Below are positions 1-64,000 of a stretch of 64,000 nucleotides of DNA, one piece after another. Source of the stretch: Burkholderia lata (GTDB taxonomy: Bacteria > Pseudomonadota > Gammaproteobacteria > Burkholderiales > Burkholderiaceae); assembly GCF_000012945.1 (NCBI RefSeq), contig NC_007510.1, positions 1,860,001 through 1,924,000 on the forward strand, given 5' to 3'. Every line of letters begins with the position of its first letter. Position 1 is the stretch's first letter. The notes beneath the pieces were generated by a model. That model worked only from the letters and a program-made list of their open reading frames with translations. It had not been told where the DNA came from and searched no databases. A program made the translations under genes and the position numbers.

Positions 1-1
1 C

Positions 2-847
2 AAGCGGCTGTCGAAGTTCAACGAGCTGCTCGGCCGGCTGCGCGAGGCGGTGCCCGACATGATCCTGCAGGTGGGCGGCTCGATCTCGTTCGCGCCGGAA
101 GGCGAGGGCGCCGACGCGAAATGGCTGTCCGACGACACGCGCCACATGCTCGCCGAGCTGACGCCGAAGCCCGACCAGGTGACGGTCGCGATCAACACCG
201 TGCAGATGAACATCACCGAGCTGATGAACCGCAAGGACATCGCGGGCACGTCGCTGAACGAAGCCGCGCTGTGGGACGCCTACCGCGAGATGACGGTGCC
301 GGCCGGCCCCGGCTGGGTCGACGAGCACCTGCGCCGCCTGCAGGCGGCCGGCATCCAGCCGCATTTCCAGCTCACCGGCATGCACGCGCTGGAAACGCTC
401 GAACGGATCATCCGCCGCGGCGTCTATCGCGGCCCGCTGAACGTCACGTGGGTCGGCATCGGCGGCGGCTTCGACGGCCCGAATCCGTACAACTTCATGG
501 AATTCGTGCGGCGCTGCCCGGACGGCGCGTGCATCACGCTCGAATCGCTGATGAAGAACGTGCTGCCGATCAACACGGTCGCGATGGCGCTGGGCCTGCA
601 TCCGCGCTGCGGGATCGAGGACACGATCATCGACCAGAAGGGCAACCGGATGACGTCGGTGCAGCAGGTCGAGCAGTGCGCACGGATCGCGCGCGAACTC
701 GGCCGCGACATCGCCACCGGCAAGGAGGCGAAGGCGATCTACCGGATCGGCGTGCAGTACGACGGCATCGACGAGACGCTCGCACACCTCGGAATGGCAC
801 CGAACCGCCGGCCGGGCCAGGCGAACGTGCCGCTGCGGGCCGCCTGA
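2..847 (+). CDS. BKACE family beta-keto acid cleavage enzyme (DUF849), 5' end outside window
   Basis: The reading frame is open from the first bases of the window, so the N-terminus is missing; 281 residues remain. The protein belongs to the 3-keto-5-aminohexanoate cleavage enzyme family, zinc TIM-barrel enzymes that condense a beta-keto acid with acetyl-CoA to give acetoacetate and a new CoA ester. Family signs are the VGGSIS strand near the start, QMNITELM, HFQLTGMHALETL, and VGIGGGFDGPNPYN. The C-terminal segment HPRCGIEDTII followed by the NRMTSVQQVEQ helix is also typical. The substrate cannot be read from sequence; 3-dehydrocarnitine and lysine-derived keto acids are known for the family. 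An MFS carrier and a small hydrolase follow on the same strand, suggesting an uptake and degradation operon. Confidence 0.9.
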   Translation, partial: KRLSKFNELLGRLREAVPDMILQVGGSISFAPEGEGADAKWLSDDTRHMLAELTPKPDQVTVAINTVQMNITELMNRKDIAGTSLNEAALWDAYREMTVPAGPGWVDEHLRRLQAAGIQPHFQLTGMHALETLERIIRRGVYRGPLNVTWVGIGGGFDGPNPYNFMEFVRRCPDGACITLESLMKNVLPINTVAMALGLHPRCGIEDTIIDQKGNRMTSVQQVEQCARIARELGRDIATGKEAKAIYRIGVQYDGIDETLAHLGMAPNRRPGQANVPLRAA

Positions 848-915
848 CGCGCCGCGCATCCGGGCAGGCGGCCCTCGCGGCCGCCGCCCGCCGATCGTTG
901 TGGCGTGGCACCCAT

Positions 916-934
916 CCCCGCGCACGGCGCGGGG
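916..934. other. intercistronic hairpin
   Basis: A perfect 8-bp inverted repeat (CCCCGCGC / GCGCGGGG) with a 3-nt loop lies 69 bases after the BKACE stop and 76 before the MFS start. No T-run follows, so it is more likely an mRNA-stabilising or processing hairpin than a strong terminator. Confidence 0.35.
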
Positions 935-1010
935 GCTGACTCCGGACCACGGAGCGGGGCCACGCAAGCCGCGCCGGAGCACGACCGCTCTGGTGCCGGA
1001 GGAGACACGC

Positions 1011-2339
1011 ATGCTGATCCATCATGTCGAGCCGTCGATGCAGGACGTCGCCGCCGCCGGCCGGCGCGCGCCCGCGTATGCGTGGCTCGTGTTCGGGCTG
1101 ACCGTCGGCATGCTGCTGTCGGACTACATGTCGCGGCAGGTGCTCAACGCCGTGTTCCCGCTGCTCAAGCACGCGTGGGCGCTGTCGGACACGCAGCTCG
1201 GTTCGCTGTCCGGCGTCGTCGCGCTGCTGGTCGGGCTGCTGACGTTTCCGCTGTCGGTGCTCGCCGACCGCTTCGGGCGCGTGCGCAGCATCGTGCTGAT
1301 GGCCGCGTTGTGGAGCGTCGCGACGCTCGGCTGCGCGCTGTCGACCAACTACACGGAGATGCTCGTCGCGCGCGGCCTCGTCGGGCTCGGCGAAGCCGCG
1401 TACGGCAGCGTCGGCGTCGCGCTGATCCTCAGCATCTTTCCGGCACGGCTGCGCGCGACGCTGACCGGCGCGTTCATGGCCGGCGGCGCGTTCGGCTCGG
1501 TGTTCGGGATGGCGCTCGGCGGACTGGTCGGCGCGCATCTCGGCTGGCGCTGGTCGTTCGGCGTGATGGCCGCGCTCGGCATCGTGCTGCTCGTCGCGTA
1601 TCGCTGCGTCGTGACCGAACGTCGGCTCGCCGCGTATCGCATCGAACCGTGCCGGCGCGACGCCAATACGCCGCGCGACCTGCGCGGCAACGTGCGCGCG
1701 CTGATGTCGGGGCTGTTCGCATCGCGTTCGGTGATCTGCGCGTATCTCGGCAGCGGGCTGCACCTGTTCGTGCCGGGCGCGCTGTTCGCGTGGCTGCCGA
1801 GCTACCTGAACCGTTACTACGCGATGGCGCCCGACCGCGCGGCCGTGCTCGCAGCCGGCTTCGTGTTGCTCGCGGGCGTCGGGATGGTCGGTTGCGGGAT
1901 CGTCACCGACCGCGTCGGCAAGACCGACGGCAAGCGCAAGTGGCTGACCGCGATCGCGTATTGCGTCCTCACGGGCGTCTGCCTCGCGATCGCGTTCCGG
2001 CTGCCGCCCGGGCCGCTGCAGCTCGCGCTGATCTGCGCGGGGATGCTGGTCGGCGCGGGCGCGTCCGGTGCGTCGGGCGCGATGGTCGCGAACCTGACGC
2101 CGGCCGCGATCCACGCATCGGCGTTCGCCACGCTCACGCTCGCCAACAACCTGCTCGGCATGGCGCCGGGCCCGCTGCTGACGGGGTGGGTTGCCGATCG
2201 CGCCGGGCTCGTCGGCGCACTGCAATGGATTCCCGTCGTGCCGCTCATGGCCGCCGTGCTGTTCGCGATCGGACGCGCGAGCTATGTGGCCGACCTCGCG
2301 CGCGTCGAACGCGAACGGCGCGCGTCCCAACTTTCCTGA
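1011..2339 (+). CDS. MFS transporter
   Basis: A 442-residue major facilitator protein with about 12 hydrophobic segments, presumably in the inner membrane. The loop between the second and third helices carries a D-R-F-G-R motif (LADRFGRVRS), the MFS A-motif. The N-terminal part LLSDYMSRQVLN resembles the DGYDR-type motif of organic-anion/hexuronate carriers. The ATG at 1011 is preceded by GGAGGAGAC at good spacing; the frame stays open further upstream but without a ribosome site. It sits 163 bases after the BKACE gene and 16 bases before the hydrolase, so it probably imports the compound they degrade. Substrate unknown. Confidence 0.88.
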   Translation: MLIHHVEPSMQDVAAAGRRAPAYAWLVFGLTVGMLLSDYMSRQVLNAVFPLLKHAWALSDTQLGSLSGVVALLVGLLTFPLSVLADRFGRVRSIVLMAALWSVATLGCALSTNYTEMLVARGLVGLGEAAYGSVGVALILSIFPARLRATLTGAFMAGGAFGSVFGMALGGLVGAHLGWRWSFGVMAALGIVLLVAYRCVVTERRLAAYRIEPCRRDANTPRDLRGNVRALMSGLFASRSVICAYLGSGLHLFVPGALFAWLPSYLNRYYAMAPDRAAVLAAGFVLLAGVGMVGCGIVTDRVGKTDGKRKWLTAIAYCVLTGVCLAIAFRLPPGPLQLALICAGMLVGAGASGASGAMVANLTPAAIHASAFATLTLANNLLGMAPGPLLTGWVADRAGLVGALQWIPVVPLMAAVLFAIGRASYVADLARVERERRASQLS

Positions 2340-2355
2340 ACGTTTCGGAGACTGC

Positions 2356-2931
2356 ATGACCCTGACGACCGCCCCCACCATCCTGATCGTGCCCGGCTTG
2401 CGCGATCACGTCGAAGACCACTGGCAAACGCACCTCGAACGGCGCCTGCCGAACGCGCGCTCGGTCGCGCCGCTCGAAGCCGACAAGCTGAGCCGTGCCG
2501 CACGCGTCGCGGCGCTCGATGCGGCGCTGGCCGAGATCGACGGCCCCGTGATCCTCGTCGCGCACAGCGCGGGGGTGATGATTACGGTGCACTGGGCAAG
2601 GCAGGCCACGCGCAAGATTCATGGCGCGCTGCTCGCGGCGCCGGCCGACCTCGAGTCGCCGATGCCCGCCGGCTATCCGGCACCCGATGCGATCGACGCG
2701 AACGGCTGGACGCCGATACCGACCGAGCGGCTGCCGTTTCCGAGCATCGTCGCCGCGAGCCGCAACGATCCGCTCGCGCGTTTCGAACGTGTCGAGGCGC
2801 TGGCGGCCGGGTGGGGCGGCAAGCTCGTCGATCTGGGGGCGGTCGGGCATCTGAACCCCGCGTCGGGGTATGGCGAGTGGCGGGATGCGGAGCGGTTGAT
2901 CCGCGAAGTGGCCGCACTCGGCGCCGCCTGA
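2356..2931 (+). CDS. RBBP9/YdeN-type serine hydrolase
   Basis: A 191-residue single-domain alpha/beta hydrolase of the RBBP9/YdeN family. The nucleophile elbow is HSAG with Ser71. Likely catalytic partners are Asp138 (in RNDPL) and His165 (in VGHLN). The family oxyanion segment PGLRDH lies at residues 13-18. No signal peptide is seen, so it should be cytosolic. The ATG at 2356 lies 16 bases after the MFS stop, which argues for one transcript. The physiological substrate of this family is generally unknown; here it may process a product of the BKACE step. Confidence 0.87.
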   Translation: MTLTTAPTILIVPGLRDHVEDHWQTHLERRLPNARSVAPLEADKLSRAARVAALDAALAEIDGPVILVAHSAGVMITVHWARQATRKIHGALLAAPADLESPMPAGYPAPDAIDANGWTPIPTERLPFPSIVAASRNDPLARFERVEALAAGWGGKLVDLGAVGHLNPASGYGEWRDAERLIREVAALGAA

Positions 2932-3114
2932 CTGACTGAATATCCCGTCTTCCTCGCGCCGCACCCGACCGGGTACCCGGCGCGTTTCCCGCCACCGCCG
3001 GGCCGCGATGCGGCCCCGAACCGATTCCATTTCGCCGTTCGCCGAGATACGACGTCTTAACACGCAACACAATTGGCGTCGCACGGCGCCACAACAGCGA
3101 TCGACACACAAATC

Positions 3115-3178
3115 GTCAACAAACGGAAGCTGTTTGTCAGGGAAAGTCCCGCCCCGTTCGCCGCGGTTTTTTGTTGAC
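3115..3178. promoter_or_regulatory. dyad upstream of the ABC importer
   Basis: The 316-base gap before the ABC importer holds two exact inverted 9-mers, GTCAACAAA (3115-3123) and TTTGTTGAC (3170-3178), followed by a TATAAC box at 3187-3192. The arms are 46 bases apart and could be paired operator half-sites. No regulator gene is adjacent. The rest of the gap shows no gene. Confidence 0.3.
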
Positions 3179-3247
3179 CGACATCGTATAACGCCGTCAT
3201 GATTTCCTGAAAAGAAAGGTCCCATCCACCGACCGAAGTGAGGAGAC

Positions 3248-4414
3248 ATGAACGCCACCCCGATCGCTCGCCGTGTCCGCCGGATCGCACTCGCGCTGGG
3301 CTTCACGCTGTCTGCCGCGGCCGCCGTTGCCGCGCCCGTCTCGCTGAACATCGTCGATGTCGCGGGCAACCTGCAGCTCACGCAGAAGGCCATCGAAGCC
3401 TTCAGGGACAAGAACCCGAACCTCGTGTCGAACGTCACGTTCACGAACGCGCCTGCGCCGCAGTTGCCGGGCAAGATCAAGGCGATGCAGGCGGCGGGGC
3501 GCTCCGACATCGACCTCGTGCTGACGGGCACCGACGCGTTGGCCGCCGGCATCGAGCAGAACCTGTGGCAGAAGCTGCTGCCCGACGACGCGACCGCGTT
3601 CCCCGGCGTGCTCGACAAATACGCGCCCGGCCCGCGCAAGATGCAGGATCTCGCGCAGGGCTACGGCCTCGAAGTCACCTACATGCCGGCCGGCCCGCTG
3701 CTCGAATACAACCCGGCGAAGGTCAGCAACCCGCCGAAGACGCCCGATCAGCTGCTCGCGTGGTGCAAGGCGCACCCGAACAAGCTGATCTATGCGCGCC
3801 CGGCGAACTCGGGCCCCGGCCGCACGTTCCTGATGGGGCTGCCGTACGTGCTCGGCGACAAGAATCCGCAGGATCCGATCAACGGCTGGGACAAGACCTG
3901 GGCGTTCCTCAAGGCGCTGAACGACTGCGTGCCGTACTACCCGGGCGGCACGTCGGCCGTGATGAAGGAGCTTGGCGAAGGCACGCGCGACATGACCGTG
4001 ACCGTCACCGGCTGGGATCTCAACCCGCGCGCACTCGGCATCGTGCCGGCCGAATTCAGGATCCAGGCGTTCGACAACATGACGTGGGTGAACGACGCGC
4101 ACTACATGGTGATCCCGAAGGGCGTGCCGAAGGAAAAGCTCGACGTGCTGTTCAAGCTGATGAACTTCCTGCTCGAACCGGCGCAGCAGGCGATGACCTA
4201 CGACGACGGCTACTTCTATCCGGGCCCGGCGGTGAAGGGCGTGACGCTGGAGATGGCGCCCGCGCACAGCCAGGAGGTGGTCCGCAAGTTCGGCCGCCCC
4301 GAGTACGCGAAGCTGCTTGCGGATCGTCCGCACGTGCAGCCGCTCAGCGCGCAGGCGATGGTCGCCGCGTTCCAGAAGTGGGATCGCGAGATCGGTTCGC
4401 AGAAGTCGAAGTAA
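3248..4414 (+). CDS. ABC transporter periplasmic substrate-binding protein
   Basis: A 388-residue extracellular solute-binding protein. The N-terminus has arginines, then a hydrophobic stretch ending in AAAVAAPVS, a normal Sec signal peptide cleaved near residue 28. The body has the two-lobed binding-protein character of the spermidine/putrescine and iron-type class: AGRSDIDLVLTGTDA early, LEYNPAKV in the middle, GYFYPGPAVKG late. GTGAGGAGAC supplies the ribosome site. It is the first gene of a four-gene importer followed by the ATPase and two permeases. The ligand cannot be assigned; polyamine-like or phosphonate-like cations are typical for relatives. Confidence 0.88.
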   Translation: MNATPIARRVRRIALALGFTLSAAAAVAAPVSLNIVDVAGNLQLTQKAIEAFRDKNPNLVSNVTFTNAPAPQLPGKIKAMQAAGRSDIDLVLTGTDALAAGIEQNLWQKLLPDDATAFPGVLDKYAPGPRKMQDLAQGYGLEVTYMPAGPLLEYNPAKVSNPPKTPDQLLAWCKAHPNKLIYARPANSGPGRTFLMGLPYVLGDKNPQDPINGWDKTWAFLKALNDCVPYYPGGTSAVMKELGEGTRDMTVTVTGWDLNPRALGIVPAEFRIQAFDNMTWVNDAHYMVIPKGVPKEKLDVLFKLMNFLLEPAQQAMTYDDGYFYPGPAVKGVTLEMAPAHSQEVVRKFGRPEYAKLLADRPHVQPLSAQAMVAAFQKWDREIGSQKSK

Positions 4415-4463
4415 CGCATGGACCGGCGGGCGCCGCGGCGCCCGCGTCGATGGAGTTCGCGCA

Positions 4464-5543
4464 ATGAAGCACAGTTTCGAACGGCTGCGACTCGATGGCG
4501 TGTGCCGCAGCTTCACCAATGCTGAAGGCGCGCAGGTCGCCGCGCTGAACGGGCTCGATCTCGAGATCCGGCGCGGCGAATTCATCGCGCTGCTCGGCCC
4601 GTCGGGCTGCGGCAAGTCGACCGCGCTCAACTGCATCGCGGGGCTGCAGCCGCTCACGCGCGGCGGCATCTGGCTCGACGACACGCGCATCGACGTGCTG
4701 CCGCCCGAGCGCCGCGGCTTCGGGATGGTGTTCCAGAACTACGCGCTGTTTCCGCACATGTCGGTGCTCGACAACGTCGGCTTCGGCCTCAAGATGCGCG
4801 GCGTGCCGAAGCAGGAAACGCGGCGGCGCGCGCAGCAGGCGCTCGAACTCGTGCAGCTCGTCGGTCACGAGGGCAAGCTGCCCGGGCAACTGTCGGGCGG
4901 GCAGCAGCAGCGCGTCGCGATTGCGCGCGCGATCGTCATCGAGCCGCCGCTCGTGCTGATGGACGAACCGCTGTCGAACCTCGACACGAAGCTGCGTATC
5001 GAGATGCGCGCCGAGATCCGCCGCATCCACACGCAGCTCGAACGCGCGACGATCTACGTGACGCACGACCAGGACGAGGCGCTGTCGATGGCCGACCGTA
5101 TCGTCGTGATGAAGGAGGGCGTCGTGCAGCAGGTCGCGACGCCGAAGGACGTCTACACGCGCCCGCACAACCTGCATGTCGCGCGCTTCATGGGCTATCG
5201 CAACGTGCAGCCGTTCACGCTCGAAGGGATGGCAGGCGATTACGTGAGCGTCGCGGCCGGTGGCGTTCGCCTCACCGGCGTGCCGATGGCAGGCTTCGAC
5301 GCGAAGGAGGTCGTAGTCGCGCTACGCCCCGACGATATCGAGCGCGCGGACGAAGGCGGCGACAACACGTTCGACGCGACCGTCGAAACGGTCGAGTACG
5401 GCGGCCGCGATTCGCTGATCCGTGCGGTCACGCCGTTCGGCCCGATCTGGGCGCGCGTCGCCGGCGAATTCACGGAAGGCGAGCCGCTGCGGCTGCGCGT
5501 TGCGCCGTCGCGCACGCTCGTCTACCCGGGAGCGCCGACATGA
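4464..5543 (+). CDS. ABC transporter ATP-binding protein (PotA-type)
   Basis: A 359-residue ATPase that powers the importer. Walker A GPSGCGKS is at residues 45-52, the Q-loop at Gln91, the signature LSGGQ at 143-147, Walker B VLMDE at 164-168 and the switch His at 201. A C-terminal TOBE-like domain (about residues 240-359) includes LRPDDIE, as in PotA/FbpC-type proteins. The chosen ATG lies 49 bases after the binding-protein stop. The stop codon overlaps a further ATG (ATGA), hinting at translational coupling to what follows. Confidence 0.93.
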   Translation: MKHSFERLRLDGVCRSFTNAEGAQVAALNGLDLEIRRGEFIALLGPSGCGKSTALNCIAGLQPLTRGGIWLDDTRIDVLPPERRGFGMVFQNYALFPHMSVLDNVGFGLKMRGVPKQETRRRAQQALELVQLVGHEGKLPGQLSGGQQQRVAIARAIVIEPPLVLMDEPLSNLDTKLRIEMRAEIRRIHTQLERATIYVTHDQDEALSMADRIVVMKEGVVQQVATPKDVYTRPHNLHVARFMGYRNVQPFTLEGMAGDYVSVAAGGVRLTGVPMAGFDAKEVVVALRPDDIERADEGGDNTFDATVETVEYGGRDSLIRAVTPFGPIWARVAGEFTEGEPLRLRVAPSRTLVYPGAPT

Positions 5544-5584
5544 GCGGCGTGGCCGCGACGCGGGTACACCGGGAGGCCGCATGA
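5540..5584 (+). other. 14-codon coupling ORF between ATPase and permease
   Basis: A tiny frame opens in the ATGA overlapping the ATPase stop and closes in a TGA that overlaps the ATG of the permease at 5581. Both junctions are ATGA. It may keep ribosomes moving from ATPase to permease instead of making a useful peptide. Seen directly; function is inferred. Confidence 0.3.
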
Positions 5585-6450
5585 GCACGCTCCCGGCCGG
5601 CACGCCGCGCGACGCGAAAGCCTGGCTCGTCACGCCCGCGCTCGGGTTCATCGTCGCGCTGTTCATCTATCCGTTCGCGTACGGCCTCGTGCTGTCGTTC
5701 CAGCCGATGAACGGCGGCGGCGCGCTCGCGAACTACGTGCAGTTCTTCACCGACACCGCGATGTGGCCGACCGTGCTCGTCACGCTGAAGCTCGCGGTGC
5801 CGGCGACGCTGATCAACGTCGGCATCGCGGTGCCCGTCGCGTTCGCGCTCCGCCGCAACTCACCGTACCAGAAGTTCGTCACGACGCTGCTCGTGATTCC
5901 CGTCACGCTCGGCACGGTACTCGTCGCCGACGGGATGCTCACGTACTTCGGGCCGAACGGCTGGTTCCCGCAGGCGCTGCAGGGGCTGCACCTGTACACC
6001 GACGAAGTGCGCCTCACGCACAACTACTGGGGCGTGCTGCTGTCGCTGATCGTGTCGGGCTTTCCGTTCGCGTTCCTGCTGATGCTGTCGTACATCAGCG
6101 GCATCGACCCGACGCTCGCGCGCGCGGCCGCGACGCTCGGCGCGAACCCGTGGCAGCAGTTCCGGCAGATCTACCTGCCGCTGCTCGTGCCGGGGCTCAC
6201 GATGGCCGCGTGCCTGTCGTTCGTGCAGGCGTTCTCGGTGTTCCCGTCGGCCGTGCTGCTCGGCGCGCCGGCCGGGCCGACGCGCGTGATCTCGATCGCG
6301 GCGGCGGAAGCCGCATTCGAAAGCTACGACTATTCGCTCGCATCGGCGATCGCGATCGTGATGGGCTTCGTGCAGTTGCTGGTGGTCGCGTCGATGCTCG
6401 GCGCGCGCCGCTTCTTCTATACGGGCGCGGTGACGGGAGGCAAGGGCTGA
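5581..6450 (+). CDS. ABC transporter permease 1 (PotB-type)
   Basis: A 289-residue inner-membrane permease with about six hydrophobic helices. The cytoplasmic EAA loop that docks on the ATPase reads as ARAAATLGANPWQQFRQIYLPLL, near residues 180-202. GGGAGGC precedes the ATG. It overlaps the next permease by TGATG, so both membrane subunits are probably made in equal amounts. Belongs to the spermidine/putrescine-type permease family; ligand unknown. Confidence 0.9.
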   Translation: MSTLPAGTPRDAKAWLVTPALGFIVALFIYPFAYGLVLSFQPMNGGGALANYVQFFTDTAMWPTVLVTLKLAVPATLINVGIAVPVAFALRRNSPYQKFVTTLLVIPVTLGTVLVADGMLTYFGPNGWFPQALQGLHLYTDEVRLTHNYWGVLLSLIVSGFPFAFLLMLSYISGIDPTLARAAATLGANPWQQFRQIYLPLLVPGLTMAACLSFVQAFSVFPSAVLLGAPAGPTRVISIAAAEAAFESYDYSLASAIAIVMGFVQLLVVASMLGARRFFYTGAVTGGKG

Positions 6451-7382
6451 TGGCGACCGACAATCATGCCGCCCGCACCTGGCCGCCGAAGCATGACGCG
6501 CCCGATGCGTCCGGTGAGCGGCCCGTCGACGCGAGGAAACCGCAGAAGATGACAAGCAATCTCGCCGGCCGCGCCTGGAAGGCGCTCGTGTGGGCGCTGA
6601 TGGCGTTCTTCCTGCTGAACGTGATGCTGCTGATCGCGACCGTCGCGGTGAATTCGATCGCGACCCGCTGGTTCGGCACGCCGCTGCCGCAGGGCTTCAC
6701 GCTGCACTGGTACGCGAAGGCGTGGGAGGACTTCCAGCTCGCGAGCGTACTGTGGGTGACCGTCGAGGTCGTCGGCGCGGTCGTGCTGCTGTCGATCGCG
6801 CTCGGCGTGCCGGCCGCGTATGCGCTCGCGCGCGTGCAGTTTCGCGGCAAGCGCTTCGCGCTGCTGGTGTTCCTGCTGCCGCTGATGGTGCCGCCCGTCA
6901 CGTACGGGATCCCGATGGCCACCGTGATGTACAAGGTCGGGCTCGCGGGCACGCTGCCCGGCGTGATCCTCGCGAACCTCGTGCCGGCGCTGCCGTTCGT
7001 GATCCTCGTGATGACGCCGTTCATCGAGCAGATCGACCCGAATCTCGAGTCCGCCGCGCGCATCTTCGGCGCGAACACGTGGCGCTATTTCCGCTACGTG
7101 CTGCTGCCGCTGCTGGTGCCCGGCATGCTCGCGGCGGGGTTGCTCGTGCTGGTGCGCACGATCGGGATGTTCGAGCTGACCTTCTTCACCGCGGGGCCGA
7201 GCACGCAGACGCTCGTCGTCGCGCTGTATTACGCGGTGTTCTCGACCGGCGTGCGCGCGCCGCAGTCGATCGACGCGATGGCGATGATCTACATGGCCAT
7301 CACGCTCGTGTGGGTCGTGATCGCGCTGCAGTTCGTGAGCCCGACGCAACTCGTCAGCCGCGTGAAGCAGGAGCGGCAATAG
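6450..7382 (+). CDS. ABC transporter permease 2 (PotC-type)
   Basis: A 310-residue second permease. Its start overlaps the preceding stop (TGATG). An unusually long hydrophilic N-terminal extension of about 35 residues (MATDNHAARTWPPKHD...) precedes the first helix; an internal ATG at 6549 (MTSNLAGR) would give a more typical length. The EAA loop reads ESAARIFGANTWRYFRYVLLPLL. It completes the importer with the binding protein and ATPase upstream. The gene is followed by a short GAGGGC repeat and then an unrelated lipoprotein. Confidence 0.88.
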   Translation: MATDNHAARTWPPKHDAPDASGERPVDARKPQKMTSNLAGRAWKALVWALMAFFLLNVMLLIATVAVNSIATRWFGTPLPQGFTLHWYAKAWEDFQLASVLWVTVEVVGAVVLLSIALGVPAAYALARVQFRGKRFALLVFLLPLMVPPVTYGIPMATVMYKVGLAGTLPGVILANLVPALPFVILVMTPFIEQIDPNLESAARIFGANTWRYFRYVLLPLLVPGMLAAGLLVLVRTIGMFELTFFTAGPSTQTLVVALYYAVFSTGVRAPQSIDAMAMIYMAITLVWVVIALQFVSPTQLVSRVKQERQ

Positions 7383-7516
7383 GCGAGGGCGAGGGCGAGG
7401 GCGACGCATGGGCACGCGATGCCGCTTGCGCATCCGTGCAATTGGTTACAAATGGATACCGCGCACGACACGCGGACGTTGCAGACTACGCGGCGTTCAC
7501 CCGATAACGGATATCC

Positions 7517-7954
7517 ATGAAGTTCCACCCGCTGCTGACACTCGCCGCTGCATCGACGCTGCTGGCCGCCTGCAACCTGCTCCACGACGGACCCGGCTCG
7601 AGCGACGTCGACGCCGCCGTGCGCCGCGCGCTCGAGGCGGAAAACCACGGCGGCCTGAACGCACTGTTCGGGCAGCCGCTGCCTGTCTCGGCCGATGTCG
7701 TGTCGGCGAAGCCCGACGGCGACTGCAAGAAGCTCGGCGATCGCACGTACTCGTGCGACGTCGTGGTCACGTGGCGCAATGCCGACTACAAGCCGTCGCG
7801 CGCGAACCTGACCTTCGTGGAGGCCGCCGACGGCTCGTGGCAGACGTCCGGCGTCGACGCGGCGATCGTGACCGGCACCGCGAAATCGCTGGTCGACGAG
7901 ATCGGCAAGGCGTGGCCCGGCAATGCGGCAAGCGGCGCGTCGGCGCCGCAGTGA
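7517..7954 (+). CDS. small lipoprotein, function unknown
   Basis: A 145-residue protein whose N-terminus (MKFHPLLTLAAASTLLAAC) is a lipoprotein signal with the lipobox LAAC, so Cys19 should be lipidated. There is no Asp after the Cys, so sorting to the outer membrane is likely. The mature part has two cysteines (CKKL and SCDVV) that could form a disulfide across a beta-hairpin. No domain is recognised; it resembles small secreted Burkholderia proteins of unknown role. It stands alone between the ABC importer and a small membrane protein. Confidence 0.78.
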   Translation: MKFHPLLTLAAASTLLAACNLLHDGPGSSDVDAAVRRALEAENHGGLNALFGQPLPVSADVVSAKPDGDCKKLGDRTYSCDVVVTWRNADYKPSRANLTFVEAADGSWQTSGVDAAIVTGTAKSLVDEIGKAWPGNAASGASAPQ

Positions 7955-8180
7955 TACGCCGGCGGCACGGCGCTCCCTGATTCGGCGGGCAAACGGCTTC
8001 GTCCTTGCGGGCCGCACTCGTCCCGTTTCTCCAAGCCATCGATACGATCGCCCGTGCCGGCACGACCACTGCCGGCGGGCGCCATTCGGCGCGTACGACA
8101 GGCGTTCGGGCACCGATTCACGGAAAAGGGGCGCGAGCACCTGCCCCCGAAAGACCGAACGCATCCTCGGTATGCGGGCC

Positions 8181-8215
8181 GGGTTATAGGGAAAACCCTT
8201 ATTTCGAGATATAAT
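8181..8215 (+). promoter_or_regulatory. promoter of the 70-residue membrane protein
   Basis: A perfect TATAAT box lies at 8210-8215, 26 bases before the start codon. Upstream is a small dyad GGGTT (8181-8185) and AACCC (8194-8198) in the -35 region. No good TTGACA box is present, so activation or weak promoter use is possible. The rest of the 286-base gap shows no gene. Confidence 0.5.
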
Positions 8216-8240
8216 CACGGCCTAAGAGATAGGTCGAACC

Positions 8241-8453
8241 ATGCCTGAACGTTTCCAAACCCTTGAAAAATTTGTGTTTTCCCTCGTCGTGATGTCCGCA
8301 GTCGTGTGCTCGGCATTCCTCGCGTACGAGCGTCACCCCGAGATCAAGATCGCGCTGCACGAAGGCGAAGCGCTGATGCGCGAGAGCGCCAAGTACTCGG
8401 TCATCTGCTCGCCGTCCAAGGTCGATCCTTGCGTCGAGATGTCGGCTTACTGA
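8241..8453 (+). CDS. small single-pass membrane protein
   Basis: A 70-residue protein with one hydrophobic helix (about residues 11-28, FVFSLVVMSAVVCSAFLAY) and a short polar C-terminal part with two cysteines (VICSPS and DPCVEM). It has a clear TATAAT promoter and is followed by a terminator, so it is probably a single-gene transcript. No function is recognised; it could equally be a secreted peptide with an uncleaved signal. Confidence 0.6.
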   Translation: MPERFQTLEKFVFSLVVMSAVVCSAFLAYERHPEIKIALHEGEALMRESAKYSVICSPSKVDPCVEMSAY

Positions 8454-8660
8454 CATTCGCGTCGATAGCGGTGCACCGCTGTCGAGACGGACGTTTTCAT
8501 CATTCGTCCGATTCAGTTTCAGACTGGCCCTACAGCGTCGGCGGTCCGGATTCCCTAAAGTAGAACCCATCAGGAATTCAGAAACCGGCCGCACGACAGG
8601 GCGGATGCACGAACCCGTTACGTGCCGAGTCGCTGGCGTAAGCAGCCCCCGAATTCAGCC

Positions 8661-8697
8661 GGCCCCGCTTCGAGCCATCGAGCGGGGCCGTTCTGTT
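8661..8697 (+). terminator. rho-independent terminator
   Basis: Stem GGCCCCGCT (8661-8669) pairs with AGCGGGGCC (8681-8689), an 11-nt loop between, followed by TTCTGTTT. It lies 207 bases after the small protein stop. The sequence between may be an untranslated tail or a separate small RNA. Confidence 0.65.
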
Positions 8698-8740
8698 TGC
8701 GCGATTCAAATCAACGCCGCAACGCCAGGCGCCGCACACG

Positions 8741-9706
8741 TCACACCACGTGCCGCGGCGTGCCGCCCACGAACGCGGCGACATTGTCCACGAGCTGATC
8801 GGCCAGCGCCTGCATCGCTTCGTCGCTCGCCCACGCAACGTGCGGCGTCAGGATGAATGCCGGATGCGACAGGATCGCGTGGAACGGATGCGCGGCCGGC
8901 AGCGGCTCCTGCGTGACCACATCGAACCCCGCGCCCGCGATCTGCCCGGACTGCAATGCGTCGACGAGCGCCCTTTCGTCCACGAGCCCGCCGCGCGCGG
9001 TGTTGATCAGCAACGGCCGGCGCGCCATCCGCGCAAACGCGGCCGCGTCGATCAGGTGCCGCGTCGCGGGCGTCAGCGGGCAGTGCAGCGTAATCACGTC
9101 GCTGTCGCGCAGCAGCGTATCGAGCGGCACGTAGTCGTCCCCCGACGCATCGCGGTGCGCCGCGAACCGCACCTGCATGCCGAGCGCACGCGCGATGGCG
9201 GCCACCGCGCGCCCGAGCACGCCGTCGCCGACGATCCCGAGCGTCGCGCCGGCCAGGTCGCGAATCGAATAATCGAAGAAGCAGAACTGCCCGCTGGCGA
9301 GCCAGCGCCCCGCACGCACCGCGTCGCGGTACGCGACGAGGCTGCGGCGCAGCGCGAAGATCAGCGCGAACGTGTGCTCGGGCACCGTGCGGGCCGCATA
9401 CCCGCGAATATTGCTCACGACGATGCCGCGCGCCGCGCACGCATCGAGATCGACGATGTCGGTGCCCGTCGCGGCGATCGCGATCATCCGCACGCGTCGC
9501 GCATCGGCGAGCGCCGCCGCGTCGAGCCGCACCTTGTTGGTCACGACGATGTCCGCGTCGCCGATTCGCGCGGCCATCTCGTGCGCGGCCGTCCGGTCGA
9601 ACGTGTGCAACACGTGCGGGAACGGAAACGGCTTCAGCACGGTGTGCGGCGACAGCGTCGCGCGGTCGAGAAACACGATCTTCGCGGGAGAGGAAACAGA
9701 AAACAT
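8741..9706 (-). CDS. D-2-hydroxyacid dehydrogenase (glycerate dehydrogenase-like)
   Basis: A 321-residue NAD(P)H-dependent D-2-hydroxyacid dehydrogenase that interconverts a 2-keto acid and a D-2-hydroxy acid. The Rossmann loop GIVGDGVLG is at residues 157-165. The catalytic trio is visible: Arg238 (NTARGG), Glu267 (TQEPL) and His289 (TPHVAW). The N-terminal KIVFLDRATL resembles hydroxypyruvate reductases (HprA class). The start MFSVSSP was chosen because upstream in-frame sequence is arginine-rich and not family-like. It diverges from the CoA-transferase gene across a 251-base region holding two copies of a 19-bp palindrome, so both directions are probably under one regulator. Confidence 0.92.
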   Translation of the reverse strand: MFSVSSPAKIVFLDRATLSPHTVLKPFPFPHVLHTFDRTAAHEMAARIGDADIVVTNKVRLDAAALADARRVRMIAIAATGTDIVDLDACAARGIVVSNIRGYAARTVPEHTFALIFALRRSLVAYRDAVRAGRWLASGQFCFFDYSIRDLAGATLGIVGDGVLGRAVAAIARALGMQVRFAAHRDASGDDYVPLDTLLRDSDVITLHCPLTPATRHLIDAAAFARMARRPLLINTARGGLVDERALVDALQSGQIAGAGFDVVTQEPLPAAHPFHAILSHPAFILTPHVAWASDEAMQALADQLVDNVAAFVGGTPRHVV

Positions 9707-9798
9707 GGCGGGTCTCGCTGACAGGCGCCCGGCGGGCGCGGAACGGGTTCGATTCTGCCGGCGGCGCGCGGGCCGTCGTTTGACCGTTGCGCGAGCGC

Positions 9799-9817
9799 GC
9801 TTTCCCGGATGGAAAGG
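9799..9817. promoter_or_regulatory. 19-bp palindromic operator, site A
   Basis: GCTTTCC-N5-GGAAAGG, inner arms CTTTCC/GGAAAG perfect. It matches the T-N11-A style of LysR-type operators. It lies about 95 bases upstream of the leftward dehydrogenase start and 140 upstream of the rightward CoA-transferase. Confidence 0.55.
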
Positions 9818-9853
9818 CTGACGCAACGCATGAGTGAACAGGCGCGGCGCGCG

Positions 9854-9872
9854 CCTTTCCGTTTCGGAAAGG
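9854..9872. promoter_or_regulatory. 19-bp palindromic operator, site B
   Basis: CCTTTCCG-TTT-CGGAAAGG, a perfect 8-bp-arm palindrome exactly 55 bases from site A, about five helical turns. A third site of the same length lies at 19085. The cluster LysR at 13716 is the best candidate to bind it. Confidence 0.6.
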
Positions 9873-9957
9873 CTGGTTGAGCATCGATCGATTTTCGCCG
9901 GGCGCGAACGCGCTCATGATCGCCGTCATCGACAACACGATTTCATCGGAGACAGCC

Positions 9958-11148
9958 ATGACACGCCCCCTGGACGGCATCCGCGTACTGGAACTCGGCC
10001 AACTGATCGCCGGGCCGTTCGCGGGCCGGATGCTCGCCGAATTCGGCGCCGACGTGCTCAAGGTCGAGCCGCCCGGGCTCGGCGACCCGCTGCGCAAATG
10101 GCGGTTGCTGCACGACGGCACGTCGGTCTGGTGGGCCGCGCAGTCGCGCAACAAGACCTCGCTCACGCTCGACCTGCGCACGCCCGAAGGGCAGGACGTC
10201 GTGCGCCGCCTCGTCGCGGAAACCGACGTGCTGATCGAGAACTTCCGCCCCGGCACGCTCGAAGGCTGGGGGCTCGGCTGGGACGCGCTGTCCGCGATCA
10301 ATCCGGGGCTCGTGATGCTGCGCGTGTCGGGCTTCGGCCAGACGGGCCCGTACCGCGACCGCCCCGGCTTCGGCGTGATCGCCGAGGCGATGGGCGGCCT
10401 GCGGCATCTGACCGGCGAGCCCGGCCGCACGCCGGTGCGCGTCGGCATCTCGCTCGGCGATTCGCTGTCGGCACTGCACGGCGTGATCGGCGTGCTGCTC
10501 GCGCTGCGGCATCGCGAACAGCAGGGCGGCAAGGGGCAGGTCGTCGACGTCGCGCTGTACGAGTCGGTGTTCAACATGATGGAAAGCCTGCTGCCCGAAT
10601 ACTCGGCGTTCGGCGCCGTGCGCGAGGCGGCCGGCAGCAGCCTGCCCGGCATCGCACCGACCAACGCATACCGCTGCCGCGACGGCAAGTACGCGCTGAT
10701 CGCCGGCAACGGCGACAGCATCTTCCGCCGCCTGATGGAGCTGATCGGCCGGCCCGATCTCGGCAACGATCCCGCGCTCGCGCACAACGACGGGCGCGTC
10801 GCGCAGGTCGAACGCATCGACGCGGCGATCGGCGCGTGGAGCGCGCAGCACGATCTCGACGCCGTGCTGGCCGCGCTGAACGAAGCGCGCATCCCGTCAG
10901 GACGCATCTACGACGTGGCCGACATCGCGGCCGATCCGCATTACCGCGCACGCGACATGCTCGTCGATGCCGCGTTGCCAGACGGCACGCCGGTACTCGT
11001 GCCCGGCATCGTGCCGAAGCTCGGCGCGACGCCCGGCCGCATCGAACACGCGGCACCCGCGCTCGGCGCGGATACCGACGCGGTACTCGAATCGCTCGGC
11101 ATCGATGCGGCGACGCGCGGCGACTGGCGCACGCGCGGCGTGATCTGA
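9958..11148 (+). CDS. CaiB/BaiF class III CoA-transferase
   Basis: A 396-residue family III CoA-transferase, which moves CoA between carboxylic acids through an aspartyl-CoA thioester. The N-terminal fold signature is GIRVLELGQLIAGPFAGRML, then LKVEPPGLGDP. The likely nucleophile is Asp168 in ISLGDS, matching Asp169 of formyl-CoA transferase. Other family blocks are ENFRPGTLEGWGLG and VSGFGQTGPYRDRPGFG. The start has GGAGACAGCC ahead of it. An HMG-CoA-lyase-like gene follows after 23 bases, so this enzyme probably activates a hydroxy or branched acid which the lyase then cleaves. Confidence 0.93.
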   Translation: MTRPLDGIRVLELGQLIAGPFAGRMLAEFGADVLKVEPPGLGDPLRKWRLLHDGTSVWWAAQSRNKTSLTLDLRTPEGQDVVRRLVAETDVLIENFRPGTLEGWGLGWDALSAINPGLVMLRVSGFGQTGPYRDRPGFGVIAEAMGGLRHLTGEPGRTPVRVGISLGDSLSALHGVIGVLLALRHREQQGGKGQVVDVALYESVFNMMESLLPEYSAFGAVREAAGSSLPGIAPTNAYRCRDGKYALIAGNGDSIFRRLMELIGRPDLGNDPALAHNDGRVAQVERIDAAIGAWSAQHDLDAVLAALNEARIPSGRIYDVADIAADPHYRARDMLVDAALPDGTPVLVPGIVPKLGATPGRIEHAAPALGADTDAVLESLGIDAATRGDWRTRGVI

Positions 11149-11171
11149 CAAGCGGAACAGGAGAAGACAAC

Positions 11172-12137
11172 ATGAGCGGGCAACAACGCAAACGGCTCTA
11201 CATCCACGAAGTCGCGACGCGCGACGGCTTCCAGAACGAAGCGGCGTTCGTCGACACCGACGACAAGATCGCGCTCGTCGACGCGCTGAGCGCGTGCGGC
11301 TACGCGAAGATCGAAGTCACGTCGTTCACGTCGCCGAAGGCGATCCCCGCGTTGCGCGACGCGGAGGCCGTGATGCACGGCATCGCGCGCGCACCGGGTG
11401 TCGTCTATACGGTGCTCGTGCCGAACGTGCGCGGTGCCGAGCGCGCGCTGTCGTGCGGCGTCGACGAAGTGAACCTCGTGATGTCGATGAGCGAGAGCCA
11501 CAACCGCGCGAACCTGCGGATGACGCGCGAGCAATCGTTCGCGCAGCTGCGCGACGTGATCGACGCGGTACGCGGCACGGGTGTCGCGATCAACGTGTCG
11601 CTGTCGACCGCGATGGGCTGCCCGATGGAAGGCGACGTGCCGGCCGAGGGTGTGCTCGCCTGGATGCACCGCTTCGCGGATCTCGGCGTGCATGGCTTCA
11701 CGCTGTGCGATACGACCGGCATGGCATTTCCGTCGCAGGTGCGCGACCTGTCGGCGCGGGCACGCGAGCGCTTCGCCGCGCTGCAGCTCACGCTGCACTT
11801 CCACAACACGCGCGGCATGGCGCTCGCGAACACGCTCGCGGCACTCGACGCCGGGATCGACCGCTTCGACGCATCGCTCGGCGGGCTCGGCGGCTGCCCG
11901 TACGCGCCGGGCGCGACCGGCAACGCGTGCACCGAAGAACTCGTGCACATGCTCGAACTCGACGGCTACGATACGGGCGTCGATCTCGCAGCCGTGCTGG
12001 CCGCGTCGGCCCGGCTGCCCGCGCTGATCGGGCATGACGTGCCGAGCCAGATCCTGAAGGCCGGGCGCCGCTCGGACCTTCATCCGCCGCCGCGCGCGGA
12101 CGCCGGCGACATGCCCGCGCAGCGCGCGTTCTCATGA
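11172..12137 (+). CDS. hydroxymethylglutaryl-CoA lyase family protein
   Basis: A 321-residue DRE-TIM metallolyase that cleaves 3-hydroxy-3-methylglutaryl-CoA or a related 3-hydroxyacyl-CoA to acetyl-CoA and a keto acid. The entry motif RDGFQNE has Arg17 and Asp18. Metal-binding HFHNTRG lies near residue 214, and the glycine-rich C-terminal loop GGLGGCPYAPGATGN carries the catalytic cysteine. AGGAGAAGACAAC precedes the ATG. Pairing with a class III CoA-transferase recalls leucine/itaconate-type pathways, where a CoA-transferase makes citramalyl-CoA or HMG-CoA. The true substrate is uncertain. Confidence 0.92.
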   Translation: MSGQQRKRLYIHEVATRDGFQNEAAFVDTDDKIALVDALSACGYAKIEVTSFTSPKAIPALRDAEAVMHGIARAPGVVYTVLVPNVRGAERALSCGVDEVNLVMSMSESHNRANLRMTREQSFAQLRDVIDAVRGTGVAINVSLSTAMGCPMEGDVPAEGVLAWMHRFADLGVHGFTLCDTTGMAFPSQVRDLSARARERFAALQLTLHFHNTRGMALANTLAALDAGIDRFDASLGGLGGCPYAPGATGNACTEELVHMLELDGYDTGVDLAAVLAASARLPALIGHDVPSQILKAGRRSDLHPPPRADAGDMPAQRAFS

Positions 12138-12159
12138 ACCACGAACAGGAGCCAATCTC

Positions 12160-12543
12160 ATGGCGCTGATTGACCACCTCGACCATCTCGTGCTGACCTG
12201 CGTCGATCCCGACAAGACCAGGCATTTCTACACCGAGGTGCTGCAGATGCAGCTCGAAACCTTCGGCGCCGGCCGGATCGCGTTCCGCTTCGGCAACCAG
12301 AAGATCAACCTGCACGTGCGCGGCGCGGAGTTCGAACCGAAAGCGCATGTGCCGGCGCCCGGCGCGCTCGACCTGTGCTTCATCGCGTCGGTGCCGCTCG
12401 ACGACGTGATTGCGCACCTGAAGCGCGTTGCATGGCCGATCGTCGAAGGGCCCGTCGAACGCACCGGCGCGACGCAGAAGATCCGGTCGGTCTACGTGCG
12501 CGATCCCGACCTGAACCTGATCGAGATCTCCGAGTTGATCTGA
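12160..12543 (+). CDS. VOC family protein
   Basis: A 127-residue single vicinal-oxygen-chelate domain. Possible metal ligands are His7 or His10 (LIDHLDHLVL), His52 (INLHV) and Glu123 (NLIEIS), the usual glyoxalase positions. The partner may be an epimerase, lyase or dioxygenase function; the family is too diverse to assign one. It follows the lyase gene by 22 bases with ACAGGAGCC as ribosome site and belongs to the same operon. Confidence 0.85.
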   Translation: MALIDHLDHLVLTCVDPDKTRHFYTEVLQMQLETFGAGRIAFRFGNQKINLHVRGAEFEPKAHVPAPGALDLCFIASVPLDDVIAHLKRVAWPIVEGPVERTGATQKIRSVYVRDPDLNLIEISELI

Positions 12544-12791
12544 GCACCCGCGCACCGTCGGCCGTATCGCGCGTTCGCACTCGCGTGTGTGGACCTGGTC
12601 ACGGTGCGGCCGCATGCCGCGCCGATCTCCCGCCGAAAACGGACAGCCGGTTTCCGCGCTCGCCGATTCCGGATAGCCGGCCCGACCCGCGCTGCGGATA
12701 ATGCATGCATCGGCGACTGAGAAGCCGCCTTCGCACCGGACGCGACGCTTGTTGCGTCCGCGCTTCCGCAACCCGACCCAGGCAATTCCCG

Positions 12792-13619
12792 ATGACGATC
12801 CTCTATCGCGGCATGGACCGCGCGGCGCTCGACGCCGCCTATCTGAACACGAAGGTGGTGCCCGATTTCCCGGCATTGCTGGCGTCGATGCAGGCGCGCA
12901 GTGCGACGCTCTATGAAGATGCGTCCGGCCGGCGCGACCTGCGTTACGGTGCGCAACCCGCGCAACGTTTCGACTGGCTGTCGTGCGGTCAACCCGATGC
13001 ACCGCTGTTCGTGTTCATTCACGGCGGCTACTGGCAGCACTGCGCGAAAGAGGATTTCGCGTACGCGGCAAGCGGGCCGCTCGCGCGCGGTTTCGACGTG
13101 ATACTCGCCGAATACACGCTTGCGCCGGTCGCGACGATGACCGACATCGTCGGCGAGATCGGCGCGCTGCTCGACTACCTGGCGAACGATCCCGACGGCC
13201 TCGGCACTGCGAAGCGGCCGATCCACCTGAGCGGCCATTCGGCCGGCGGCCACCTGACGGCCGTGCACCGCGCGCATCCGGCCGTCGTCTCGGCGCTCTC
13301 GATCAGCCCGCTCGTCGATCTCGAACCGATCTCGCTGTGTTGCCTGAACGACAAGCTGCAGCTCACCGCACGCGAGGTCGAAGCGTACAGCCCGTTGCGC
13401 CATGTCGGGCCCGGCGCGCCGACGGTCGTTGCGGTCGGTGATGCCGAGTTGCCCGAACTCGTCCGGCAAGCGCATGACTACGCGACGGCGTGCGATGCGG
13501 CCGGCGAACGAATCGTCCACGTCGGGCTGCCCGGCATGCAGCATTTCGACGTACTCGACGATCTCGCGAAACCGGACGGCGCGATGCTCACCGCATTGCA
13601 GTCGATCGCGCCGCGCTAG
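12792..13619 (+). CDS. alpha/beta hydrolase, kynurenine-formamidase/HSL-like
   Basis: A 275-residue hydrolase. The oxyanion motif HGGYW (near residue 76) and nucleophile motif GHSAGGH (Ser near residue 150) place it with the HSL/kynurenine formamidase-like esterases; the C-terminal GMQHFDVLDDL supplies the catalytic His. No signal peptide. The ATG at 12792 was chosen because residues upstream are arginine-rich and not family-like. A 248-base gap separates it from the VOC gene, so it may have its own promoter. The LysR gene follows after 96 bases. Confidence 0.87.
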   Translation: MTILYRGMDRAALDAAYLNTKVVPDFPALLASMQARSATLYEDASGRRDLRYGAQPAQRFDWLSCGQPDAPLFVFIHGGYWQHCAKEDFAYAASGPLARGFDVILAEYTLAPVATMTDIVGEIGALLDYLANDPDGLGTAKRPIHLSGHSAGGHLTAVHRAHPAVVSALSISPLVDLEPISLCCLNDKLQLTAREVEAYSPLRHVGPGAPTVVAVGDAELPELVRQAHDYATACDAAGERIVHVGLPGMQHFDVLDDLAKPDGAMLTALQSIAPR

Positions 13620-13715
13620 ACGCGCCGTATCGCGCGGAATCGGCCGGGCGTATGATCGGCGTCAGGCCGCCGCGCTGACGGCATGCGCCGGCAAGGTTTT
13701 CCCAGGACCCACGAC

Positions 13716-14609
13716 ATGGTGAACCCGCTTCATTTCGATCTGCAGTCGCTGCGCGTGTTCGCGCTCGTCGCCGAGCACGGCAGCCTGACGAAGGCGGCCG
13801 AACACGGCCAGCTCACGCTGTCCGCGGTCAGCAAGCGCATCGCCGAGCTCGAAAGCGTGACGGGCAGTGCATTGTTCGTCCGGCATGCGCGCGGTGTCGA
13901 GCTGACGCCCGCGGGCCGCGCGCTGCTCGACCATGCGGCGAAGGTGATCGAACAGGTCAACCGGATGGCGCACGAGATGAGCGACTACGTCGCCGGTGTG
14001 CGCGGCCATATCCACGTGTGGACCAACACGTCCGCGATCGTCCAGTTCCTGCCCGCCGATCTCGCCGCGTTCCTCACCGACAATCCGGGCATCAAGGTGA
14101 GCCTCGAGGAACGGTTGAGCCACGAGATCGTCGACGCGCTGGCGTCCGGCAAGGCCGATCTCGGCGTGTTCGCCGACAACGTGCCGGCCCCCGGCATCGA
14201 ACGACGGCTGTATCGGCGCGACGAACTCGTGCTGCTCGTGCCGCGCGCGCACCGGTTCGCCGCGCGCGACAGCATCCGCTTCGCGGATACGCTCGACGAG
14301 GACTACGTCGGGCTCAGCGACGGCAGTTCGCTGCTCGCGCGCATGACCGACGCCGCGTTCGCGGTCGAGCGCTCGCTGAAGCTGCGGATCCAGGTATCGA
14401 ATTTCGACGGCGTAAGCCGGATGATCGAGGCGGGGCTCGGCATCGGGATCCTGCCGCGCGACGCGGTGACCGGCGAGCGCGCGGCGCGGCTCGGGGTCGT
14501 GAAGCTCGAGGATGCGTGGGCAACCCGCACGCTGTGGGTGGGGGTGAAGGCGGGTACCGTGCTGACGACCGATATCGCGAAGCTGTTCGATTTCATGTCG
14601 GCGCGGTGA
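13716..14609 (+). CDS. LysR-type transcriptional regulator
   Basis: A 297-residue LysR regulator. The N-terminal winged helix is clear: FDLQSLRVFALVAEHGSLTKAAEH, then LTLSAVSKRIAELESVTG. The effector domain spans about residues 90-295. Start at ATG 13716 gives the standard N-terminus. It ends the CoA-transferase/lyase cluster and is the likely ligand-sensing regulator of it, possibly through the CCTTTCC-N5-GGAAAGG palindromes at 9799, 9854 and 19085. This link is inferred. Confidence 0.92.
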   Translation: MVNPLHFDLQSLRVFALVAEHGSLTKAAEHGQLTLSAVSKRIAELESVTGSALFVRHARGVELTPAGRALLDHAAKVIEQVNRMAHEMSDYVAGVRGHIHVWTNTSAIVQFLPADLAAFLTDNPGIKVSLEERLSHEIVDALASGKADLGVFADNVPAPGIERRLYRRDELVLLVPRAHRFAARDSIRFADTLDEDYVGLSDGSSLLARMTDAAFAVERSLKLRIQVSNFDGVSRMIEAGLGIGILPRDAVTGERAARLGVVKLEDAWATRTLWVGVKAGTVLTTDIAKLFDFMSAR

Positions 14610-14732
14610 GGCGGGGCTTGCATTCCGTGGACGCTCGCTTATCGGCGCTTTCAAAGCGCATGGCGGCAATCGGGCACGCTGGGCAGTAGTCGGTCGAAAT
14701 GAGGCACTCGGTCCGACGCGAAAATCGTCAAC

Positions 14733-14768
14733 AATCGCTTTGAGAATTCAAGGATTCTCAAAGCGATT
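14733..14768. terminator. perfect 15-bp hairpin after LysR
   Basis: AATCGCTTTGAGAAT (14733-14747) and its exact complement (14754-14768) with a 6-nt loop. AT-rich for this genome and with no T-run, it may terminate LysR in both directions or mark the edge of the less GC-rich segment that follows. Confidence 0.5.
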
Positions 14769-14795
14769 TCAGCACACGGTCAATCACAAGACAGG

Positions 14796-14812
14796 TTGAT
14801 TATTCCAATCAA
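14796..14812. promoter_or_regulatory. LysR-type operator box before the cupin gene
   Basis: TTGAT-N7-ATCAA fits the T-N11-A LysR consensus, 67 bases before the cupin start. The neighbouring LysR or an unlinked one could use it. Confidence 0.4.
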
Positions 14813-14878
14813 GATTGACGTCCCGCTCGTGAATTCACAAGATTCCGCCTGTCAATGTCGACTGAACGGGGATTGCGA

Positions 14879-15352
14879 ATGGACCCACTCGAAGCCTGCA
14901 TGGTTGCCGCCGATGCCGCGCCGCGCGCAAAACCTTCAAACTACCCGGAGCCGTTTGCGTCACGCATGGCGGGGCGGGAGAAGAAGCCGCTTGGCGATCC
15001 GTTCGGCCTGAATCAATTTGGCGTGAACTTGACGACCTTGAGCCCAGGAGCGGTGTCCGCTCTACATCATCAACACTCGAAACAGGACGAGTGGGTGTAT
15101 GTCCTCAGCGGTGAAGTCACACTCTACGTCGGCGACGAGCACTATCTGATGCGGCCGGGCATGTGCGCCGGCTTTCGCGCGAACGGCACGCCGCACCATA
15201 TACAAAACAATTCAACGAGTGATGCCACGATCATCGAGGTCGGCAGTCGAGTAGCGGGCGACGCAGTAAGCTATGCAGCCGACGACCTCGTCGCAGTGAT
15301 GAATTCAATTGGCCAATGGGTTTTCGAACACAAGAACGGCGAACCGTATTGA
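14879..15352 (+). CDS. cupin domain protein
   Basis: A 157-residue single-cupin protein. Motif 1 reads HHQHSKQDEWVYVLSGEV (metal ligands His, His, Glu) and motif 2 PGMCAGFRANGTPHHIQN (His). Such proteins bind a metal and act as dioxygenases, isomerases or sugar-binding proteins; none can be chosen. The ATG at 14879 has ACGGGGAT ahead; an in-frame ATG at 14855 lacks a ribosome site. It leads a trio with a PhzF-like and a methyltransferase gene, all less GC-rich than the surroundings, which suggests acquisition. Confidence 0.85.
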   Translation: MDPLEACMVAADAAPRAKPSNYPEPFASRMAGREKKPLGDPFGLNQFGVNLTTLSPGAVSALHHQHSKQDEWVYVLSGEVTLYVGDEHYLMRPGMCAGFRANGTPHHIQNNSTSDATIIEVGSRVAGDAVSYAADDLVAVMNSIGQWVFEHKNGEPY

Positions 15353-15578
15353 TTCCAATGCCTGGTCAACGGCAAACGAATGCGGGCGACGTGGTGTGGG
15401 GACGATATTCAACTGCAAGGAACGGCCACCACGAGCAACAACTAGGCAGGCAGATCGCGCCGATTGCGCCGCGTCGGCCGGTTGCAGCCAGTCGGCGCCG
15501 ACCGTAAGATCGTCGGTCATCGACACGAACGTATGTGTTCGTCGCCCTTTGTTTGAGTTTCGTCTATTGGGAGGAGTA

Positions 15579-16457
15579 GTGCGAGTTGAAGTTCAGATCG
15601 TCAATGCTTTGACGGACGGAAACACCGGGGGCAATCCCGCAGGCGTGGTGATTGATGCCGACGAGCTGACCGCCGGTCAGAAGCTGCGCGTTGCCCAGCA
15701 GACCGCATTGTCGGAAACCGCATTCGTGTCGACATCGGATATTGCGACGGTCAAGCTGGAATTTTTCACGCCGACGCGTCAGATCGCTCATTGCGGCCAC
15801 GCCACTATCGCCACATTTTCGCTCTTGAGAGAACTCGGCAGGGCAGGTGACGGCAAGTCGTCGAAAGAGACGATCGACGGATGCAGAGACATCGTGATCG
15901 ATGGCGATACCGTTCTAATGGAGCAGCGCTCCCCAAGGTACCGTTCAATCGACGCAGACTCGCCGCTATCCGCAAGAATCGCGCAATCGCTGGGCGTATC
16001 GACTGCCCAAATCCACAGCGTCGAAACCCCGACCGTCGTCAACACCGGCAACAGCTTTCTGATGATCGCATTGCCCGACGAGCAGTCCGTGGCTGCAATT
16101 CGTCCGAACCAGCACGCGATTGAATCGATCAGCGACGAGCTTGATCTGATCGGCTATTACGTATTCTCGACGACGACCAAAATACCCGGGCGCCATGCAG
16201 GCGCCCGCATGTTCGCGCCGCGTTTCGGCATTGCCGAAGAGTCGGCGACCGGAACCGCAGCCGGGCCGCTGGCGTGCCTGCTATACGAGCGGATGGGGGC
16301 AGGCGATACGGAAATGGCCATTGAACAAGGGCACCTGATGCAGCCACCTTCGCCGAGCGTCATCAAGGTCATCCTCGATGTCGACAGCGGCAAGATCTCG
16401 CGATTGATGGCCGGCGGCACCGGGGTCGTCATGCGGTCGATCACTGTCGAGGTCTGA
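15579..16457 (+). CDS. PhzF family isomerase/epimerase-like protein
   Basis: A 292-residue protein of the PhzF (diaminopimelate-epimerase-like) fold. Two-lobe markers are DGNTGGNPAGVV near residue 15, SETAFV (general acid/base Glu), FFTPTRQIAHCGHATIA, and EESATGTAAGPLACLLYERMG. A GTG start at 15579 is supported by GGGAGGAG at ideal spacing; upstream in-frame sequence has no family match. PhzF itself isomerises dihydrohydroxyanthranilate, but most members have unknown substrates and no other phenazine gene is present. Confidence 0.9.
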   Translation: MRVEVQIVNALTDGNTGGNPAGVVIDADELTAGQKLRVAQQTALSETAFVSTSDIATVKLEFFTPTRQIAHCGHATIATFSLLRELGRAGDGKSSKETIDGCRDIVIDGDTVLMEQRSPRYRSIDADSPLSARIAQSLGVSTAQIHSVETPTVVNTGNSFLMIALPDEQSVAAIRPNQHAIESISDELDLIGYYVFSTTTKIPGRHAGARMFAPRFGIAEESATGTAAGPLACLLYERMGAGDTEMAIEQGHLMQPPSPSVIKVILDVDSGKISRLMAGGTGVVMRSITVEV

Positions 16458-16597
16458 TCTTGCGTCGAGCGTCCGCCTCTCGAATGTCAGAAGGGCTTCA
16501 AGGAGGCGGTTGATCACGTTACCAATCGCGTCAGCGACATCTGCGGCCTGTTGATGTCGACACCCATCCCGACAGAGTCCCTTCGCGCTAACCCGCC

Positions 16598-17362
16598 ATG
16601 ACTTCACCTCCCGATCTTTTTTATGACGACATGACCGATTCCTATCATCTGATTTTCGATGATTGGGAAAAGGCGATCGATCGTCAAGGTGCCGTCCTCA
16701 CTCGACTTCTATTGCCGCCCGGCGAGACGGGCGAGGTGCTTGATTGCGCGTGCGGGATTGGAACCCAGGCGTTGGGTCTCGCCCGTGCGGGCTACGACAT
16801 CGAGGGGACAGACCTGTCGAAGCTTGCAATTGAGCGGGCATCGCGGGAGGCGGCTGCGCGAGGGCTCCGCATTCCGTTCCGTGTTGACGACATGCGGCTG
16901 CTTGCGACATGCGACGCGCGTCGGTACGGCGCGGTCATTGCATTCGACAACGCCATGCCGCATCTCGATAGCGACGACGACGTGGCTCAGGCACTAGCCG
17001 CGATGCACAAGAGCCTGAAGCCCGGCGGGCGGCTGCTCGTCAGTTTGCGCGACTACGCCAAGTTGATGGCCGAACGGCCCAGCATCACGCCACCGGCAAT
17101 GTTCATGGACAACGGTGTCCGACGCATCGTTCATCAGGTATGGGATTGGCACGATGATCGGCGTTACACCGTTCATCTCTACATCACGCAGGCGACAAGC
17201 GACGGTCACTGGCAATCGAAGCATTTCATCGGGCGCTATCGCGGCATCACGCCTGATGAGCTGGCGGCTCACATGCGAAACGCTCGATTCGAGCATGTCC
17301 GCGTGCTCTCGCCTGACACTACCGGTTACTACCAGCCCGTCGTGGTTGCGACCGCGGCCTAG
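16598..17362 (+). CDS. class I SAM-dependent methyltransferase
   Basis: A 254-residue methyltransferase. SAM motif I VLDCACGIGTQALGLA lies near residues 47-62, the acidic loop YDIEGTDLS follows, and motif IV is AVIAFDNAMPH near residue 108. Motif VI is LKPGGRLLVS. The form resembles glycine/sarcosine N-methyltransferase-like small-molecule enzymes. A 140-base gap separates it from the PhzF-like gene. Codon use is less GC-biased than neighbours, as in the two preceding genes. Confidence 0.87.
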   Translation: MTSPPDLFYDDMTDSYHLIFDDWEKAIDRQGAVLTRLLLPPGETGEVLDCACGIGTQALGLARAGYDIEGTDLSKLAIERASREAAARGLRIPFRVDDMRLLATCDARRYGAVIAFDNAMPHLDSDDDVAQALAAMHKSLKPGGRLLVSLRDYAKLMAERPSITPPAMFMDNGVRRIVHQVWDWHDDRRYTVHLYITQATSDGHWQSKHFIGRYRGITPDELAAHMRNARFEHVRVLSPDTTGYYQPVVVATAA

Positions 17363-17387
17363 TCGCGTGGCAATGACCGCTCAATAA

Positions 17388-17421
17388 TGATGAGGAAACG
17401 CGACCCCGCGCCCCCTCATCA
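17388..17421. terminator. bidirectional terminator between convergent genes
   Basis: TGATGAGG (17388-17395) pairs with CCTCATCA (17414-17421) across an 18-nt loop. It lies exactly between the convergent methyltransferase and MFS genes. Confidence 0.4.
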
Positions 17422-17429
17422 GCAACCGC

Positions 17430-18893
17430 TCAAACCGGATTGATCTCATCCTGGCTGCGCCGCGTAGTCAGCGGCCCGAGCACGCGCAACGTGACCGCGA
17501 CGATACCCAGCGCGACCGAGATCACCCCGAACATCGCACCCGCGCCATAACTGGCAAGTACCGGCAACAACACGAACGGCAGCACGCCGCTGACGATGCG
17601 CGACAGCGCATAGGTACTGCCGATCGCCGTCGAACGCACACGCGCCGGGAAAATCTCCGCCTGATACACGTGATACGCGTTGCTGAACACGTTCGACGCG
17701 CAGGTCGTGAGGAACCCGAAGCCGACGATCAGCACGGTATTGCCCGAATACGCGAAGCACAGCCCGAACACGGCGATCGACAGGATCGACACGATCACGA
17801 GCGTGCGCCGCTCGATCCGGTTGAGCAGCGGAATCGACAGCAGCGAGCCGACCGGATAGCCGATGAACGACAGCGCGATGAACAGCGTGCTGTCCGTCAC
17901 GTCGAAGCCGCGGCTCTTCACGACCGTGCCGGCCAGCGTGCCGAAGCCGTAATAGCCGAAGCCCTGGAACAGGTGAAAGATCGCGAGCATCAGGTAGCGC
18001 GCGCCGTACGGTTCGCGCCGCAGCAGTGCGATACGCTCGCCGAGCCCGAGCGGCCGTTGCGGCTCGACCGGTTCCGCGAACTGCTCGGGCACGCGCACGC
18101 CGGTGCCTTCCGCGAAGCGCCGCAGTGCCGCATGCGCGTCAGCGGTGCGCCCTTGTGCGAGCAGCCAGCGCGGGCTCTCCGGCAAACGGTGCTGGACGAG
18201 CATCACGTACACGGCGCCGAGGCTGCCGATCGCGAGGATGATGCGCCAGCCGGCCACGCCACCCACATGCAGCGGGTTCAGCCACAGCGCGAGGAACCCG
18301 ACGAGCGGCACCGCGACATAGGAAGTCGTATAGGCCCACGCAGCGAGCCTGCCGCGCTTTTCCTTCGGCAGGATCTCGGACAGGAAGCTGTCGGCAACCG
18401 GATAGATCGCGCCGACGCCGATGCCGGTCAGGAACCGGCATGCGACGAGCATGTCGGCATTCACCGAAAACGCACCGACCAGCGAGAACGCGCTGTACCA
18501 CGTGAGCGTCAGCAGGAACGCCTTGCGCCGGCCGATGCGGTCGGCGAGGCTGCCGAGGCACATCGCGCCGACGAACATGCCGATGAATGCCGATGCGAGC
18601 AGCAGCTTGAAATCGGTGCTCTGCCGGCTCAGCCCGTATTCGTTCTGCAACGCGGAACCGATCGTGCTGACGAGGAAGATCTCGTACATGTCGAAGAACA
18701 GCCCGATGCCGATCACCCAGACGACGAACCGGTGCAACGCGCCGACGGGCAGGTCGTCCATGAAATCGCCGAGCGTGACGCGGCGGGCGGGGAGGGCCGA
18801 CGCATCGGCGTCGACGCCGGCGGCAGCGGCCGGCGGTCGTGCGGACGCGGGTCCGCCCGCGTTGCCGCCGAGATCGAGGGAATGGCTGTTCAT
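17430..18893 (-). CDS. MFS transporter (sugar/aromatic-acid porter type)
   Basis: A 487-residue MFS carrier with a long hydrophilic, alanine-rich N-terminus (about 55 residues) before the first helix. Family blocks are GLFFDMYEIFLVSTIG, GSLADRIGRRKAF (A-motif), and RFLTGIGVGAIYPVADSFLSE with PKEKRGRLAAW; PESPRWLLAQGR marks the sugar-porter-like branch. The upstream 385 bases contain a CCTTTCC-type palindrome identical in length to the two in the CoA-transferase cluster, so it may import that cluster's substrate. Confidence 0.9.
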   Translation of the reverse strand: MNSHSLDLGGNAGGPASARPPAAAAGVDADASALPARRVTLGDFMDDLPVGALHRFVVWVIGIGLFFDMYEIFLVSTIGSALQNEYGLSRQSTDFKLLLASAFIGMFVGAMCLGSLADRIGRRKAFLLTLTWYSAFSLVGAFSVNADMLVACRFLTGIGVGAIYPVADSFLSEILPKEKRGRLAAWAYTTSYVAVPLVGFLALWLNPLHVGGVAGWRIILAIGSLGAVYVMLVQHRLPESPRWLLAQGRTADAHAALRRFAEGTGVRVPEQFAEPVEPQRPLGLGERIALLRREPYGARYLMLAIFHLFQGFGYYGFGTLAGTVVKSRGFDVTDSTLFIALSFIGYPVGSLLSIPLLNRIERRTLVIVSILSIAVFGLCFAYSGNTVLIVGFGFLTTCASNVFSNAYHVYQAEIFPARVRSTAIGSTYALSRIVSGVLPFVLLPVLASYGAGAMFGVISVALGIVAVTLRVLGPLTTRRSQDEINPV

Positions 18894-19084
18894 CGTGTCT
18901 CCTGATTATCGATACGCCGTGGCGCAAGGCCCGGCCGTTCGCGACCGGCGCGATGCATCCGGTCGCACGACGTGGCGGCAGGCACCGCAGGGCCGTGAAA
19001 GGGCCGGATAGGCGGGCTGTACCGATCGTCCGACCCATGGTGGGCGAATCCGCGGCACGTGATAATTGCGGATGTCTCAAGCGT

Positions 19085-19103
19085 CCTTTCCTGTGCAGAA
19101 AGG
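19085..19103. promoter_or_regulatory. 19-bp palindromic operator, site C
   Basis: CCTTTCC-TGTGC-AGAAAGG, the same 19-bp length and outer bases as sites A and B near 9.8 kb. It lies 192 bases upstream of the MFS start in the gap between that gene and prfH; nothing else is recognised in this gap. Confidence 0.5.
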
Positions 19104-19274
19104 GTGCGGAACAGGCGGCGGCAGGCAGGCGCGCGGCAGGCCCGTGCGGCGTGCCTGGCGCGCGATCCTGCACCGGAACCGGTTGCGCGATTGCGCAACC
19201 GGCAGGCCGGGAAAACCATGAGGCCGCTTGCGTGACCGCCGGCGCAACCACCGCCGGCGGCCGCGCGTTCGTGC

Positions 19275-19889
19275 TCAATCAGCCGGCACGAACGCCGCCC
19301 CGTGAAACACGCGCACGGGGTTGCCGCGCTCCAGCGCAAAGTGCTGCATCCGCCGCTGCCGGCGCGCATCCGATGCGTGACGGTCGGCTTCCTGCTGCAG
19401 TCGAACCTGCAGCAACTGCAGCGCCAGGCGCTTGTTCGCGTGCTGGCTGCGCTCGCTTTCCACGCGCACCGACAGGCCGGTCGCGACATGGGTCGCACGA
19501 ATCGCAGAGCTCGTCTTGTTCACGTGCTGGCCGCCCGGCCCGCGTGCGCGCATCGCTTCGAACCGCACGTCGCCATCCGGCAGCGGCTGCGCGTCGGCAC
19601 AGCGCGTGACGCCGATGAACCAGTTCTTGCGCGGATGGCGCAACCGGTACGGGCTCGCGCAAATCCATTGCAGCGTGCCGGTCCAGCGGTCCGCGAGCGC
19701 CTGCGCGCCGGCGCCGTCGAGATCGAGCAGCGCCGAGCGCAGCGTACCGGGCCGTTCGCCCGGCTCCGCATCGAGCACCGTGACGACGACACGCTGCGCA
19801 TCGGCTTCCGCCTGCAGGCGCCGCAACGCATTGGCCGCGGCCAGCTGGCATTCGAGCGGGCCGTGCGCCGAAGAAATCTGCATCAGCAT
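19275..19889 (-). CDS. prfH: peptide chain release factor H (PrfH)
   Basis: A 204-residue release-factor homologue with the GGQ peptidyl-hydrolysis motif at residues 119-121 (RGPGGQHVNKTSSAIR) and the basic C-terminal helix of RF domain 3. At about 200 residues it lacks the large N-terminal and codon-reading parts of RF1/RF2 (about 360 residues). The PrfH family is known to pair with RtcB and to free nascent chains from ribosomes with damaged rRNA. The ATG at 19889 overlaps the rtcB stop by 7 bases, so the two are translationally coupled. GGAGGCTGGCCG supplies the ribosome site. Confidence 0.92.
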   Translation of the reverse strand: MLMQISSAHGPLECQLAAANALRRLQAEADAQRVVVTVLDAEPGERPGTLRSALLDLDGAGAQALADRWTGTLQWICASPYRLRHPRKNWFIGVTRCADAQPLPDGDVRFEAMRARGPGGQHVNKTSSAIRATHVATGLSVRVESERSQHANKRLALQLLQVRLQQEADRHASDARRQRRMQHFALERGNPVRVFHGAAFVPAD

Positions 19890-21031
19890 CGGCCAGCCTC
19901 CCCGGACGTCTTGTAGGTCAGCACCGGCGCGAGCCGAGCCAGCTTGCGCAGCAGGCCGGCCGCCTCGAGCGCGTCGACGACGCTGTCGATCGGCTTGTAG
20001 GCCTGTGGCGCTTCCTCGTACAGCAGTTCGCGGTCTTCGCAGATCACGTGGCTGCCGAGCGGCGTGCGCGTGAGCTGCGACGGCGTGAAGCGCCGTTCGA
20101 GGCGCCCCTTGCAATCGCCGCGTGCCCACTTGCGGCCCGCACCGTGCGCCAGCGACGCCAGGCTGGCCGCATCATCGGGCCGCACCGGCGCGACGAGGTA
20201 GCTGTAGTCGCCGCGCGACCCGGGAATGACGACCGGCCCCGCGTCGGCCGGCGTCGCACCTTTGCGATGCAGCCAGCCCGGCTCGCCGTCGACGGTCGCG
20301 CGGCTCACCAGGTTGTGGTTCACGTCGAGCACGCACCGGCCATCGGTGCGCCAGCGCGCCAGCATGCGCCGCGCGATCAGGTCGCGATTCGCAATCGCGT
20401 AGCGCAGCGCCGCATCGTGACGCGCGAGGTACGCCGTGCAGGCGGCATCCGTATCGTCGAGGCCGTTGTAGCCGTGCTCGCGCATGTGCTGCTCCAGGAT
20501 CGACTGGCCGAAGCCGCGCGACCCGCTATGCACGAGCAGCAGCAGGCGATCGGGATCGAGGCCGAGCGCCGCGACGGCATCGGTGTCGTACACCGCGTCG
20601 ATCCGCTGCGCTTCCGCGAAATGATTGCCGCTGCCGATCGTGCCGAGCGATGCCGCGTACGCGTGATCCGCGAATCCGGCGGCCGCGATGAGCGGCTGCC
20701 AGCTCGCATCGGGCGTGGCATCGATCGAGCCGAGCCGGCTTGCGAGCTTCGACGCGCTGACGCGCCGCGCATCGAGCGCGGTTTGCCACAACGCCATCCC
20801 GCAGCCGATATCGCCGCCGATCAATGCCGGATACAGCTGGCCCGTCGAGAAGAACGCGGCGCCAACCGGGTAGCCGCGTCCGGGGTGAAGATCGGGCATG
20901 CCGGCGACGCGCCGCATGCCGGGGAGGGTGGCAGCGTGTTCGAGCTGCCGGATGGCCTCACCTTCGATCCAGGTGGTGGCGCAAGCGCACAACGTGATGC
21001 GCTCGCCCAGGTATTGCATGGAATTGCCCAT
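19883..21031 (-). CDS. rtcB: RtcB family RNA-splicing/repair ligase
   Basis: RtcB joins RNA 2',3'-cyclic-phosphate or 3'-phosphate ends to 5'-OH ends using GTP and Mn2+. With the chosen start the protein has 382 residues. Visible residues: Asp74 and Cys77 (GGDIGCGMA), His137 (GSGNHFAE), His168 (VHSGSRGFG), His239 (VNHNLVSR), and guanylylated His296 in HGAGR. The ATG at 21031 starts MGNSMQYLGERIT; an ATG at 21091 adds a non-conserved proline-rich extension. It is shorter than E. coli RtcB and, being fused by overlap to prfH, fits the PrfH-linked RtcB subgroup. A 12-codon ORF and a roughly 190-base leader lie upstream. Confidence 0.93.
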   Translation of the reverse strand: MGNSMQYLGERITLCACATTWIEGEAIRQLEHAATLPGMRRVAGMPDLHPGRGYPVGAAFFSTGQLYPALIGGDIGCGMALWQTALDARRVSASKLASRLGSIDATPDASWQPLIAAAGFADHAYAASLGTIGSGNHFAEAQRIDAVYDTDAVAALGLDPDRLLLLVHSGSRGFGQSILEQHMREHGYNGLDDTDAACTAYLARHDAALRYAIANRDLIARRMLARWRTDGRCVLDVNHNLVSRATVDGEPGWLHRKGATPADAGPVVIPGSRGDYSYLVAPVRPDDAASLASLAHGAGRKWARGDCKGRLERRFTPSQLTRTPLGSHVICEDRELLYEEAPQAYKPIDSVVDALEAAGLLRKLARLAPVLTYKTSGEAGRC

Positions 21032-21223
21032 GGAGGATTCCGTTCGATGAAAGAAGTGAACGGCGGGCCATGGCGCAGGCAGCGCAACCATGCGCTGCCC
21101 GACATCGGAAGTCGGGAAGAGGGCGGCACGACCGGATCGGGACGACCCGGCTCATCGCCGAGATGGCGATGCGTGGTGCTGCTTGGCGTGAACGATGAAA
21201 CGAACGGACGCGAAAAACCCGAA

Positions 21224-21262
21224 CTACGACCCGCGACGGGAGGAGTGTTGGCGTGACGTCAT
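21224..21262 (-). other. 12-codon leader ORF upstream of rtcB
   Basis: An ATG at 21262 is preceded by AAGGAG at 8-base spacing, the best ribosome site on this strand in the region, and encodes MTSRQHSSRRGS then stop. Position and strength suggest a leader peptide controlling rtcB-prfH, but this is inference. Between it and rtcB is a perfect 7-bp hairpin (21153-21171). Confidence 0.3.
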
Positions 21263-21306
21263 GATTTTTTCTCCTTGCGAGTGAGGGGTTGATCGGAATG
21301 GCGGCG

Positions 21307-21336
21307 ACTCTAGCATGCACGCGACAGGCGCAGCAA
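21307..21336 (-). promoter_or_regulatory. candidate rtcB-prfH promoter
   Basis: On the minus strand TTGCTG (21331-21336), 18-base spacer, TAGAGT (21307-21312). It would start transcription near 21300, just upstream of the 12-codon ORF. Match to sigma70 consensus is moderate. No sigma54 -24/-12 element, as used for E. coli rtcBA, is apparent. Confidence 0.35.
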
Positions 21337-21492
21337 GCGGGTAGCGTGGCGTTGCGCATCGAACCATCGTTCGATGTGGCGAAAAACACACACATAGGAA
21401 TCCGGATCATTCCCGTGTCGATGACGCGCACGGCACGCCGCAGCAGGCATTCGACGCACGCAGACCACCGCAACGGCTGCCCCCAACCACGC

Positions 21493-21521
21493 TTGACAGC
21501 GCAAAAGCCGTTTCGTAGCAT
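21493..21521 (+). promoter_or_regulatory. sigma70 promoter of the RNA ligase operon
   Basis: TTGACA (21493-21498), exactly 17 bases, TAGCAT (21516-21521). This is one of the best promoter matches in the window. Start would be near 21528, giving a leader of about 236 nt before the RNA ligase ATG. Confidence 0.65.
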
Positions 21522-21597
21522 CCGCCTGCTTCATCCCTGAACCCTCATCGAATCGGTGATCCAAGTGCCCGCAAACATTCGTCCCTTCGCCTGATAC

Positions 21598-21741
21598 GCC
21601 GACGACTGCCGTCCCGGCCGCGTGTCGTCCTGCCCGTTTCCGTCTGCCTCGCGGCACCGGAACAGTGATCGCAGGGCCGCGCCCGGACACGCACTGACAC
21701 CGCAACGCACCCCCATCGTTCGTTCACGTCGTCGGCTTTTT
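21598..21741 (+). ncRNA. structured leader RNA / attenuator candidate
   Basis: Between promoter and RNA ligase the transcript can form one nested structure: 9-bp closing stem 21598-21606 with 21728-21736; 7-bp stem 21620-21626 with 21686-21692; 7-bp stem 21627-21633 with 21671-21677 (one G-U); a bulged stem 21636-21642 with 21658-21663; and an apical 4-bp hairpin 21645-21648 with 21653-21656. Five Ts follow at once (21737-21741), so the closing stem can act as terminator 22 nt before the ligase ATG. It could be a stand-alone small RNA or an attenuator of the repair operon. Pairings are read from sequence; function is inferred. Confidence 0.4.
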
Positions 21742-21763
21742 CTGTTGTTTCCGGAGAAAGACC

Positions 21764-22633
21764 ATGACGCTGGATTTTCGCGCCTACGCGCAATCGCTCG
21801 ACCTCGCTCGCTACCCGCGCACGCCGCACCTCGAAGGCTCGCGCCTGCAGGACGGCGACGAAGGTCACGACCACGTTCCTTATCGCACCCTCGCGGGCGC
21901 CCATCTCGTCGTCGAGGAAAAGCTCGACGGCGCGAACACGGGCATCAGCTTCAGCCCGGCGGGCGAACTGCTGCTGCAGTCGCGCGGCCACTACCTGGCC
22001 GGCGGCGGCCGCGAGCGGCAGTTCAGTTTCGTCAAGACCTGGGCCGCTGCCCATGCGGGCTGGCTGCTCGACCGCCTCGGCGATCGCTACGTGATGTACG
22101 GCGAGACGATGAGCAAGAAGCACGCGGTGTTCTACGACGCGCTGCCGCATCACTTCTTCGAGTTCGACGTGTTCGACCGTGCAACGGGTCGTTTCCTGTC
22201 GACACCCGCGCGTCGCGCGCTGCTCGCCGACGGGCCGGTGCTGTCGGTGCCCGTGCTGTACGAAGGCATCGCACCGCCGCGGCTGGCCGACCTGAATGCG
22301 CTGCTCGGCCCGTCGCTCGCGAAGACGCCGGACTGGCGTCGCGCGTTCGAGGAAACGGTGCGGCGGCAGGGGCTCGACCTCGCGCGTGCATGGCAGCAGT
22401 GCGACAAGTCGGAGCGCTCCGAAGGGCTCTACGTGAAGGTCGAGACGGACGACACGACGACCGCGCGCCTGAAGTGGGTGCGCCACGATTTCGTGCAGGC
22501 CATTCTCGAACCGGCGCGCCATCACTCGGAGCAGCCGTTCATCCCGAACCTGCTCGCGCCGGATGTCGACCTGTATGCACCACGCCCGACGGTCACGTGG
22601 ACATCGCGCCCCGCCGCACACCCGAACAAATGA
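21764..22633 (+). CDS. ATP-dependent RNA ligase (Rnl family)
   Basis: A 289-residue nucleotidyltransferase that seals 5'-phosphate to 3'-OH RNA ends. Motif I KLDGANTG carries the adenylylated Lys53; the next motif is MYGETM (111-116), then FFEFDVFD (131-138), motif IV EGLYVKVE (220-227, Glu220) and motif V RLKWVR (235-240, Lys237). CCGGAGAAAGACC is the ribosome site. It is divergent from rtcB-prfH and directly upstream of an HD/kinase end-healing enzyme, whose products are exactly the ends this ligase needs. The first 45 residues are a family-specific N-terminal part. Confidence 0.9.
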   Translation: MTLDFRAYAQSLDLARYPRTPHLEGSRLQDGDEGHDHVPYRTLAGAHLVVEEKLDGANTGISFSPAGELLLQSRGHYLAGGGRERQFSFVKTWAAAHAGWLLDRLGDRYVMYGETMSKKHAVFYDALPHHFFEFDVFDRATGRFLSTPARRALLADGPVLSVPVLYEGIAPPRLADLNALLGPSLAKTPDWRRAFEETVRRQGLDLARAWQQCDKSERSEGLYVKVETDDTTTARLKWVRHDFVQAILEPARHHSEQPFIPNLLAPDVDLYAPRPTVTWTSRPAAHPNK

Positions 22634-22674
22634 ATGCGGAACGGTCGAGCGCCGTTTCGAGAGGAGTCTTGATC

Positions 22675-23808
22675 ATGAAGTACGAACAATTGCAGGCGCT
22701 CGTGCCTGCACCCGGCCTACAGCCGGACTATCGCGCGTGTCTCGCGGCGTTTCCTGCGCTCGAATACGCAAAAGCGACACAGCAGGAGCCGGCGCATCAC
22801 GGCGAAGGTGACGTGTGGACGCATACGATGATGGTGATCGATGCGCTGCTGGCACTGCCCGAATACCAGGCTGCGTCGCGTGCCGACCAGGAGATCGTGT
22901 TCCTGGCCGCGCTGCTGCACGACATCGCGAAGCACAGCACGACCGTCGTCGATCCCGTTACCGGCGCGATCGGCCATCCCGGCCACTCGCGCAAGGGCGC
23001 AATCGATGCGCGGATCGCACTGTGGGATGCCGGCGTGCCGTTCGCGGTGCGCGAGGCGATCTGCCGGATGATCGCGGTGCACCAGGTGCCGTTCTTCGCG
23101 ATGAGCGGGTCGCGCCGCGGCACGCCCGAGTTCATCGCGCGCGAGCTGTCGTGGCAGGTCAGCCTGCCGCTGCTGTGCCTGCTTGCCGAAGCCGACATTC
23201 GCGGGCGCATCTGCGACGACACGCAGCGCGTGCTCGACAACATTGAACTGTTGCGTGAACTGGCGAGGGAAGAGGGCTGCTACGGCCAGCCGCGTGCGTT
23301 CGCCGACGCGCACACCGCGCTCAGCTACTTCCGCGGCGCGGACGTGCATCCCGACTATCCGCTGTTCCGTACGCCGGGCTCGCAGGTCGTCGTGATGTCG
23401 GGCTTGCCCGCGTCAGGCAAGAACACGTGGGTCGCACGACATCATCCGGATCTGCCGGTCGTGTCGTTCGACGATGCACGCGATGCATTGGGTCTGCGTC
23501 ATGGGCAGAACGAGGGCGCCGTCGCGCACCATGCGGTCGACGCCGCGAAGGCGCTGTTGCGCGCGCAGAAGCCGTTCGTGTGGAATGCGACGAACCTGTC
23601 GCCGCTGATGCGCAAGAAGACGCTCGACCTGCTGTTTGCGTACAACGCCGACGTGACGCTCGTCTACCTCGAACAGCCGCGTGCCGAACTGTTGCGTCGC
23701 AATGCGCGGCGCGACACGTCGCTGACGAATCGCGCGCTCGAGGCGATGCTGCTGCGTTGGGATCTGCCGCTGCCGACCGAAGCGCACGCGGTGCGGTACG
23801 AAGTCTGA
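22675..23808 (+). CDS. HD-domain phosphohydrolase fused to polynucleotide kinase
   Basis: A 377-residue end-healing enzyme. The N-terminal HD domain (about 40-200) has HHGEGDVWTH and the HD pair at 82-83 (LLHDIAKH), and should remove 2',3'-cyclic or 3'-phosphate. The C-terminal P-loop kinase (about 235-377) has GLPASGKN at 243-250, with Asn in place of the usual Ser/Thr, then SFDDARDAL and a lid rich in Arg (ELLRRNARRDTS), typical of T4-type 5'-OH kinases. GAGAGGAGTC precedes the ATG, 42 bases after the ligase. Together they form a cut, heal and seal cassette. Confidence 0.88.
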   Translation: MKYEQLQALVPAPGLQPDYRACLAAFPALEYAKATQQEPAHHGEGDVWTHTMMVIDALLALPEYQAASRADQEIVFLAALLHDIAKHSTTVVDPVTGAIGHPGHSRKGAIDARIALWDAGVPFAVREAICRMIAVHQVPFFAMSGSRRGTPEFIARELSWQVSLPLLCLLAEADIRGRICDDTQRVLDNIELLRELAREEGCYGQPRAFADAHTALSYFRGADVHPDYPLFRTPGSQVVVMSGLPASGKNTWVARHHPDLPVVSFDDARDALGLRHGQNEGAVAHHAVDAAKALLRAQKPFVWNATNLSPLMRKKTLDLLFAYNADVTLVYLEQPRAELLRRNARRDTSLTNRALEAMLLRWDLPLPTEAHAVRYEV

Positions 23809-23827
23809 TGCGACAACGTCACGACAC

Positions 23828-23865
23828 GAGCCGGTACGCCGCAACGCATCGCGGCGTACCGGCTC
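23828..23865. terminator. strong bidirectional terminator
   Basis: A perfect 15-bp stem GAGCCGGTACGCCGC (23828-23842) with its complement (23851-23865), 8-nt loop, then GCTTCATTTC. It lies between the convergent kinase and lipoprotein genes, 20 and 26 bases from their stops. Confidence 0.75.
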
Positions 23866-23890
23866 GCTTCATTTCAGCGCCGATTCCGCC

Positions 23891-24523
23891 TCAACTCGCC
23901 ACGATGATGAATGTGGTGAGCGCGATCGGGAACAGGGCGAGGCCGAGCAGGCCCAACGCGCCATCGGCCGCCATTGCGATCGGCGACAACGCCAGCTTGG
24001 CGCCGCGGCCGACAGCCGTCAGCTTGTCCGTCACCTTGACATGGTACGGACGATTGAACGCCTGCGGAACCGACGAAGGCGTGACGTCGTTCGGCAGATA
24101 GCGCTTGCCGCTGATCTTGCCTTCCGACTCGAGGTAGGCACCGTCCTTCTTGAAACCGTCCGCGAGCGCACGCTCGCGCACGTCGGAGCCGGTCGGTGCG
24201 TCCGAGTAGTCCAGCCTCATCGTGTATTGACCGGTGATCGCGTCGCCGTGCGCCTCGAAATCGTTGAACGCCGTGTGGATCTTCGGGCGATAGGGGGCAT
24301 TGAGCACAGTCGCAAGGCTCGGCGGCATCTCGAAGATGTAGTGATACTTCTTGCCGAGCACGACGAGTTGCTTGCCGTCTGCGGTAATCAGGAACGTCGA
24401 CAAGGTTTCGTCGTATTCCGAATCCTCCATCCACGCCTTGGTGACGGGACCGAAATTGGAGCAGCCGGCAAGCATGCCGGACGCTGCCACGGCGGGCAGC
24501 GCGAGAAATGTTCTTCTTTTCAT
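23891..24523 (-). CDS. lipoprotein of a tandem pair, function unknown (copy 1)
   Basis: A 210-residue protein with an arginine-start signal (MKRRTFLALP) and lipobox LAGC, Cys at residue 21. The middle has a conserved block DGKQLVVLGKKYHYIF shared with copy 2. The C-terminus is hydrophobic (LGLLGLALFPIALTTFIIVAS) and could insert in the membrane, which is unusual for a lipoprotein. Copy 2 at 24822-25469 has the same layout, so this is a local duplication. No known domain is recognised. Confidence 0.8.
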   Translation of the reverse strand: MKRRTFLALPAVAASGMLAGCSNFGPVTKAWMEDSEYDETLSTFLITADGKQLVVLGKKYHYIFEMPPSLATVLNAPYRPKIHTAFNDFEAHGDAITGQYTMRLDYSDAPTGSDVRERALADGFKKDGAYLESEGKISGKRYLPNDVTPSSVPQAFNRPYHVKVTDKLTAVGRGAKLALSPIAMAADGALGLLGLALFPIALTTFIIVAS

Positions 24524-24759
24524 GTGTGCTGGTTGGATGTTGTTCGTTATTCAGCGGAACCACTTGAATGTCGGACGCTGCGTTCGATGAACGCGGCACC
24601 CTGACGGCCGATCATGTGGTTTCTTCGCTTGCGCATTGTAGGGCTAAAACGGTTTGCGCCGTATCCTCCGGGCAAAGCACCGCGCCCGGGTGCGACAGAC
24701 TGCTCGCGCGCTTGCAGGCCGCCAGTCCCGCGGCCGCTCGCGCCCGTTCCGATCAGGCG

Positions 24760-24805
24760 ACGGATCGAATCGATGCAACGCAATGAACGTGTTCGACACC
24801 ACGCG
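24760..24805 (+). pseudogene. fossil start of the LysR gene left by duplication
   Basis: These bases match the first 40 or so bases of the LysR gene at 25700 (GGATCGAATCGATGC and, after a 6-base insertion, ATGAACGTGTTCGAC), with the start ATG changed to ACG. It shows that the lipoprotein duplication unit ran past the gene into the neighbouring LysR. Confidence 0.6.
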
Positions 24806-24821
24806 TTGCGGGCAGGAAACG

Positions 24822-25469
24822 TCACGGCGCCCGCCGATTCGACTTCGCGACGACGACGAATGCCGTGACCGCGATCGACGTCAGCGGGGCGCCGGCCAGA
24901 CTCACCCTGCCATCGGCCGTCATCCTGACCGGCGAGCGCGGAAACCGGACCTGGCCGAACACCACCGACCGCTCCCTGATCTCGACGTCGTACGGATGCC
25001 CGGACACCTGCGGAATCGACGACGACGTGACGTCGTTCGGTTGAAAGCTCATGCCGACGATCGTGCCGGCCGTCTCCAGCGCGTCACCCTGGGCCCGAAA
25101 ACCGGTGGCGAGCGCGCGTTCGCGAAGCGCGGAGCCAGGCGGTGCGTCGTCGCGAGAAAGCCGCAACCAGTAGTCTGCGGTGGTCAGGCCTCGGTCAGTC
25201 TCGAAAGCCACGAAATGGATGTTCGGGCTCGCGTGGCCGGGTGCCGCGAGCGCCGCGGCAAAGGCACGCGGCAGATCGAAAACGTAGTGGCACTGCTTGC
25301 CGAGTACGACGAGCCTTTTCCCGTCCGCAGTCACCAGAAATGCAGACAACGTGTCGCGATAGCCGGTGACGCGCATCGCGCTCGGCGTCACGCGGACGGT
25401 ATCGCTGCAGCCAGTCAGCATGCCGGACGCCACCATCGCTGGCAGCGCGAGAAACGTTCTTCTTTTCAT
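24822..25469 (-). CDS. lipoprotein of a tandem pair, function unknown (copy 2)
   Basis: A 215-residue paralogue of copy 1 with signal MKRRTFLALP and lipobox LTGC (Cys21). Shared blocks include SAFLVTADGKRLVVLGKQCHYVF, SALRERALATGF and FQPNDVTSSSIPQV. It ends with a weaker hydrophobic segment and a basic tail (AKSNRRAP). The start was set at the MKRR ATG because both paralogues and the lipobox agree; the frame extends upstream without signal features. It lies divergent to the LysR gene. Confidence 0.8.
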   Translation of the reverse strand: MKRRTFLALPAMVASGMLTGCSDTVRVTPSAMRVTGYRDTLSAFLVTADGKRLVVLGKQCHYVFDLPRAFAAALAAPGHASPNIHFVAFETDRGLTTADYWLRLSRDDAPPGSALRERALATGFRAQGDALETAGTIVGMSFQPNDVTSSSIPQVSGHPYDVEIRERSVVFGQVRFPRSPVRMTADGRVSLAGAPLTSIAVTAFVVVAKSNRRAP

Positions 25470-25699
25470 GAATGCCGTGCTGTTCTGTTCGTTGTTCGGC
25501 GGCACCGCTTGAATGTCGGACACGACGTTCGATGTACGTCATGACGCGACGGCCGTTCGCGCGGTTTCTTAGTTCGCGCATTGTAGGACCAAAGCCGGCG
25601 GCGCAACGTCCTCGGCCAGGCGCCGCACCCGCGTGCGGTAGACTGCACGCTCGCTTGCCCACCGCCCACTACACGACCGCTCGCGCCCGCTGACACGCC

Positions 25700-26626
25700 A
25701 TGGATCGAATCGATGCGATGAAGGTGTTCGTCGCCACGCTGGACGAGGGCAGCCTCGCGGGCGCGGGCCGGAAGCTCGGCCGGTCGCCGGCGGCCGTCAG
25801 CCGAGCGATCGCGTTCCTTGAAGAACACACGGGCACCGCGCTGCTGTACCGCACGACCCGGACGATCCGGCTGAGCGAAGCCGGCGAACGCTATGCGGCC
25901 GCGTGCCGGCGCATCCTGTCCGATCTCGAGGAAGCCGACATGCTGGTCGCCGACGAGCGGTCGGCGCCGCGCGGCCTGTTGACGGTCACGGCACCGGTCG
26001 CCGCCGGCGAAGACGTGCTGCGCGCGCTCCTCGACGAATTCATCGAACGCCATCCGGCCGTGTCGATCCGCCTGCAGTTGCTCGACCGCCCCGTCAGCCT
26101 GATCGACGAAGGAATGGACGTCGCGCTGCGCATTGCGCACCTGACCGATTCGACGCTCGTCGCGATTCCGGTCGGCGCGGTGCGGCGGGTCGTCGTGGCG
26201 TCGCCCGATTACCTGGCGAAGCATCCGGCGATCGAGACGCCGGCCGATCTCGCGCAGCACCGGATCATCTCGATGACGCATTTCGGCCTCGATTCGTGGA
26301 GCTTTCCGCCGTCCGCGCCATCGGCACTGCCGCAGGTCGTCCAGTTCGCGCCGCGCTTCATCATCAACACGATCCGCGGCGCGGTCGCATCGGCCGTCGC
26401 AGGCCACGGCGTCACGCGGCTCTTTTCCTATCACGTCGCAGAACCGGTGCGGAGCGGCGCGCTGCGGATCGTGCTGCGCGACAGCGAACACGCGCCGCTG
26501 CCGATCCATCTCGTCACGCCTTACGGACGCCTTTCGGTGCCGAAGGTGCGCGCCTTCGTCGATTTCGCTGCACCGCGCCTGCGCGAGCACTTCGCGCAGC
26601 TGGCGGCCGTGACCGACGGCGATTGA
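25700..26626 (+). CDS. LysR-type transcriptional regulator
   Basis: A 308-residue LysR regulator with the N-terminal motif MDRIDAMKVFVATLDEGSLAGAGRKLG, recognition helix SPAAVSRAIAFLEEHTG and effector domain from about residue 90. It belongs to the branch close to aromatic/redox regulators (MDRIDAMxVF start). It diverges from the duplicated lipoprotein and precedes an MFS exporter, either of which it may control. Confidence 0.92.
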   Translation: MDRIDAMKVFVATLDEGSLAGAGRKLGRSPAAVSRAIAFLEEHTGTALLYRTTRTIRLSEAGERYAAACRRILSDLEEADMLVADERSAPRGLLTVTAPVAAGEDVLRALLDEFIERHPAVSIRLQLLDRPVSLIDEGMDVALRIAHLTDSTLVAIPVGAVRRVVVASPDYLAKHPAIETPADLAQHRIISMTHFGLDSWSFPPSAPSALPQVVQFAPRFIINTIRGAVASAVAGHGVTRLFSYHVAEPVRSGALRIVLRDSEHAPLPIHLVTPYGRLSVPKVRAFVDFAAPRLREHFAQLAAVTDGD

Positions 26627-26743
26627 ACCGCGATGCGGAAGAATGGCTTTCGCGTGACGGGGATTCACTCGGCAATCGCCTCAATCTAGACTTCCTTCAA
26701 CCAACGGACGCACGTGTCGCCCGTTCAGCGAATGGAGGTCAAC

Positions 26744-26908
26744 ATGCATCAAGCGCTTTCCGTCCAGCCTCGCGCCCGTGCGTTCGGACTGACGCACCGC
26801 GTGGTGTCCGGCATCGGCATTGCCCGTTTCGCATGTGTGCCGTCATCGGCAATCTTCGTCACGCCGGGGCTTCCCGCACCGCTGACCGCGACAGGGAGCG
26901 CGCAATGA
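26744..26908 (+). CDS. 54-residue leader ORF coupled to the MFS gene
   Basis: An ATG at 26744 behind a strong GGAGG opens a 54-residue frame whose TGA overlaps the MFS start (ATGA). The peptide has a basic start and a hydrophobic middle but no known domain. The arrangement suggests translational coupling or a regulatory leader. It could also be chance, since the MFS ATG has only AGGGAG ahead. Confidence 0.35.
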   Translation: MHQALSVQPRARAFGLTHRVVSGIGIARFACVPSSAIFVTPGLPAPLTATGSAQ

Positions 26909-28161
26909 GCACGATCTCGCATGCCCCCGCTGCGGCACTGGCCGAACGGCCCGTCGCCAGCTACGCCGAACGCAACACGCGCTACTGGCGGCGCAATCTC
27001 GCCGTGTGCGTGTTCGGCTCGTTCACGACGCTCGTCAGCCTGAGCATGCTGCTGCCGTTCCTGCCGCTGTACGTGCGACAACTCGGCGTCGATGCACAGT
27101 CGGCCGTGATCCAGTGGTCGGGCATCGCGTTCGGCGCGACGTTTCTCGGCACGGCCGTTACCGCGCCGCTGTGGGGCCGCCTCGCGGACCGCTTCGGTCG
27201 CAAGCCGATGCTCGTGCGCGCAGCGATCGGCATGGCGATCGTGATGTCGCTGATCGGCGTCGCGCACAACGTGGTCGAACTCGTCGCGCTGCGGCTGCTT
27301 GCCGGGCTCGTCGGCGGCTACGCGTCGGCGTCGACTGTAATGGTCGGCACGCAGGCACCGCGCGAGCGCGCGGGCTGGGCGCTCGGCATCCTGTCGACCG
27401 GTGCGCTTGCGGGCAACCTGGTCGGGCCGCTCGTCGGCGGGTTGCTGCCGGACTGGCTCGGCATTCGCGGCACGTTCTTTGCCGGTGGCGCGATGATCGC
27501 CGTCGCCGCGCTGTTGACGATCTTCGTCGTGAAGGAAGACTTCCACGCGGGCACCGATGCGAGAACGCGCACCTCGAGCGCCGCGGCCGGCACGCCGCAC
27601 CGCACGAATCGCGCGGCGGTTGCCGCACTGCTGGTGACGGCGATGATGGTGCTGCTCGCGAACATGTCGATCGAGCCGATCATCACCGTGTATATCGGCG
27701 GCCTCGGCGTGGGCGGCGACCACCTCGCGCGCATCGCCGGCGTCGTGATGGCATGTTCGGCATTCGGCAGCATGCTGACCGCCGCACGGCTCGGCGCACT
27801 GGCCGACCGGATCGGCAGCTGGAACGTGATCATCGGCTGCCTGTTGCTGACCGCGCTCGCGATGGTGCCGCAGGCGTTCGTCACGCACTGGTGGCAGCTT
27901 GCCGCGCTGCGCGGGTTGATGGGCATGACGCTCGCGGGGTTGCTGCCGTCGATCGGCAAGCTCGTGCGGCAATCGGTCGACGAGCGCGCGACCGGGCAGA
28001 TGCTCGGCTACCTGCAGTCCGCGCAGTTCAGCGGACAGGTGATCGGCCCGGTGATCGGCGGACAGATCGGCGTCGCGCTCGGGCTGCATTCGGTGTTCTT
28101 CGTGACCGGTGCGCTGCTGGCGGTTTGCGCGGGGCTCGCGCACTGGGCACGCGGCCGATAG
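26905..28161 (+). CDS. MFS multidrug exporter-type transporter
   Basis: A 418-residue MFS protein of the drug:H+ antiporter-1 type. Twelve hydrophobic segments are visible. The A-motif is WGRLADRFGRKPML near residue 92, and motif C-like glycine-rich segment LSTGALAGNLVGPLVGG lies in helix 5. A duplicate A-motif ALADRIGSWN lies between helices 8 and 9. The ATG at 26905 matches the family N-terminus; the frame is open far upstream but that is the LysR gene in another frame. Exported compound unknown. Confidence 0.9.
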   Translation: MSTISHAPAAALAERPVASYAERNTRYWRRNLAVCVFGSFTTLVSLSMLLPFLPLYVRQLGVDAQSAVIQWSGIAFGATFLGTAVTAPLWGRLADRFGRKPMLVRAAIGMAIVMSLIGVAHNVVELVALRLLAGLVGGYASASTVMVGTQAPRERAGWALGILSTGALAGNLVGPLVGGLLPDWLGIRGTFFAGGAMIAVAALLTIFVVKEDFHAGTDARTRTSSAAAGTPHRTNRAAVAALLVTAMMVLLANMSIEPIITVYIGGLGVGGDHLARIAGVVMACSAFGSMLTAARLGALADRIGSWNVIIGCLLLTALAMVPQAFVTHWWQLAALRGLMGMTLAGLLPSIGKLVRQSVDERATGQMLGYLQSAQFSGQVIGPVIGGQIGVALGLHSVFFVTGALLAVCAGLAHWARGR

Positions 28162-28421
28162 CGGCTGGCCGGCGGATCGCGGGCTGGCGTAGGATGGGCG
28201 CAGATGCGGTGTCGCGCCGGGCAGCGGCGACGACACACACCGGCGCGACAGTTGCAGACACCGCCGCGCCACATGGCTACCCGTCGTTTTCGACATGACT
28301 CTCACGTGACCGGTTGCGCATCCAGCACGACGCACGCGCACCGAGCCGAACCCGACGCACGCGCGCCGGCCCGCATCCGGCCGACGCATTTCGATGACGG
28401 ATCTTGCAGGAGACAAGCGAC

Positions 28422-29522
28422 ATGAACCAATCGACCGACAACCGGACGCTATTGCGCACACTCGGCGTGCGCGCACCGATCGTCCAGGCGCCGATGGCCG
28501 GCGTCAGCACGCCGGCGCTGGCGGCCGCCGTGTCGAATGCGGGCGGGCTCGGCTCGCTCGGCGTGGGCGCGACGAACGCCGACGGCGCCCGCAAGATGAT
28601 CCGCGACACGCGCGCGCTCACCGACCGGCCGTTCAACATCAACGTGTTCTGCCACCAGCCGGCACACGCCGACGCAGCCGTCGAACACACGTGGCTCGAG
28701 TGGCTTGCACCGGCGTTCCGCGAATACGGCGCGACGCCGCCCGCATCGCTGTCGGAGATCTATACGAGCTTCATCGCGGACGAAGCCATGCAGGCGCTGC
28801 TCGTGGAAGAAAAGCCGGCCGTCGTCAGCTTTCATTTCGGGCTGCCGTCCGCGGACGTGATCGCCGCGCTGAAGCGCGCGGGTGTCACGCTGTTCGCGGC
28901 CGCGACGAATCTCGACGAAGCCCGCCAGATCGCCGCCGCCGGCATCGACGCGATCGTCGCGCAGGGCATCGAAGCGGGCGGGCACCGCGGCGTGTTCGAT
29001 TCGACCGCGCATGACGATCGTCTCGGCACGTTCGCGCTCACGCGCCTGATCGTGCGCGAATGCGCGCTGCCGGTGATCGCCGCCGGCGGCATCATGGACG
29101 GCGAGGGGATCGCCGCCGCGCTCGCGCTCGGCGCGCAGGCCGCCCAGCTCGGCACCGCGTTCGTCGCGTGCCCGGAGACGGCGATCGACGACGGCTATCG
29201 CCGCGCGCTGCTTGGCGACGCGGCACGCCGCACGACGTTCACGGCCGCGATCTCGGGCCGGATCGCACGCGGCATCGCGAATCGCCTGACCGCGCTCGGC
29301 GACGACCCGCACGCGCCGGCCACGCCCGCGTACCCGATCGCATACGATGCCGGCAAGGCACTACATGCGGCCGCGAAAGCGAAGGGTGAATTCGGCTACG
29401 GTGCGCAGTGGGCCGGGCAGGCGGCGCCGCTCGTGCGGTCGCTGCCGGCGGCCGAGCTGTTCGCCACGCTCGAACGCGAAACGCGGGCCGCGATCGAACG
29501 GATGCAGCACGTGCTGGATTGA
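28422..29522 (+). CDS. nitronate monooxygenase (NMO/2-nitropropane dioxygenase family)
   Basis: A 366-residue FMN-dependent TIM-barrel enzyme that oxidises alkyl nitronates to carbonyl plus nitrite. Blocks: [34 protein letters not shown] at the start, [24 protein letters not shown] (FMN and catalytic His), and [30 protein letters not shown] (phosphate loop). LysR-flanked MFS and other small genes surround it. The ATG at 28422 has GCAGGAGAC ahead; an upstream in-frame TTG is less likely. Class I NMO by length and motifs. Confidence 0.92.
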
Positions 29523-29794
29523 TCGTACGATTCACGAGCGGCGGGCCCGTAGTGAAGTCGTCACCGTTTGCGAAGTAAAAATGTCACTTCGCCGCCTCGC
29601 GCCGGCGATGAAGGCCGAAACCGTCGCAAATTCATGAGGTTGCACGTTGCGAATCAAAGTTGTCACCGGCCACGGTGTTGCGAAGACCAGTGTCGACTCC
29701 CGCCCCACACCGTGGTAGCGCCGACAGCGCCTGTCACGCGTTGCGCGAAACCCCAGTTTGAGCAGGCAATCGTGCCGTCGTGACAAGCAGGCTC

Positions 29795-29930
29795 ATCGGG
29801 ATACCGTCCGGGCGCTTCTCGCTGAACGTCACGAACCTGTACGACCGGCGTTACGTCAGCGGTTGCCAGTCGTACGCCGTGTGCGTGTTCGGCAACGAGC
29901 GGACCGTGCTGGCCAGCGCGAATGCAATCG
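29795..29930 (+). pseudogene. remnant of a TonB-dependent siderophore receptor C-terminus
   Basis: About 45 codons read GRFSLNVTNLYDRRYVSGC, a gap of six residues, then VFGNERTVLASA, which is the end of TonB-dependent siderophore receptors (NVTNLFDKRYVASC...GDERTVLAT type). No barrel precedes it and the last strand has no terminal aromatic residue. The following esterase supports a lost siderophore-uptake locus. The rest of the 451-base gap (29523-29973) shows no gene. Confidence 0.6.
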
Positions 29931-29973
29931 GTGACTGCGCGCGCCGGATTCGGCGCGGGGTGTCCGGGGGCCG

Positions 29974-30906
29974 CTATCGCGCCGAGGCGGGCAGCAGATA
30001 TTCGAGGCCGTGCGTGAAACCGCGCGGTGCGACCGTCAGGTGATTCTCGTCGTCGAGTACGTCGACGCGCAGCCGGAGCGACGGGAATTGCCGGGATCGC
30101 AGTGCCTTTTTCATGTTCCGCGTATCGCTAACCATGTTGTAGGTCCTCGCAAAACGCGGGTCGCCCTTCCGGACTTCCTCGTACTCCCCGACATACATGA
30201 ACACACGCGCCGGCAGGTCGCGGTGGCTTGCCGCGTAGGTAGCCTCGACACGTGACATCGTGTGATGGTCGTACCACAGCGACGGACTGCCGATGAGATA
30301 ACCGGAGAACAGGCCCGGCTCGGTCAGCAGGATCCTCATGCCGAGCAGGCCGCCGTACGAATGGCCGAGAAAGAGCCGCCGGCTTTCATCGGTCCGGTAG
30401 TGCTTCGCGATGAACGGCAGAACCTGGTTGCGCAGATACGCCTGATAGGCGCCGGCCTGGCCGTGGACCGCATCGGCCGGTGCGTCGGGCGAGCCTGCCG
30501 GGGTGGGCGTGTAGTCGCGCCGCCGGCTCTGCACGCCGCTTTCGCCGCGCGCATACGACAGGCCGACGAGGATGAACTCCTCGACAACCGGCCCTTCGCC
30601 GTTGAGACGGCGGGCAATCTGCTTGACGAGGGGGAACGCATAGTCGGCATCCGTCACGTAGAGGACGGGGTAACGGTGCTGCGGCTGGCTGCCGTACGAC
30701 GGCGGCAGGGCGACGAATACCTGATAGTCGCGGCCGGAAGCCGGGTCCGGCACGTCGCGGACTTCGGTGTCCGCGACTTCGTAGGGTTGGCCGTTGCCTC
30801 GCTGCCAGTACGCCGGATGAGCCGCCGTCGTTGCCGGCCCTGCAATGGCGTCGACCTGGCCGATCATGCATATCGCGACGATGCCCGCAGGCAGGAAGTG
30901 CTTCAC
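29974..30906 (-). CDS. IroE/Fes-like esterase, secreted
   Basis: A 310-residue alpha/beta hydrolase of the IroE/BesA siderophore-esterase family. From the GTG at 30906 the protein starts with a signal peptide (VKHFLPAGIVAICMIGQVDAIA) and has GGAG ahead; an ATG at 30981 adds 25 non-hydrophobic residues. Nucleophile motif is GHSYGGLLG; HRYPVLYVTDADYAF and GSPSLWYDHH are family blocks; the catalytic His is in DDENHLTV. It should act in the periplasm on ferric siderophore esters. It is convergent with a receptor remnant. Confidence 0.88.
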   Translation of the reverse strand: MKHFLPAGIVAICMIGQVDAIAGPATTAAHPAYWQRGNGQPYEVADTEVRDVPDPASGRDYQVFVALPPSYGSQPQHRYPVLYVTDADYAFPLVKQIARRLNGEGPVVEEFILVGLSYARGESGVQSRRRDYTPTPAGSPDAPADAVHGQAGAYQAYLRNQVLPFIAKHYRTDESRRLFLGHSYGGLLGMRILLTEPGLFSGYLIGSPSLWYDHHTMSRVEATYAASHRDLPARVFMYVGEYEEVRKGDPRFARTYNMVSDTRNMKKALRSRQFPSLRLRVDVLDDENHLTVAPRGFTHGLEYLLPASAR

Positions 30907-31295
30907 GCCAGACTCCACGCCCCGTTTTGCCTGTGTCAACGAAGCAACGATCGATTCGTTCGGAAAGCGTGGACGTCGCATGGCTCGTGCCCTTCACCGA
31001 AAAAGCGAAGTTTGCCAAAAAAAGCGCGTTCGTGTGGAGGCGATCCATTCGAGCGGTCGGGGTGGCACGATTCGTCGTCGACGATCGGTGCGCCGGTGCA
31101 CGGCGACTCCGTTGCCGTAGAGCATGCATGCTCATGAGGTGTGCCAAATCGCGCGCTTACGATTGCGCACTCGATCGCCGCCGCCCGCCGCCGATTTGCA
31201 ATGTTCTGTATCTGCACGAACCGCGGATACAACGCGATACAACGCACGTTCGGGCGTCCGCTATAAAGCAGGCATGACCTCTTCTGGAGTGCACC

Positions 31296-31667
31296 ATGTC
31301 TGCAACCTGGTTCAAAGGGTCCTGCCATTGCGGGGCCGTCAAATTCGAAGTCCGAACTGCCGTGACGCCGGCGGTGCGCTGCAACTGCAGCCTGTGCCGC
31401 CGGCGCGGCGCATTGATGAGCCCGATGTTCGCCGCCAGCGAACTGAAGATCGTCGAAGGCGAGGGCGCGCTGACGTGCTACCAATTCAACACGCGCACGG
31501 CCCGTCACTATTTTTGCAGCCATTGCGGCATCTATCCGTTCCATCAGACGCGCAAAGACCCGGCCTGCTGGCGCGTCAATCTCGGCTGCCTCGATGGCGT
31601 CGATCCGTATGCGCTCGATGCAACGGTCGCCGACGGCGCGAGCCTCTCGGTCGTGGAGGACGCATGA
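31296..31667 (+). CDS. GFA/CENP-V family zinc protein
   Basis: A 123-residue glutathione-dependent formaldehyde-activating-type (GFA) protein. Zinc cysteines are visible as CHC (10, 12), CNCSLC (29, 31, 34) and CSHC (74, 77). The family binds glutathione adducts or is structural; most members are uncharacterised. GAGTGCACC precedes the ATG. Its stop overlaps a tiny downstream ORF by ATGA. The 389 bases before it hold no recognised gene. Confidence 0.9.
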   Translation: MSATWFKGSCHCGAVKFEVRTAVTPAVRCNCSLCRRRGALMSPMFAASELKIVEGEGALTCYQFNTRTARHYFCSHCGIYPFHQTRKDPACWRVNLGCLDGVDPYALDATVADGASLSVVEDA

Positions 31668-31792
31668 AACGCTGGCTGATGATCCTGCTGTTTGCCGCAG
31701 GCGGGCTCGCGACCGAAATAGCGCATCCAGTGCAATGCTCGCTGCTGTCGGTCAGCCGCGTGCAGACCGGCAAGCGCCGCAGGGCTGGCTGA
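31664..31792 (+). CDS. 42-residue secreted or membrane peptide
   Basis: A short frame that overlaps the GFA stop (ATGA) and has GTGGAGGA upstream. It begins MKRWLMILLFAAGGLATEIAH, a good signal sequence or single helix, and ends in a basic tail. It may be a true small protein or the truncated start of a longer secreted one. No homologue is recognised. Confidence 0.35.
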   Translation: MKRWLMILLFAAGGLATEIAHPVQCSLLSVSRVQTGKRRRAG

Positions 31793-31836
31793 CGGCGCAC
31801 CGGTTCATCGAGAACGATTATCATGCTTCCGATAAG

Positions 31837-31855
31837 ATCGTATGCGATATATAAT
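31837..31855 (+). promoter_or_regulatory. OhrR operator and -10 box of ohrR
   Basis: ATCGTATGCGAT (31837-31848) overlaps into a perfect TATAAT (31850-31855), 40 bases before ohrR. The same palindrome with C for T occurs twice before ohr, so ohrR is likely autorepressed. Confidence 0.7.
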
Positions 31856-31894
31856 GCGTCCAACTGCGGCCGTTCGCGTCGCTGGAGGACGTTC

Positions 31895-32350
31895 ATGAAA
31901 CCGACCGAAGCCCCATCCGCCGCCGCACCGAAACTGTCCGAGTTCCTGTGCTTTGCGATCTACTCGACGAACCTCGCGTTCGGCAAGGCCTACAAGCCGA
32001 TCCTCGAAGAGCTCGGCCTCACATATACGCAATACATCACGATCATCGCGCTGTGGGAGCAGGACAACCAGACGGTCGGCCAGCTCGGCGAGAAGCTGTT
32101 CCTCGAATCCAATACGTTGACGCCGATCCTGAAGAAGCTCGAGGCGATGGGCTACCTGGAGCGGCACCGCGATCCGTCGGACGAACGCCAGGTGCTCGTC
32201 AGCCTGACGAAGAGCGGCCGCCGCGTGCGCGAGAAGGGGCTCGACATGAATCTGGTCGAAGCCACCGGGTTGAAGCCGGACGAATTCGCGAAGATGCAGA
32301 AGGCGATCGTCACGCTGCGCGGCAACCTGATCCAGTCGACCGACGAATAA
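31895..32350 (+). CDS. ohrR: MarR-family organic peroxide sensor OhrR
   Basis: A 151-residue MarR-type repressor. The redox-sensing cysteine is Cys19 in LCFAIYST, the hallmark of OhrR, with LGLTYTQYITIIALWEQD helix and the winged-helix LGEKLFLESNTLTPILKKLEAMGYLERHRDPSDERQV. Oxidation of the Cys by organic hydroperoxides releases DNA. The ATG at 31895 has GCTGGAGGAC ahead. Its operator lies upstream of itself and of ohr 6 kb away. Confidence 0.93.
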   Translation: MKPTEAPSAAAPKLSEFLCFAIYSTNLAFGKAYKPILEELGLTYTQYITIIALWEQDNQTVGQLGEKLFLESNTLTPILKKLEAMGYLERHRDPSDERQVLVSLTKSGRRVREKGLDMNLVEATGLKPDEFAKMQKAIVTLRGNLIQSTDE

Positions 32351-32366
32351 ATACCCGGACCACCGA

Positions 32367-32393
32367 CGGCCGGCACGTGCAGCGTTCCGGCCG
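32367..32393. terminator. hairpin between convergent ohrR and GNAT genes
   Basis: CGGCCGG (32367-32373) pairs with CCGGCCG (32387-32393) across a 13-nt loop in the 48-base gap between the two stops. Confidence 0.4.
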
Positions 32394-32398
32394 CGTCG

Positions 32399-33115
32399 TC
32401 ATGCGTGCTCGTCGCCCAGCACCAGCAGGTGCATCTCGCGGCGGACGACAAAGCCCAATGCGAGATAGCGCTCGATCGCCACCTGGTTCGACGTGAGGAC
32501 GTGCAGGAAAGGCGTATCCGAACGCGCATCGATCTCCGCAATCAACGACCGCATCAGACGTGCCGCCAGCCCTTGCCGCCGGAACGCGGCATCCACGCAC
32601 ACCGCGCTGATCTCCGTATACCCGTCGACCTGCATCCGCTCGCCGGCCATCGCGGCCAGCCTGCCTTCGCTGCGGATGCCGATGTAATGGCCGAGCTCGA
32701 ACGTGCGCGGGCCGAACGGGCCGGGCTGCGCGGCCGTGGTCAGCGCGAGCATCTCCGGCACGTCGGCTTCGGCGAGCGTGACGTAGCCGGGTTCAGGCGC
32801 CGGGTCGAGCGCGCGTTGCCAGACCATCTGCAACAGGTTCGCGCGCCGGATCACCGACAATCCCGCCAACGGCTCGATCTCTTCCGTCGTGACCAGTGCC
32901 GCCGGCCCGTGGGCGGCGATCAGTGCGCGCAACGCGTCGAACGATGCCGCGCTCGTGTCCTCGATCGCGGCGAACGGCGCGATCGCTGCCGGAAATCGCC
33001 ATGCGCGGTCGTTGCCGAGCGCAAAGCGGCGCTGCCTGCCCGCCAGCGCGTTCCACACCACATGGTCGAGCGGGTGCGCACTGCCTGGCGCGTTTCCGGT
33101 CGTTGCATCGGACAT
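32399..33115 (-). CDS. GNAT family N-acetyltransferase
   Basis: A 238-residue protein whose C-terminal half is a GNAT domain of the FR47-like type. The acetyl-CoA-binding block is AVCVDAAFRRQGLAARLMRSLIAEI near residue 180, with VLTSNQVAIERYLALGFVVRREM at the end. The N-terminal half is a less conserved pseudo-GNAT region. Start at MSDATTG has GAGGAGCAGCCG ahead; 11 further in-frame codons upstream lack a site. Acceptor substrate unknown. Confidence 0.88.
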   Translation of the reverse strand: MSDATTGNAPGSAHPLDHVVWNALAGRQRRFALGNDRAWRFPAAIAPFAAIEDTSAASFDALRALIAAHGPAALVTTEEIEPLAGLSVIRRANLLQMVWQRALDPAPEPGYVTLAEADVPEMLALTTAAQPGPFGPRTFELGHYIGIRSEGRLAAMAGERMQVDGYTEISAVCVDAAFRRQGLAARLMRSLIAEIDARSDTPFLHVLTSNQVAIERYLALGFVVRREMHLLVLGDEHA

Positions 33116-33190
33116 CGGCTGCTCCTCGATTGACGGTTTCGATCGCACAGCATAGACCGGGATCGGTCGGGCAGGGCGCGGCGCAGCACA

Positions 33191-34576
33191 CTAACGCTGC
33201 CAGCGCGCCGGATCCACCCAGATCGGGAACGACAGGATCACCGCCAGCCCGTTTCCCTCGATACCGGCCGCCACCTCGACCGACCCGCCGTGCGACTCGG
33301 CGATCCGTGCAACGAGCGACAGGCCGATGCCGCTGCCCGGCTGTACCGTCCCCGGCACCCGGTAAAAGCGTTCGAAGATCCGCTCGCGCTCGCCGAGCGG
33401 CACACCGGGCCCGTCGTCCGCGATCCGCAGCCTGACCCGCCCGCCGTCCGCATCGGCAGGGCTGTCGCACGTGATCTCGACCCGCCCGCCGTCACGGCCG
33501 TAACGCAGCGCGTTGTCGATCAGGTTGCGCACCGCGATCGCAATCTCGTCCAGGTCACCCCAGACGCGCACCGGTTCGACCGCGATCCGCATCGTCTGCC
33601 GGCGCGCATGGGCGGCCGCGTCGAAGTCGCTCGCGATCAGTGCAACGAGCCGCGACAGGTCGACCGGCCCATGCTGGTCGGCACGCGATCCGGCATCCAG
33701 CCGCGCCAGTTCGAGCAATTGCCCGGATAGCCGCGCGCTGCGCTCGACGCCCGTTGCCAGCCGACGCAATGCGTCGTTCTTGTCCGCCAGACTGTCCGCC
33801 TGCAATGCCACTTCCGCCTGGGCCGACAACGCCGCGAGCGGCGTGCGCAACTCGTGCGCCGCATCGCCGATGAAACGACGCTCGGTGTCGACGGCCTGAC
33901 TCAACCGTGCGAGCAAGCGATTGAACGATTCGACGAGCGGGCGGAGTTCGCGCGGCAGCGTCACCAGCGGCAACGGCGAGAAATCGAACGCGGCCTTGCG
34001 CTGGATCGCATGCTGGACGTCGCGCACCGGCCCGAACGACCAGCGGATCACCCACCAGATCACGACGCCCAGCATCCCGAGCATCACCGCCGTATTGAAC
34101 AGGCCGAGTTGCAGCGCATTGTTCGCCTTCTCCTGCCAGGTCGTGGCCGGCCCGCCCGTCTGAACGTGAATCCGGCCCGCCGGATCCGACAGCGAGTACA
34201 CCCGCCAGGTCTCGTCGTGCGCGACGCCGCGCCCGGTGCTCACCCCGTATCCGTCCTGCAGGTCGGCCTTGAGTGCCGGCCCCGGCGCATCCGCGCTGTG
34301 CATCACGTTGCGGCCATCGACCCAGACCTGGAACGCGACGTCGTATTTGCCATACGCGGTGTTCGACACCACCGCCTGGGCGTTCGCGGCGGGCAGGCGA
34401 TCGATCGCATCGGGCAGCGACAAGAGCAGCAGTTGCGCGGCACTTTCAAGCATGCCGTCGCGCCAGCCGCGCTGTTCACGCCACAGGCCGATACCGAGAA
34501 ACGCCCCCCAGCTCGCCCAGAACACGACGACCGCCGCCATCACGGTCGCGAGCAGGCGCACGCGTAGCGACTTCAT
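33191..34576 (-). CDS. sensor histidine kinase (QseC/PmrB-like)
   Basis: A 461-residue membrane kinase. Two transmembrane helices (about 8-30 and 160-178) flank a periplasmic sensor of about 130 residues; a HAMP-like linker and the DHp helix with His241 (AAHELRTPLAAL) follow. ATP-binding boxes are NLIDNALRYG and IADDGPGVPLGERERIFERFYR. Its start overlaps the response-regulator stop (ATGA), so they are one operon. The sensor resembles QseC/PmrB-type inputs (cationic peptides, metals, acid or catecholamines); the signal here is not known. Confidence 0.92.
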   Translation of the reverse strand: MKSLRVRLLATVMAAVVVFWASWGAFLGIGLWREQRGWRDGMLESAAQLLLLSLPDAIDRLPAANAQAVVSNTAYGKYDVAFQVWVDGRNVMHSADAPGPALKADLQDGYGVSTGRGVAHDETWRVYSLSDPAGRIHVQTGGPATTWQEKANNALQLGLFNTAVMLGMLGVVIWWVIRWSFGPVRDVQHAIQRKAAFDFSPLPLVTLPRELRPLVESFNRLLARLSQAVDTERRFIGDAAHELRTPLAALSAQAEVALQADSLADKNDALRRLATGVERSARLSGQLLELARLDAGSRADQHGPVDLSRLVALIASDFDAAAHARRQTMRIAVEPVRVWGDLDEIAIAVRNLIDNALRYGRDGGRVEITCDSPADADGGRVRLRIADDGPGVPLGERERIFERFYRVPGTVQPGSGIGLSLVARIAESHGGSVEVAAGIEGNGLAVILSFPIWVDPARWQR

Positions 34577-35238
34577 GCCGGGCTCTCCCCGACGCGATAG
34601 CCGAAGCCATGCACCGTCACGATCAGTTCGTCGCCGAGCTTGCGCCGAAGTTGATGGATGTACACCGCGATCGTGTTGCTTTCGATTGCGCTGTCGTTGC
34701 CGTACACGCGCTCTTCGAGCTGCGTGCGCGTGACGACGCGGCCTTGCCGCTCCATCAACGCGAGCAGCGTGCGGTACTCGTGAATGCTGAGCGCAACGGG
34801 TTCGCCGGCACGCGTGACTTCCTTGCGAGCCGGATCGACGTGCACGTCGCGGTAGATCAGGCGTTCCGACACGCGGCCCTGGCTGCGGCGCGTCAGCGCG
34901 CGCAACCGTGCGTAGAGTTCGTCGAGCTGGAACGGCTTCACGAGATAGTCGTCGGCGCCTGCGTCGAGGCCGCGGATCCGGTCGCTCAACTGATCGCGTG
35001 CGGTCACGATCAATACCGGCGTCGGGTCGTAGTTCGCACGCATCGCGGCGAGCAGCGTGAAACCGGACGCACCCGGCAGTTGCAGGTCGAGCAGCACCGC
35101 GTCGTAGCCGTGGCCGACGAGCGCGAGCCGCGCGGCCGGCACGTCGGCCGACCAGTCCGCGCGCCAGCCGTTCTGCCTGAGGCCCGCGCAAACGGCGTCG
35201 GCCAGCATGACATCGTCTTCTACCAGCAGGATATGCAT
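34573..35238 (-). CDS. OmpR-family response regulator (QseB/PmrA-like)
   Basis: A 221-residue regulator. Receiver domain: acidic pair EDD at 7-9, phospho-Asp51 (VLLDLQLPG), Lys101 (DYLVKPF). The C-terminal winged helix (about 125-221) contains VYIHQLRRKLG and TVHGFGYRVGE. The ATG at 35238 gives the standard MHILLVEDD start. A PmrA/QseB-type direct repeat lies 47 bases upstream, so it probably controls its own operon. Confidence 0.94.
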   Translation of the reverse strand: MHILLVEDDVMLADAVCAGLRQNGWRADWSADVPAARLALVGHGYDAVLLDLQLPGASGFTLLAAMRANYDPTPVLIVTARDQLSDRIRGLDAGADDYLVKPFQLDELYARLRALTRRSQGRVSERLIYRDVHVDPARKEVTRAGEPVALSIHEYRTLLALMERQGRVVTRTQLEERVYGNDSAIESNTIAVYIHQLRRKLGDELIVTVHGFGYRVGESPA

Positions 35239-35284
35239 CGGTTTCGCTCCTCGAATGTCGAGGTCGCCAATCTGACCGACCGCG

Positions 35285-35301
35285 ATTAAAAACTTCTTAA
35301 A
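35285..35301 (-). promoter_or_regulatory. PmrA/QseB-type box
   Basis: On the minus strand TTTAAG-AAGTT-TTTAAT fits the PmrA consensus (C/T)TTAA(G/T)-N5-(C/T)TTAA(G/T). It sits in the divergent region between the response regulator and dedA and could serve both. Confidence 0.65.
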
Positions 35302-35522
35302 GCCCGGGGGCCACGATGCGGGCCATTCGCCGCATTGCCGGAGCAATGCATCTGGCGTTTTCTCGAGAGGCTCGCGATGACCGTGTCACGTCCTTCAATT
35401 CCGTTGCTGCAATGCAATGCGGCACGAGGCTCCACCTTCGCGCCGTCCTGGTGCAGGCGATTCTGGCACGGAAGGCCGCGCGCGTTTTGCACGTTGTGCG
35501 CCAGCCGCGCGGGATCTGTGCA

Positions 35523-36050
35523 ATGAACCCGCTCACCACGCTCGTCCCGTTCGGCCTCGCGCTCAGCCTGGCCGGCGCCAACAGCATCGCCTGCCTCGTC
35601 GGCCTGTCGCTGATCGAGCGGCTGATCCCCGTGCTGCCGTCCCACGTGCTGCTCACGATGATCGGTGTCGCCAGCGCGCAAGGCGCATGGACACTGCCGG
35701 AAGCGATCGTCGTGACGGCGCTCGGCAGCTTCGCGGGCTGCCTGCTGCATTACGCGCTCGGCAACCTGTGGCCGGAAGACAGCGTGCTGGCCCTGCTGCG
35801 CCGCGTCGCGCCGCTGGGCAGGCTGCAGCCCGCGAGGATGGACGCGCTGATCGACGGCATCCGTGCGCGGCCCGCGCGGCTCGCGCTCTGGTCGCAACTG
35901 GTGCCGTTCGTCCGGCTCGTCGCACCGGCGCTCGCCGGCTTGCTGGAAACGAGTTTCGCGCGATTCGCATCGGGCGCCGCGGCCGGCATCGCGCTGTGGA
36001 ACACGCTGTTCATCACGGCCGGCTATCTGGCCGCGCAGGCAGCCGCCTAG
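35523..36050 (+). CDS. DedA/VTT-domain membrane protein
   Basis: A 175-residue protein with four or five hydrophobic helices. The DedA signature appears as WSQLVPFVRLVAPALAGLLETSFARF near residues 122-147, with the key Arg in VRLVAPALAG. The family flips or moves undecaprenyl-phosphate or phospholipids and, in Burkholderia, is needed for polymyxin tolerance. It is divergent from the PmrAB-like pair across the PmrA-type box and 43 bases upstream of a methyltransferase-like gene. Somewhat short for DedA (about 200). Confidence 0.8.
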   Translation: MNPLTTLVPFGLALSLAGANSIACLVGLSLIERLIPVLPSHVLLTMIGVASAQGAWTLPEAIVVTALGSFAGCLLHYALGNLWPEDSVLALLRRVAPLGRLQPARMDALIDGIRARPARLALWSQLVPFVRLVAPALAGLLETSFARFASGAAAGIALWNTLFITAGYLAAQAAA

Positions 36051-36093
36051 CCCGACACGTCGTTGACCGATCGATCCCGACTGGAGCCCGTCG

Positions 36094-36810
36094 ATGCGAA
36101 TCCCTGACTGGATGCTGTTCCTGCGTACCTGGTTGCGCAATCCGCGCCGCGTCGGCGCGCTCGCGCCATCCGGCCCGGCGCTCGCCGCGCTGATCACCGC
36201 CGATATCCCGCGCGACGGCGCCACCGTCATCGAGCTCGGTGCAGGCACCGGCGTGTTCACGCGGGCACTGCTCGCGCGCGGCGTCGCGAGTGACCGGCTG
36301 GTGCTGGTGGAAGCCGATCCCGCATTCGCGAACACGCTGCGGCATCAGTTTCCCGCGCTGCGGATCATGCAGATGGATGCGGTGCACCTTGGCATGACGG
36401 GCGACTTCTTCGGTGGGGCACGTGCGGATGCTGTCGTGAGCGGATTGCCGCTCGTCGCGATGCCGGTCGAACAGGCCGTCGCGATCGTTCACTGCGCGTT
36501 CGCGCGCCACCTGGCTGCCGATGGTGCGTTCTACCAGTTCACCTATGTGCCGCGCTGCCCGATTCCGGCGCGCTACCTGGAGGCCATGCGCATTCGCGCC
36601 GTCCGGGTGGGCGTCGCGTGGATGAACTTCCCGCCCGCGATCGTGTATCGCTTCGAACGCCGGATCGATGCGGCCGGCCATCAGTGGCCCGGTGCGCGGC
36701 CGTTGCTCGATGCGGTTGCGGAGGCAACGATTTTGCGAGGACTCGATACCGCGCCGTCACTCAATTCAAACGGCGTGGGGCCATCGATGGAAGGAAGTCC
36801 GTCATCGTGA
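36094..36810 (+). CDS. phospholipid N-methyltransferase-like protein
   Basis: A 238-residue protein similar to PmtA-type phospholipid N-methyltransferases. MLFLRTWLRNPRRVGALAPSGPALA near the start is the lipid-binding amphipathic segment of the family, then SAM motif I VIELGAGTGVFTRALL and VEADPAFA. VVSGLPLVAMP corresponds to motif IV. The last 30 residues (after WPGARPLLDA) look unlike the family and may result from a 3' rearrangement. Likely co-transcribed with dedA, giving a membrane-lipid theme. Confidence 0.8.
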   Translation: MRIPDWMLFLRTWLRNPRRVGALAPSGPALAALITADIPRDGATVIELGAGTGVFTRALLARGVASDRLVLVEADPAFANTLRHQFPALRIMQMDAVHLGMTGDFFGGARADAVVSGLPLVAMPVEQAVAIVHCAFARHLAADGAFYQFTYVPRCPIPARYLEAMRIRAVRVGVAWMNFPPAIVYRFERRIDAAGHQWPGARPLLDAVAEATILRGLDTAPSLNSNGVGPSMEGSPSS

Positions 36811-36965
36811 ACGCGCTCGAGTATGGGGTGCTGTTCGGCCGGCAACGGCTGCGGTTCCTTCTTCGACAATCACGGGTCGCGAAAGCCGGCAGCAGCATTG
36901 GCGCTGCGCGGTAGGCACGTGTTGCATGTCGACGTGCAACATCACTCTCCATCGACGGCCGACGA

Positions 36966-36990
36966 GGAGCGCGCCGTGCTCGCGCGCTCC
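36966..36990. terminator. hairpin between convergent genes
   Basis: GGAGCGCGC (36966-36974) pairs with GCGCGCTCC (36982-36990), 7-nt loop, then CGTTTCTC. It lies in the 240-base gap between the methyltransferase-like gene and DUF4148 copy 1, in which no other gene is seen. Confidence 0.5.
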
Positions 36991-37050
36991 CGTTTCTCAC
37001 ACGTCGTATCGAACTGCCCGGATTGGCGCGACGACTCCAACGCGCCATGC

Positions 37051-37377
37051 TCAATGACCGAAGTAGATCGACCGCTCGGCCGAGCGAACCGCGCTGCGGC
37101 CGCCCGACTGCGTCGCACCGCCGGCGTCGCTGCCGTAACCGGACACCTGCGACTCGACGGCCACCGCATCGGTGTCGTGAACCCGGCGCAGCGCAGCCTG
37201 GAGATTGTCCGGATAGTTCGGGTCGTTGGGCCGGTTCGGCAGGTAGCCGGCCTTCTGCAGCGCGGCCAGTTCCGCACGCACTTGCGAGCGCGTCACGGAG
37301 CCTTCTCCAGCAAACGCGGGCGCGGCAACGGCAGCCGACACGGCAACGAGAAGGGCAGCGATCAGTTGGGTCTTCAT
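37051..37377 (-). CDS. DUF4148 secreted protein, copy 1
   Basis: A 108-residue exported protein with signal MKTQLIAALLVAVSAAVAAPAFA. The DUF4148 core reads TRSQVRAELAALQKAGYLPNRPNDPNYPDNLQAALRRV, and the tail ends SAERSIYFGH. The second of two adjacent ATGs is preferred because GAGGTG lies 5 bases from it. This family is abundant in Burkholderia with no known role. It is one of three adjacent paralogues. Confidence 0.85.
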   Translation of the reverse strand: MKTQLIAALLVAVSAAVAAPAFAGEGSVTRSQVRAELAALQKAGYLPNRPNDPNYPDNLQAALRRVHDTDAVAVESQVSGYGSDAGGATQSGGRSAVRSAERSIYFGH

Positions 37378-37454
37378 CATTCACCTCGACAAGAAAATGG
37401 GGATTCAGCGGTTGCGCACCGTGCGCCGGCCACCGGCGCCGATTGCGGTTTCGT

Positions 37455-37781
37455 TCAATGACCGAAGTAGATCGAGCGTTCGGCGATCCGCGTCGCGGGC
37501 CGGCTGCCCGACTGCGTCGCGGCGACGGCATCGCTGCCGTAACCGGATGTCACTGCATCGGCCACTGCGGTGTCGTTCGCGTGAATGCGCGTCAGCGCGG
37601 CCTGCAGGTCGTCCGGATAGTGCGGATCGTTCGCGCGGCCCGGCCGATAGCCGGCCTGTTCGAGCTGGACGAGCTCGGCACGCACCTGCGCACGCGACAC
37701 GACGGTTGCATCGGCGAACGCCGGTGCGGCAGCGGATGCGGAAACGGCTACGAGAAGGGCGGCGATCAATTGGGTTTTCAT
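37455..37781 (-). CDS. DUF4148 secreted protein, copy 2
   Basis: A 108-residue paralogue with the same signal, the core SRAQVRAELVQLEQAGYRPG and the same YFGH ending. The gap to copy 1 is 77 bases. The first 60 bases of the coding region are nearly identical in all three copies, while the core region differs at about one in three residues, suggesting old duplications or signal-region gene conversion. Confidence 0.85.
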   Translation of the reverse strand: MKTQLIAALLVAVSASAAAPAFADATVVSRAQVRAELVQLEQAGYRPGRANDPHYPDDLQAALTRIHANDTAVADAVTSGYGSDAVAATQSGSRPATRIAERSIYFGH

Positions 37782-37845
37782 CATTTACCTCGACAGATGG
37801 GGGATAGAAGGGATTCAGGGTTCGCGTATCGACGATGCGCCGGGC

Positions 37846-38172
37846 TCAATGACCGAAATACACCGAACGGTCGGCCACGCTGACCGCATGCCGGCGGCCC
37901 GATTGCGTCGTCGCCTCGCCGTTGCTGCCGTAGCCGGACGCCTGCTCGTCGCTGGCGACCGCATCAGTTACATGGATCTGCGTGAGTGCCGCCTGGAGAT
38001 CATCCGGATAGGTGGCGTCGGTCGCGCGATTCAGCGGGTAGCCGGCCTGTTGCAACTGCGCGAGTTCGGCGCGCACCTGCGCACGCGTCACGGTGGATTC
38101 GCTCGCGAAGGCCGGTGCGGCGACAGTGGCCGAAACAGCGACGAGAAGGGCGGCGATCAATTGGGTTTTCAT
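37846..38172 (-). CDS. DUF4148 secreted protein, copy 3
   Basis: A 108-residue paralogue: signal MKTQLIAALLVAVSATVAAPAFA, core TRAQVRAELAQLQQAGYPLNRATDATYPDDLQAAL, ending VADRSVYFGH. It is the promoter-proximal copy and lies 71 bases after ohr on the same strand. Confidence 0.85.
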   Translation of the reverse strand: MKTQLIAALLVAVSATVAAPAFASESTVTRAQVRAELAQLQQAGYPLNRATDATYPDDLQAALTQIHVTDAVASDEQASGYGSNGEATTQSGRRHAVSVADRSVYFGH

Positions 38173-38243
38173 CATTCACCTCGAGAAGAAAGAATAGAAA
38201 TCGGGCATTCGGCAAGGCGGCGCTCGGCCGCCTGATGCATCGT

Positions 38244-38663
38244 TCAAGCGATACGGATGTCGACGTCGATGTTGCCGCGCGTCGCCTTCGAGTACGGGCA
38301 GGTCTGGTGTGCGGCATCGACGATGCGCTGTGCGACGTCGCGGTCGAGCCCCGGCACGCTCACGTTCAGCCGGGCCTGCAGGAAGTAGGCGTTGCCGGCG
38401 GTACCGAGATCCACTTCGGCGTCGACCGCGAGATCGGCCGGCAGCGTTACCTTCGCCGCACGCGCCGCAAGCTGCATTGCGCCGATGAAGCAGGCCGACC
38501 AGCCTGCCGCGAACAGTTGTTCCGGATTGGTGCCGGTGCCGGCACTGCCCGGCGACGACAACTGGATGTCGAGGCGGCCGTCGGAACTGCGCGCCGCGCC
38601 GTCGCGGCCGCCGGAAGTCGTATGCGTCTTGCCCGTGTACAGCACTTTTTCGATCTTGCTCAT
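38244..38663 (-). CDS. ohr: organic hydroperoxide resistance protein Ohr
   Basis: A 139-residue Ohr/OsmC-fold peroxidase that reduces organic hydroperoxides by a thiol mechanism. The two catalytic cysteines are Cys58 (GWSACFIGAMQ) and Cys122 (TCPYSKATRGN). MSKIEKVLYTGKTHTTSGGRDG is the typical start; the second of two ATGs has GGAG at better distance. Two ATCGCATGCGAT palindromes upstream match the operator of ohrR, 6 kb away on the same replicon. Normally the two genes are adjacent, so insertion of the GNAT to DUF4148 block separated them or they never were. Confidence 0.95.
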   Translation of the reverse strand: MSKIEKVLYTGKTHTTSGGRDGAARSSDGRLDIQLSSPGSAGTGTNPEQLFAAGWSACFIGAMQLAARAAKVTLPADLAVDAEVDLGTAGNAYFLQARLNVSVPGLDRDVAQRIVDAAHQTCPYSKATRGNIDVDIRIA

Positions 38664-38706
38664 CATTTGCTCCGTCAGTTGGCTGGTTTGTTTCAGATGC
38701 GATTCG

Positions 38707-38718
38707 ATCGCATGCGAT
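38707..38718 (-). promoter_or_regulatory. OhrR operator 1 of ohr
   Basis: ATCGCATGCGAT, perfect palindrome, 44 bases upstream of the ohr start and just downstream of a TTGACT element, so it would cover the transcription start. Confidence 0.7.
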
Positions 38719-38763
38719 GGAGTTTCGTCGAGGCGACCGCTTGAGTCAAGCGTATTCGATTAA

Positions 38764-38775
38764 ATCGCATGCGAT
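38764..38775 (-). promoter_or_regulatory. OhrR operator 2 of ohr
   Basis: A second identical ATCGCATGCGAT, 57 bases from operator 1, upstream of the TTGACT element. Two sites allow co-operative repression. Confidence 0.7.
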
Positions 38776-38874
38776 GTTTTGTATTTCAATGTATCTGGAA
38801 CGTGTACGGCCTTTCTGGGCAAGGCTTTCCTGTGATCGATCCCCGATAATCGACGAGCAGCGAATCCGGGGGGG

Positions 38875-38921
38875 GCAGGTGAAAACACCTGCGGGAGGGC
38901 TGGCCGCCCCGCAGGGCGGCC
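38875..38921 (-). terminator. double hairpin terminator after ridA-like gene
   Basis: Two hairpins follow the leftward RidA stop: GGCCGCCC/GGGCGGCC (38902-38921, 4-nt loop) and GCAGGTG/CACCTGC (38875-38892, AAAA on the plus strand as loop). They isolate ohr from the upstream gene. Confidence 0.55.
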
Positions 38922-38927
38922 GATCGG

Positions 38928-39401
38928 TCAGGCCGGGTCGATCTCGGCGATCACGACGAGGATCACGGCCGCATCGGCCGGCAACTGGCGCTGCGAGAAT
39001 GCCGAGCGAGCGTGTCCGGCCTTGTCGCCCAGCACGGCCGCGAACAGGTCCGACGCGCCGTCGATCACGGCCGGTTGCCCGAAAAAGCCGTCGGCCGAAC
39101 TCACGTGCCCCTCGACGCGCACGATCTTGCGCAGGCGCCCGAACCCGCCCAGGTGCCGGCGGATCTGTGCGAGCACGTTCAGCGCCGCGAGCCGGGCGGC
39201 ATGCTTGCCTTCGTCGACGCTCAACTGCTCGCCGACGCGGCCGGTATAGGCAACCTTGCCGTCGACGAGCGGCAGTTGTCCCGAGACGAACAGCAGGTTG
39301 CCGGCTTCGCTGACGGCCGTATAGCTGCCGAGCGGGTTCGGTGGTTCGGGTAGAGCGAGGCCGAGGTCGGCCAGTTTCTGTTCTACGTGTTCGACGGTCA
39401 T
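38928..39401 (-). CDS. RidA/YjgF family protein
   Basis: A 157-residue RidA-like protein of the YjgH-type longer branch. Blocks: NPLGSYTAVSEAGNLLFVSGQLPL, AARLAALNVLAQIRRHLG, and KIVRVEGHVSSADGFFGQPAVIDGASDLF. True RidA removes reactive enamines with an Arg in NxRPAR-like context; that region here is HARSAFSQRQLPADAAVI, which keeps Arg and is plausible for imine hydrolysis. AAGGAG at 6 bases supports the ATG at 39401. It diverges from a LysR gene. Confidence 0.88.
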   Translation of the reverse strand: MTVEHVEQKLADLGLALPEPPNPLGSYTAVSEAGNLLFVSGQLPLVDGKVAYTGRVGEQLSVDEGKHAARLAALNVLAQIRRHLGGFGRLRKIVRVEGHVSSADGFFGQPAVIDGASDLFAAVLGDKAGHARSAFSQRQLPADAAVILVVIAEIDPA

Positions 39402-39613
39402 GTCGTGCTCCTTGCAGGAAAAGGAATCGGGCGAACGGTGCTGCCTGTGAGTCACTCTAGTCATGCGGCCGAAGCCGGTAAATGTCAGCCGAGCAATTGA
39501 TTCACGACGCGGTGTAACGAATCACGCCATGCACGCGCGCTGGTTTCCCGTGCGAGATTCATGCACACTCGGCGTCATCGCGCGCACGCGCCGGAGACGG
39601 CAGGAATCGCCCC

Positions 39614-40579
39614 ATGCAACGACAATTCGACGATCTGCTGCTCGGCAGCATCGAGCTGTTCTGCCTCGCCGCCGAACTCGGCAGCTTCACGCTGGCGGCC
39701 AACGCGGCGAGCGTCACGCCGGCTGCGGTCAGCCGGTCGGTCGCGCGGCTCGAGGAGCGTCTCGGCGTGCGGCTGTTCGTGCGCACGACACGCCAGATCC
39801 GCCTGACCGATTCCGGCCGCCGCTATTTCGAGCAATGCCGCGACGCGCTGTCGCAACTCGTCGACGCCGAACGCGAGGCGACCGGCCAGCAGGCCACGCC
39901 CGCCGGCTTGCTGCGGATCAGCATGCCGACGCCGTACGGACACTATCGCGTGCTGCCGCTGCTTCCGGCGTTTCGCGAGCGGTACCCGGACGTGCGCGTC
40001 GAAACCCACCTGAGCAATCGCAACATCGACTTCGCCGAGGAAGGCTACGATCTCGCGATCCGGGGACGCGCGCCGGCCGATTCGAACCTGGTCGCGCGCA
40101 CGCTGGAAGATGCCGAACTCGTGATCGTCGCGACGCCCGGCTACCTGAAGCGTGCGGGCACGCCGACCGTCATCGACGATCTGCATGCGCACGAATGCAT
40201 CCAGTTCGAACTGCCGAGCAGCGGGCGGCAGATTCCGTGGCTGTTCAGCGATGGCTCAGAGGAAATCGACGTCGCGACGACCGGCAGCTACGGTACGTCG
40301 GGCGACTACCTTGCCGGCGTGACGCTCGCGCGCAGCGGTGCGGGCCTGTTCCAGGCCTACCGTTTCATCGTCGAGCAGGATCTGCGGGCCGGCACGCTCG
40401 TGGAAGTGCTGCCCGGCCTCGGCGGCCGGTCGCGGCCGTTCATGCTGCTGTATCCGCATGCGCGCTTTCTGTCGTCGCGCGTGCGCGTGTTCGTCGACTT
40501 CCTCATCGAGCATCTGGCACGCGCGCCAGCCAGGCCCGCGACCGGCACACGCACCAAACGGGCCGGCGCATCGCGCTAG
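39614..40579 (+). CDS. LysR-type transcriptional regulator
   Basis: A 321-residue LysR regulator. HTH region: IELFCLAAELGSFTLAANAASVTPAAVSRSVARLEERLGVRLF. The effector domain starts near residue 95 with GLLRISMPTPYGHYRVLPLLPAF. The C-terminal tail is basic (PARPATGTRTKRAGASR). It is divergent from the RidA gene and convergent with an SDR, so either could be its target. Confidence 0.92.
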   Translation: MQRQFDDLLLGSIELFCLAAELGSFTLAANAASVTPAAVSRSVARLEERLGVRLFVRTTRQIRLTDSGRRYFEQCRDALSQLVDAEREATGQQATPAGLLRISMPTPYGHYRVLPLLPAFRERYPDVRVETHLSNRNIDFAEEGYDLAIRGRAPADSNLVARTLEDAELVIVATPGYLKRAGTPTVIDDLHAHECIQFELPSSGRQIPWLFSDGSEEIDVATTGSYGTSGDYLAGVTLARSGAGLFQAYRFIVEQDLRAGTLVEVLPGLGGRSRPFMLLYPHARFLSSRVRVFVDFLIEHLARAPARPATGTRTKRAGASR

Positions 40580-40610
40580 ACGCGCCGGCGCGCGGTTTCG
40601 ACGCCGCGAC

Positions 40611-41318
40611 TCAATGCCCGGCGCTCTGGCCGCCGTCGACATGCAGGATCTCGCCCGTGACGAACGGCGCCGAGTCCAGGTACAGGATCGCGTCGACGAT
40701 GTCGCTCATCTCGCCCATGCGGCCGACCGGATGCAGCGATGCGAGCGTCGCGTGCGTTTCGGGCGCATGCATCGGCGACTTGATGATCCCGGGCGACACG
40801 GCATTCACGCGAATGCCGGCCTTCGCATACTCGATCGCGAGCGACTTCGTCGCCGCATTCAATCCGCCTTTCGTCAACGACGCGAGCACCGACGGCACGT
40901 TGCTGTTCGCGTGATCGATCAGGCTCGTCGTGATGCTGACCACGTGGCCGCTACCGTGCTTCTGCATCGCGGCGATCGCATGTTGCGTGACGTGGAAGAA
41001 GCCATTCAGGTTGACGCTCGTGATCTGCGCATAGTCGTCCGCGGTGTACTGCGTGAACGGCTTCGCGATGAACACACCCGCGTTGTTGACGAGCGTGTCG
41101 ACGCGGCCGAAGCGTTCGATGGCGGCGTCGACCACGCGCCGTGCGACGGCCGCGTCGCCGATGTCGCCCGCGACGGTGACGAGATCGGGATCGTTCGACG
41201 GCCCGATCGAACGTGACGTGGCGACGACGCGATGGCCGCGGGCCCGGAATGCGTCGACGGTTGCCGCGCCGATGCCTTGCGATGCGCCGGTGACGATGAT
41301 GACTTTGGATGCGCTCAT
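40611..41318 (-). CDS. SDR family protein lacking the catalytic Tyr
   Basis: A 235-residue short-chain dehydrogenase/reductase. NAD(P) motif TGASQGIG at 10-17, NNAG at 78-81 and the active-site Lys150 (SLTKGGLNAATK) are present. The usual Tyr four residues before the Lys is Ala146, so the YxxxK pair is incomplete. A subgroup of SDRs with xLTKGGL is seen in proteobacteria. GAGGCAAATC precedes the chosen ATG at 41318. Reaction unknown; it may bind nucleotide without normal catalysis. Confidence 0.9.
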   Translation of the reverse strand: MSASKVIIVTGASQGIGAATVDAFRARGHRVVATSRSIGPSNDPDLVTVAGDIGDAAVARRVVDAAIERFGRVDTLVNNAGVFIAKPFTQYTADDYAQITSVNLNGFFHVTQHAIAAMQKHGSGHVVSITTSLIDHANSNVPSVLASLTKGGLNAATKSLAIEYAKAGIRVNAVSPGIIKSPMHAPETHATLASLHPVGRMGEMSDIVDAILYLDSAPFVTGEILHVDGGQSAGH

Positions 41319-42019
41319 GATTTGCCTCGATAGGTGAAGGGTTTTCGGCTTCAGTGCCGACCGGATCCGTGAATCCGATGGGCGAACTGTAGGCGCGCCG
41401 GTCACGATCTCGAACACCCACCGTGGAGCAACAGTCTTGCGTCACGGGAACAAATGCGGGGAGGGGTGGCCGTGGTCAGGGTGAAACGTCGGGATGTGGC
41501 GGCCCGGACCAGACGGTCAACGGCCAGGGGTCGCGGCGACGACATGGTCCGGCTGCACGAGGCCTCTTCACTGGCATGTCAGCCGAAATGCCCGCGATAT
41601 TCGCGGCTGAACTGCGATGCGCCGCCGCTGCGCTGCCGATCGACCAATCGGCCAATCGGCGCTCGACGTCGCCCTCAAGCGCCTCGATGTGCTGCGCGAA
41701 TGTTCAAGCGTGGCGCGATCTCGCCGAAAACGACCGATTTTCGTGCGGCTTGATGAGCCGAATTGTCTGTTGCGGAACACGTAGTTGGATCAAACAATGA
41801 TCCTATCTGGATAACTTTTCTTATCACAATAGCACGATTGAAAATCCAAACTCGCCGTTTCGAAAACGCGTCTGATATCCGGCTTCCGGGCAGCCTTCAT
41901 GTTTTTCGCCATCGATTCGACGGCAGGGAAGGGAACACGCGCCATGCGCGTCCTCAATCCGGCGCATTGATCCGCGCCAGCAGCACCGTCAACACATCGG
42001 CCGTCGCGCGCGCACTGCG
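41319..42019. other. 700-base region without a recognised gene
   Basis: Several overlapping open frames exist here, but none has a ribosome site plus a recognisable domain. Bases 41760-41870 are markedly AT-rich. It may hold a decayed gene between the SDR and AraC genes. Confidence 0.4.
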
Positions 42020-42856
42020 CTACGGCTGCTTGCGCTTCGCGAAGTAATGCGCGGGCGAGTCGCCGAATGCGCGGCGGAACATCGCGATGAAGTTGCTTGG
42101 CGTCGCATAGCCCAGCGCGTCCGCGATGTTCGCGACGCTGTCGCCGCTCGCGAGCCGTTCGAGCGCATGCGTCAGGCGCGCCTGCTGGCGCCATTGCGCG
42201 AAGCTCGTGCCGGTTTCCGCGACGAACAGCCGGCTCAGCGTGCGGGCGGACAACCCGGCCCATTCGGCCCACGCCTCGAGCGTGCGGCTGTCGTGCGGCT
42301 GCCCGAGGATTGCGTTGGCGATGCGCAGCAGGCGCCGGTCGCGCGGCATCGGCAGGTGCAGCGGCTCGTGCGGCGCGCGGCGCATCTCGTCCAGCAGCAC
42401 GATGCTGATGCGCGCCTGCTCGATGTCGAGCCGGTCCTGGTCGGCCCACGACACCGCGCGCCGCACGAGCGCGCGCATCAGCTCGGTAATCGCAATCACG
42501 CAAGGCTGGTCCGGCATTCGCCGGCTCGCGGCCGGTGCGATCACGACGCTCCAGCCGCTCAACGCACCGCTGATGCTGACCTTGTGCTGCTCGCCCGGCG
42601 GAATCCAGCCCGCGCGATGCGGCGGCAGCAGCCACGAACCATGCGGCGTGCGCACGTGCGCGAAACCGCTTTCCACGCAGAACACCTGCCCGCGCAGATG
42701 GCTGTGCCAGTCGACCTCGCGGGTACCGAGCCGGTAAGTGTTGCTGCCGTCGTCTTCGCCCCAGACGGCGATCAGCGACGGGCCGTCCTCACGCTCGCTC
42801 GGATCGGAGTCGGCGCGCTTCGCGGTGCGGGGTGGAGAAACGTCTCGGATGGGCAT
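42020..42856 (-). CDS. AraC-family transcriptional regulator
   Basis: A 278-residue AraC regulator. The N-terminal cupin-like part (about 25-110) includes VDWHSHLRGQVFCVESG and PPHRAGWIPPGEQHKV. The double HTH occupies about 180-278: LEAWAEWAGLSARTLSRLFVAETGTSFAQWRQQARL and DSVANIADALGYATPSNFIAMFRRAFGDSPAHYF. It is divergent from the efflux operon that starts at 42960 and is likely its regulator. Confidence 0.92.
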   Translation of the reverse strand: MPIRDVSPPRTAKRADSDPSEREDGPSLIAVWGEDDGSNTYRLGTREVDWHSHLRGQVFCVESGFAHVRTPHGSWLLPPHRAGWIPPGEQHKVSISGALSGWSVVIAPAASRRMPDQPCVIAITELMRALVRRAVSWADQDRLDIEQARISIVLLDEMRRAPHEPLHLPMPRDRRLLRIANAILGQPHDSRTLEAWAEWAGLSARTLSRLFVAETGTSFAQWRQQARLTHALERLASGDSVANIADALGYATPSNFIAMFRRAFGDSPAHYFAKRKQP

Positions 42857-42959
42857 GGCCGGAATTCATTATTTTTTGACTAAACAACATTATCAGCTTT
42901 GTCCGGGGGCATCCAACAATGCGTGTCGTGTTCAAACCGATACGAAGCAGAGGAATGCG

Positions 42960-44459
42960 ATGCATGCTGCACTTGCTCCCTGGACATGCGATGCCGGCGC
43001 GCTGCGCGTCATGTCGCGAATCGCCGTTGCCGCGGCGCTCGTCATGCTCGGCGCGTGCGCGAGCCGCGACGGGCTCACGCCGGCCGGCACATTGCGCGGC
43101 GCCGATACGCTTGCCGCATCGCGCAGCCTCGCGCAGGTGCCGGCCGCCGACTGGCCGGCTGCCGACTGGTGGCGCGCGCTGAACGATACGCAACTGAGTG
43201 CGCTTATCGACGAGGCGCTCGCCGGCAACCCCGATCTCGCGACCGCCGATGCGCGTGCACGCGAAGCGCAGGCGCTGGTGATCGAGGCACAGGCCGCGCG
43301 GCTGCCGCACCTCGTCGGCCGCGGGAGCGCGAAGGCCGAGCGGCTGTCCGGCACCCAGTTTTCGTCAGGCGAGGGCGGCGGCTTCTTCAGCCACACGCGC
43401 GAGATCACTCTCGGCCTGAGCTGGGATCTCGATCTGTGGGGCAGCCGCCGCGCCGCATGGGAAGCCGCGCTCGGCGAAGCGCGCGCCGCGCAAGTCGACG
43501 CGCAGGCCGCCCGCGTGCTGCTGTCGGTCAACGTTGCGCGCGCCTACGTGAATCTCGCATACGCATTCGATCAGCAGGACCTCGCGCGGGCCGAATACGA
43601 GCGCGCCGACGAAGCGCTCACACTCACGCGCCAGCGCGTCACGAAAGGCATCGACAACGTCGCGCAGCAGCGTCAGGCGGAAAGCGAAGTCGCGGCCGCG
43701 ACGCGCGAGCAGGCCCGCACCGCGCAGGCGGTCGACAGCGCGCGCATCGCGCTCGCGATCCTGCTCGGCGCCGGCCCCGATCGCGGCCTCGCACTGGTGC
43801 GGCCCGCGCCGCTGCCGGCCGCCGCGCTCGCGGTGCCGGCCGACCTGCCGGCCGCGCTGCTCGGCCGGCGCGCCGACCTCGTCGCCGCGCGCTGGCGCGT
43901 CGAAGCGGCCAGCCGCAACGTCGCGGCCGCTCGTGCGGATTTCCTGCCGAACGTCAGTCTCACCGCGCTGATCGGGCTCGCGACGCGTGGCGGCGCCTCG
44001 CTGTTCCAGGCCGCGTCGCGCACCTATAACGCCAGCCCGGCCGTGAGCCTGCCGATCTTCGACGGCGGCGAACGGCGCGGCGTGCTGCGCAGGCGCGACG
44101 CGCAATACGACCTCGCGGTCGCCGGCTACAACAAGACGCTGATCGGTGCGATCGGCGAGGTGGCCGACGATCTGCACCGGCTGCATTCGCTCGCCGTGCA
44201 GACGGATGCCCAGCAGCGTGCGTTCGACTCCGCCACCGATGCGTGGCGGCTCGCGGACGCGCGCTACCGGGCCGGCGTCGGCAGCTACCTCGATGCGCTC
44301 GTCGTGCGCCAGCAACTGCTGGTCGCGAGCCGCGAGGTTGCCGCGCTGCGCGCGCAGCGCGCGGACCAGTCGCTGCAGCTCGTCGCCGCGCTCGGTGGCG
44401 GCTTCCGCGCCGAGCCGGACGACGCCGCGCTTGCCGCCACGCCTTCCCAACGTCCTTGA
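42960..44459 (+). CDS. outer-membrane efflux factor (OprM/NodT family)
   Basis: A 499-residue outer-membrane channel protein. From the ATG at 42960 (AGAGGA ahead) there are 17 residues before MSRIAVAAALVMLGAC, a lipoprotein signal with lipobox LGAC; start at 43011 would give the standard signal. Repeats of the TolC-type hairpin are seen: WWRALNDTQLSALIDEALAGNPDL, and WDLDLWGSRRAAWEAALGEA, LPIFDGGERRGVL. First gene of the tripartite exporter with HlyD/EmrA and EmrB homologues. Confidence 0.92.
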   Translation: MHAALAPWTCDAGALRVMSRIAVAAALVMLGACASRDGLTPAGTLRGADTLAASRSLAQVPAADWPAADWWRALNDTQLSALIDEALAGNPDLATADARAREAQALVIEAQAARLPHLVGRGSAKAERLSGTQFSSGEGGGFFSHTREITLGLSWDLDLWGSRRAAWEAALGEARAAQVDAQAARVLLSVNVARAYVNLAYAFDQQDLARAEYERADEALTLTRQRVTKGIDNVAQQRQAESEVAAATREQARTAQAVDSARIALAILLGAGPDRGLALVRPAPLPAAALAVPADLPAALLGRRADLVAARWRVEAASRNVAAARADFLPNVSLTALIGLATRGGASLFQAASRTYNASPAVSLPIFDGGERRGVLRRRDAQYDLAVAGYNKTLIGAIGEVADDLHRLHSLAVQTDAQQRAFDSATDAWRLADARYRAGVGSYLDALVVRQQLLVASREVAALRAQRADQSLQLVAALGGGFRAEPDDAALAATPSQRP

Positions 44460-44468
44460 CATCGAACC

Positions 44469-45848
44469 ATGAGCAGCGACAACTCCCTGCAGACTCCCGC
44501 GCGACCGGCCGCCGCCGATCCTGCCAGCGCCCGCCAGCAACCGGCGGCCGATCACACCGCGGCGCCGCGCGCGCCAGGCGGGCCGGGCGGGCCTGATGCC
44601 CGCACGCAACCGGCACCGGGCGGCGGCGCACCCGCGACGCCGCCGCCACCGCCCGCTCGGCGCAAGCATCTGGTGCGCGCGCTCGTCGCCGTGTTCGCGC
44701 TCGGCATCATCGGCTGGGGCATCTGGTACGTGATCGTCGGGCGCTGGTACGAATCCACCGACAATGCGTACGCGCAAGGCAACGTCGTCGAGCTGACGCC
44801 GCAAGTGACGGGCACCGTCGTGTCGATCGACGCGGACGACGGCAACCTCGTACGCGCCGGCACGCCGCTCGTCAGTCTCGACCCGAGCGACGCGCAGATC
44901 GCGCTCGCAACCGCGCAGGCCGATCTCGCGGCAACGGTGCGCAAGGTGCGCGGCCTGTACAGCAACGAACGCGGGCTGGCGAACAGCATCGACGGCGCAC
45001 GCGCCGAACTCGATACGCGCCGCACCGCGCTCGACAAGGCGAAGGCCGACTACAGCCGCCGCGAGGATCTCGGCCGCTCCGGCGCGATTTCGCGCGAGGA
45101 ACTCGCGCATGCACGCGACACGCTGACGTCCGCGCAAAGCGCTTACGCGGCCGCGCAGAGCGCGCTGGCAACGTTGAGCGAGCAGCACCAGACGAGCAAG
45201 GCGCTGATCGACGACACCGCTGTCGCGTCACACCCGGACGTGCAGGCCGCGGCCGAACGACTGCGGGCCGCCTATCTCGCGCATGCCCGCACCCAGGTTG
45301 TCACGCCCGTCACCGGCTATGTCGCGAAGCGTACGGTGCAGGTCGGGCAGCGCGTGTCGCCGGGCGTGCCGCTGCTTGCGGTCGTGCCGCTGCGCGAGCT
45401 GTGGGTCGACGCGAATTTCACCGAGAAGCAGCTCGAGCACATGCGCATCGGGCAGCCGGTCGAACTGACCGCCGACCTGTACGGTGACGCGGTGCGCTAC
45501 ACCGGCCGCGTGCAGAGCCTGGGCGTCGGCACCGGCAGCGCGTTCTCGCTGCTGCCCGCGCAGAACGCGACCGGCAACTGGATCAAGATCGTGCAGCGGC
45601 TGCCGGTCCGCATCGAACTGACCGACCCGGCGCAGCTCGACGCGCATCCGCTGCGCATCGGCCTGTCGATGCACGCGCGCGTCGACCAGCACGACCGCAG
45701 CGGGGCGATGCTGTCGCATCGCGAGCAGCGCGCGCCGATATTCCACACCGACGTGTACCGCGACGAGCTCGCGCATGCCGACAGCCTGATCGCCGACGTC
45801 ATCCATGCGAACCTGCCGGCGGCGGTGCGTGCGGAGGCCGTGCGATGA
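44469..45848 (+). CDS. EmrA/HlyD-type membrane fusion protein
   Basis: A 459-residue periplasmic adaptor. An unusually long proline- and alanine-rich cytosolic N-terminus (about 65 residues) precedes one helix (about 68-88, LVRALVAVFALGIIGWGIWYVI). Then come the barrel-sandwich halves STDNAYAQGNVVELTPQVTGTVV and VVTPVTGYVAKRTVQVGQRVSPG around a coiled-coil hairpin (about 150-270). It links the EmrB-type pump to the outer-membrane channel. ATGA overlap with the next gene. Confidence 0.92.
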   Translation: MSSDNSLQTPARPAAADPASARQQPAADHTAAPRAPGGPGGPDARTQPAPGGGAPATPPPPPARRKHLVRALVAVFALGIIGWGIWYVIVGRWYESTDNAYAQGNVVELTPQVTGTVVSIDADDGNLVRAGTPLVSLDPSDAQIALATAQADLAATVRKVRGLYSNERGLANSIDGARAELDTRRTALDKAKADYSRREDLGRSGAISREELAHARDTLTSAQSAYAAAQSALATLSEQHQTSKALIDDTAVASHPDVQAAAERLRAAYLAHARTQVVTPVTGYVAKRTVQVGQRVSPGVPLLAVVPLRELWVDANFTEKQLEHMRIGQPVELTADLYGDAVRYTGRVQSLGVGTGSAFSLLPAQNATGNWIKIVQRLPVRIELTDPAQLDAHPLRIGLSMHARVDQHDRSGAMLSHREQRAPIFHTDVYRDELAHADSLIADVIHANLPAAVRAEAVR

Positions 45849-47383
45849 GCGGCCCGATGGCGGCCGCCGACAGCGGCTTTCGTCCGTCGAGCGTCGGGCT
45901 GACGACCTTCGGCCTCGCGCTCGCGGTCTTCATGCAGGTGCTGGACGGCACCGTCGCGAACGTGTCGCTGCCGACGATCGCCGGCAACTTCGGCGTGAGC
46001 ACGACGCAGAGCGCGTGGGTCGTCACGACGTTCTCGGTCAGCAATGCGATCGCGCTGCCGCTGACCGGGTTTCTCGTCAAGCGCGTCGGACAGGTGCGGC
46101 TGTTCGTGTGGGCGACGCTTGCGTTCACGTTCGCATCGCTGCTGTGCGGCTTCGCGCAGAACCTGCCGCAGCTCATTGCGTTCCGCGCGCTGCAGGGCCT
46201 GGTGGCCGGGCCGATGATCCCGACCACGCAAGCGCTGATGCTGTCGATCTACCCGCCGCAGCGGCGCGGCTTCGCGCTGTCGATGATCGCGATGGTCACC
46301 GTCGTCGCGCCGATCACGGGGCCCGTGTTCGGCGGCTGGGTCACCGAGCACTACTCGTGGCGCTGGGCGTTCCTGATTAACCTGCCGATCGGCGTGTTCG
46401 CCGCGATGTGCGTGTTCGCGCAGATGCGTGCGCGCGTCGAGACGACGGTTGCCGCGCGTGTCGACTATATCGGCCTCGCCGCGTTGATCGTCGGCGTCGG
46501 CGCGCTGCAGATCGTGCTCGACAAGGGCAATGAAGCCGACTGGTTCAACTCGACGTTCATCGTCGTGATGTCGGTGGTCGCCGCGTTCGGCATCGCGCTG
46601 TTCCTGATCTGGGAGCTCAACGAGCCGAATCCGATCGTGAACCTGCGGCTCTTCGCGCATCGCAACTTCGCGGTCGGCACGCTGACGCTCGTGCTCGCGT
46701 ATTCGGCGTTCTTCGCGGTCAACGTGATCGTGCCGCAATGGCTGCAGCGCACGCTCGGCTACACGGCATTCTGGGCAGGGCTCGCCGTCGCGCCGATGGG
46801 CGTGATCCCGGTGCTGATGACGCCGTTCATGGGCAAGTACGCGCCGCGCTTCAACATGCGGATGCTCGTGTGCTGCGCGTTCGCGATCCTCGGCACGTCG
46901 TCGTTCCTGCGCGCGGGCTTCGTGCCCGACATCGACTTCACGCACATCGCACTGATCCAGCTGCTGCAGGGCCTCGGCCTCGCGCTGTTCATCATGCCGA
47001 TCAACAGCATCCTGCTGTCCGACCTGAAGCCGGACGAGATCGCCGCCGGCTCCGGCCTGTCGACGTTCCTGCGCACGCTCGGCGCGAGCTTCGCGGTGTC
47101 GATCACGTCGTTCCTGTGGGACCGGCGCGCGATCCTGCATCACGCGCAGCTCAGCGAGCACGTGAGCGGGTTCGATCCGGCCGTGCGGGCCGAAGTCGCG
47201 CGGCTTGGCGGTGGCGATCCGCAACGCGCGGCCACGCTGCTGAGCAACCTGGTCGACGCACAGGCGTACCAGATCTCATTCAACGACGTTTCGTTCGCGC
47301 TCGGCTGCGTGTATCTCGCGGTGATCGCGGCGGTCTGGCTCGCCCGTCCGCCGTTCGGCCCCGGTGCCGCCGCGAAGCGGTGA
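45845..47383 (+). CDS. DHA2-family MFS drug exporter (EmrB-type)
   Basis: A 512-residue 14-helix MFS pump. Motif D1 VFMQVLDGTVANVSLPTIAGNFGVS is near the N-terminus, LTGFLVKRVGQVRLF follows, and motif C IAMVTVVAPITGPVFGGWVTEHYSWRWAF lies near residues 150-178. Starts inside the adaptor stop (ATGA), so the pump and adaptor are co-translated. Exports hydrophobic drugs or fatty or aromatic acids in relatives; substrate here unknown. Confidence 0.94.
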   Translation: MSGPMAAADSGFRPSSVGLTTFGLALAVFMQVLDGTVANVSLPTIAGNFGVSTTQSAWVVTTFSVSNAIALPLTGFLVKRVGQVRLFVWATLAFTFASLLCGFAQNLPQLIAFRALQGLVAGPMIPTTQALMLSIYPPQRRGFALSMIAMVTVVAPITGPVFGGWVTEHYSWRWAFLINLPIGVFAAMCVFAQMRARVETTVAARVDYIGLAALIVGVGALQIVLDKGNEADWFNSTFIVVMSVVAAFGIALFLIWELNEPNPIVNLRLFAHRNFAVGTLTLVLAYSAFFAVNVIVPQWLQRTLGYTAFWAGLAVAPMGVIPVLMTPFMGKYAPRFNMRMLVCCAFAILGTSSFLRAGFVPDIDFTHIALIQLLQGLGLALFIMPINSILLSDLKPDEIAAGSGLSTFLRTLGASFAVSITSFLWDRRAILHHAQLSEHVSGFDPAVRAEVARLGGGDPQRAATLLSNLVDAQAYQISFNDVSFALGCVYLAVIAAVWLARPPFGPGAAAKR

Positions 47384-47715
47384 CGAAGCTGCGCGGCCTC
47401 GGACGACGCGCCGGTGATGCCGTCAAGCAGACGAGGGCACGGGCCGGGGCGGTGCCGGCAGTCGTGGTAGTTGCCGGGTAGGGGTACGGCGGGGGCAGGT
47501 GAATGGATTGCGGACCTCGCGCGATGTGTTCGGTCGCGCCGCGGTTGCTTGGGTTCACGGTCACCGGAGCCGGAAACAGCGTTCGTGACGATTCTGTCGC
47601 TCGCGCTGGATGTTCTGCATCAGTCGCCCTGGATCCGGGTAACCGACGCAAACCCTTCCGCAACGGTCGGCGGCGCAAAGAGGAATGCAACGCTTTCGAT
47701 ACTCGCAGCGCCGGT

Positions 47716-47880
47716 GCCCGATTCGAACACGTCCATCTGTTGCGCGTGACGGACCCCGAACTGTCACGTGACCTGGGCTTGCTTTGGTCGAACAGGACAG
47801 GGCGAACCCGCGCGGCGAGCATGTTTGCAGACATGCTGAGAAGCCTGTCCTCCAAGCCCGCGGATCGTTCGCGGGCATGA
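47716..47880 (+). pseudogene. possible C-terminal remnant of a LysR regulator
   Basis: The 655-base gap after the pump gene has one fragment, ARFEHVHLLRVTDPELSRDL ending in AASMFADMLRSLSS, that resembles the end of a LysR effector domain. No N-terminal part is in the window. The assignment is weak. The rest of the gap has no gene. Confidence 0.35.
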
Positions 47881-48038
47881 TTCGTGATCGGGTATCGGGA
47901 ACGTAAGCGCAACGCCACACGCAGACGTTCGTCAACTCGACCCGATTCAATTCGACGCCCGGTTTCCAGATCGTGACAGGGCAGTTTCTCCGCAGTTTGA
48001 TCGCGATCCACAACCTTGGGACGATCCCGCTCCAGCGA

Positions 48039-49247
48039 TCAACGAGACGCGGGAAGTGCGCCGGCATCCCAGTCGATCCGGTAACCGTGGTCGGAAGCCA
48101 GCCGCTTCGCCGGATTGAAAACCGTCTTCAGCGCGACAGGCATGATGACGTGCATCAGCGCCTTGCCCAACGGTCCCATTGCTTTTCGGGTGTTGGTCCT
48201 TGCCGCAGCCGCCGCGATCGCTTCGACACGCGCGCGACGCAACTGCTCGTAGCGCGCGAATGCCAGAGAGGGCGCCGGAATATCGCGCAGACAACGCGCG
48301 AGCTGAACCGCACTTTCAATGGCCAGCGACGCACCCTGGCCGGAACTCGACGACGGCGCATGTACGGCGTCGCCAACCAGCACCATGCGCTCGCTATGCC
48401 AGCGCGGAACAGGCGGCATCATCTCGCTGGCAATGGGCGCAAACAGCTGATCGGGGTCGGTATTTCGCAACAGCGTATGCGCGGGATAGTCATCCCCGTA
48501 TAGCTCGCGCAGTTGCGCGAGCCACTGCGCCGACGGAATCTCGCGTACGGCCTCCATCGACGCAGGCATCGCATAAGGCAGATTGCCGAACCAGCAGATA
48601 CCGCGATCCGGATCCGCCCAGTAGCCAAGAAATGCATGCTTGCCGAACACGAAGGTCATCGTGTCGACGGGAATGCGCAGCGTATCGAGCGGCACCAGCG
48701 CACCAAAACCCAGGGTTCCCGCGTAGTGCGGCGCCGGCGCGCCGGGATCGATCAGGCCACGCACCGTGGAGCGGATACCGTCAGCGCCGATCAGGATGTC
48801 GCCGTTCGCATGGCTGCCATCTTCGAACGACACACGGACACCGTCGGCCGTCTCGCTCGCGCCCACGAGCCGCTTGCCGTGCACGACCGGAATGTTCGCG
48901 TCCACCACGGCATCGCGCAACACCCGGTACAGATCGGAGCGATACACGACGCGGCTCGACTGCATCCCTTCCAGACCGTCGAACCGGGTCAGCACCTTGC
49001 CTCGGCCATCCGCCATTGCCATATGGGCAATCGGCTGGCTCACCGCACGAAGTGCGCCATCCACGCCGACGATCTTCAGTGCTTCGAGCCCGTTGGGCGA
49101 AACCATCAGGCTCGCCCCGATGCCGTCCGCGGGTGCGGCGTACGACTCGTAGATGGTCGAGCGGATACCGGCCCTGGCCAGCGCCAGCGCGACAACGGGG
49201 CCCGCGATGCCGCCGCCGGCAATCAAAGCATGCTGCACCTTCGCCAT
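48039..49247 (-). CDS. FAD-dependent monooxygenase
   Basis: A 402-residue group A flavin monooxygenase. FAD Rossmann motif GGGIAG at 11-16, DG-type motif ILIGADGIRSTVRG near residue 155, and GDAVHAPSSSSGQGASLAIESA near residue 285 are clear. The ATG at 49247 (MAKVQHALIAGGG) has GAGGTG ahead; a GTG nine bases upstream lacks a site. It is divergent from a PadR gene across two palindromes, so it is probably PadR-controlled. Related enzymes hydroxylate aromatics or inactivate tetracycline-like drugs. Confidence 0.9.
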   Translation of the reverse strand: MAKVQHALIAGGGIAGPVVALALARAGIRSTIYESYAAPADGIGASLMVSPNGLEALKIVGVDGALRAVSQPIAHMAMADGRGKVLTRFDGLEGMQSSRVVYRSDLYRVLRDAVVDANIPVVHGKRLVGASETADGVRVSFEDGSHANGDILIGADGIRSTVRGLIDPGAPAPHYAGTLGFGALVPLDTLRIPVDTMTFVFGKHAFLGYWADPDRGICWFGNLPYAMPASMEAVREIPSAQWLAQLRELYGDDYPAHTLLRNTDPDQLFAPIASEMMPPVPRWHSERMVLVGDAVHAPSSSSGQGASLAIESAVQLARCLRDIPAPSLAFARYEQLRRARVEAIAAAAARTNTRKAMGPLGKALMHVIMPVALKTVFNPAKRLASDHGYRIDWDAGALPASR

Positions 49248-49257
49248 TTCGACCACC

Positions 49258-49287
49258 TCATAATCATATTATGACTACAGTATAGTC
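49258..49287. promoter_or_regulatory. two palindromes in the monooxygenase/padR region
   Basis: TCATAA-TCATA-TTATGA (49258-49274) and GACTA-CAGTA-TAGTC (49273-49287) overlap end to end in a 45-base divergent gap. Binding would cover both promoters, as is usual for PadR-type regulators. Confidence 0.6.
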
Positions 49288-49292
49288 AAAGT

Positions 49293-49949
49293 ATGACTAA
49301 GGAGGCAAGCCGTGCCGCTCATCGATACCAGGACCCGCAATTGAAACCCCGTTCGAGACAACCTTCTCCGCTCGCGATGGTGATTCTCGGCTTTGTGCTG
49401 GAAGCCCCGTCGCACGCATACCGCATGCACGAACTCATTCGGCAGCGCGGCAAAGACAACGTGGTCAACGTCGCGCAACGCAACAGCGTCTACCAGACCC
49501 TTTCACAGCTGAAGACGGCCGAACTCATCCGCGTTCGCGAGACGGCGCAAGGAGAAGGGCGTCCCGAGCGGGTGGTCTACGAGATCACGCCGCAGGGCAA
49601 GAAGACGTTCTACGCGTGGCTGGAAGCGATGCTCGGCGAGCCGCGACGCGAGTTCAACGAGTTCCCGGCTGCGCTCGCGACGATCATGGCGCTGACACCC
49701 GGGGTCGCACGCGCGCAGCTTCAGCAGCGCAGCGAAACGCTGAAACTGCAATTGACCGAGTCGGTGTCGACCTTCACGACGTGGCAGGACAAGGGGTTGC
49801 CGCGGCTCGTCATGCTGGACGACGAGTACAAGCAGGTGCTGCTGAAAGCCGAGATCCAATGGCTGGACGGGTTGATCTCGGAGCTCGAGTCGGGCGCGAT
49901 GACCTGGAACGAGAAATATCTGCGCGAACTCGCGGCGCAATTCGAATAA
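49293..49949 (+). CDS. PadR-family transcriptional regulator
   Basis: A 218-residue PadR regulator: PSPLAMVILGFVLEAPSHAYRMHELIRQRGKDNVVNVAQRNSVYQTLSQLKTAELIRV is the winged helix, followed by the coiled C-terminal dimer region. The ATG at 49293 has no clear ribosome site and lies at the expected transcription start, so translation may be leaderless or start at TTG 49341 (LKPRSRQPSPLA), which fits the family start better. Divergent from the monooxygenase. Confidence 0.88.
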   Translation: MTKEASRAAHRYQDPQLKPRSRQPSPLAMVILGFVLEAPSHAYRMHELIRQRGKDNVVNVAQRNSVYQTLSQLKTAELIRVRETAQGEGRPERVVYEITPQGKKTFYAWLEAMLGEPRREFNEFPAALATIMALTPGVARAQLQQRSETLKLQLTESVSTFTTWQDKGLPRLVMLDDEYKQVLLKAEIQWLDGLISELESGAMTWNEKYLRELAAQFE

Positions 49950-50093
49950 TTCGTCCTGGGGTTTGCGGCCGACTTTCTGCGGCTGTTCCGGCGATGTCCA
50001 TCCTCAAATCAGTTGATCGATTTGATGAAATCGATCGATGCGTCACGCATCCAGCATCGGACGGATTCCGTTTCAGCCATCGCCGGATTCAGA

Positions 50094-50128
50094 TGTCCAC
50101 TTTCCAGCCATTTAGAAATGTCCGGTTT
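50094..50128. mobile_element. IS end remnant (IS21-like terminal repeats)
   Basis: Two ATGTCC repeats 26 bases apart around CATTTAGAA resemble the multiple terminal repeats of IS21-group elements. No transposase remains. The 547-base gap (49950-50496) otherwise shows no gene. Confidence 0.4.
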
Positions 50129-50496
50129 TAAGGTTGGTTTTGCTGCGCCTTTTTCCTCGTCTTGACCATTACGCAGCGTCGAAGGTCGGCGCCTGAACGG
50201 GCAGGGCGCTCACGTTTGTTTCTCCAGCTTTTGCGGGCCGTCGACGTTTTGGCCCGCCGGCGGCCCGCGGCCGGGGTACTGTCCCCCTCGTTCGCGCGCC
50301 TGCCCGCGGCAACCGACCGCATCGCCACTTTGTGGTCTGGCCCGCAGTCCTCCGTTCGAACTCCGGTTACCGTTGCTAACAAATGAGTCCCTTCACGCAG
50401 CAACAATGCACGGCGCCACCGGACAGCACCGTCCCAACGCATGGCCGGATCGCGCTATGGCAATACAACCGTCATCAACAAGACAGGAGAGCCTAC

Positions 50497-51303
50497 ATGC
50501 ATAAACCGATCGACACGAAACCGCTCGACCGCTCGCGTATCCGCCATGCAAAGGAAACCTACGCCGATCTGTGCCGCGCTTATGTCCAGCGCAATCCCAA
50601 TGGCATATACAGCGCCTACATCAGGTCGGCCATCGGGAACGATGCGACACTCGACCGGCATGCGCGCACACTGGAACTTTATGCGTCGTATATCTCAGAT
50701 GGCGCAAAAGTGCTCGACTGGGGCTGCCGGCATGCGCCGGATTCGTGCATGCTGCGCGTGCTTTATCCCGATCTCGATATTCACGGCTGCGACATCGCCG
50801 GCGACGATTTCCAGGAATTCCACGGCTTCGCGAACCTCGACTTCCGGGTGCTCGAGCACGAATACGTGCTGCCGTATCAGGACGGCTTCTTCGACGTCGT
50901 GCTCGGCAGCGGCGTCCTCGAGCACGTCGCGTTCGAGCAGCACAGTATCGAACAGATCTGGCGCGTGCTGAAACCGGACGGGATCTTCATCGTCACGTTC
51001 CTGCCGAACCATACGTCGCTCACGGAAAACATGTCGCGGGCCATGAAGAACTACAACGGCCACAATCGGCTGTATCGGCTGGAATACGCGAAGAACATTT
51101 TTCTCCGTTCGGGATTCGTCGTCGAGGCATGCGGCTACCATCAGGTCTTTCCGACCTTCGCGAAAGGCGTGAACGGCTCGAAGCTGCTCGACACAGCCGC
51201 GAATCTCTGCGCGCGAATGAACCGGACGTTCGAGTCCATTCCGTACGTGAACCGCATCTCGTCGAATCTCTACTTCGTGCTGCGGCGCGTGACGCATATG
51301 TAA
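50497..51303 (+). CDS. SAM-dependent methyltransferase
   Basis: A 268-residue class I methyltransferase of the DUF/Methyltransf_11 type. SAM motif VLDWGCRHAPDSCMLRVL near residue 69 is unusual, with His instead of the glycine of GxG. Then DIHGCDIAGDDF and the motif IV-like GVLEHVAFEQHSIEQIWRVLKPDGIFIVTFLPNH. ACAGGAGAGCC precedes the ATG. IS ends on both sides suggest it moved in with mobile DNA. Substrate unknown. Confidence 0.82.
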   Translation: MHKPIDTKPLDRSRIRHAKETYADLCRAYVQRNPNGIYSAYIRSAIGNDATLDRHARTLELYASYISDGAKVLDWGCRHAPDSCMLRVLYPDLDIHGCDIAGDDFQEFHGFANLDFRVLEHEYVLPYQDGFFDVVLGSGVLEHVAFEQHSIEQIWRVLKPDGIFIVTFLPNHTSLTENMSRAMKNYNGHNRLYRLEYAKNIFLRSGFVVEACGYHQVFPTFAKGVNGSKLLDTAANLCARMNRTFESIPYVNRISSNLYFVLRRVTHM

Positions 51304-51384
51304 TGCGAAGATCGAGCGCGGGTGTTGCGATAGCGTTCGTCCGCGCGTTTGCAAGACACGCGCTGCAGGCGCGCTTGCCATCGG

Positions 51385-51540
51385 CGACGTCCTGAATGAC
51401 CTTGAATCGGTCCAGCTCGCGCATCGTCAGTGTCACCAATCCGGCTGGCTGCATGGTCGGCTCCCGTGCTTGCTCAACGAGCCATCCAGCATGCCAGCAG
51501 TCAAAAACACGACATCTGTAAATAGCCAGAACACGACATT
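51385..51540 (-). mobile_element. truncated ISNCY/IS1202-type element
   Basis: The minus strand reads MQPAGLVTLTMRELDRFKVIQDVADGK, the start of an ISNCY (IS1202-group) transposase, then leaves frame homology. Upstream are two direct ACACGACAT repeats (51507 and 51531) typical of an element end. The transposase lacks its catalytic part. Confidence 0.6.
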
Positions 51541-51574
51541 AGGATATGGCTGCTACAACACAAACGTTTGAATC

Positions 51575-51790
51575 TTGGTACCTATGGCTGGGTGTTGCGT
51601 CGGGTTGGTTTTCCTGGTTTTGTTGTATTTCAACCGGAAGGCGGCCGAGTTATCCACAGAATATCCACTTTTTAGGCTGTTTCCCGTTGCGCGTTCAAAT
51701 CAAGGTTATTTGTTGCGCTGCTGGGTGCGGACCAACGCAACAGGAAGGTGTCACATCTGGCGTCCCAACCAGTGTCAGTGTTGCGTTTGA
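51575..51790 (+). CDS. possible small membrane protein
   Basis: A roughly 71-codon frame with one hydrophobic helix (GLVFLVLLYF) then basic residues. An alternative frame opens at 51546 (MAATTQTFESWYLWLGV) and would give a better N-terminus if a one-base shift occurs near 51605. Low GC here suggests foreign DNA. Weakly supported. Confidence 0.25.
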   Translation: MVPMAGCCVGLVFLVLLYFNRKAAELSTEYPLFRLFPVARSNQGYLLRCWVRTNATGRCHIWRPNQCQCCV

Positions 51791-51791
51791 C

Positions 51792-52295
51792 CTACGCGAC
51801 CCGGGTTTTGGGGTTCACGCCTAGTTGCCACAGCACGTCGATATTCTTTAGATATATGGCAACCTTTTCTGGGGAGTCATGGATGATCGAGTGCCGTTTG
51901 CCGTCAACGTTGTCGAGGTGCACTGAACACGGATCCTCTAGACATTGGCAGATGTTGTCGATCTCATCGCGATACTGATCCAGCCTTTCCGGCTCCCAAT
52001 CTCGGCCGGTGTCGGGTGCAAGAATCACTGAGAGAGCGCCTTTCCTTTCCCCAACGTACCGGATCGGGGAGAGCAGGCCAGCAACGTAGAACATCATGAT
52101 TGCGTCGATCACACGGTCGTCGTGATCTTCATCCCAGATGACCGCTAAGTCGAGGAAGGCACATCGGTCAAGTCGATTCAAAAGCTCGTCGTGCCACACC
52201 GGCGCGCGAAGGACAGAGTAGTGAGTTCCTCGACCGAGGTTGCCTACTGGTCGCGTTTCATCGTACATCGTCTGAAGGAAGGGGCAATACGACAT
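51792..52295 (-). CDS. 167-residue protein of unknown function
   Basis: An acidic 167-residue protein with no recognised domain. AAAGGAG at 6 bases fixes the ATG at 52295. Notable parts are LAVIWDEDHDDRVIDAIMMFYVAG, GALSVILAPDTGRDWEPERLDQYRDEIDNI and the hydrophobic end IYLKNIDVLWQLGV. Single gene in an AT-richer block with IS remnants and a DUF4238 gene. A cargo or defence role is possible but unsupported. The 297-base gap to the next gene shows nothing. Confidence 0.6.
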   Translation of the reverse strand: MSYCPFLQTMYDETRPVGNLGRGTHYSVLRAPVWHDELLNRLDRCAFLDLAVIWDEDHDDRVIDAIMMFYVAGLLSPIRYVGERKGALSVILAPDTGRDWEPERLDQYRDEIDNICQCLEDPCSVHLDNVDGKRHSIIHDSPEKVAIYLKNIDVLWQLGVNPKTRVA

Positions 52296-52592
52296 TTGAT
52301 GCTCCTTTCGGGAGAGAAGTAGCTTCCGCCGCGGAACCAGAGCCATTTAGTAACAGGGGCATCGAGCAAGTGCTATCGACACCCGCCTAGATGGGGCAGG
52401 TCGACGCCTTGCTATTTCGTCAGCCACTGACCGTAGGCCTCTACATCTATCATCGGTACCGTTCCACTAAACTGTAGTTATGCTATCAACTTGAAGAGAA
52501 ACGCAGTGGCTGGTTTATTCTCGTCAACGTAATTGTATTTATTTGCCGCTCGATCATAGAAGAAGTAGCCATGAGCCGCTATCCCCCTCGGC

Positions 52593-53942
52593 CTAATCAG
52601 GCGCCGCGCCTACAGTCCAGAGCCCGGTCTGTGAAGCGGCTGCCATACTGGCCTCGAGGCGTGCGGCTTTCTCAGGTGTATCGATATATTGCGACAGCAT
52701 TGGCATAGGGCCGAAAACATTCCGACAGATAATCAAAATCTTCTTCTCATGTCTACGTACTTCCGCGGTGATAGTGGGTACGAGCGTTGCATGGAGTCGT
52801 ATCATGTCGTCGCTTGACCGATCCTTGCCGATTGTCATGCGATAGGAAAACTGCGCGACGGTCCGATTGAGTTGCCGGACTTTCTGAGTGTCAGCGATGG
52901 TACGGTGACGTGAGATCATGTTCGCTGGCGCAAGCTTGCTGGAGCCGCGAATAAGCATGCGTGCGGAAACTGGAAAGATCAGCTCGACCTCACCCGCATG
53001 GTCATAAGGGCTTCTTGCAAGGAACGCTTGGCGAGGATCATAACTACAGACCGGATTGTCTGAGGTGAGGAATGGCACGCTGGTCTTGTTGTGCAGCACC
53101 TCGAAACCGAGCTGAAAGCAAAGATCGCCAAAGTCCTTGAACTCAGCTTCCATCGCCAGCAGCGTCTCGTGTGGATTGATGCCGATCGGTACAGTATCGA
53201 ACTGTCCAGCGTAGCACTTTAGCTCAGGGGGAAGAACGCCGATCTCTTCAGCCACCTTGTGCTCGGTGCGCAACTTGGTTTCAAGCCTCAAAGCGTGACG
53301 ATCGCGGGTCGCCGGAACGCGGGCGCGCATGATCGCTGCCATACCTAGGACGTTGAAGGAAATGGCGGGTGACAGCCGGCGGGCTGCAAGGGCTTGGACC
53401 GTTTCAGGCCAAACGGTCTCGATCGTGTTCCACAAATCCTCGAAGCGGTGGTTCTCCCGGCCGCCATCCGGCAGCGGCTGCGAATAATAGTCTCTCTCGA
53501 ACCCGATCGCCCGCGGGTTCATCGGATGCGGGTCTTCCGGTGCCTCGCAGCGGTAGACCTGGACTCGGCCTCGATCATCCGCGAAGCCGTTCATATAGAC
53601 GACCGAGATGAAGTGATGTCGACGGTTGTTGCGATTAATGTCGCTGCGTGTGGGATTGAGTGTGCTAAACGGCCGCACATCGTCATCTACGGGCACATTG
53701 CCGGATGCACCGAAGTATGTGGGTTTCAATGTCATCTCCGCATCAGGCCTACCACGTGTGGTAGGGCCGAGATAGCTCAGATCGATCTGGGGCACATTCT
53801 GAGCGGCAGTAGCGCAGCGATTGGGATCGAGCGGGCACGCCCAGAGGGGCGCTGCAAACCACTGATCGTTTCCAAGATAGTCGCGAGGCACCCAACGCAG
53901 ATTAGCAGCCGCTGGGAGATCCTGCATGAATTCGAACCACAT
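52593..53942 (-). CDS. DUF4238 domain protein
   Basis: A protein of about 449 residues. The DUF4238 region begins at RRHHFISVVYMNGFADDRGRVQVYRCE near residue 105, the H-rich family start, and includes KTSVPFLTSDNPVCSYDP near residue 310, also family-typical. Function of DUF4238 is unknown. The start is uncertain: ATG 53942 (MWFEFMQDLP) is shown, 53735 (MTLKPTYF) is closer to the domain, and 54083 is possible. Neither has a clear ribosome site. AT-rich codon use differs from neighbours. Confidence 0.7.
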   Translation of the reverse strand: MWFEFMQDLPAAANLRWVPRDYLGNDQWFAAPLWACPLDPNRCATAAQNVPQIDLSYLGPTTRGRPDAEMTLKPTYFGASGNVPVDDDVRPFSTLNPTRSDINRNNRRHHFISVVYMNGFADDRGRVQVYRCEAPEDPHPMNPRAIGFERDYYSQPLPDGGRENHRFEDLWNTIETVWPETVQALAARRLSPAISFNVLGMAAIMRARVPATRDRHALRLETKLRTEHKVAEEIGVLPPELKCYAGQFDTVPIGINPHETLLAMEAEFKDFGDLCFQLGFEVLHNKTSVPFLTSDNPVCSYDPRQAFLARSPYDHAGEVELIFPVSARMLIRGSSKLAPANMISRHRTIADTQKVRQLNRTVAQFSYRMTIGKDRSSDDMIRLHATLVPTITAEVRRHEKKILIICRNVFGPMPMLSQYIDTPEKAARLEASMAAASQTGLWTVGAAPD

Positions 53943-54080
53943 AGTCCGAGTCTGAGTCGTGGCAAATTGGGTTGGGCCGACCAGACCATGAGGCTGCGCG
54001 AGCGCAACTGCGGTTGCACGCCGGGCACACTTTCTGGCCTGACGTGGACGAAAAGCACGTCGATGCCACTGGCTTGCTGT

Positions 54081-54212
54081 CATTCGCAGCTGATCGATAC
54101 GGATCTGCTGGCGCTAGCTCGCGCACACAAGGGCAAGCAGGCGACCTTCGATCGGCGCTTGGCTGTCGACGCCGTTCTGAATGGCGCAAAGCATCTTGAA
54201 CTGATTTCCTGA
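54081..54212 (+). pseudogene. fragment of a VapC/PIN-domain toxin
   Basis: The last 43 codons of a frame read HSQLIDTDLLALARAHKGKQ, then ATFDRRLAVDAVLNGAKHLELIS, the C-terminal PIN-domain pattern (aspartates of DTDLLALA and TFDRRL). The N-terminal catalytic Asp region and an antitoxin gene are absent. The next 234 bases hold no gene. Confidence 0.6.
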
Positions 54213-54446
54213 CCGTCGATCAAGAGCCGAAGTCGCGACAGTTTCGCTTGAACTGGTTTCGTTAAGCATGAGGCTGGCACGGAACAACTGAAGTGCGACC
54301 CCCGACAGATTGTCCGTTCTGAACGGATCGCTACCCCGGTTGTTCCAGACAGCTCAAGAAACTAGATTCGATCCTGCGTAATGCACGGCCCTGCAAGGGC
54401 ATCCGCCCGGCTGAACTTTGATTACCTTCCACGCAGGAGTATTTCG

Positions 54447-55214
54447 ATGTCGCACGAATCCAGGCTCTACGTCATCACCGGTTCCGCTTCGGGTATCGGT
54501 CGGGAAACAAAGCAGTTGCTCGAGTCCCACGGTCACCGTGTCATCGGAGCCGACATTCGCGACGCGGACGTGATCGCGGATCTCGCCACGCCCGAAGGGC
54601 GCACGGCGCTGGTCGAACAGGTGACGAAACTCAGCGGCGGCACCATCGATGCCGTGCTGGCCGTTGCCGGGGTCGACCTCGCCGGGCCGGCGACGGTCGC
54701 GATCAACTACTACGGCGCGATTGCCACGCTCGAGGGATTGCGGCCCTTGCTGCTGCGTTCGAATGCGCCGCGCGCGGTGGCCGTTTCGTCGATCACTTCG
54801 GTTCATCCGTTCAACGACCAGTTGCTCAACGCGCTGCTGGACGGCACGGAAGCATTCGCGCTGGAGAAGGCCGCCGAGGTGCCGTACGTCTATGCGACGA
54901 CGAAGCGTGCGTTGTCGCGCTGGATCCGGCGCAATGCGCTGAAAGCGGAATGGGCCGGCTCGAACATCCCGTTGAATGCGATCGCGCCAGGGCTCGTCAA
55001 GACCGAACTGCTCAAGCGGCTGTTCGAGGATCCCGAGACCCGGCAGCGCATCAACGCCGGCACGCCGATGCCGCTCGGCGGCCCGTACGAGCCGGTCGCG
55101 GCTGCGGAACTGCTGGCGTGGCTGTCCAGCGAAAAGAATGGGCACATGACCGGCCAGACGATCTTCATCGATGGTGGCGCGGACGTGATGATCCGCGGCG
55201 ACGCCGTGTGGTGA
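54447..55214 (+). CDS. SDR family dehydrogenase (hydroxysteroid dehydrogenase-like)
   Basis: A 255-residue SDR similar to 3-alpha-hydroxysteroid dehydrogenase. Cofactor motif TGSASGIG at 11-18, catalytic Ser114-115 region (VAVSSITSVH), Tyr149 and Lys153 (YATTK). A short helix insertion NDQLLNALLDGTEAFALEKAAEVPYVY lies before the Tyr. GCAGGAG precedes the ATG. It lies 137 bases before the TetR gene of the aromatic operon and may oxidise an alcohol intermediate. Confidence 0.9.
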   Translation: MSHESRLYVITGSASGIGRETKQLLESHGHRVIGADIRDADVIADLATPEGRTALVEQVTKLSGGTIDAVLAVAGVDLAGPATVAINYYGAIATLEGLRPLLLRSNAPRAVAVSSITSVHPFNDQLLNALLDGTEAFALEKAAEVPYVYATTKRALSRWIRRNALKAEWAGSNIPLNAIAPGLVKTELLKRLFEDPETRQRINAGTPMPLGGPYEPVAAAELLAWLSSEKNGHMTGQTIFIDGGADVMIRGDAVW

Positions 55215-55351
55215 ACGTGCGGCACGGGGTTTCGCTCGTCGTAGCAGGACAGGATCACAGTCGGCGTGTTCGCGAGAGTTTCAGCGCTACAATCGCGGAC
55301 ACGACAACGGATGGCGCCGCTCCATGCGCCATCCCCGACAGGAGTGCACTT

Positions 55352-56047
55352 GTGGCAAAGGTCAATGCCGACGCGCAAAAAGAACAGATCCTGAACGCGG
55401 CGGCGAAGCTCTTCATCGAGAAGGGGTTCGGCGGCGCGTCGATGCAGGAGATCGCGGAATCGCTCGGCGTCACGCGTACCGCGGTCTACTACTACTTCAA
55501 GAACAAGGATGAGATCCTGACCGCGCTGGTCGAGGAAGTCACGCTGCGCGCGCGGCGTGAGTCGAGTCGCGTGGCGGCGGAAGCGGACGCCGATCCGAAA
55601 GCGCGGCTGCGTGCGCTGGTGCACCAGCATGCAATGCTGATCCTGAAGCATCACAACGAATTCCGCGTGATCGACCGTACCGAACGGCAACTGCCCGAAC
55701 GCGCGTACCGCGCGAACGAAGAGGCCAAGCGCGCGGTGCTGGACAACTTCACGGCAGCCATCGAGGCCGGTGTGCAGACTGGCGTGTTCCGTGTGGTCGA
55801 TGCGAAGGTGGCGGCGTTCACGATGATCGGCATGTGCAGCTGGCCGGCATTCTGGTACAAGCCGGACGGCGCGAAGAGCGCGGAGGAAATCGCGGACGAG
55901 ATCGCCGAACTCGCGGTGCACTCGGTCATGCGGCCCGCCAAACGTCAGCTCAAGCGGGCCGGCGACGTGTCGGAAGCGCTGGCGCTGCTGCGCGAGGATC
56001 TCGATCATCTGGAACTGATTGTCGAAAAGGCGCCGAAAGCAGGCTAG
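55352..56047 (+). CDS. TetR-family transcriptional regulator
   Basis: A 231-residue TetR regulator. The HTH is KEQILNAAAKLFIEKGFGGASMQEIAESLGVTRTAVYYYFKNKDEIL. A GTG start at 55352 with ACAGGAG at 7 bases gives the standard length; upstream in-frame residues are shadow sequence of the SDR. The C-terminal ligand domain is 150 residues long. It lies 73 bases before the catabolic genes, whose promoter is overlapped by a TTTGAC palindrome, so it is the probable repressor. Confidence 0.9.
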   Translation: MAKVNADAQKEQILNAAAKLFIEKGFGGASMQEIAESLGVTRTAVYYYFKNKDEILTALVEEVTLRARRESSRVAAEADADPKARLRALVHQHAMLILKHHNEFRVIDRTERQLPERAYRANEEAKRAVLDNFTAAIEAGVQTGVFRVVDAKVAAFTMIGMCSWPAFWYKPDGAKSAEEIADEIAELAVHSVMRPAKRQLKRAGDVSEALALLREDLDHLELIVEKAPKAG

Positions 56048-56066
56048 GAAAATTTTTTGCACTGAA

Positions 56067-56104
56067 TTTGACATCAACGTCAAAAAACATATACTTGTGT
56101 CAAA
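56067..56104 (+). promoter_or_regulatory. promoter and operator of the aromatic operon
   Basis: TTTGAC-ATCAAC-GTCAAA (56067-56084) covers a TTGACA -35 (56068-56073), 16-base spacer and TATACT -10 (56090-56095). A further TGTCAAA at 56098-56104 mirrors the first half-site. The TetR protein just upstream is the likely binder; an aromatic CoA ester or acid would be the inducer. Confidence 0.7.
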
Positions 56105-56120
56105 TCAAGGAGACGGCTCG

Positions 56121-57380
56121 ATGAACGATCTGACTGAAGGGTTCGCCGACACGCAGGCTCGCGCGCTGGCGATCGACTGGTTTCCGCAAACGGCGCCGCA
56201 GTCCGTCCGGCAGCTCGGCGTGACATTGCGGACGGAGGATGGTGCGGCGACCTCGGGCATTCTGTATCGCGGCGCGTCGTCGAAGACGGTGGTGTGCCTG
56301 ATGCATCCGCGCGAGAACTTCTCGTTCCACTACATGATCCCGGCCTTGCTGAACGCGGGGGCATCGGTCTGGGCCCAGGCCAGCCGATCGGTCGGCAACG
56401 ACCTGCGTCTGGAGCACGAACTAGCGTTGCACGATGTGGCCGCCAGCATGCGCTACCTGCGCGAATCGGGTTTCGAGCGCATCGTGATGCTCGGTAATTC
56501 CGGTGGCTCGGGGTTGTACAGCCTTTACCACCAGCAGGCCACGCGTCCGGCCGACAGCCGGATTGCGCGCACGCCCGGCGGCAGGGCGACGCAGCTCGAA
56601 ACGGCTTCGCTGCCTGTGGCGGACGCGATGATCTATCTCGCGCCGCATCCGGGCCAGGGCCGTCTGCTGCTCGGCTGCATCGATCCGGCGGTGACGGACG
56701 AGGCTGATCCGCTTTCCGTCGACGACAGCCTGAACGCGTTCAATCCGGCCAATGGATACTCGCGCGAACCCGGCAAGACCCGATACAGCCCGGAATTCGT
56801 GACGCGCTATCGGCAGGCCCAGCACGATCGCGTCGCTCAGCTCGACGCGCACGCCCGGGCACTGATCGCGGTGCGGCAAGACGCGCGGCGGGCCGTAAAG
56901 GAAGGGCGAGCCACGTCGCGTCAGAAGGCCGAGGCGAATCACACGCCGATCCTGACGGTGTGGCGGACCGACGCCGACCTGCGCTGTCTCGACCAGGCGC
57001 TGGATCCGTCTGATCGTCTGCCCGGATCGTTGTGGTCGCCCAATCCTGTTATTTCGAACTACGGATCAGTCGGATTCGGTCGACTGTGCTCGCCCGAGTC
57101 GTGGCTGTCGACGTGGTCCGGCATTGCGTCGAATGCGGCGCTCGAGCTGACCGCGCCTGCAGTCGAGGTGCCGGCGCTGCTCGTCGAATACACCGGCGAC
57201 CAGACGACGTTTCCCGACGCGATCCGCGACATCTTCGCGGCGATCGGCGCGGCCGACAAAACCCATCTGCGGGTACGCGGCGACCATCACGGCCGGCCGC
57301 TCGGATCGGGTGAGGAGGCCGGCCGCTATGTCGCAGGGCGACTGATCGCGAACTGGCTGAAAGAGCGAGATTTCCTGTAA
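56121..57380 (+). CDS. alpha/beta hydrolase
   Basis: A 419-residue hydrolase, long for the fold. The nucleophile motif is MLGNSGGSGLYSLYH (Ser near residue 128) and a catalytic His candidate is in RGDHHGRPLGSGEE near residue 393. An insert of about 100 residues after the nucleophile (VADAMIYLAPHPGQGRLLL onward) is charged and could be a lid. First gene of the TetR-controlled operon, AAGGAGACGG ahead. It may cleave an ester substrate or the ring-fission product. Confidence 0.85.
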   Translation: MNDLTEGFADTQARALAIDWFPQTAPQSVRQLGVTLRTEDGAATSGILYRGASSKTVVCLMHPRENFSFHYMIPALLNAGASVWAQASRSVGNDLRLEHELALHDVAASMRYLRESGFERIVMLGNSGGSGLYSLYHQQATRPADSRIARTPGGRATQLETASLPVADAMIYLAPHPGQGRLLLGCIDPAVTDEADPLSVDDSLNAFNPANGYSREPGKTRYSPEFVTRYRQAQHDRVAQLDAHARALIAVRQDARRAVKEGRATSRQKAEANHTPILTVWRTDADLRCLDQALDPSDRLPGSLWSPNPVISNYGSVGFGRLCSPESWLSTWSGIASNAALELTAPAVEVPALLVEYTGDQTTFPDAIRDIFAAIGAADKTHLRVRGDHHGRPLGSGEEAGRYVAGRLIANWLKERDFL

Positions 57381-57396
57381 AACGAGGAGTTCCAGC

Positions 57397-58260
57397 ATGA
57401 ACCCGTCATCACCGCTTCGGCTGCAAGGCGTCGATCACACGGCCCGGCCGACTTGGAAGTTGCGCGAAACCGTCGAGTTCTATCGCGACATTCTGGGGTT
57501 GCCGCTGATCCACACGATCTCGGCACGTGGCTGGGGCCCGGAAACGCACCCGGACTTCCTGCATTTCTTCTTCGACAGCGGCAACGGCAGCACGATCGCG
57601 TTTTTCTACTATCTCGGCGAGCCGCAGCCAGTGGATCGCCCGTCGATGCCGCCGACGCCTGACGATCACGTGTTCGACGCGACGCATACCGCGTGGCTCG
57701 CCGACAGTGAGGCCGAGCTGCTGGCCTGGAAGGCGGCACTGGAAGCGAAGGGCGTCGAGGTGTCGTCGACGACCCGGCATGAAGTGATCGAATCGATCTA
57801 CTTCCGCGACCCGAACGGCTATTTCATCGAGATCACGGTGAAGCTGCGTCCGCTGCAGAAGCTCGACGAGCAGGATGCGGCGCTTACGCTGCAGGCCGCC
57901 ATCAATGCCGAACGTGCAGCGGCGCCGTCAACGGGCGGTGTTCGGGAGATCGACATCGTCTGGCGCGAAAAGGGCAGACTGCTCAGCAGCGCATTCGGCA
58001 TCGCGAGTGATGCGCCGGGCATGTTCGTGCCGGCACTGGCCGAATTCGAGAGCGTGGTCGCCGCCGCGCGGCAAAACACCGAGTATCGGGTGTCGCAGCC
58101 GTCGGCCGATTACTTCCTGATCGAAGGCCGGACGGCCCTCGAATTCGACCGCAAGGCGCTCGGGATGAAGCCTGCAGTCTGGTACGGGCTCTTCACCGGC
58201 GGCTTGCGCGGCAGCATCGACGTGTTCGACAAAGACCGCGTGCGCGTCGTGGCCGCGTAG
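57397..58260 (+). CDS. VOC-family extradiol dioxygenase-like protein
   Basis: A 287-residue protein. The first 150 residues form a VOC module: GVDHTARPTWKLRETVEFYRDILGLPLIH (metal His), TPDDHVFDATHTAWL and FRDPNGYFIEITVKL (metal Glu), as in extradiol ring-cleaving dioxygenases. The second half (about 180-287) is less like a VOC domain. Could cleave a 2,5- or 2,3-dihydroxy aromatic. Sixteen bases after the hydrolase; GAGGAGTTCC ribosome site. Confidence 0.82.
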   Translation: MNPSSPLRLQGVDHTARPTWKLRETVEFYRDILGLPLIHTISARGWGPETHPDFLHFFFDSGNGSTIAFFYYLGEPQPVDRPSMPPTPDDHVFDATHTAWLADSEAELLAWKAALEAKGVEVSSTTRHEVIESIYFRDPNGYFIEITVKLRPLQKLDEQDAALTLQAAINAERAAAPSTGGVREIDIVWREKGRLLSSAFGIASDAPGMFVPALAEFESVVAAARQNTEYRVSQPSADYFLIEGRTALEFDRKALGMKPAVWYGLFTGGLRGSIDVFDKDRVRVVAA

Positions 58261-58282
58261 CCCGGGACAGGAGGAGACAACC

Positions 58283-59968
58283 ATGACGGGCATTCATTTT
58301 CCGGTCGACGGTGTCGTCTATTGCGATCCGGCCGACGCGCAGCGTTACCTGCAGGCCGGTGCGTGGATCGATCGCACGTTCGGCGAGGCACTGGCGGAGA
58401 CGGCGCGACGGCTTCCGGACAAGGCCGCATTCATTGCCGACGGCCGGACGCTGACGTTTCGCGAGCTGGACGAAGAGAGTGATCGCCTCGCAGCGGCACT
58501 CGTGCGTCTCGGGCTGAAGCCGGGCACGCGCGCGATGTTCCAGATGGGCACGACCCTCGATACCGCGCTCGCGTTGTGCGCCTGCTACAAGAGCGGCGTC
58601 GTGCCGGTCTGTTCGCTGCCGCAATACCGCGAAGTCGAGATCGGCAAGCTCGCCGACCTCGCCCGGCCGGAAGCCTACTTCGTGCAGGCGGATATCGGCC
58701 GCTTCGATCTCGTCGAGTTTGCGCAGACGATGTGCCGCGAACACGCATCCTTCCGGCATCTGATCGTCGCGCGCGGCGAAGCGCTGGCCGGCGCGCAGTC
58801 GATGTCCGAGCTGACGTCGTCGCTTTCGCTCGACGAAGCGCGGCGGGTGCTGGCGGACGTGCGGATCGGATCCGAGGACGTGCTGAGCTTCCAGTTGTCG
58901 GGCGGCACGACGGGCGTGCCGAAGATCATCCCGCGCTTTCATGCGGAATACCTCGGTCATTCGCTGGCGTGGTCGCGTCACGTCAACGGCGGCGAGCAGG
59001 CCACGCTGATCTGGTCGCTGCCATTGCTGCACAACGCGGCGCACCTGTACGCGCTCGTGCCGACGATCGCGGCAGGGCAGACCACGATCCTGATGTCGTC
59101 CGTCGACGTGGTGCAGATGGCCCGGCTGATCGAGCAGCATCGCGCGACGCATGCGGTGTCGATCGGCCCGGTGGCGCCGCAGATCATGGCGAATCCGCAG
59201 GTGCTCGACCACGATCTGTCGTCGCTGAAGCTGTTCTTCTGCCTGACGCGCGCCGACAACCTCGAAGCGTATCTCGGTGTGCCGTGCTCGAACATGTACG
59301 GCACCACGGAAGGGTTGCTGATCGGATCCGGCGGCACCGTCGACGAGCACGTACGCCATCACACGCACGGCCGCTCGGGCTGCGACCAGGACGAACTCGT
59401 GCTGCTCGAGCCAGATAGCGAGATACCGGTTCCCACCGGGCAGGTCGGCGAACTCTGCTTTCGCGGTCCGTCCAGCCTGCGCGGCTATTTCAGTGCGCCG
59501 GAAGCCAACGCGACGGCCTTTACGAAGGACGGTTTCTTCCGTACCGGCGACATGATGCGGGCGCACGTGATCGACGGCGCGACGTATTTCTCGTTCGAGG
59601 GCCGCCTGCGCGACAACATCAATCGCGGCGGCGAAAAGATCGGCGCGGAAGAAGTCGAGGCATTCCTGAGCCATCACCCGGCGGTGCTCGACGCGAAGCT
59701 GGTCGCGATGCCAGATCCGGTCTATGGCGAGAAGGGCTGCGCGTTCCTGATCCTGCGGCCGGGACACGTCCCCCCGACGATCCCGGAACTGATCGACTTC
59801 CTCGGCACACAGGGCCTCGCGAAGTTCAAGTGCCCGGAGCGCGTCGAAGTGGTGGACGAGTTTCCAGTGACCCGGGTCGGCAAGGTCGACAAGCCGGCCA
59901 TGCGACGCGCGATTGCCGCCATTCTTGAAACAGAACAGTTGTCCCATACCCCCAGGCAGGAGCAATGA
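58283..59968 (+). CDS. aryl acid-AMP/CoA ligase (EntE/DhbE-like)
   Basis: A 561-residue adenylate-forming enzyme similar to 2,3-dihydroxybenzoate- and salicylate-activating ligases. Core motifs: FQLSGGTTGVPKIIPR (P-loop) near residue 200, MYGTTEG near residue 338, GFFRTGDMM near residue 415, GRLRDNINRGGEKIGAEEVE, and the C-terminal catalytic Lys in VTRVGKVDKPAMR. It should form the aryl-AMP and then CoA ester. Followed by CoA-ester hydroxylase and thioesterase genes, which supports an aryl-CoA pathway, not siderophore assembly. Confidence 0.9.
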   Translation: MTGIHFPVDGVVYCDPADAQRYLQAGAWIDRTFGEALAETARRLPDKAAFIADGRTLTFRELDEESDRLAAALVRLGLKPGTRAMFQMGTTLDTALALCACYKSGVVPVCSLPQYREVEIGKLADLARPEAYFVQADIGRFDLVEFAQTMCREHASFRHLIVARGEALAGAQSMSELTSSLSLDEARRVLADVRIGSEDVLSFQLSGGTTGVPKIIPRFHAEYLGHSLAWSRHVNGGEQATLIWSLPLLHNAAHLYALVPTIAAGQTTILMSSVDVVQMARLIEQHRATHAVSIGPVAPQIMANPQVLDHDLSSLKLFFCLTRADNLEAYLGVPCSNMYGTTEGLLIGSGGTVDEHVRHHTHGRSGCDQDELVLLEPDSEIPVPTGQVGELCFRGPSSLRGYFSAPEANATAFTKDGFFRTGDMMRAHVIDGATYFSFEGRLRDNINRGGEKIGAEEVEAFLSHHPAVLDAKLVAMPDPVYGEKGCAFLILRPGHVPPTIPELIDFLGTQGLAKFKCPERVEVVDEFPVTRVGKVDKPAMRRAIAAILETEQLSHTPRQEQ

Positions 59969-59969
59969 C

Positions 59970-60752
59970 ATGAGCCAGGTCAGCTATCGAATCGGCCAGA
60001 TCGTGCCCAGTTCGAACACGACGATGGAAACGGAAGTGCCGGCGCTGCTGCGCCGCCGCGAACTCGTCGCGCCGGAGCGCTTCACGTTTCATTCGAGCCG
60101 CATGCGTATGCACAAGGTGACGAAGGAAGAGCTCGTCGCGATGAACAAGGAAGGGCTGCGCTGCGCGGCAGAGCTTGCGGATGCGCGCATGGACGTGATG
60201 AGCACGGCATGCCTCGTTGCCATCATGGCGATGGGGCCGGGATACCACCGGACCGTCGAGCGCGAGCTGGAAGAGGTGGCGCGGGCCAACAGCTGCGAGG
60301 CAGCCGTGATGACGTCGGCCGGTGCGCTGATCGACGGGCTGCGCATCATGGGCGCGCGTCGGATCTCGCTGATGGCGCCGTACATGAAGCCGTTGACGAA
60401 GCTGGTGGTCGAATACATCGAGAGCGAAGGCATCGAGGTGATCGACGCGCTGTCGTTCGAGATTCCCGACAATCTCGACGTCGGCCGCCGCGATCCGCTG
60501 CAACTCGTGAACGATGTCGCGCGGCTGAACACGGCGAACGCCGACGTCGTGGTCGCGTCCGCCTGCGTGCAGATGCAGTCGCTGCCGGCGATCGACACGA
60601 TCCAGGCATCGCTCGGCATTCCGGTGACGTCGACCGCCGTGTGCACCACACGCCGGATGCTCGACAAGCTCGGTCTCGATGCGGTGATTCCCGGCGGCGG
60701 CGCGCTTCTGACGGACGCGTACGCCGGTCGCGTTGCCGTGGCGGAGGCCTGA
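59970..60752 (+). CDS. maleate cis-trans isomerase
   Basis: A 260-residue Asp/Glu racemase-superfamily protein very like maleate isomerase (NicE type): start YRIGQIVPSSNTTMETEVPALL, ERFTFHSSRMRM, and two catalytic cysteines Cys81 (STACLVAIMAMG) and Cys199 (VASACVQMQSLP). The reaction turns maleate into fumarate for the TCA cycle. AGGAG precedes the ATG, one base after the ligase stop. Its presence says that ring cleavage in this operon yields maleate. Confidence 0.92.
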   Translation: MSQVSYRIGQIVPSSNTTMETEVPALLRRRELVAPERFTFHSSRMRMHKVTKEELVAMNKEGLRCAAELADARMDVMSTACLVAIMAMGPGYHRTVERELEEVARANSCEAAVMTSAGALIDGLRIMGARRISLMAPYMKPLTKLVVEYIESEGIEVIDALSFEIPDNLDVGRRDPLQLVNDVARLNTANADVVVASACVQMQSLPAIDTIQASLGIPVTSTAVCTTRRMLDKLGLDAVIPGGGALLTDAYAGRVAVAEA

Positions 60753-60753
60753 C

Positions 60754-61251
60754 ATGAACGTGACGTCAGGGTTCGACGCGGGCCCGTCGGAGTGGCTCGT
60801 CAGCGAGCATCCGTTCGTGGTGCGGCGCTGCGTGAAATGGGGCGAGTGCGATCCCGCGGGCGTCGTCTATACCGTGAACTTCAGCGAATACGTGATCGCG
60901 CTCGCGAACCGGTTCTACGCGTACCTGCTCGGCGGATCGCTCGAGTCGGTCAAACGCGAACACGAATTCGGAACGCCGGTGAAGGCGTTGAGCTTCGTGT
61001 TCAACCAGAGCCTGCGTCCGGACGAACTGTTCGACATGCAGCTCACCGTCACGGATGTGCGCGAGCGTTCGTTCGATCTGACGGTTGAAGCAGTCGACCT
61101 GTCCGGCACGAGCGTGTTCTCGGCAAAGCTGAGTCCGATCTGCGTCGCGCGTCCGGAGCGCCGCTCCATTGCGATTCCACCCGTGCTCCGGGCGAAGTTG
61201 CTCGAGCGGCTGGAAGGAAAGGCCGTGCGGACCTCAGAAGGAGAAGCGTGA
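60754..61251 (+). CDS. 4HBT-family acyl-CoA thioesterase
   Basis: A 165-residue hotdog-fold thioesterase. The active-site region VKWGECDPAGVVYTVNFSEYV, with Asp in ECDPAG, is typical of 4-hydroxybenzoyl-CoA thioesterases. It follows the isomerase with one base between and overlaps the hydroxylase (TGATG). It should release the free hydroxylated acid from the CoA ester after hydroxylation. Confidence 0.9.
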   Translation: MNVTSGFDAGPSEWLVSEHPFVVRRCVKWGECDPAGVVYTVNFSEYVIALANRFYAYLLGGSLESVKREHEFGTPVKALSFVFNQSLRPDELFDMQLTVTDVRERSFDLTVEAVDLSGTSVFSAKLSPICVARPERRSIAIPPVLRAKLLERLEGKAVRTSEGEA

Positions 61252-62390
61252 TGAAGATCGACGTGATCGGCGGAGGCCCCGGCGGGTTGTTCTTCGCCTA
61301 CCTCGTCCGCAAGCAGCATCCGGACTGGCAGGTCCGCGTATTCGAGCAGAACGATGCCGACGCAACCTATGGATGGGGCGTCGTGTTCTCAGGCGTGGCG
61401 TTGTCGTTTCTCGAGCAGGCCGATCCTGCATTTTTCCGCCGTTTCACGGCGCTGCATGCGCGTTCCGACCATATGGAGATCGTGCATCGCGGCGTGCACG
61501 TTCCGATCGACGGCAACAGCTTCTCGCGAGTCTCCCGTCTGGCGATGCTGCAGTTCCTGCAGGCGGAGTGCCGTGCGGTGGGTGTAGAGCTGCACTTCAA
61601 CACGCGCGTGGACGATGTCGGGCAATTGAGTGGAGCGGACCTCGTCGTCATTTCGGATGGGGTACACAGCCGTACGCGCACACAGCTGGCGTCCGCTTTC
61701 CGGCCATCGTTCACGCAGCGTCGCAACAAGTTCGCGTGGTACGGCACGTCGCGGCTGTTCTCCGCCGTCTCGCTGATCTTTCGCGAAACGCAATACGGGG
61801 TCTTCATCGCGCACAGCTATCAGTACAGCAACCAGATGAGCACGTTCCTGGTCGAGACCGATCCCGACACGTGGCGTCGCACCGGGCTCGACAAGATGGA
61901 TGATGCCGGCAGCCGCGCGTTGTGCGAGAGCGTCTTTGCCGACAACTTGCAGGGACATGCACTGCTGTCCAACAAGTCGGCTTGGTTCGAGGCCGTGACC
62001 GTGAAGAACGAGGGCTGGCACGACGGCAACCGGGTCTTGCTCGGCGATGCGTTGCGATCAGTGCATTTTTCGCTGGGCTCGGGCACGCGCATGGCGATGG
62101 AGGATGCGATCGCGCTGAGCGACGGCGTATGTCGGCATCACGACGATCTGCCGGCCGTGTTCGAACACTTCGAGACAGTCCGGCGCCCGGCGTCCGAGCG
62201 CTTCCAGCTGGCGGCCGCGAAGAGCCTCGACTGGTACGAGAACGTCGCCGACCGGATGCACCTGGATCCGTATGCGTTCACGTACGACTACATGCTGCGT
62301 ACCGGACGCGTCACCCACGACGATCTGCAGAAGCGTGCGCCGGAATTCATCCGGCAGTACGACGCGCAGCGCGCGGAAGCGGCGAGTTGA
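61251..62390 (+). CDS. FAD monooxygenase, salicylyl-CoA 5-hydroxylase-like
   Basis: A 379-residue flavin hydroxylase. FAD motif GGGPGGLFFAYLV at 7-19, then WGVVFSGVALSFLEQ near residue 45, ISDGVHSRTR near residue 140 and GDALRSVHFSLGSGTRMAMEDAIAL near residue 265. These blocks match hydroxylases that act on aryl-CoA esters (salicylyl-CoA 5-hydroxylase, N-terminal half of aminobenzoyl-CoA monooxygenase). GAAGGAG supports the ATG. The ligase and thioesterase in the same operon fit this use. Confidence 0.88.
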   Translation: MKIDVIGGGPGGLFFAYLVRKQHPDWQVRVFEQNDADATYGWGVVFSGVALSFLEQADPAFFRRFTALHARSDHMEIVHRGVHVPIDGNSFSRVSRLAMLQFLQAECRAVGVELHFNTRVDDVGQLSGADLVVISDGVHSRTRTQLASAFRPSFTQRRNKFAWYGTSRLFSAVSLIFRETQYGVFIAHSYQYSNQMSTFLVETDPDTWRRTGLDKMDDAGSRALCESVFADNLQGHALLSNKSAWFEAVTVKNEGWHDGNRVLLGDALRSVHFSLGSGTRMAMEDAIALSDGVCRHHDDLPAVFEHFETVRRPASERFQLAAAKSLDWYENVADRMHLDPYAFTYDYMLRTGRVTHDDLQKRAPEFIRQYDAQRAEAAS

Positions 62391-62534
62391 CCTGCCCCGC
62401 GCGGTACACCTGGACCGGTAATACAAGCAGGCGGACCGCGATCACGCGGCCGTCCAGATCGTCACGAGGCGACGGAGGTTTGCGACGAATCTGCCGCAAT
62501 TGAAGAAGCCTGTCAGGGTATGGAGGAGACAATC

Positions 62535-63875
62535 ATGGCTGCGTCGTCGGACGAGGCAGTACTTTCCGTATTCGATACACGCCCGATGGGGCGGCTGCAA
62601 TGGCTTGCGTTGTCGTTGTGTGGTCTCTGCATGGTCGTCGATGGATACGACGTGCAGGCGATGGCCTATGCTGCGCCGGCCTTGATGAAGACATGGGGGA
62701 TCGAGCGGACGGTGCTGGGGCCCGTGTTCAGCGCGGGGTTGCTCGGGATGTTCGCCGGGTCGCTGCTGCTCGCCGGGCTGGCGGACAGGATCGGGCGCCG
62801 GCCGCTGCTCGTCGCGGCGAGCATGTGGGTGGCCGGCTGTATGGCGGTGACGGCGCATGCGGGCTCGCTCGACCAACTGATCGCGATCCGGTTCGCAGCC
62901 GGTGTCGGCATGGGCGCGATCGTGCCCAATGCGATGTCGCTGGCGGGCGAGTACAGCCCGAGCCGCCTTCGCATCACGCTGATGATGGCGGTCTCGTCCG
63001 GCTACATTGCGGGCGGTGTGCTGGGCGGCGCCGTGGCCGCGTTCGTCATTGAAACCTTCGGATGGCGCGGGGTGTTCGACGTGGGAGCGTTGCTGACGGC
63101 GATACTGTCCGTGGCGATGTGGATGGTCTTGCCCGAATCGATCCAGTTTGCGCTGGCACGACGCCCGGGACGACCGCAAACGCTGCGCCTTCTTCAGCGT
63201 GCGGTGCCCAACGCGACGTTGCCGCCCGGGTTCCGTACGGAACGGCCGGATCGACAACCTGCGGTGGCGACGCTGTTCGGAGAAGGGCGAGCCGTGGCGA
63301 CGCCGCTGCTGTGGGGCGCGAACTTCGCCAACATGCTGTGCGCGTATTTCCTTGCCGCGTGGATTCCGTTGCTGATGGCCGGTAACGGCGCGTCGCCCGG
63401 TATGCCTGTGCTCGCGGGTACGGCCTTGTGGCTGGGTGGCCTGCTCGGCAACTGGCTGCTCGGATTGCTGATCGATCGCAGGGGCTACGCCGTGGTGCTG
63501 ATCGCGAACTTCGTGGCCGGCGGCATGGCCATTGCCGGGATCAGCGTGTTCCACGCTTTTCCGGTTCCTGCACTGGCTTGCATCGCATTCGCCGGCTTTT
63601 GCGTGCTCGGCGGACAATCCGGGCTCAATGCGCTGGCCGTCGTCCTTTATCCGAGCGCGGCGCGTGCGACCGGCGCTGGATGGGCGCTTGGCGTCGGGCG
63701 CCTCGGTGCGGTGCTGGGGCCCGTTGCAGGTGGATACCTGATGGCAATGACTTGGACAGCGGAGCAGACCTTGATCGCGTCCGCGTTGCCTGCAGTGGCT
63801 GCGGCAGTAGCGGTCGGCATGCTCGGTCGGCTCCGCCGGCAGGGTGCCGCATCGGTCGCTCAGACCGCAGCCTGA
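62535..63875 (+). CDS. AAHS-family MFS aromatic acid transporter
   Basis: A 446-residue MFS carrier. DGYDVQAMAYAAPAL is the aromatic-acid/H+ symporter signature near residue 34; the A-motif is GLADRIGRRPLLV; VPNAMSLAGEYSPSRLR marks the AAHS branch (PcaK/BenK relatives). GGAGGAGAC precedes the ATG at 62535, which is preferred over an in-frame ATG 15 bases upstream. It lies 144 bases after the hydroxylase and should import the operon's aromatic substrate. Confidence 0.92.
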   Translation: MAASSDEAVLSVFDTRPMGRLQWLALSLCGLCMVVDGYDVQAMAYAAPALMKTWGIERTVLGPVFSAGLLGMFAGSLLLAGLADRIGRRPLLVAASMWVAGCMAVTAHAGSLDQLIAIRFAAGVGMGAIVPNAMSLAGEYSPSRLRITLMMAVSSGYIAGGVLGGAVAAFVIETFGWRGVFDVGALLTAILSVAMWMVLPESIQFALARRPGRPQTLRLLQRAVPNATLPPGFRTERPDRQPAVATLFGEGRAVATPLLWGANFANMLCAYFLAAWIPLLMAGNGASPGMPVLAGTALWLGGLLGNWLLGLLIDRRGYAVVLIANFVAGGMAIAGISVFHAFPVPALACIAFAGFCVLGGQSGLNALAVVLYPSAARATGAGWALGVGRLGAVLGPVAGGYLMAMTWTAEQTLIASALPAVAAAVAVGMLGRLRRQGAASVAQTAA

Positions 63876-63914
63876 AGCCTGCCGCGCGCAGGATCCAGGC
63901 AGTACGTCATCAAA

Positions 63915-63955
63915 CTGCCCGGCCGTCCGACGTTCGATTCGGCGCAACCGGGCAG
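63915..63955. terminator. weak hairpin after the AAHS gene
   Basis: CTGCCCGG (63915-63922) pairs with CCGGGCAG (63948-63955) across a 25-nt loop. No T-run. The last 125 bases of the window hold no other clear feature, though a leftward gene might end at 63974. Confidence 0.3.
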
Positions 63956-64000
63956 CGTCAGGTTTGCGGCGGCTCAGGCCCGAAGTCCGGCAGATTCGAT

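Follow-up and report, generated by a model that had tools for sequence, protein, structure and literature searches.

Two pairs of RNA repair genes lie back to back in the 64-kb stretch of Burkholderia lata DNA analysed here, which we call the window. On the minus strand the start of prfH sits within the 3' end of rtcB2; on the other side of a 732-bp intergenic region, rnl and hd-pnk follow each other on the plus strand:

19275-19889, minus strand: prfH, peptide chain release factor H (TIGR03072; GGQ motif in the translation)
19883-21031, minus strand: rtcB2, PrfH-associated RtcB-family RNA ligase (over the cut-offs of PRK09588 and TIGR03073)
21764-22633, plus strand: rnl, RNA ligase (PF09414; RNA ligase folds rank top in Foldseek)
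22675-23808, plus strand: hd-pnk, HD domain and P-loop kinase (PF01966 and PF13671)

The four repair genes and their relatives

The identities, strands and coordinates of these genes, together with the two ligation chemistries that they represent, had been proposed in an earlier note on this DNA and are borne out by profile matches and motifs. PrfH scores 286.7 bits against TIGR03072 (cut-off 166.65), and its nearest solved chain is PrfH 7sa4. RtcB2 belongs to the PrfH-associated subfamily (559.2 bits with PRK09588, cut-off 407, and 537.5 bits with TIGR03073, cut-off 271.8), its HGAGR and Cys/His motifs lining up with those of solved RtcB. Rnl matches PF09414 with an E value of 6.9e-33; sequence searches of it against solved structures returned no RNA ligase, but comparison of its predicted fold did, the nearest being T4 RNA ligase 2 and REL1 (TM about 0.4). 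In HD-Pnk, PF13671 and PF01966 each exceed their cut-off, the profile matches T4 polynucleotide kinase, and polynucleotide kinases are among the matches of the predicted structure. Both predictions are of moderate confidence (mean pLDDT 70.6 and 70.9). HD-Pnk does not fit the kinase P-loop pattern GxxxxGK[ST]: the motif is GKN or GKD in 73/73 pattern matches (loci L044-L121). Because this replaces the usual GKS or GKT, activity as a kinase is likely but not assured. A phage origin was considered but not retained; one phage record holds a distant HD-Pnk (31 %), and ten relatives at 24-33 % lie on viral contigs. None of the four proteins matched a defence system in PADLOC or Hen1 in a profile search, and no tRNA gene was found in the 64-kb window.

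Each pair of genes is a known module. The PrfH-associated rtcB directly upstream of and overlapping prfH corresponds in genes, order and overlap to the RtcB2-PrfH operon of E. coli ATCC 25922, which is described as protecting from colicin E3 (PMC9223846); the pair in the window differs by its divergence from another repair module. None of the words “leader”, “ORF” and “attenuat” appears in the main text of that report. On the plus strand, an HD domain is fused to a P-loop kinase and the gene of an ATP-dependent ligase is adjacent, as in D. radiodurans, where DRB0098/DRB0100 are described as an HD phosphatase-5'-kinase fusion with an ATP-dependent ligase in the same operon (PMC1997131). In D. 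taeanensis the ligase gene overlaps hd-pnk, and the P-loop is GKS instead of the GKN/GKD of window-type proteins. The HD-Pnk of Runella is reportedly another one associated with an ATP-dependent ligase. The Pnkp1-Rnl-Hen1 complex, for which end healing followed by Rnl sealing of ribotoxin-cut RNA has been described (PMC4411300), shares this division of labour with the window but uses a different healing enzyme. RtcB-based repair is also the task of the RtcBA operon under RtcR, as that system is presented in PMC7790460; however, none of the five proteins tested beside the four genes is RtcA or RtcR, their matches being to the MFS, methyltransferase or LysR families or lacking altogether. No sigma-54-like site with up to two mismatches lies in 21032-21763, and the whole window holds 18 such sites versus 27 expected, so that control of the RtcR type was discarded.

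In 77 of 78 named loci, rnl precedes hd-pnk and both have the same orientation. The earlier note had placed all four genes in one locus, and this divergent union is indeed complete at 9/11 named Burkholderia loci (L054 included); nevertheless, these nine are the only ones of the 78 at which rtcB2-prfH adjoins rnl-hd-pnk. Its suggestion to look for the set in related genomes had a similarly divided outcome: adjacency is confined to Burkholderia but presence in the same genome is common, and a lack of co-occurrence was not seen, since prfH is found somewhere in 27/50 genomes with rnl-hd-pnk (23/45 outside Burkholderia). Among 150 Burkholderiaceae, prfH exceeds its cut-off in 6/6 genomes with a strong HD-Pnk match versus 7/144 without (Fisher p 1.2e-7, kinship between genomes being ignored).

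A leader ORF in front of each module

The intergenic region and the first codons of rnl contain the following elements:

21032-21330, minus strand: leader of rtcB2-prfH, limits approximate; eight Burkholderia loci that carry the gene share this conserved block
21224-21262, minus strand: leader ORF of rtcB2-prfH, MTSRQHSSRRGS, SD AAGGAG
21493-21521, plus strand: sigma-70-like promoter of rnl (TTGACA, 17 nt, TAGCAT); consensus match only
21555-21766, plus strand: rnl leader as match of the covariance model R1 (E 8.7e-5 in 355 kb)
21565-21594, plus strand: rnl leader ORF (GTG start, 9 codons and TGA)
21599-21606, plus strand: segment 2 (CCGACGAC), 5' arm of a long-range helix
21728-21735, plus strand: segment 3 (GTCGTCGG), common to helix 2:3 and hairpin 3:4
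21753-21770, plus strand: segment 4, spanning the rnl SD and first two codons; occluded by segment 3 together with the U-rich stretch 3' of it

The sigma-70-like site is the single one in 20900-21900 (mean of the shuffles 0.0). Downstream of it, the arms of helix 2:3 bracket the leader, segment 2 lying just past the leader stop and segment 3 just upstream of rnl. The leader ORF and this helix recur, with compensatory changes, in 66/75 rnl loci from Burkholderia, Achromobacter, Ralstonia, Janthinobacterium, Pectobacterium and Pseudomonas; the helix is missing in the other nine. The ORF has 8 or 9 codons in all 60 strict matches, and in those having the helix its stop lies 1-3 nt 5' of it. Over 57 loci, pair 1 of the helix is GC in 33, AU in 15, GU in 7 and UU in 2, pair 3 is CG in 41, UA in 15 and UG in 1, and pair 7 is GC in 54, AU in 2 and GU in 1. 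In the 39 leaders of type A, 98.8 % of cells pair and 17 are changed on both sides, a level reached by 0/500 shuffles. Counted by pairs, two-sided changes are unexceptional (2 in helix 2:3, 71/500 shuffles; 3 in hairpin 3:4, 451/500), in contrast to the two-sided cells, which are exceptional in both. For helix 2:3 of L073, L087, L088 and L091, shuffled 3' regions scored equally well or better in 23-32/200 cases. Type-B leaders (Janthinobacterium, Massilia, Mitsuaria/Roseateles, Pectobacterium) retain ORF and helix but differ in the start region.

Hairpin 3:4 covers the SD and start codon of rnl in the minimum-energy fold of 39/39 type-A leaders (in the window, the local fold has -18.8 kcal/mol, z -2.7). 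Type-A leaders thereby combine a leader ORF with two mutually exclusive structures, one of which hides the start region, which is the layout of an attenuator. We folded them with no ribosome, with a ribosome stalled at codon 2 and with a ribosome at the stop codon, masking the RNA that it would occupy. For the window, the predicted probability of helix 2:3 was 0.02, 0.91 and 0.00, respectively, and the openness of the start region 0.02, 0.50 and 0.01. An early stall is predicted to bring the probability of helix 2:3 above 0.5 in 24/39 type-A leaders, the window among them; switching at equilibrium is predicted for 1/12 Achromobacter/Ralstonia leaders, 4/17 of the Pseudomonas type are predicted not to switch, and in Burkholderia L046, L049 and L052 helix 2:3 is preferred even without a ribosome. 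Start openness at the stall and at the stop differs by >0.2 in just 13/39. The shuffle control of switching was passed by three of seven leaders (window, L052 and L120, each 0/40 shuffles) and failed by four (L059, L099, L113 and L064, with 8, 9, 16 and 24 of 40).

Sixteen Pseudomonas leaders, plus one that is filed under Pantoea, served to train the model R1. It matches 5/5 genomes with hd-pnk and 0/15 without, and the leader is its sole match at E ≤1 in the window's own 8.68-Mb genome (E 0.002). Among 15 sources outside the training set, it finds the leader with E <0.01 in six (window, L044, L052, L055, L056 and L064) and with E 0.07 in L093, and misses it in eight (L067, L068, L073, L082, L083, L094, L100 and L107). 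Rfam does not match the leader in the window stretch, at four loci (E ≤1) or at eight loci (gathering), which speaks against a known riboswitch or leader family. The open-licence papers searched yielded no earlier description of it. Provisionally, the rnl leader and the four-gene arrangement both appear to be new.

A short leader ORF with a strong SD also stands 5' of rtcB2-prfH in 27/28 leaders including the window, where shuffles predict 0.17, and precedes the copy filed under an E. coli plasmid. In leaders of the E. coli, Pseudomonas, Pectobacterium and Ralstonia type, 15/17 carry the motif CUUUGCAGG and the other two CCUUGCAGG; the motif is absent from the leader of the window, which also lacks its pairing with CCUGC, and from the other Burkholderia leaders, and homology of the window's rtcB2 leader to that of E. 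coli and Pseudomonas is for that reason not assumed. Folding of six rtcB2 leaders with a masked ribosome gave alternative structures and no clear common switch. The closest parallel is P. aeruginosa armZ, an RtcB-like gene beside prfH (PA5470), for which the sources describe control by ribosome stalling on the leader PA5471.1, as transcription attenuation studied for efflux control (PMC12057347, PMC13041342). Going by these descriptions, the leader ORF ahead of an RtcB-like gene adjoining prfH in the window would resemble PA5471.1 in position and logic.

A proposed role of ribosome stalling, and the alternatives

We think that the rnl leader probably, though far from certainly, is a translational attenuator responsive to ribosome stalling, in an RNA repair island of two modules, each of which has a leader with a short ORF in front of it. 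Sequence and computation support the genes and their arrangement, the leader ORF, the covarying helix 2:3, the competing hairpin 3:4 and the link of the leader with this operon; the direction of switching, stalling as the signal, regulation in vivo and cooperation of the modules are proposals. With no ribosome on the leader, or with one at the stop codon covering segment 2, segment 3 would fold onto the SD and start codon of rnl and keep the gene off. An early stall in the leader ORF would free segment 2 to pair with segment 3 and open the start region, so that cut rRNA or tRNA, by arresting translation, would switch repair on. PrfH and RtcB2 would then release the nascent chain and reseal 3'-phosphate/5'-OH breaks, while HD-Pnk and Rnl would heal both ends and seal 5'-phosphate/3'-OH breaks. 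Whether stalled ribosomes on leader ORFs induce both operons here, as well as the rnl-hd-pnk operons of other beta- and gamma-proteobacteria, with the rnl leader as an undescribed family of start-uncovering RNAs, is in our opinion an even bet.

Little is known, the RtcR system aside, about how bacteria detect damaged RNA and commit to mending it. If the leader converts stalling into synthesis of a ligase and of the enzyme that heals the ends for it, it would act as a simple sensor of damage and place two repair routes of different chemistry under a single logic. It might also account for the response of rtcB2 (armZ) and prfH to drugs that target the ribosome in Pseudomonas, which the sources treat as efflux control (PMC12057347, PMC13041342). 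The conserved leaders, absent from the earlier note, tell more about the working of the locus than its gene list.

The helix could instead belong to a structured autoregulatory RNA and be the binding site of Rnl, HD-Pnk, some other protein or a ligand, with the ORF doing no more than tune folding or stability. Such an RNA would suit the stronger conservation of the helix relative to the leader peptide, which varies in sequence between genera, as well as L109, where the leader stop has become TGG and the helix is intact, and the extra conserved sequence between the arms of type-B leaders; yet the near-constant length of the ORF, the tight spacing of its stop and the competing hairpin over every type-A start codon make it unlikely. 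Transcription attenuation, in which stalling would change termination before rnl and not translation, is suggested by the armZ leader and by U-rich sequence 3' of the downstream arm in type-A leaders. However, Janthinobacterium and Massilia have no U run, which argues against intrinsic termination as a mechanism common to all leaders. The two sites in 20900-21900 that resemble terminators are at shuffle level (mean 1.1) with neither at the downstream arm, and what the hairpin hides is the SD and start codon; we regard this reading as quite improbable.

The two modules may, alternatively, be neighbours in the genome that do not act together, Rnl and HD-Pnk being perhaps even DNA enzymes. We find this doubtful, despite the restriction of adjacency to Burkholderia, the B. 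cenocepacia locus L049, which keeps rnl-hd-pnk in a genome where no prfH was found, and the Deinococcus HD-kinase, which is described as phosphorylating a DNA oligonucleotide (PMC1997131). Against a DNA role, the top matches of the predicted Rnl fold are RNA ligases. Against a mere shared spot, prfH accompanies rnl-hd-pnk in about half of the genomes outside Burkholderia, and the modules are all-or-none in 15 sampled genomes of the same genus (both in 5, where they lie 3381-3390 bp apart, and neither in 10). Moreover, in six Janthinobacterium loci a different RtcB (33-34 % identity) is divergent from rnl.

The four genes and their relatives

The four genes that the earlier note had proposed as an RNA-repair locus all lie where it had placed them:

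19275-19889, minus strand, prfH, its start inside the rtcB end
19883-21031, minus strand, rtcB (the PrfH-associated rtcB2), overlapping prfH
21764-22633, plus strand, rnl (RNA ligase)
22675-23808, plus strand, hd-pnk (HD-phosphatase/kinase)

Curated models identify PrfH (TIGR03072, above cut-off) and the PrfH-associated RtcB (PRK09588 and TIGR03073, both above cut-off), and Pfam finds RNA_ligase in Rnl and HD plus AAA_33 in HD-Pnk. Predicted structures of moderate confidence suggest that T4 RNA ligase 2 and REL1 are nearest to Rnl, and place tRNA-processing enzymes at the top for HD-Pnk, with polynucleotide kinases lower. In the HD-Pnk group of the window the P-loop has Asn or Asp at the usual Ser/Thr position (GK[N/D]TW in 73/73 matches, the window and compared loci L044-L121), whereas a D. 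taeanensis relative reads GKSSW. Kinase activity is described as measured for D. radiodurans DRB0098 (PMC1997131). Were the kinase of the window's group dead, Rnl would require another source of 5'-phosphate.

Among 150 Burkholderiaceae genomes, HD-Pnk has a strong match in 6 (three weak partial matches, E 3e-4 to 9e-4, excluded) and prfH is above cut-off in 13, the two together in 6 (Fisher p 1.2e-7, uncorrected for phylogeny). The 15 same-genus genomes are all-or-none, 5 with both and 10 with neither, and in those 5 the match starts are 3381-3390 bp apart; in the sixth genome, of another genus, the two are unlinked, on different contigs. A wider comparison covers 78 named loci with an HD-Pnk alignment, from the best 80 of 126 matches. 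Within this set the nearest relatives by HD-Pnk are Burkholderia (B. puraquae, 97 %), rnl precedes hd-pnk on the same strand in 77 loci (L095 has no rnl match), and rtcB2-prfH adjoins rnl-hd-pnk in eight loci and in L054, where it lies about 2 kb before rnl. The four-gene set that the earlier note suggested seeking in related genomes stands for Burkholderia (complete in 9/11 loci), and adjacent rtcB2-prfH was not found elsewhere among the named loci. B. cenocepacia NCTC13227 (L049) keeps rnl-hd-pnk and its leader without rtcB2-prfH and the conserved block on the rtcB2 side, and prfH was not found in its genome; L053 sits on a truncated contig, and its genome gave no prfH match. Among 50 searched genomes with rnl-hd-pnk, 27 have prfH (23/45 outside Burkholderia). 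Six Janthinobacterium loci bring RtcB and rnl-hd-pnk together in a second way, with another RtcB (33-34 % identity to that of the window) divergent from rnl and no prfH:

about 5280-6560, minus strand, divergent rtcB (L068, L069, L072, L076, L077, L092)

The genome of the window (8.68 Mb, three contigs) has two further RtcB genes on another contig. Of the flanking proteins tested, two have no Pfam match; the others are an MFS transporter, a methyltransferase and a LysR regulator.

Two lipoprotein-like paralogues without Pfam match (23891-24523 and 24822-25523, minus strand, MKRRTFLALPA..ASGML.GCS) adjoin hd-pnk. L053 and L054, whose records both name strain LMG 13014, have a doubled hd-pnk. 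Behind rnl come a short initial piece and then another stretch (1124-2272 and 1086-2234, 70-71 % identity); the remainder of a 96 % copy is found some 6 kb beyond, an arrangement that suggests a gene interrupted by an insert with an hd-pnk of its own. Plasmids carry HD-Pnk relatives as well, in 41 records: 18 are from Deinococcus, and six are Pseudomonas plasmids (55-61 % identity).

A conserved leader before rnl

Aligning the stretch between rtcB2 and rnl with nine Burkholderia loci reveals two conserved blocks, the plus-strand one preceded by a promoter-like element:

21493-21521, plus strand, sigma-70-like promoter

Comparable leaders stand before rnl in other genera too. In 60 strict matches an ORF of 8 or 9 codons (start GTG 54, ATG 6) is found, and in 57 of these segment 2 starts 1-3 nt past its stop and is complementary to segment 3, shortly before rnl. 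Of the 75 loci whose sequence was long enough to judge, 66 have ORF and helix 2:3: the strict script gives 57, and eight more type-A leaders and L100, with a 6-codon ORF, make up the rest (L053, L054 and L084 were too short to count). The other nine loci (L082, L094, L096, L097, L098, L102, L107, L111, L119) belong to Acidovorax, Paracidovorax, Delftia, Diaphorobacter and Comamonas. Type-A leaders, with a hairpin over the rnl start, number 39 (10 Burkholderia including the window, 12 Achromobacter/Ralstonia, 17 Pseudomonas-type); type-B leaders (Janthinobacterium, Massilia, Mitsuaria/Roseateles, Pectobacterium) share ORF and helix and differ in the rnl start region. In a natural variant (L109, 6973-7128, one of the eight additional type-A leaders) the leader stop reads TGG, with helix and hairpin retained.

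Across the 57 loci, helix 2:3 varies at pair 1 (G-C 33, A-U 15, G-U 7, unpaired 2), pair 3 (C-G 41, U-A 15, U-G 1) and pair 7 (G-C 54, A-U 2, G-U 1); pairs 2, 5 and 6 are invariant, and pairs 8 and 9 are unpaired in 3 and 27 loci. In type-A leaders 98.8 % of cells are paired and 17 are changed on both sides, a number reached in 0/500 shuffles; the count of pairs with two-sided change (2) is unexceptional (71/500). RNAalifold recovered the helix independently in each of four groups, 7 of 22 Burkholderia/Achromobacter/Ralstonia leaders being omitted because the pattern was not matched. The helix score is exceptional against shuffled 3' regions in most loci, and was matched in 23-32 of 200 shuffles in L073, L087, L088 and L091.

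R1, a covariance model of 17 leaders (16 Pseudomonas, one filed as Pantoea), picks out the leader of the window (21555-21766; E 8.7e-5 in a search of 355 kb). Among 15 sources outside training it found the leader at E <0.01 in 6, missing most type-B leaders. Its top match was the rnl leader in 18/18 whole genomes, 12 of which supplied training sequences, with five further matches elsewhere (E 0.04-0.85; at most 150 candidates scored per genome). It matched 5/5 genomes with hd-pnk, some used elsewhere in the same analysis, and 0/15 without (ten Burkholderia, five prfH-bearing of another genus). Rfam gave no match at the leader, which seems new against the open-licence literature compared.

A predicted switch at the rnl start

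In the local minimum-energy fold of all 39 type-A leaders, segment 3, together with the U-rich sequence that follows it, pairs with the SD, start codon and codon 2 of rnl (-18.8 kcal/mol in the window; median z -2.7, with 16/39 leaders reached by at most 3/300 shuffles). This hairpin 3:4 has 24 cells changed on both sides (0/500 shuffles) and 3 two-sided pairs (451/500), and excludes helix 2:3.

For the window, partition-function folding around a masked ribosome footprint predicts helix 2:3 with a probability of 0.02 when no ribosome is present, 0.91 when one stalls at codon 2 and 0.00 when one sits at the stop; the corresponding values for start openness are 0.02, 0.50 and 0.01. An early stall would raise the helix above 0.5 in 24/39 leaders (Burkholderia 10/10, Achromobacter/Ralstonia 1/12, Pseudomonas-type 13/17), and openness would gain >0.2 in 13/39; in three Burkholderia leaders the helix is predicted to be favoured even without ribosome. 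When the middle was shuffled 40 times, the gap seen in the window, L052 and L120 was never attained; in L059 (8/40), L099 (9/40), L113 (16/40) and L064 (24/40) it was. The switch is thus well predicted in Burkholderia, fairly in Pseudomonas-type leaders, and not at equilibrium in Achromobacter/Ralstonia, where it would rest on folding during transcription.

The rtcB2-prfH leader and a possible common control

A leader ORF stands before the other module too:

21224-21262, minus strand, leader ORF of rtcB2-prfH, MTSRQHSSRRGS

Counting the window and one E. coli record filed as plasmid, 28 rtcB2 leaders are 200 nt or longer, and a strict pattern finds SD and ORF in 27 of them (0.17 expected from shuffles; none in L145; L146 had too little sequence). 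The 17 aligned leaders, none from Burkholderia, conserve UUGCAG inside the ORF and UGCC downstream; the kinship of the window's leader is unproven because it lacks this motif. In P. aeruginosa, armZ (RtcB-like) adjoins prfH (PA5470) and is described as induced by ribosome-targeting drugs via the leader peptide PA5471.1, with transcription attenuation as the proposed control and more ribosome association at this leader upon loss of the tRNA-CCA enzyme (PMC12057347, PMC13041342). Several Pseudomonas rtcB2 leaders read MQQLIT, sharing Gln at codon 3 with PA5471.1 as published but having Leu instead of Phe at codon 4.

Our best reading is that both modules would be held back until ribosomes stall on the leader ORF, rnl being turned on when its start codon is uncovered. 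RNA damage stalls ribosomes and would therefore be the inducer; we infer both this signal and the direction of switching. RtcB2-PrfH is reported to guard E. coli against colicin E3 (PMC9223846), and its association has been seen as a counter to RNA-cutting effectors, with TPR, Pol-beta nucleotidyltransferase, zinc-ribbon and charged-helix proteins gathering around it (PMC6514570, whose main text does not contain the word kinase). Operons of HD-kinase and ligase were already known from Deinococcus (PMC1997131). The union of both modules and both leaders in one locus seems new, again against the open-licence literature compared. In plasmid-filed E. coli records (L159, L160), rtcB2-prfH adjoins dinB and the GNAT gene yafP, and the leader ORF is present.
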